From positions 1-10,988 of the forward strand of contig JAJTBM010000061.1 in assembly GCA_021286885.1 (NCBI GenBank): a stretch of 10,988 nt of DNA, read 5' to 3'. Below are positions 1 through 10,988 of the stretch, one piece after another; position 1 is the first letter of the stretch; the number at the start of each line of letters is the position of its first letter. A model generated the notes under the pieces. The model did not search any database, was not told where the DNA came from, and worked only from the letters and a program-made list of their open reading frames with translations. Origin of the DNA: Rhodocyclales bacterium. GTDB taxonomy: Bacteria; Pseudomonadota; Gammaproteobacteria; Burkholderiales; Rhodocyclaceae. The position numbers and the translations under genes were made by a program.

Positions 1-1
1 T

Positions 2-682
2 CCGCTCCACGCCCACCGCTGGAACCAGCTGGTGTATGCCACCTCCGGCACCCTGGTGGTGACGGTGGCCGGGGCCTGGCATGTGATCAGCCCGGAACAG
101 GCCATCTGGGTGCCCACCGGGGTGGAGCACACCACCGGCACCCGGGATGGGGCCGCCTTTCGCAATCTCTACATTGCCGACCAGCCCGGGCTGGCGATGC
201 CCGGGCACTGCACGGTGCTCACCGTAACGCCGCTGTTGCGTGCCCTCATCATCGAGCTGGAGGCCGCCACCCAGCGGGATGAGGGATGCGCCTACCTCAC
301 GCCCCTGCACGCCCTGCTGTTTGCCCAGCTGGAGCGGGCGCCCCGGCTGGACTTTCATCTGCCCTGGCCCACCAGCCCCATGCTGGATCGGCTATGCAGC
401 GCCCTGCACGCCAACCCTGCCGACCCGCGCAGCCTGGAAGACTGGGGCCAGACCCTGGGCGCCTCGGCCCGTACCCTGAGCCGCCGCTTCGAGCGGGAAA
501 CCGGGCTCAGCCTGCGGGACTGGCGCCACCGGCTGCGCATCTTCCTGGCCCTGGAATGGCTGGGGGCCGGCCAGGGCATCACCACCACCGCCCTCGCCCT
601 GGGCTATGCCTCGCCCTCGGCCTTCAGCCACATGTTCCGCCTCGCCATGGGTTGCACCCCGAGCACCTGGCTGGAGCGCTGA
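2..682 (+). CDS. AraC-family transcriptional regulator (5'-truncated by window edge)
   Basis: The reading frame is open to the left edge, so the start codon is outside the window; 226 residues are visible. An internal GTG at 32 could be mistaken for a start, but the frame upstream of it (PLHAHRWNQLVYATSG) reads as the cupin-type sensor domain of AraC regulators and continues into it. The N-terminal half has beta-rich cupin features such as GTLVVTVAGAWHVISP and WVPTGVEHTTG. The last ~95 residues form the two helix-turn-helix AraC DNA-binding domain (LEDWGQTLGASARTLSRRFE, then ALALGYASPSAFSHMFR and GCTPSTWLER). The family typically senses a small molecule and activates a neighbouring gene. Its target is unknown and may lie to the left. 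No terminator is visible after the stop. The fold assignment is secure; the ligand and target are not known. Confidence 0.9.
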   Translation, partial: PLHAHRWNQLVYATSGTLVVTVAGAWHVISPEQAIWVPTGVEHTTGTRDGAAFRNLYIADQPGLAMPGHCTVLTVTPLLRALIIELEAATQRDEGCAYLTPLHALLFAQLERAPRLDFHLPWPTSPMLDRLCSALHANPADPRSLEDWGQTLGASARTLSRRFERETGLSLRDWRHRLRIFLALEWLGAGQGITTTALALGYASPSAFSHMFRLAMGCTPSTWLER

Positions 683-757
683 AAACCCCTGCCGCGCCCA
701 CACCCTTTTGGTAGCGTGAAATAATTCCTGCGTCATCAAAAAAGCCGAGGTTTTGGG

Positions 758-780
758 GTCAAAAACTAACGCCTTGTGAC
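758..780. promoter_or_regulatory. Imperfect inverted repeat, possible operator
   Basis: GTCAAAA (758-764) and TTGTGAC (774-780) are inverted copies matching at 6 of 7 positions, with a 9-base spacer. The dyad lies in the gap between the AraC regulator and the 843 gene and overlaps the weak -35 candidate GTGACA (776-781). A regulator could bind here, but I cannot name one and short dyads occur by chance. Confidence 0.25.
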
Positions 781-807
781 ATCCCAAGCGCCCCGGCCAC
801 TTAAAAT
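776..807 (+). promoter_or_regulatory. Weak sigma-70-like promoter candidate for the 843 gene
   Basis: GTGACA at 776-781 matches TTGACA at 5 of 6 positions and TAAAAT at 802-807 matches TATAAT at 5 of 6. The 20-base spacer is longer than the preferred 16-18. This is the most AT-rich part of the gap and lies about 35 bases before the start codon, so a promoter around here is likely even if these exact hexamers are not the right ones. Confidence 0.3.
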
Positions 808-842
808 TTTGCTCTCTGAATATTCGGCAAGGAATTACTCCC

Positions 843-1283
843 ATGGGCATGACACTCTGGATTCACACCCTGGAGAACGGCCATTACTCCCAGGAAAGCG
901 AAGACCACAGCCTGATGCATCGCCACAGCGAGGCCCTGGATGCCCTGTGCGACAGTCTTCAGGTCCAACGCCTGAGCGAGTTTTTCGACTTCACCGACCT
1001 GGAATACAACTACGGGGAAGACCTGGACGATGAATGCGGCGAGGACGTGGAACCCGACCCCATCACCGGGCTGGGTTATGGGATTGCCGACATGCAGTGG
1101 TTCGAAGCCCAAGCCGGCCTCGCCACCCTCGGCCAGCTCCACCAGGCCGTGAGCGCCATGGCCCTGCCCGAGCTGCCCCCGGTGCAACGCAGCCAGCTGC
1201 TGGCCGAACTGGAAGACTGCCTGCAGGTGCTGCAAAACACCGCGCCCAGCGGCGGGCACTTCCACTTGGCGGTGCTGGAATAA
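843..1283 (+). CDS. Acidic hypothetical protein, 146 aa
   Basis: I do not recognise a family. The protein is soluble-looking and strongly acidic, with no signal peptide or membrane segment. Residues 45-70 hold an aromatic and acid-rich stretch (FFDFTDLEYNYGEDLDDECG), followed by a predicted helical C-terminal half (QLHQAVSAMALPELPPVQRS, LLAELEDCLQVLQ). The ATG at 843 is preferred because AAGGA at 829-833 sits 9 bases upstream; a second in-frame ATG at 849 is possible. The gene has its own 160-base upstream gap with a possible promoter, and the YitT gene follows after 56-66 bases on the same strand. The usual GC-rich codon use, a plausible ribosome-binding site and a coherent composition support a real gene. 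The acidity could suit a protein-protein interaction or inhibitor role, but nothing in the sequence shows this. Confidence 0.75.
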   Translation: MGMTLWIHTLENGHYSQESEDHSLMHRHSEALDALCDSLQVQRLSEFFDFTDLEYNYGEDLDDECGEDVEPDPITGLGYGIADMQWFEAQAGLATLGQLHQAVSAMALPELPPVQRSQLLAELEDCLQVLQNTAPSGGHFHLAVLE

Positions 1284-1294
1284 ACAGGGCCCAC

Positions 1295-1308
1295 GCCCCC
1301 ATGGGGGC
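1295..1308. repeat. Perfect 14-bp palindrome (mRNA hairpin without U-tract)
   Basis: GCCCCCATGGGGGC is fully self-complementary and lies 12 bases after the stop of the 843 gene. It can fold as a 5-bp GC stem with a CATG loop. No T-run follows on either strand, so it is not a standard intrinsic terminator. It could protect the 3' end of the upstream message or attenuate read-through into the YitT gene. Confidence 0.4.
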
Positions 1309-1348
1309 ATCCAGACCCGGGCCGCCTTGAACGGGTAAGATGCCGGCC

Positions 1349-1999
1349 ATGAATTCCACATCAGCCTCCACCTCAGCTTCCACCGCTGCCCCCAGCCTGC
1401 CGCCGCGCCAGCCCCACACCCTGCTCGAAGATATTCAGGCCCTGCTGGTGGGCTGCTTTTTTGTGGCCCTCTCGGTGCTGGTGTTCCGCCATAGCCACCT
1501 GATGCCGGGCGGCACGGCGGGCCTGTCTTTTTTGGGGCATTACCTGGGCGGCTGGCCCATCGGGGCGGTGCTGTTCGTGGTCAGCATCCCGTTTTACCTG
1601 TTTGCCTACCGGGCCCTGGGGCTGGCCTTCACGGTGCGTACCTTTGTGGCGGTGGGGGTGCTGTCGGTCTACACCGAAGTCCTGCCCGCCTTCATCAGCT
1701 TTGGCCCCCTGCACCCGGTGGCGGCCGCCATTACGGCGGGGCTCCAGGCAGGCGTGGGGATTCTGATCCTGATCCGCCACGGGGCCAGCCTGGGCGGGCT
1801 GGGGGTGCTGGCCCTGTATCTGCAGAAAACCCGGGGCTGGCGGGCGGGCACGGTGCAGATGGCGGGCGATTGCCTGATCCTGCTGGCCGGGCTGCTGGCC
1901 ATGTCCCCCACCCAGGTGGCGCTTTCGGTGCTGGCGGCGGGCGCTTTAAATCTGGTGATCGGCGTCAATCACCGGCCCGGGCGTTACTTCGGGGCCTGA
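1349..1999 (+). CDS. YitT-family integral membrane protein (short form)
   Basis: This is a polytopic inner-membrane protein of the YitT/DUF161 family, whose function is not established. With the start at 1349 it has 216 residues; the ATG at 1340 would add three. I favour 1349 because the only purine-rich stretch (GGGTAAG, 1333-1339) abuts 1340 but is well spaced for 1349. After a Ser/Thr/Ala/Pro-rich tail come about six hydrophobic segments. Two halves look like an internal duplication: LMPGGTAGLSFLGHYLGGW in the first and ASLGGLGVLALYLQKTRGW in the second, both with the family's GG motif. The cytoplasmic DUF2179 domain found at the C-terminus of the ~280-residue Bacillus-type proteins is missing, as in many proteobacterial members. 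The gene converges on, and overlaps by 16 bp, the 3' end of the minus-strand transglutaminase-like gene. Family assignment is good; substrate is unknown. Confidence 0.85.
   Translation: MNSTSASTSASTAAPSLPPRQPHTLLEDIQALLVGCFFVALSVLVFRHSHLMPGGTAGLSFLGHYLGGWPIGAVLFVVSIPFYLFAYRALGLAFTVRTFVAVGVLSVYTEVLPAFISFGPLHPVAAAITAGLQAGVGILILIRHGASLGGLGVLALYLQKTRGWRAGTVQMAGDCLILLAGLLAMSPTQVALSVLAAGALNLVIGVNHRPGRYFGA
1361..1384 (+). repeat. Tandem 12-bp repeat in the N-terminal tail of the YitT gene
   Basis: TCAGCCTCCACC is followed directly by TCAGCTTCCACC (11 of 12 identical), encoding SAST twice. It lies in the low-complexity tail before the first membrane segment. The repeat length keeps the frame, so copy changes would only lengthen or shorten the tail. 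Confidence 0.6.
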
Positions 2000-2967
2000 G
2001 CGGGTACTTCGGCCAGGGGCACGGGGCCGCGCATCAGCCCGCCCTCGGGCATCTCGGCCCAGGGCATCACCGTTACGCGCACCTCCGGGTTCTGGGCAAC
2101 CCCGCCCAGAATCACCCCGCGCAGGGGCGACACGTCCTGAAAATCCCGCCCCCAGCCCAAGGTCACGTGGTGCAGGCCGGGGCGGATGTTGTTGGTCGGA
2201 TCAAACTCCACCCAACCATGCTGGGGGCACCAGACTGCCACCCAGGCGTGGGAAGCATCGGCCCCGATGAGCCGGGGCTTGCCCGGTGGTGGCGCGGTGA
2301 GCAGATAGCCCGACATGTAGCGCGCCGGCAGCCCGATGGAACGCAGCGCGGCGATCATCAAATGGGCGAAGTCCTGGCACACCCCCCGCTTGCGCTCCAG
2401 CACATCAAACACCGAGGAACCCACCTCGGTGGCCTCCGGATCGAAGGTGAAGTCTTCAAAAATCAGCGCCATCAGCGCCTCAGCCGCCTGCAATACCGGC
2501 GCCTCGGGCGTAAACACCTCCAGCGCCAACTGGGCCAGGGCCGGGGCGCAGGGCACCCGGGGCGAGGCGTACAGATAGCGCTGGGCCTCCAGGGATTCGG
2601 GGCTGCGCAGGCCGGGGCGGTAGTTGAAACCATCCCGCACCATTTCCCAGGGCGGGGACTCGGCCAGATCCGGCACAGGCCGGGGATGCACCGTCACATC
2701 GCTCTCGGCCCGCACCAACAGCCCATCGTGGGGCGTTTCCAGGGCCAGCCAAGCCACCGGATTGCCGAAGGCATCCAGCCCTTCGCGCAAGGCGGCCTGA
2801 TCAGGCTCGATCAGGATGTGGCAGTCCCCCAGGGTCTGGTGGGGCAAGGCCCTAGGCATCAGGTGGAGCAGATGCTGGGCCAAGGACACCGCCACCCCAC
2901 AGGCCGGGTACTCGGTTTCGTGGATGATGCAGTAGCGGATGGGATTCAAGCAGGCAGTCTCGCTCAT
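1984..2967 (-). CDS. Transglutaminase-like cysteine protease-fold protein, 327 aa
   Basis: Residues ~10-95 form the bacterial transglutaminase-like N-terminal domain (IRYCIIHETEY, AQHLLHLMPRALPHQ). Residues ~150-265 form the transglutaminase core with an intact catalytic triad: Cys197 in RGVCQDFAHL, His240 in ASHAWVAVW and Asp256 in WVEFDPTNN. The family cleaves or transfers at amide bonds of peptides or glutamine side chains; no substrate is known for this branch. There is no signal peptide, so a cytoplasmic location is expected. The ATG is supported by GAGG (plus strand 2975-2978) 7 bases upstream. It is the last gene of the three-gene minus-strand block, 23 bp after the ATP-grasp/alpha-E gene, and its 3' end overlaps the YitT gene. 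Context suggests it trims, releases or transfers the product made by the two ligase-type proteins encoded upstream. Domain and triad are clear; role is inferred. Confidence 0.92.
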   Translation of the reverse strand: MSETACLNPIRYCIIHETEYPACGVAVSLAQHLLHLMPRALPHQTLGDCHILIEPDQAALREGLDAFGNPVAWLALETPHDGLLVRAESDVTVHPRPVPDLAESPPWEMVRDGFNYRPGLRSPESLEAQRYLYASPRVPCAPALAQLALEVFTPEAPVLQAAEALMALIFEDFTFDPEATEVGSSVFDVLERKRGVCQDFAHLMIAALRSIGLPARYMSGYLLTAPPPGKPRLIGADASHAWVAVWCPQHGWVEFDPTNNIRPGLHHVTLGWGRDFQDVSPLRGVILGGVAQNPEVRVTVMPWAEMPEGGLMRGPVPLAEVPAQAPK

Positions 2968-2990
2968 GGCAAAGCCTCGGGGTCAGCCCA

Positions 2991-5513
2991 TCAAGCCGCA
3001 AAGGTGGCCTGACCGGCATACCCCACGTGGGTGAAGTAGCGCATGGCCAGCCGATCCGAGAGCTGACGCCCCGCATGCACCAGCCGATCCAGGGCCTCGG
3101 CCAGGTGCAGACTGGCCTCGATCCGCTCGCTGGCGGGCCGGGTCGCCTCCAGGCAGGCCCAGTCAAAGTCCTGCAAGCGGGCAAAGGCCACGTTCAGTTC
3201 TTCCAGCTCCAGCCCACCCCAGCCCTGCATGGAATGCAGGTAGCTGCTCACCAGCCGCACCTGAAAGGCCATGGCGTGGGGGTTGGCCTCGTCCGTCACC
3301 AACAAGTGCAGGGCCGGCAACAGCTCGGGCTGGGCCCGGTAACGGGTACGGTAGGTGATGATGGAGTCGCATAGTTCCAGCAGCGCCTCCACCGCCAGCT
3401 CCTGCTGGAGTGGCAGATGCAGGTCGGCATGGCGGCGCAGGAAGCGGGCCAGGGTGGTGCCCAGGCTGTCCAGACGCTCGATCCGGCGCCCCAGGATGTG
3501 CAGGCGCCAGCCGGTGTCGCGGGTCATGTTGTCCATCGCAAAACCGGACAGGGACACAAAAGTGGTCAGCGCCTCGTCCAGAAACTCCAGCAGGGCAGGC
3601 ACGTCGCTCACCTTGCTGCGGCAATCTTCCAGCTCGGCGGTGAGGCGCTTGAGGGCGTGCCAGTTATCCAGCGACAAATGCTCCCGGGCCTGGTTGGCGC
3701 ACCAGGTGAGGCGTTGCAGATTTGAGGCCAGCCCGTTGGGCGAACGCCGGTCCAGCACCGCCCGGAACAGATCCAGCTCGGCCTTGGCGATGGGGGCCTT
3801 GAGCACCTCCGCATCCACCAGCCCCATGCCAATGGCCAGCTCCAGCATCATCACCAGGGCACCCGAGCGTTCCACTTTGCGGCTTTCGGAGAGGCGCGAG
3901 AGGGCGAGCCGGGCGAGCCGGGCCACCGCATCGCAGCGCTCCCCGTAGCGCCCGAACCAGAACAGGTTTTCGGCCAGCCGGGACGAAAGGGTGCCCGTCT
4001 CGCGGATGAGATCCTTGGCCCGCACCGTCTGGTGCAGCTGGGAAAAGGCCGACACCGGGCCGTCCGAGAGCACCCAGGTATCCTTGCTGCTGCCGCCCTT
4101 CTGCATGGTCAGGATGCGGGTGTTCTCCACCCCCGCCACCCGGGCCAAACCGCCGGGCAGCACGGTATAGCCTTCCGGCGTCAGGCAGACATACACCCGC
4201 AGCCCCATGGCCCGGGTCACCAGCTTGCGGCGCTGGCCGCCCGCCCAGGCCGGGGCCCGGGACAGCTTGACCAGCTCCTGGGCCACGTAGGCCGAGGGGT
4301 TGGCCTCGATCCGGGCCATCAACGCATCGCGCTGGGCCTCGCTCAGCTGGTCGCCAAACACCGCGCCCTCGCCGCTGCCCGGAAAGGTGGGCTTGATGAC
4401 CAGATCCTCGAAACGCTCCAGCACCTCGGCCCGGGCGGGGGTTTCGCCACACCACCAGGTGGCCACCGAGGGCATGGCCAGTTCCTCGCCCAGCAGGTGC
4501 TGACAGATGCCCGGCAAAAAGCCCGGCAAGGCCGCCGATTCGAGCAGGCCGCTGCCCAGGGCATTGGCCACCAGCACCCGGCCCGCGCGCACTGCGCCCA
4601 GCAGGCCCGGGATGCCCAGAGCCGAGTCGGCGCGCAGCTCCACCGGGTCGCAGAAATCATCATCCAGCCGGCGCAGGATGGCGTGCACCCGCTTCAGGCC
4701 GGAAACGGTTTTCAGGTAAACGGTGTTGTCGCGCACCGTCAGATCCTGCCCCTCCACCAGGGGATAGCCCAGATAGCGGGCCAGATAGACGTGTTCAAAA
4801 TAGGTTTCGTTGAACGGCCCCGGCGTGAGCAGCACGGTGAGGGGCGGCTCCCCGTCGGTGGGCGCCTCCTTGGCCAAGGTGCGCTGGAGCCCCCGGAAGA
4901 AGCGCCCCAGGCTTTCCACCTGGAGATCCCGGTACAAATCGGGAAAGGCGCGGGACACCAGCATCCGGTTTTCGAGCGCATAGCCCGCGCCGGAAGGCGA
5001 CTGGGTGCGGTCAGCGATCACCCACCAGCGCCCGTCCGGCGAGCGGGCCAGATCGGCCGCATAAAAATGCAGGTAATGGCCGCCCACCGGGCGCATGCCC
5101 TGGCAGGGCCACAGAAAGCCCTTGTGGCCGAACACCAGCTCGGGGGGCAGCAGCCCCTCCGCCAGGGTGCTCTGGTCGCCATACAGGTCGGCCAGCAGGG
5201 TATCGAGCAGGCGGGCGCGCTGGGCCACCGCCGCCGAAATCTGGCGCCACTCCTGGGCCGGCAGAATGAGGGGGAGCAGATCCAGCGACCAGGGGCGGTC
5301 GGTGCCCCGGGGGTCGGCATAGACGTTGTAGGTGACGCCGTTCTGCTGGATGCCCCGGGCCAGCTGGGCGGCCCGGGATTTGAGGGGTTCCCCGCTGGAT
5401 TCCTCGATGTGATCGAGGAATTCCTGCCAGTGGGGACGCACGCCCTCATCCCCGAACAGTTCATCGTAACAGTCGGGGCGATAGGGGTAATGGTTGAGGA
5501 TGGAGCTGGTCAT
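2991..5513 (-). CDS. Fused circularly permuted ATP-grasp (type 2) and alpha-E protein, 840 aa
   Basis: Residues ~75-495 are the circularly permuted ATP-grasp domain (DUF404/DUF407 class). Diagnostic segments are WWVIADRTQSPSGAGYALEN at 163-182, LVIKPTFPGSGEGAVFG at 371-387, carrying the likely nucleotide-contacting lysine Lys374 and a glycine loop, and LPGGLARVA at 452-460. ATP-grasp enzymes use ATP to form an acyl-phosphate and then an amide or thioester bond. Residues ~506-835 are the all-helical alpha-E domain (DUF403), starting with TLSSRLAENLFWFGRYGER; its function is unknown. In many genomes these are two adjacent genes of roughly 480 and 310 residues; here they are one polypeptide, implying physical coupling. 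There is no signal peptide. The ATG at 5513 fits the family N-terminus, though no strong ribosome-binding site precedes it. Genes for transglutaminase-like proteins flank it on both sides, in the same orientation. Confidence 0.93.
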   Translation of the reverse strand: MTSSILNHYPYRPDCYDELFGDEGVRPHWQEFLDHIEESSGEPLKSRAAQLARGIQQNGVTYNVYADPRGTDRPWSLDLLPLILPAQEWRQISAAVAQRARLLDTLLADLYGDQSTLAEGLLPPELVFGHKGFLWPCQGMRPVGGHYLHFYAADLARSPDGRWWVIADRTQSPSGAGYALENRMLVSRAFPDLYRDLQVESLGRFFRGLQRTLAKEAPTDGEPPLTVLLTPGPFNETYFEHVYLARYLGYPLVEGQDLTVRDNTVYLKTVSGLKRVHAILRRLDDDFCDPVELRADSALGIPGLLGAVRAGRVLVANALGSGLLESAALPGFLPGICQHLLGEELAMPSVATWWCGETPARAEVLERFEDLVIKPTFPGSGEGAVFGDQLSEAQRDALMARIEANPSAYVAQELVKLSRAPAWAGGQRRKLVTRAMGLRVYVCLTPEGYTVLPGGLARVAGVENTRILTMQKGGSSKDTWVLSDGPVSAFSQLHQTVRAKDLIRETGTLSSRLAENLFWFGRYGERCDAVARLARLALSRLSESRKVERSGALVMMLELAIGMGLVDAEVLKAPIAKAELDLFRAVLDRRSPNGLASNLQRLTWCANQAREHLSLDNWHALKRLTAELEDCRSKVSDVPALLEFLDEALTTFVSLSGFAMDNMTRDTGWRLHILGRRIERLDSLGTTLARFLRRHADLHLPLQQELAVEALLELCDSIITYRTRYRAQPELLPALHLLVTDEANPHAMAFQVRLVSSYLHSMQGWGGLELEELNVAFARLQDFDWACLEATRPASERIEASLHLAEALDRLVHAGRQLSDRLAMRYFTHVGYAGQATFAA

Positions 5514-5543
5514 GGGCCGAAACTATCATGCTTCGGGCCGAAA
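5514..5543. repeat. Direct repeat GGGCCGAAA with 21-bp period
   Basis: GGGCCGAAA occurs at 5514-5522 and again at 5535-5543, two helical turns apart, in the gap immediately upstream of the ATP-grasp/alpha-E start codon. On the minus strand it reads TTTCGGCCC just before ATG, where a ribosome-binding site would be expected but is not evident. It could be a regulator site or chance in GC-rich DNA. Confidence 0.3.
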
Positions 5544-5551
5544 TGCGGCAT

Positions 5552-5569
5552 GGTCAGACCACGCTGACC
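5552..5569. repeat. Intra-operon hairpin between the DUF2126 and ATP-grasp genes
   Basis: GGTCAG (5552-5557) and CTGACC (5564-5569) form a perfect 6-bp stem with a 6-base loop in the 74-bp gap between the two genes. No T-run follows on the minus strand, so it is not an intrinsic terminator. It may be a processing or stability element that sets relative expression of the two parts of the message. Confidence 0.35.
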
Positions 5570-5587
5570 CTGCACGCAGATCGGCGC

Positions 5588-8500
5588 CTAGCGTCGCAAA
5601 TCCAGGGTGAAGGGGAACTCCTTATCCACCTTGGAAGCGGTGAAGCTGGGCTTGCCCGGGGTGTAACCCATCCGGAAGAAGCGCGCCAGACGCCGGCTTT
5701 CGGCCTCGAACGCATTCACCGGGAAGGTCTCGAAGTTGCGCCCGCCCGGGTGCGCCACATGGTATTGGCAACCGCCCAGGGAGCGCCCGGTCCAGGTATC
5801 CACCAGATCAAACACCAAAGGCGCGTGGGACGGGATGGTCGGGTGCAGGCAGGACGGCGGCTGCCAGGCCCGGTAACGCACCCCGGCCACATGCTCGCCC
5901 ACGGTGCCGGTGGGGTGCAGGGGGATCACACGCCCGTTCACCGCCAGCTGGTAGCGCTCTTCGGACATCCCGCGCACCTTCACCTGCAGCCGCTCCACCG
6001 AGGAATCCACATAGCGCACGGTGCCACCGGCTGCGCCCTCTTCGCCCATCACATGCCAGGGCTCCAGGGCGCTGCGCAGTTCCAGCTGGATGCCGCGCAC
6101 CGCCAGATCACCGATCAGCGGGAAGCGGAACTCCAGATGGGGGGCAAACCATTCGGGCTTGAAGGCGTAGCCGTGGGCCTGCATGTCTTCCATCACATCG
6201 GCAAAGTCCTGCTCCACAAAATGGGGCAGCAGGAAGCGGTCGTGCAGCTCGGTGCCCCAGCGCACCAGCCGTTCCGGCGCGTAGGGGTTCTCCCAGAAGC
6301 GGGCCAGCATGCCGCGCAGCAAGAGTTGCTGGGCGAGCGACATGCGCGCATGGGGCGGCATCTCGAAGGCGCGCATTTCCACCAGACCCAGGCGCCCGGT
6401 GGGGCCGTCCGGCGAGTAGAGCTTGTCGATGCAGAACTCGGCCCGGTGGGTGTTGCCGCTCGCGTCGATCAGCAGGTTGCGCAGCAGCCGGTCGATGAGC
6501 CAGGGCTGCATGGATTCGCCCACCGGCGGGAACTGGCGGAAGGCGGTTTCGATTTCGTACACCGAGTCGTTGCGCGCTTCGTCGATCCGGGGCGCCTGGC
6601 TGGTGGGCCCGATAAACAGGCCGGAGAACAGGTAAGACAGACTCGGATGGTTGTGCCAATACGAGATCAGGCTGCGCAGCACATCCGGGCGGCGCAGGAA
6701 GGGGGAGTCCGCCGGGGTGGCGCCCCCCAGCACAAAGTGATTGCCCCCGCCGGTGCCCGTGTGGCGCCCGTCCACCATGAACTTTTCGGAGGTCAGGCGC
6801 GAATGGTGGGCCGCATCGTAGAGGTGGGTGGTGCGCTCCACCAGCTCGCTCCAGTTGCTGGCCGGGTGGATGTTCACCTCGATCACGCCCGGGTCGGGGG
6901 TCACGCGGAAGTTGGTGAGGCGCGGGTCGGAGGGCGGCTCATAGCCTTCCAGCACCACGGGCTGCTGCATCTCCTCGGCGGTGGCCTCGATCACGCTCAC
7001 CAGCTGGAGATAGTGCTCCAGATGGCGCAGGGGCGGCATGAAGATGTGCAGGATGCCCTGACGCGGCTCCACGCACATGGCGGTGCGCACCACCCAGGAG
7101 GCCGACTCGAAGCTGTCCGGCTGGGTATCGGTGGGCAGGGCGCTGGGGCGCTGGCCCCGCCCCTGCCCCAACACCGGGCTGGGGCCCCGGGCGGCGCGGG
7201 TGCCAAAACCGGGGGCGGCCTGGAGCGCATTCACCAAGGCGGTCTGGCCGCCGGGCAGTTGCTGGCGGATCAGGGCATGGTCGGGCAGGGGTGCAAAAGG
7301 CTGGTGCGGATCCAAGGGGTGCAGATAGGGGAAATCAGCCTTGCTCACCCAGGGCTGGGAATCCAGCGGCAGCCGGTAGCCCAGGGGGGAGTCTCCGGGG
7401 ATCAGGTAGCAGCGCTCCTCGCGCAGGAACCACGGGCCGCTTTCCCAGCACCCATCCTCACCCACGCCCACCGGCAGCACATGGCCCACGGCGGTGGGCA
7501 GGCCCTGCTCGAATACCTTGCGTATCCGGGCCCGCTCCAGGGCGTCATCCAGGCGGGCATCGAAGGGATCCACATTCACCGGCAGGCGGCGCTCCCGCCA
7601 CATGTAGTAGAAGGCGTCTTCGTAGGCGGGGAACACCCGTTCTGCATCCAGCCCCAGGCGGCGGGCGATGCCGGCCAGCAAGGCGCCCGCATCTTCCTCC
7701 GTCGCCGTGCCCGGGCGGGCAGTGTCGGCGATCAGCGCGGGATTCAGCCAGATGGGCTGGCCGTCCTTGCGCCAGAAGCAGTTGAGCGACCAGCGCGGCA
7801 GCTGCTCGCCCGGATACCACTTACCCTGGCCAAAGTGGGCCAGGCCCTGGGGCGCGTACTTGGCCTTGAGGCGCTTGTAGAGGTCTTCGGCCCGCTCCCG
7901 CTTGTGGGGGCCCAGGGCGGCGGTGTTCCACTCGGCCCCATCCGGGTCGTCGATGGACACAAAGGTCGGCTCGCCCCCCATGGTGAGGCGCATGTCGTGG
8001 GCGTCCAGATCCAAGTCTATGGCGTGGCCCAGGGCTTCGATCTCGGCCCATTGTTCTTCGGTGTAGGGCTTGGTCACGCGGGGGGCTTCATACACCCGGC
8101 TGACGCTCATCTGGTGATCGAATTCGCATTCGCACTTCTCGATCAGGCCAGACACCGGCGCCGCCGACGAAGGATCGGGCGAAGCGGCGAGCGGGATGTG
8201 CCCCTCGCCCGCAAACAAGCCGGAGGTGGGGTCCAGCCCCACCCAGCCGGCGCCGGGCAGATACACCTCGGTCCAGGCGTGCAGATCGGTGAAATCCACC
8301 TCGGTGCCGGAAGGGCCATCCAGGGATTTCACGTCGGCCTTCAGCTGGATCAGGTAGCCGGACACAAAGCGCGCCGCAAAGCCCAGGTGGCGCAGCAACT
8401 GCACCAGCAACCAGGCCGAATCCCGGCAGGAGCCGGTGCGCTTGGTGAGGGTTTCTTCGGGGGTCTGAACCCCGGGCTCCATCCGGATCACGTAGCCGAT

Positions 8501-8965
8501 GTGCTGCTGCAGGGCGGCGTTGATGCTCACCAGAAAATCCACCATCCGAGCTTTGTCACGGGAGATGCCGCTCAGGTACTCCTTGAACAGGGGCGTGGCC
8601 TCGTCCTTCAGGCGGAAGGGGGCCAGTTCGTGACTCAGGGCGCCGGCGTATTCAAACGGGAAAAACTCGGCCTCGGGCTCCAGAAAGAAGTCGAAGGGGT
8701 TGATGACCGACATCTCGGCCACCAGATCCACCTCCACGCTGAATTCAGTCACCTTTTCCGGAAACACGATCCGGGCCAGGTAGTTGGATTGGGGATCCTG
8801 CTGCCAGTTGATGAAATGGGGTTGCGGCTGGATGCGCAGCGCGTAAGACAGAATGCGGGTACGGCTGTGGGGTGCCGGCCGCAGACGCACCACCTGGGGC
8901 CCCAGGGACACCGGGCGGTCGTATTTGTAAGAAGTCAGGTGGTTCAGGGCAACATGGATGGTCAC
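5588..8965 (-). CDS. Transglutaminase-like protein with DUF2126 domain, 1125 aa
   Basis: Residues ~1-95 are the transglutaminase-like N-terminal domain ([20 protein letters not shown]). Residues ~135-255 are the transglutaminase core with Cys180 ([10 protein letters not shown]), His229 ([10 protein letters not shown]) and Asp245 (WVGLDPTSG) in place. Residues ~310-1125 form the DUF2126 region, with conserved-looking segments [11 protein letters not shown] (327-337), [10 protein letters not shown] (696-705), [17 protein letters not shown] (732-748) and [12 protein letters not shown] (861-872). DUF2126 has been described in comparative work as a circularly permuted glutamine-synthetase-like COOH-NH2 ligase, so this protein probably combines an ATP-dependent amide-forming site with a thiol amidase or transferase site. 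A Pro/Gly-rich linker lies at ~583-620. Length is normal for the family. The start is GTG, backed by GGAG 7 bases upstream. No signal peptide is seen, so it is likely cytoplasmic. It is the first gene of the block and has a sigma-54-type promoter match upstream. The domain call is firm; ligase chemistry is inferred. Confidence 0.93.
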
Positions 8966-8972
8966 GGGCTTA

Positions 8973-8976
8973 CTCC
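8973..8976 (-). promoter_or_regulatory. Ribosome-binding site deciding the GTG start of the DUF2126 gene
   Basis: The minus strand reads GGAG, then 7 bases, then GTG. No in-frame ATG at a comparable position matches the family N-terminus ([13 protein letters not shown]), so the GTG start is preferred. Confidence 0.75.
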
Positions 8977-9012
8977 GTTCTTGGAACTGCGTTAGGGCTG
9001 GCCTGCCGGTTT

Positions 9013-9028
9013 AGCAAGCTTCACGCCA
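9013..9028 (-). promoter_or_regulatory. Sigma-54 (RpoN) -24/-12 promoter match
   Basis: The minus strand reads TGGCGTGAAGCTTGCT. Against the sigma-54 consensus TGGCACG-N4-TTGCW it matches TGGC, the following G, all of TTGC and the final W, with the required GG-N10-GC spacing. The preceding C and the following AAA also fit the extended consensus. It points toward the DUF2126 gene; the expected transcript start is near 9002, giving a leader of about 37 bases before the GTG. No comparably good sigma-70 promoter is seen in this gap. Position, orientation and spacing all agree, but this is a motif match only. Confidence 0.6.
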
Positions 9029-9048
9029 GCAGGTTTACGCGTTCCGGA

Positions 9049-9065
9049 TTGCCATTTGATGGCAA
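9049..9065. promoter_or_regulatory. Perfect 7-bp dyad, possible operator beside the sigma-54 site
   Basis: TTGCCATTTGATGGCAA has perfect 7-bp arms around a 3-base centre. It ends about 20 bp upstream of the -24 element and partly overlaps the T-run of the neighbouring terminator. It could be a protein-binding site modulating the operon promoter; no T-run follows it in a direction that would make it a terminator itself. Confidence 0.4.
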
Positions 9066-9090
9066 AAAACGGGTTTCAGGCCCCGAAACC
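9064..9090 (-). terminator. Intrinsic terminator downstream of cobA
   Basis: On the minus strand GGTTTC (9090-9085), a 7-base loop, GAAACC (9077-9072), CG and then six Ts (9069-9064) give a standard rho-independent layout. The stem is 6 bp, short but perfect. It lies about 100 bases after the cobA stop and ~100 bases before the DUF2126 start, so it would separate cobA transcription from the peptide-ligase operon. Confidence 0.65.
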
Positions 9091-9103
9091 GGGCTTGGCG
9101 CCT

Positions 9104-9120
9104 CCATTCCGGGGGAATGG
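9104..9120. repeat. Perfect 7-bp hairpin in the cobA 3' region
   Basis: CCATTCC (9104-9110) and GGAATGG (9114-9120) form a 7-bp stem with a GGG loop. It sits between the cobA stop and the terminator, and between the NtrC-like sites and the sigma-54 promoter. It may stabilise the cobA message or be a binding site; no T-run follows. Confidence 0.4.
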
Positions 9121-9131
9121 CCCACCGGCTG

Positions 9132-9146
9132 GCACCAACATGATGC
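9132..9146. promoter_or_regulatory. NtrC-like enhancer site (promoter-proximal)
   Basis: GCACCAACATGATGC differs by one base from a perfect GCACC-N5-GGTGC dyad, the NtrC (NR-I) recognition pattern, and an A follows as in the full consensus. Its centre is about 137 bp upstream of the predicted sigma-54 transcript start, in the usual range for an enhancer. The call depends on the pairing with the neighbouring dyad and the sigma-54 match. Confidence 0.5.
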
Positions 9147-9155
9147 ATGGATGCC

Positions 9156-9170
9156 GCACCACCCTGGTGC
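9156..9170. promoter_or_regulatory. NtrC-like enhancer site (promoter-distal)
   Basis: GCACCACCCTGGTGC is a perfect GCACC-N5-GGTGC dyad, fitting the core of the NtrC consensus. Its centre lies 24 bp from that of the second site and about 161 bp upstream of the predicted sigma-54 start. The alternative reading is a 6-bp hairpin in the cobA 3' region, 21 bases after the stop codon; no T-run follows it. Confidence 0.5.
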
Positions 9171-9191
9171 GCCAGATCAAGAAGCGGTGTT

Positions 9192-10079
9192 TCAGCCCAC
9201 CGTAGCCCCGGTGAACCAGGCCATGCGCTCGGCCAGATCCACCACCTCCCCGACGATCAGCAGGGCCGGGGGGCGAACCCCCGCCTGGCGGGCCCGTTCG
9301 GGCAGGATTTCCAGGGTGCCGCACACCACCCGCTGCCGGGGCGTGGTGCCATTTTCGATCAGCGCCGCCGGGGTGGATGCACCACGACCATGCGCAATGA
9401 GGGCGGCGCAGTGCGCCTCCAGCATCCCCACCCCCATGTAGATCACCGTGGTCTGGCGCGGACGGGCCAGGGCCACCCAGTCCAGCTCCGAGGCGCCCGC
9501 CCGGCGGTGGCCGGTGGCGAACATCACCGATTGGGCATGATCCCGGTGGGTGAGGGGAATCCCGGCATAGGCCGACACCCCACAGGCGGCGGTGATACCG
9601 GGCACCACTTCAAACGGAATATGGGCGTCGATCAGGGCTTCGAGTTCTTCGCCCCCACGCCCGAACACGAAGGGGTCGCCCCCCTTCAGGCGCAACACCT
9701 CATGGCCATCCAGGGCAAGATCCACCAGCAGGCGGTTGATTTCTTCCTGGGGCAGGGTGTGGTGGCCGGATTCCTTGCCCACGTAGTAGCGCCGGGCCTG
9801 GGCGGGGATCAGGGCGAGCACGCCCTCGCCCACCAGATGATCCACCACCACCACCTGAGCCTGGGCAATCAGGCGGGCGGCCCGCACGGTGAGCAGATCC
9901 GGATCACCCGGTCCGGCGCCCACCAGGACCACCCGCCCTCCTTCCCCCCGGGATGTCCGGGCCGATGTTCCGGCCCACAGGGACACGCCCCCCGGCCCCT
10001 CCCCTTCGGCACGCTTGAACAAGGCGTCCATGCCCCCCACGGCGGACGCTTCGAAACAGGCTGACAAGGACAGCGACAT
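9192..10079 (-). CDS. cobA: Uroporphyrinogen-III C-methyltransferase (CobA/NirE type), 295 aa
   Basis: The enzyme methylates uroporphyrinogen III at C2 and C7 with S-adenosylmethionine to give precorrin-2, the branch point to siroheme, cobalamin and heme d1. The core runs from residue ~48 to the end with family signatures: [16 protein letters not shown] (50-65), [17 protein letters not shown] (129-145), [20 protein letters not shown] (158-177) and [14 protein letters not shown] (239-252). It is the single-domain form without the CysG oxidase/chelatase part. The frame is open further upstream, but ATG at 10079 is chosen because GGGAG sits 7 bases before it; residues 1-47 are then an extra N-terminal tail, and Met17 is an alternative start. 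Placed divergently from nirS and sharing an FNR/DNR-type box, it probably serves as NirE in heme d1 synthesis, possibly with siroheme duty too. The function is firm; the pathway is inferred from context. Confidence 0.93.
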
Positions 10080-10086
10080 GACGGCA

Positions 10087-10091
10087 CTCCC
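10087..10091 (-). promoter_or_regulatory. Ribosome-binding site deciding the cobA start
   Basis: The minus strand reads GGGAG, a 7-base spacer, then ATG at 10079. This favours the 295-residue form over a 338-residue reading from 10208, whose added codons would run through the FNR/DNR box. Confidence 0.75.
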
Positions 10092-10100
10092 GGGATTTGA

Positions 10101-10988
<888 letters not shown>

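Follow-up and report, generated by a model that had tools for sequence, protein, structure and literature searches.

A predicted NtrC-activated sigma-54 promoter ahead of an operon for DUF2126, ATP-grasp–Alpha-E and transglutaminase-like proteins in a probable Zoogloea genome

In 2009, Iyer et al. reportedly proposed a series of amidoligase and peptide-modification systems from domains and gene neighbourhoods, and Hervas (2009) is said to be the primary paper on the Anbu operon of Pseudomonas putida. The operon described here shares with the former systems the domain set of ATP-grasp, Alpha-E, transglutaminase and putative glutamine synthetase (GS)-like amidoligase, and its promoter would add to them a physiological condition. 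To our knowledge, no product of the DUF2126, ATP-grasp, Alpha-E and transglutaminase proteins has been reported.

According to excerpts of the published work, proteins of the same kinds are encoded by the cluster I35_5080-5083 of Burkholderia cenocepacia H111, whose expression in an ntrC mutant under nitrogen limitation was followed by RNA-seq, with log2 changes of -8.2 for I35_5080 (DUF404/DUF407), -9.4 for I35_5081 (DUF403), -9.4 for I35_5082 (transglutaminase-like) and -6.0 for I35_5083 (large transglutaminase-like); the cluster is listed among the common targets of sigma-54 and NtrC (PMC5491218). From its name and from the gene order in B. arboris, we infer that I35_5083 is the DUF2126 protein. 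In P. putida, excerpts report that the Anbu operon PP_2685-PP_2688 is induced by nitrogen limitation, an effect attributed to NtrB/NtrC (PMC7801951, PMC8050072, PMC3325844). This link is repeated in the structure papers PMC6376114 and PMC5666114, both of which cite Iyer et al. (2009), and the latter describes expression as unchanged under various other conditions. The Anbu operon resembles ours in its transglutaminase and ATP-grasp kinds, accompanied by Alpha-E in the operons described by PMC6376114, but the P. putida operon includes a proteasome-like Anbu subunit, and DUF2126 is not mentioned for any of its four genes, whereas in our operon DUF2126 is present and Anbu is absent. The same domains have also been associated with urea-metabolism domains in marine metagenomes (PMC3597751, excerpt).

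An earlier note on this DNA had held that no link between such a system and nitrogen limitation was established. This was wrong, as the link is in print for both the H111 cluster (PMC5491218) and the P. putida Anbu operon (PMC7801951). It appears under older DUF names, a possible reason why it is easily missed; the name DUF2126 was not found in the literature searched, which mostly excludes subscription papers. Seven other articles were set aside, as far as their excerpts go: hvyA (PMC10274813) is another transglutaminase homologue, transglutaminase is absent from the main text of PMC5748707, PMC3610870 concerns a different DUF, PMC12096838 and PMC12239564 concern inactive membrane transglutaminases, and PMC5333837 and PMC12316311 have no bearing on the operon question. 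The regulation predicted below would therefore not be new in kind, and the operon would be a further member of a known regulon, to which we add cis-element evidence, conservation in the genus, and the spread and limits of the arrangement across lineages.

The locus was analysed in a window of 10,988 nucleotides, the whole stretch of DNA considered here, which is contig C54 of a 3.44 Mb draft genome that is 80.5% complete. The genus is probably Zoogloea: of the loci found, the closest one with a named source is that of Zoogloea sp. 1C4, with 81% identity across the DUF2126 protein. Three genes on the minus strand form the operon, with intergenic gaps of 74 bp and then 23 bp, and a fourth gene lies upstream of them:

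Positions 5588-8965, minus strand: operon gene 1, transglutaminase-like domains plus DUF2126 (putative amidoligase), 1125 aa (Pfam matches, structure model)
Positions 2991-5513, minus strand: operon gene 2, circularly permuted ATP-grasp fused to Alpha-E, 840 aa (Pfam matches; PDB relative 3N6X)
Positions 1984-2967, minus strand: operon gene 3, transglutaminase-like protein, 327 aa (Pfam matches)
Positions 9192-10208, minus strand: uroporphyrinogen-III C-methyltransferase, named nirE, outside the operon, start codon uncertain (TIGR01469 above cut-off)

All four domain kinds thus occur in one operon (PF09899, PF14403, PF04168, PF01841 and PF08379, each above its cut-off). In B. arboris, from which the Burkholderia gene order was read, ATP-grasp and Alpha-E are separate, whereas here DUF2126 comes first and the other two are fused. 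The structure model of the DUF2126 protein matches 3ISR, which is transglutaminase-like, as well as the glutamine synthetase fold; Foldseek alone returned no matches other than transglutaminase-like ones at E < 0.001. The Proteasome family, used to look for an Anbu subunit, had no match among the eight window proteins scanned, and its one match in the draft genome (80.5% complete) lies away from the window in a 189-aa open frame. An Rfam scan gave no element at the gathering threshold. The methyltransferase is probably nirE, since its divergently oriented neighbour, like nirS, combines cytochrome c with cytochrome d1 domains; we infer both gene names. Elsewhere in the window, a 146-aa reading frame (843-1283, plus strand) without a Pfam match is flanked by genes for an AraC-type regulator and a YitT-type membrane protein.

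The gap between nirE and the operon (8966-9191) was searched with the general consensus patterns for sigma-54 and NtrC sites, and the following elements were recognised in it and at its edge:

Position 8965, minus strand: GTG start codon of the DUF2126 gene
Positions 8973-8976, minus strand: GGAG, probable ribosome binding site ahead of the GTG (sequence; AACGGAG block conserved in the genus alignment)
Position 9002, minus strand: predicted transcript start, 12 bp past the -12 GC (from the geometry of the box)
Positions 9013-9028, minus strand: sigma-54 -24/-12 promoter box TGGCGTGAAGCTTGCT (pattern match, genus conservation)
Positions 9062-9090, minus strand: terminator-like hairpin with a T-rich tail, located between dyads and promoter (sequence scan)
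Positions 9132-9146, no strand assigned: proximal NtrC-type dyad with a single mismatch, at 24 bp from the distal dyad (pattern match, genus conservation)
Positions 9156-9170, no strand assigned: distal NtrC-type dyad GCACC-N5-GGTGC, perfect (pattern match, genus conservation)

Read on the minus strand from 9028 to 9013, the box agrees with TGGCRYG-N4-TTGCW at all 12 informative positions, has the GG-N10-GC spacing and is oriented toward the DUF2126 gene, as had been claimed for a strong match at this place. The strict pattern occurs once in the window, where shuffles predict 0.02, and eight times across the 3.44 Mb draft genome with both strands summed. A -24/-12 consensus of GGcacg-N4-ttGC is given in an excerpt of PMC5491218.

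The two tandem dyads, one with a single mismatch and one perfect, were likewise found where the earlier note had put them, and they agree with the tandem NtrC dyads that glnA-type promoters carry about 100-200 bp upstream. The distances of 137 and 161 bp given for them hold when each dyad centre is measured from a predicted transcript start near 9002, but not from the GTG start codon, upstream of which the dyads sit at 167-205 bp. Taken alone and inside the window, the dyads are weak evidence that is not clearly above chance: four with at most one mismatch were observed against 1.42 expected, and 10 of 200 shuffles reach four. In the draft genome, the perfect GCACC-N5-GGTGC occurs in 44 places, and 691 dyads have at most one mismatch.

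It is their conservation across the genus that sets these elements apart from chance matches. Among 23 genomes, 21 including the source genome have a close DUF2126 orthologue, which left 20 others for comparison; the other two (G010 and G011, 72% and 95% complete) have only a distant paralogue with 33% identity. All 20 orthologues carry the box, 63-66 bp ahead of the start codon, with 16 agreeing at 12/12 positions and four at 11/12. All of them also carry a dyad with no more than one mismatch (nine are perfect), and each has another GGTGC half-site spaced at exactly 24 bp (21/21 when the window is counted). The proximal dyad has three mismatches in 15 relatives, two in two and one in three, its left half being degenerate in most. 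In the genus alignment, conserved islands mark the dyads, the box and the ribosome-binding region, and the DNA between them is diverged and variable in length. Looking for the motifs in close orthologous upstream regions, as the earlier note had suggested, therefore found both kinds kept throughout (20/20). A further locus of the genus, the 3.7 kb L114, holds a distant transglutaminase paralogue, and inspection of its listed ORFs by eye revealed no Anbu gene.

The same comparison bears on the reading that the dyads are a 3' hairpin of nirE or chance palindromes and the box a chance match, with the operon read from nirE or from an unseen promoter. One-mismatch dyads are indeed common in the source DNA, and the distal dyad lies 22-36 bp beyond the nirE stop. 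However, nirE is close upstream in eight of the 20 relatives and has a partial or more distant match in two more, while in the other 10 the upstream DNA covered (only 459 bp for L111) contains no nirE match and the dyads and box nevertheless persist. As they persist where nirE is not a neighbour, the elements travel with the operon rather than nirE, and we rejected the dyads as a nirE terminator. In addition, a separate terminator-like hairpin (9072-9090) stands between nirE and the promoter, and the whole structure at 9062-9090 would be expected to stop transcripts coming from the upstream gene. In none of the other 20 genus members was a hairpin found at the matching place, and three have one elsewhere in the 330 bp. 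Taken together, we regard a chance or nirE-derived origin of these elements as extremely improbable.

The source genome encodes NtrC at C542, above the TIGR01818 cut-off, and RpoN as a protein with a sigma-54 DNA-binding domain at C129. The ntrC contig also bears glnA and ntrB (TIGR00653 and NF008293, both above cut-off), with ntrB and ntrC downstream of glnA. Ahead of glnA are two perfect dyads (1713-1727 and 1743-1757), 30 bp apart in pitch, and a -24/-12 box at 1822-1837 that agrees at 11 of 12 positions. The glnA-ntrBC promoter is a positive control for the pattern inside the source genome, in that two GCACC-N5-GGTGC dyads are followed by the box in both places; it differs in its dyad pitch (30 bp vs 24 bp at the DUF2126 operon) and in that the glnA dyads are closer to the box.

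The likeness of the dyads to those at glnA, together with their retention in 20/20 genus relatives, also argues against a sigma-54 promoter that is activated by another enhancer-binding protein of the source genome. Several NtrC-like proteins besides NtrC are encoded there, and at 11 loci, mostly Comamonadaceae, a strong box is kept without clear NtrC dyads (L057, L064, L069, L072, L074, L076-L078, L080, L082 and L083); those loci may use a different activator or an enhancer at another position. At the operon studied here such an activator seems very unlikely, since a NifA-type site (TGT-N10-ACA) had no match in the window and the Burkholderia cluster is NtrC-dependent in the excerpts of PMC5491218. 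Those data also weigh against a third explanation, namely that the bulk of the transcript comes from a sigma-70 type promoter, with the sigma-54 promoter as a supplement. Anbu and other proteins of its operon do show moderate constitutive expression (PMC5666114, excerpt), which would be in keeping with this idea, but the drop in the B. cenocepacia ntrC mutant is very large (PMC5491218, excerpt). A sigma-70 promoter, which had been named as a finding that would speak against the prediction, was not seen in a simple scan of 8900-9260, and we judge a dominant role for one to be very improbable.

With the motifs kept in the genus and the published NtrC dependence of the H111 cluster (PMC5491218, excerpt), the predicted NtrC/sigma-54 control of the operon is supported, and we are highly confident that the gap at 8966-9191 would act as an NtrC-activated sigma-54 promoter of the DUF2126, ATP-grasp–Alpha-E and transglutaminase genes. 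The operon is very probably switched on in nitrogen shortage by DNA signals of the glnA type. In the mechanism that we propose, sigma-54 RNA polymerase would occupy the -24/-12 box and remain inactive until nitrogen runs short, when phosphorylated NtrC would sit on the two tandem dyads, some 137 and 161 bp ahead of the transcript start, loop over and, through ATP hydrolysis, open the promoter to give a transcript from about 9002.

To follow the arrangement across lineages, the box was scored as at least 10 of 12 matching positions between -150 and -20, for which 0.030 are expected per locus with the rest of the same DNA as background. Among the best-matching 80 loci of the species collection, 78 were usable (L011 and L024, without upstream DNA, were left out). 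The box was present in 55 of the 78 (2.3 expected), with at least 11/12 positions in 24 (0.4 expected) and 12/12 in 12 (0.03 expected), counts that are not independent because the loci are related. For L058, L063, L065 and L067 the start used was the tblastn match start, upstream of the DUF2126 gene, and the latter two count as matches and the former two as misses; L005 and L110 (G004) seem to come from one strain, their contigs being equally long and their motifs identical. By group, the box was found in 28/28 loci of the Pseudomonas group, which includes L014, titled gamma proteobacterium L18, and in 27/50 others, so that 23 of the 50 non-Pseudomonas loci in the 80-locus set are without it at the position tested. 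A dyad with at most one mismatch occurs in 27/78 loci (3.5 expected), and its co-occurrence with the box is not significant (Fisher p = 0.19).

A wider sample of the class gave a sparser picture. Searched with the first 250 residues, 64 of 369 sampled genomes, source genome included, gave a relative at E <= 1e-60, so these proteins are common in the class. Besides the source genome (G000), the sample held 65 places in 63 genomes, of which a fragment (G290:C81) was dropped and 64 were read; 62 have at least 150 bp of upstream DNA for the box test and 61 at least 330 bp for the dyad test. Only 13/62 carry the box (1.8 expected) and 8/61 the dyad (0.4 expected), with a co-occurrence p of 0.055. 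Judged by these motifs, control of DUF2126 operons is lineage-dependent and, because box and dyads are often missing outside the near lineages, many family members must be regulated otherwise or from elsewhere.

Where the gene order is altered, the signals can be found ahead of a different gene. In Burkholderia arboris, with the order ATP-grasp, Alpha-E, transglutaminase, DUF2126, a 10/12 box lies near the locus edge. A B. cenocepacia record from a strain other than H111 has an 11/12 box before the ATP-grasp gene and a perfect dyad that starts 79 bp further upstream, and two Achromobacter loci carry a 12/12 box and a perfect dyad ahead of the transglutaminase gene that precedes DUF2126. In Burkholderia and Achromobacter, box and dyad thus precede the first gene of the operon, although that gene is not DUF2126.

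As to function, our confidence is much lower than for regulation. The products most likely combine ATP-dependent amide-bond making with transglutaminase-fold remodelling or cutting, acting on a peptide or protein conjugate within a starvation programme, and the system may make or recycle a nitrogen compound. A more specific and doubtful possibility, offered tentatively, is a nitrogen-starvation conjugation pathway in which the GS-like and ATP-grasp ligases would tag proteins or peptides with an amino acid or peptide, and the transglutaminase-fold enzymes would trim or release the tag. If so, cell nitrogen would be marked for storage or recycling by a bacterial counterpart of tagging systems, without a proteasome subunit in the operon. 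A conserved nitrogen-starvation promoter, also placed before the first gene in altered gene orders, gives a condition under which substrate and phenotype can be sought.

Six plasmid loci were also read. Two from Azospirillum and one from Shinella have neither box nor dyad near the start, a Halomonas locus has a 10/12 box and a dyad with one mismatch, and a Caballeronia locus has box and dyad ahead of the ATP-grasp gene, both inside an annotated hypothetical ORF. The Azospirillum plasmids (L196 and L201, Alphaproteobacteria) carry a relative with about 71% identity across the first 250 residues; these copies may have been acquired by lateral transfer and have lost NtrC/sigma-54 control. The sixth, an Enterobacter locus, has a 10/12 box about 370 bp before the ATP-grasp gene, without a dyad. 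It lies on an IncFII plasmid of Enterobacter roggenkampii (L200), where ATP-grasp, Alpha-E, DUF2126 and ATP-grasp stand in a row about 2 kb from arsC.
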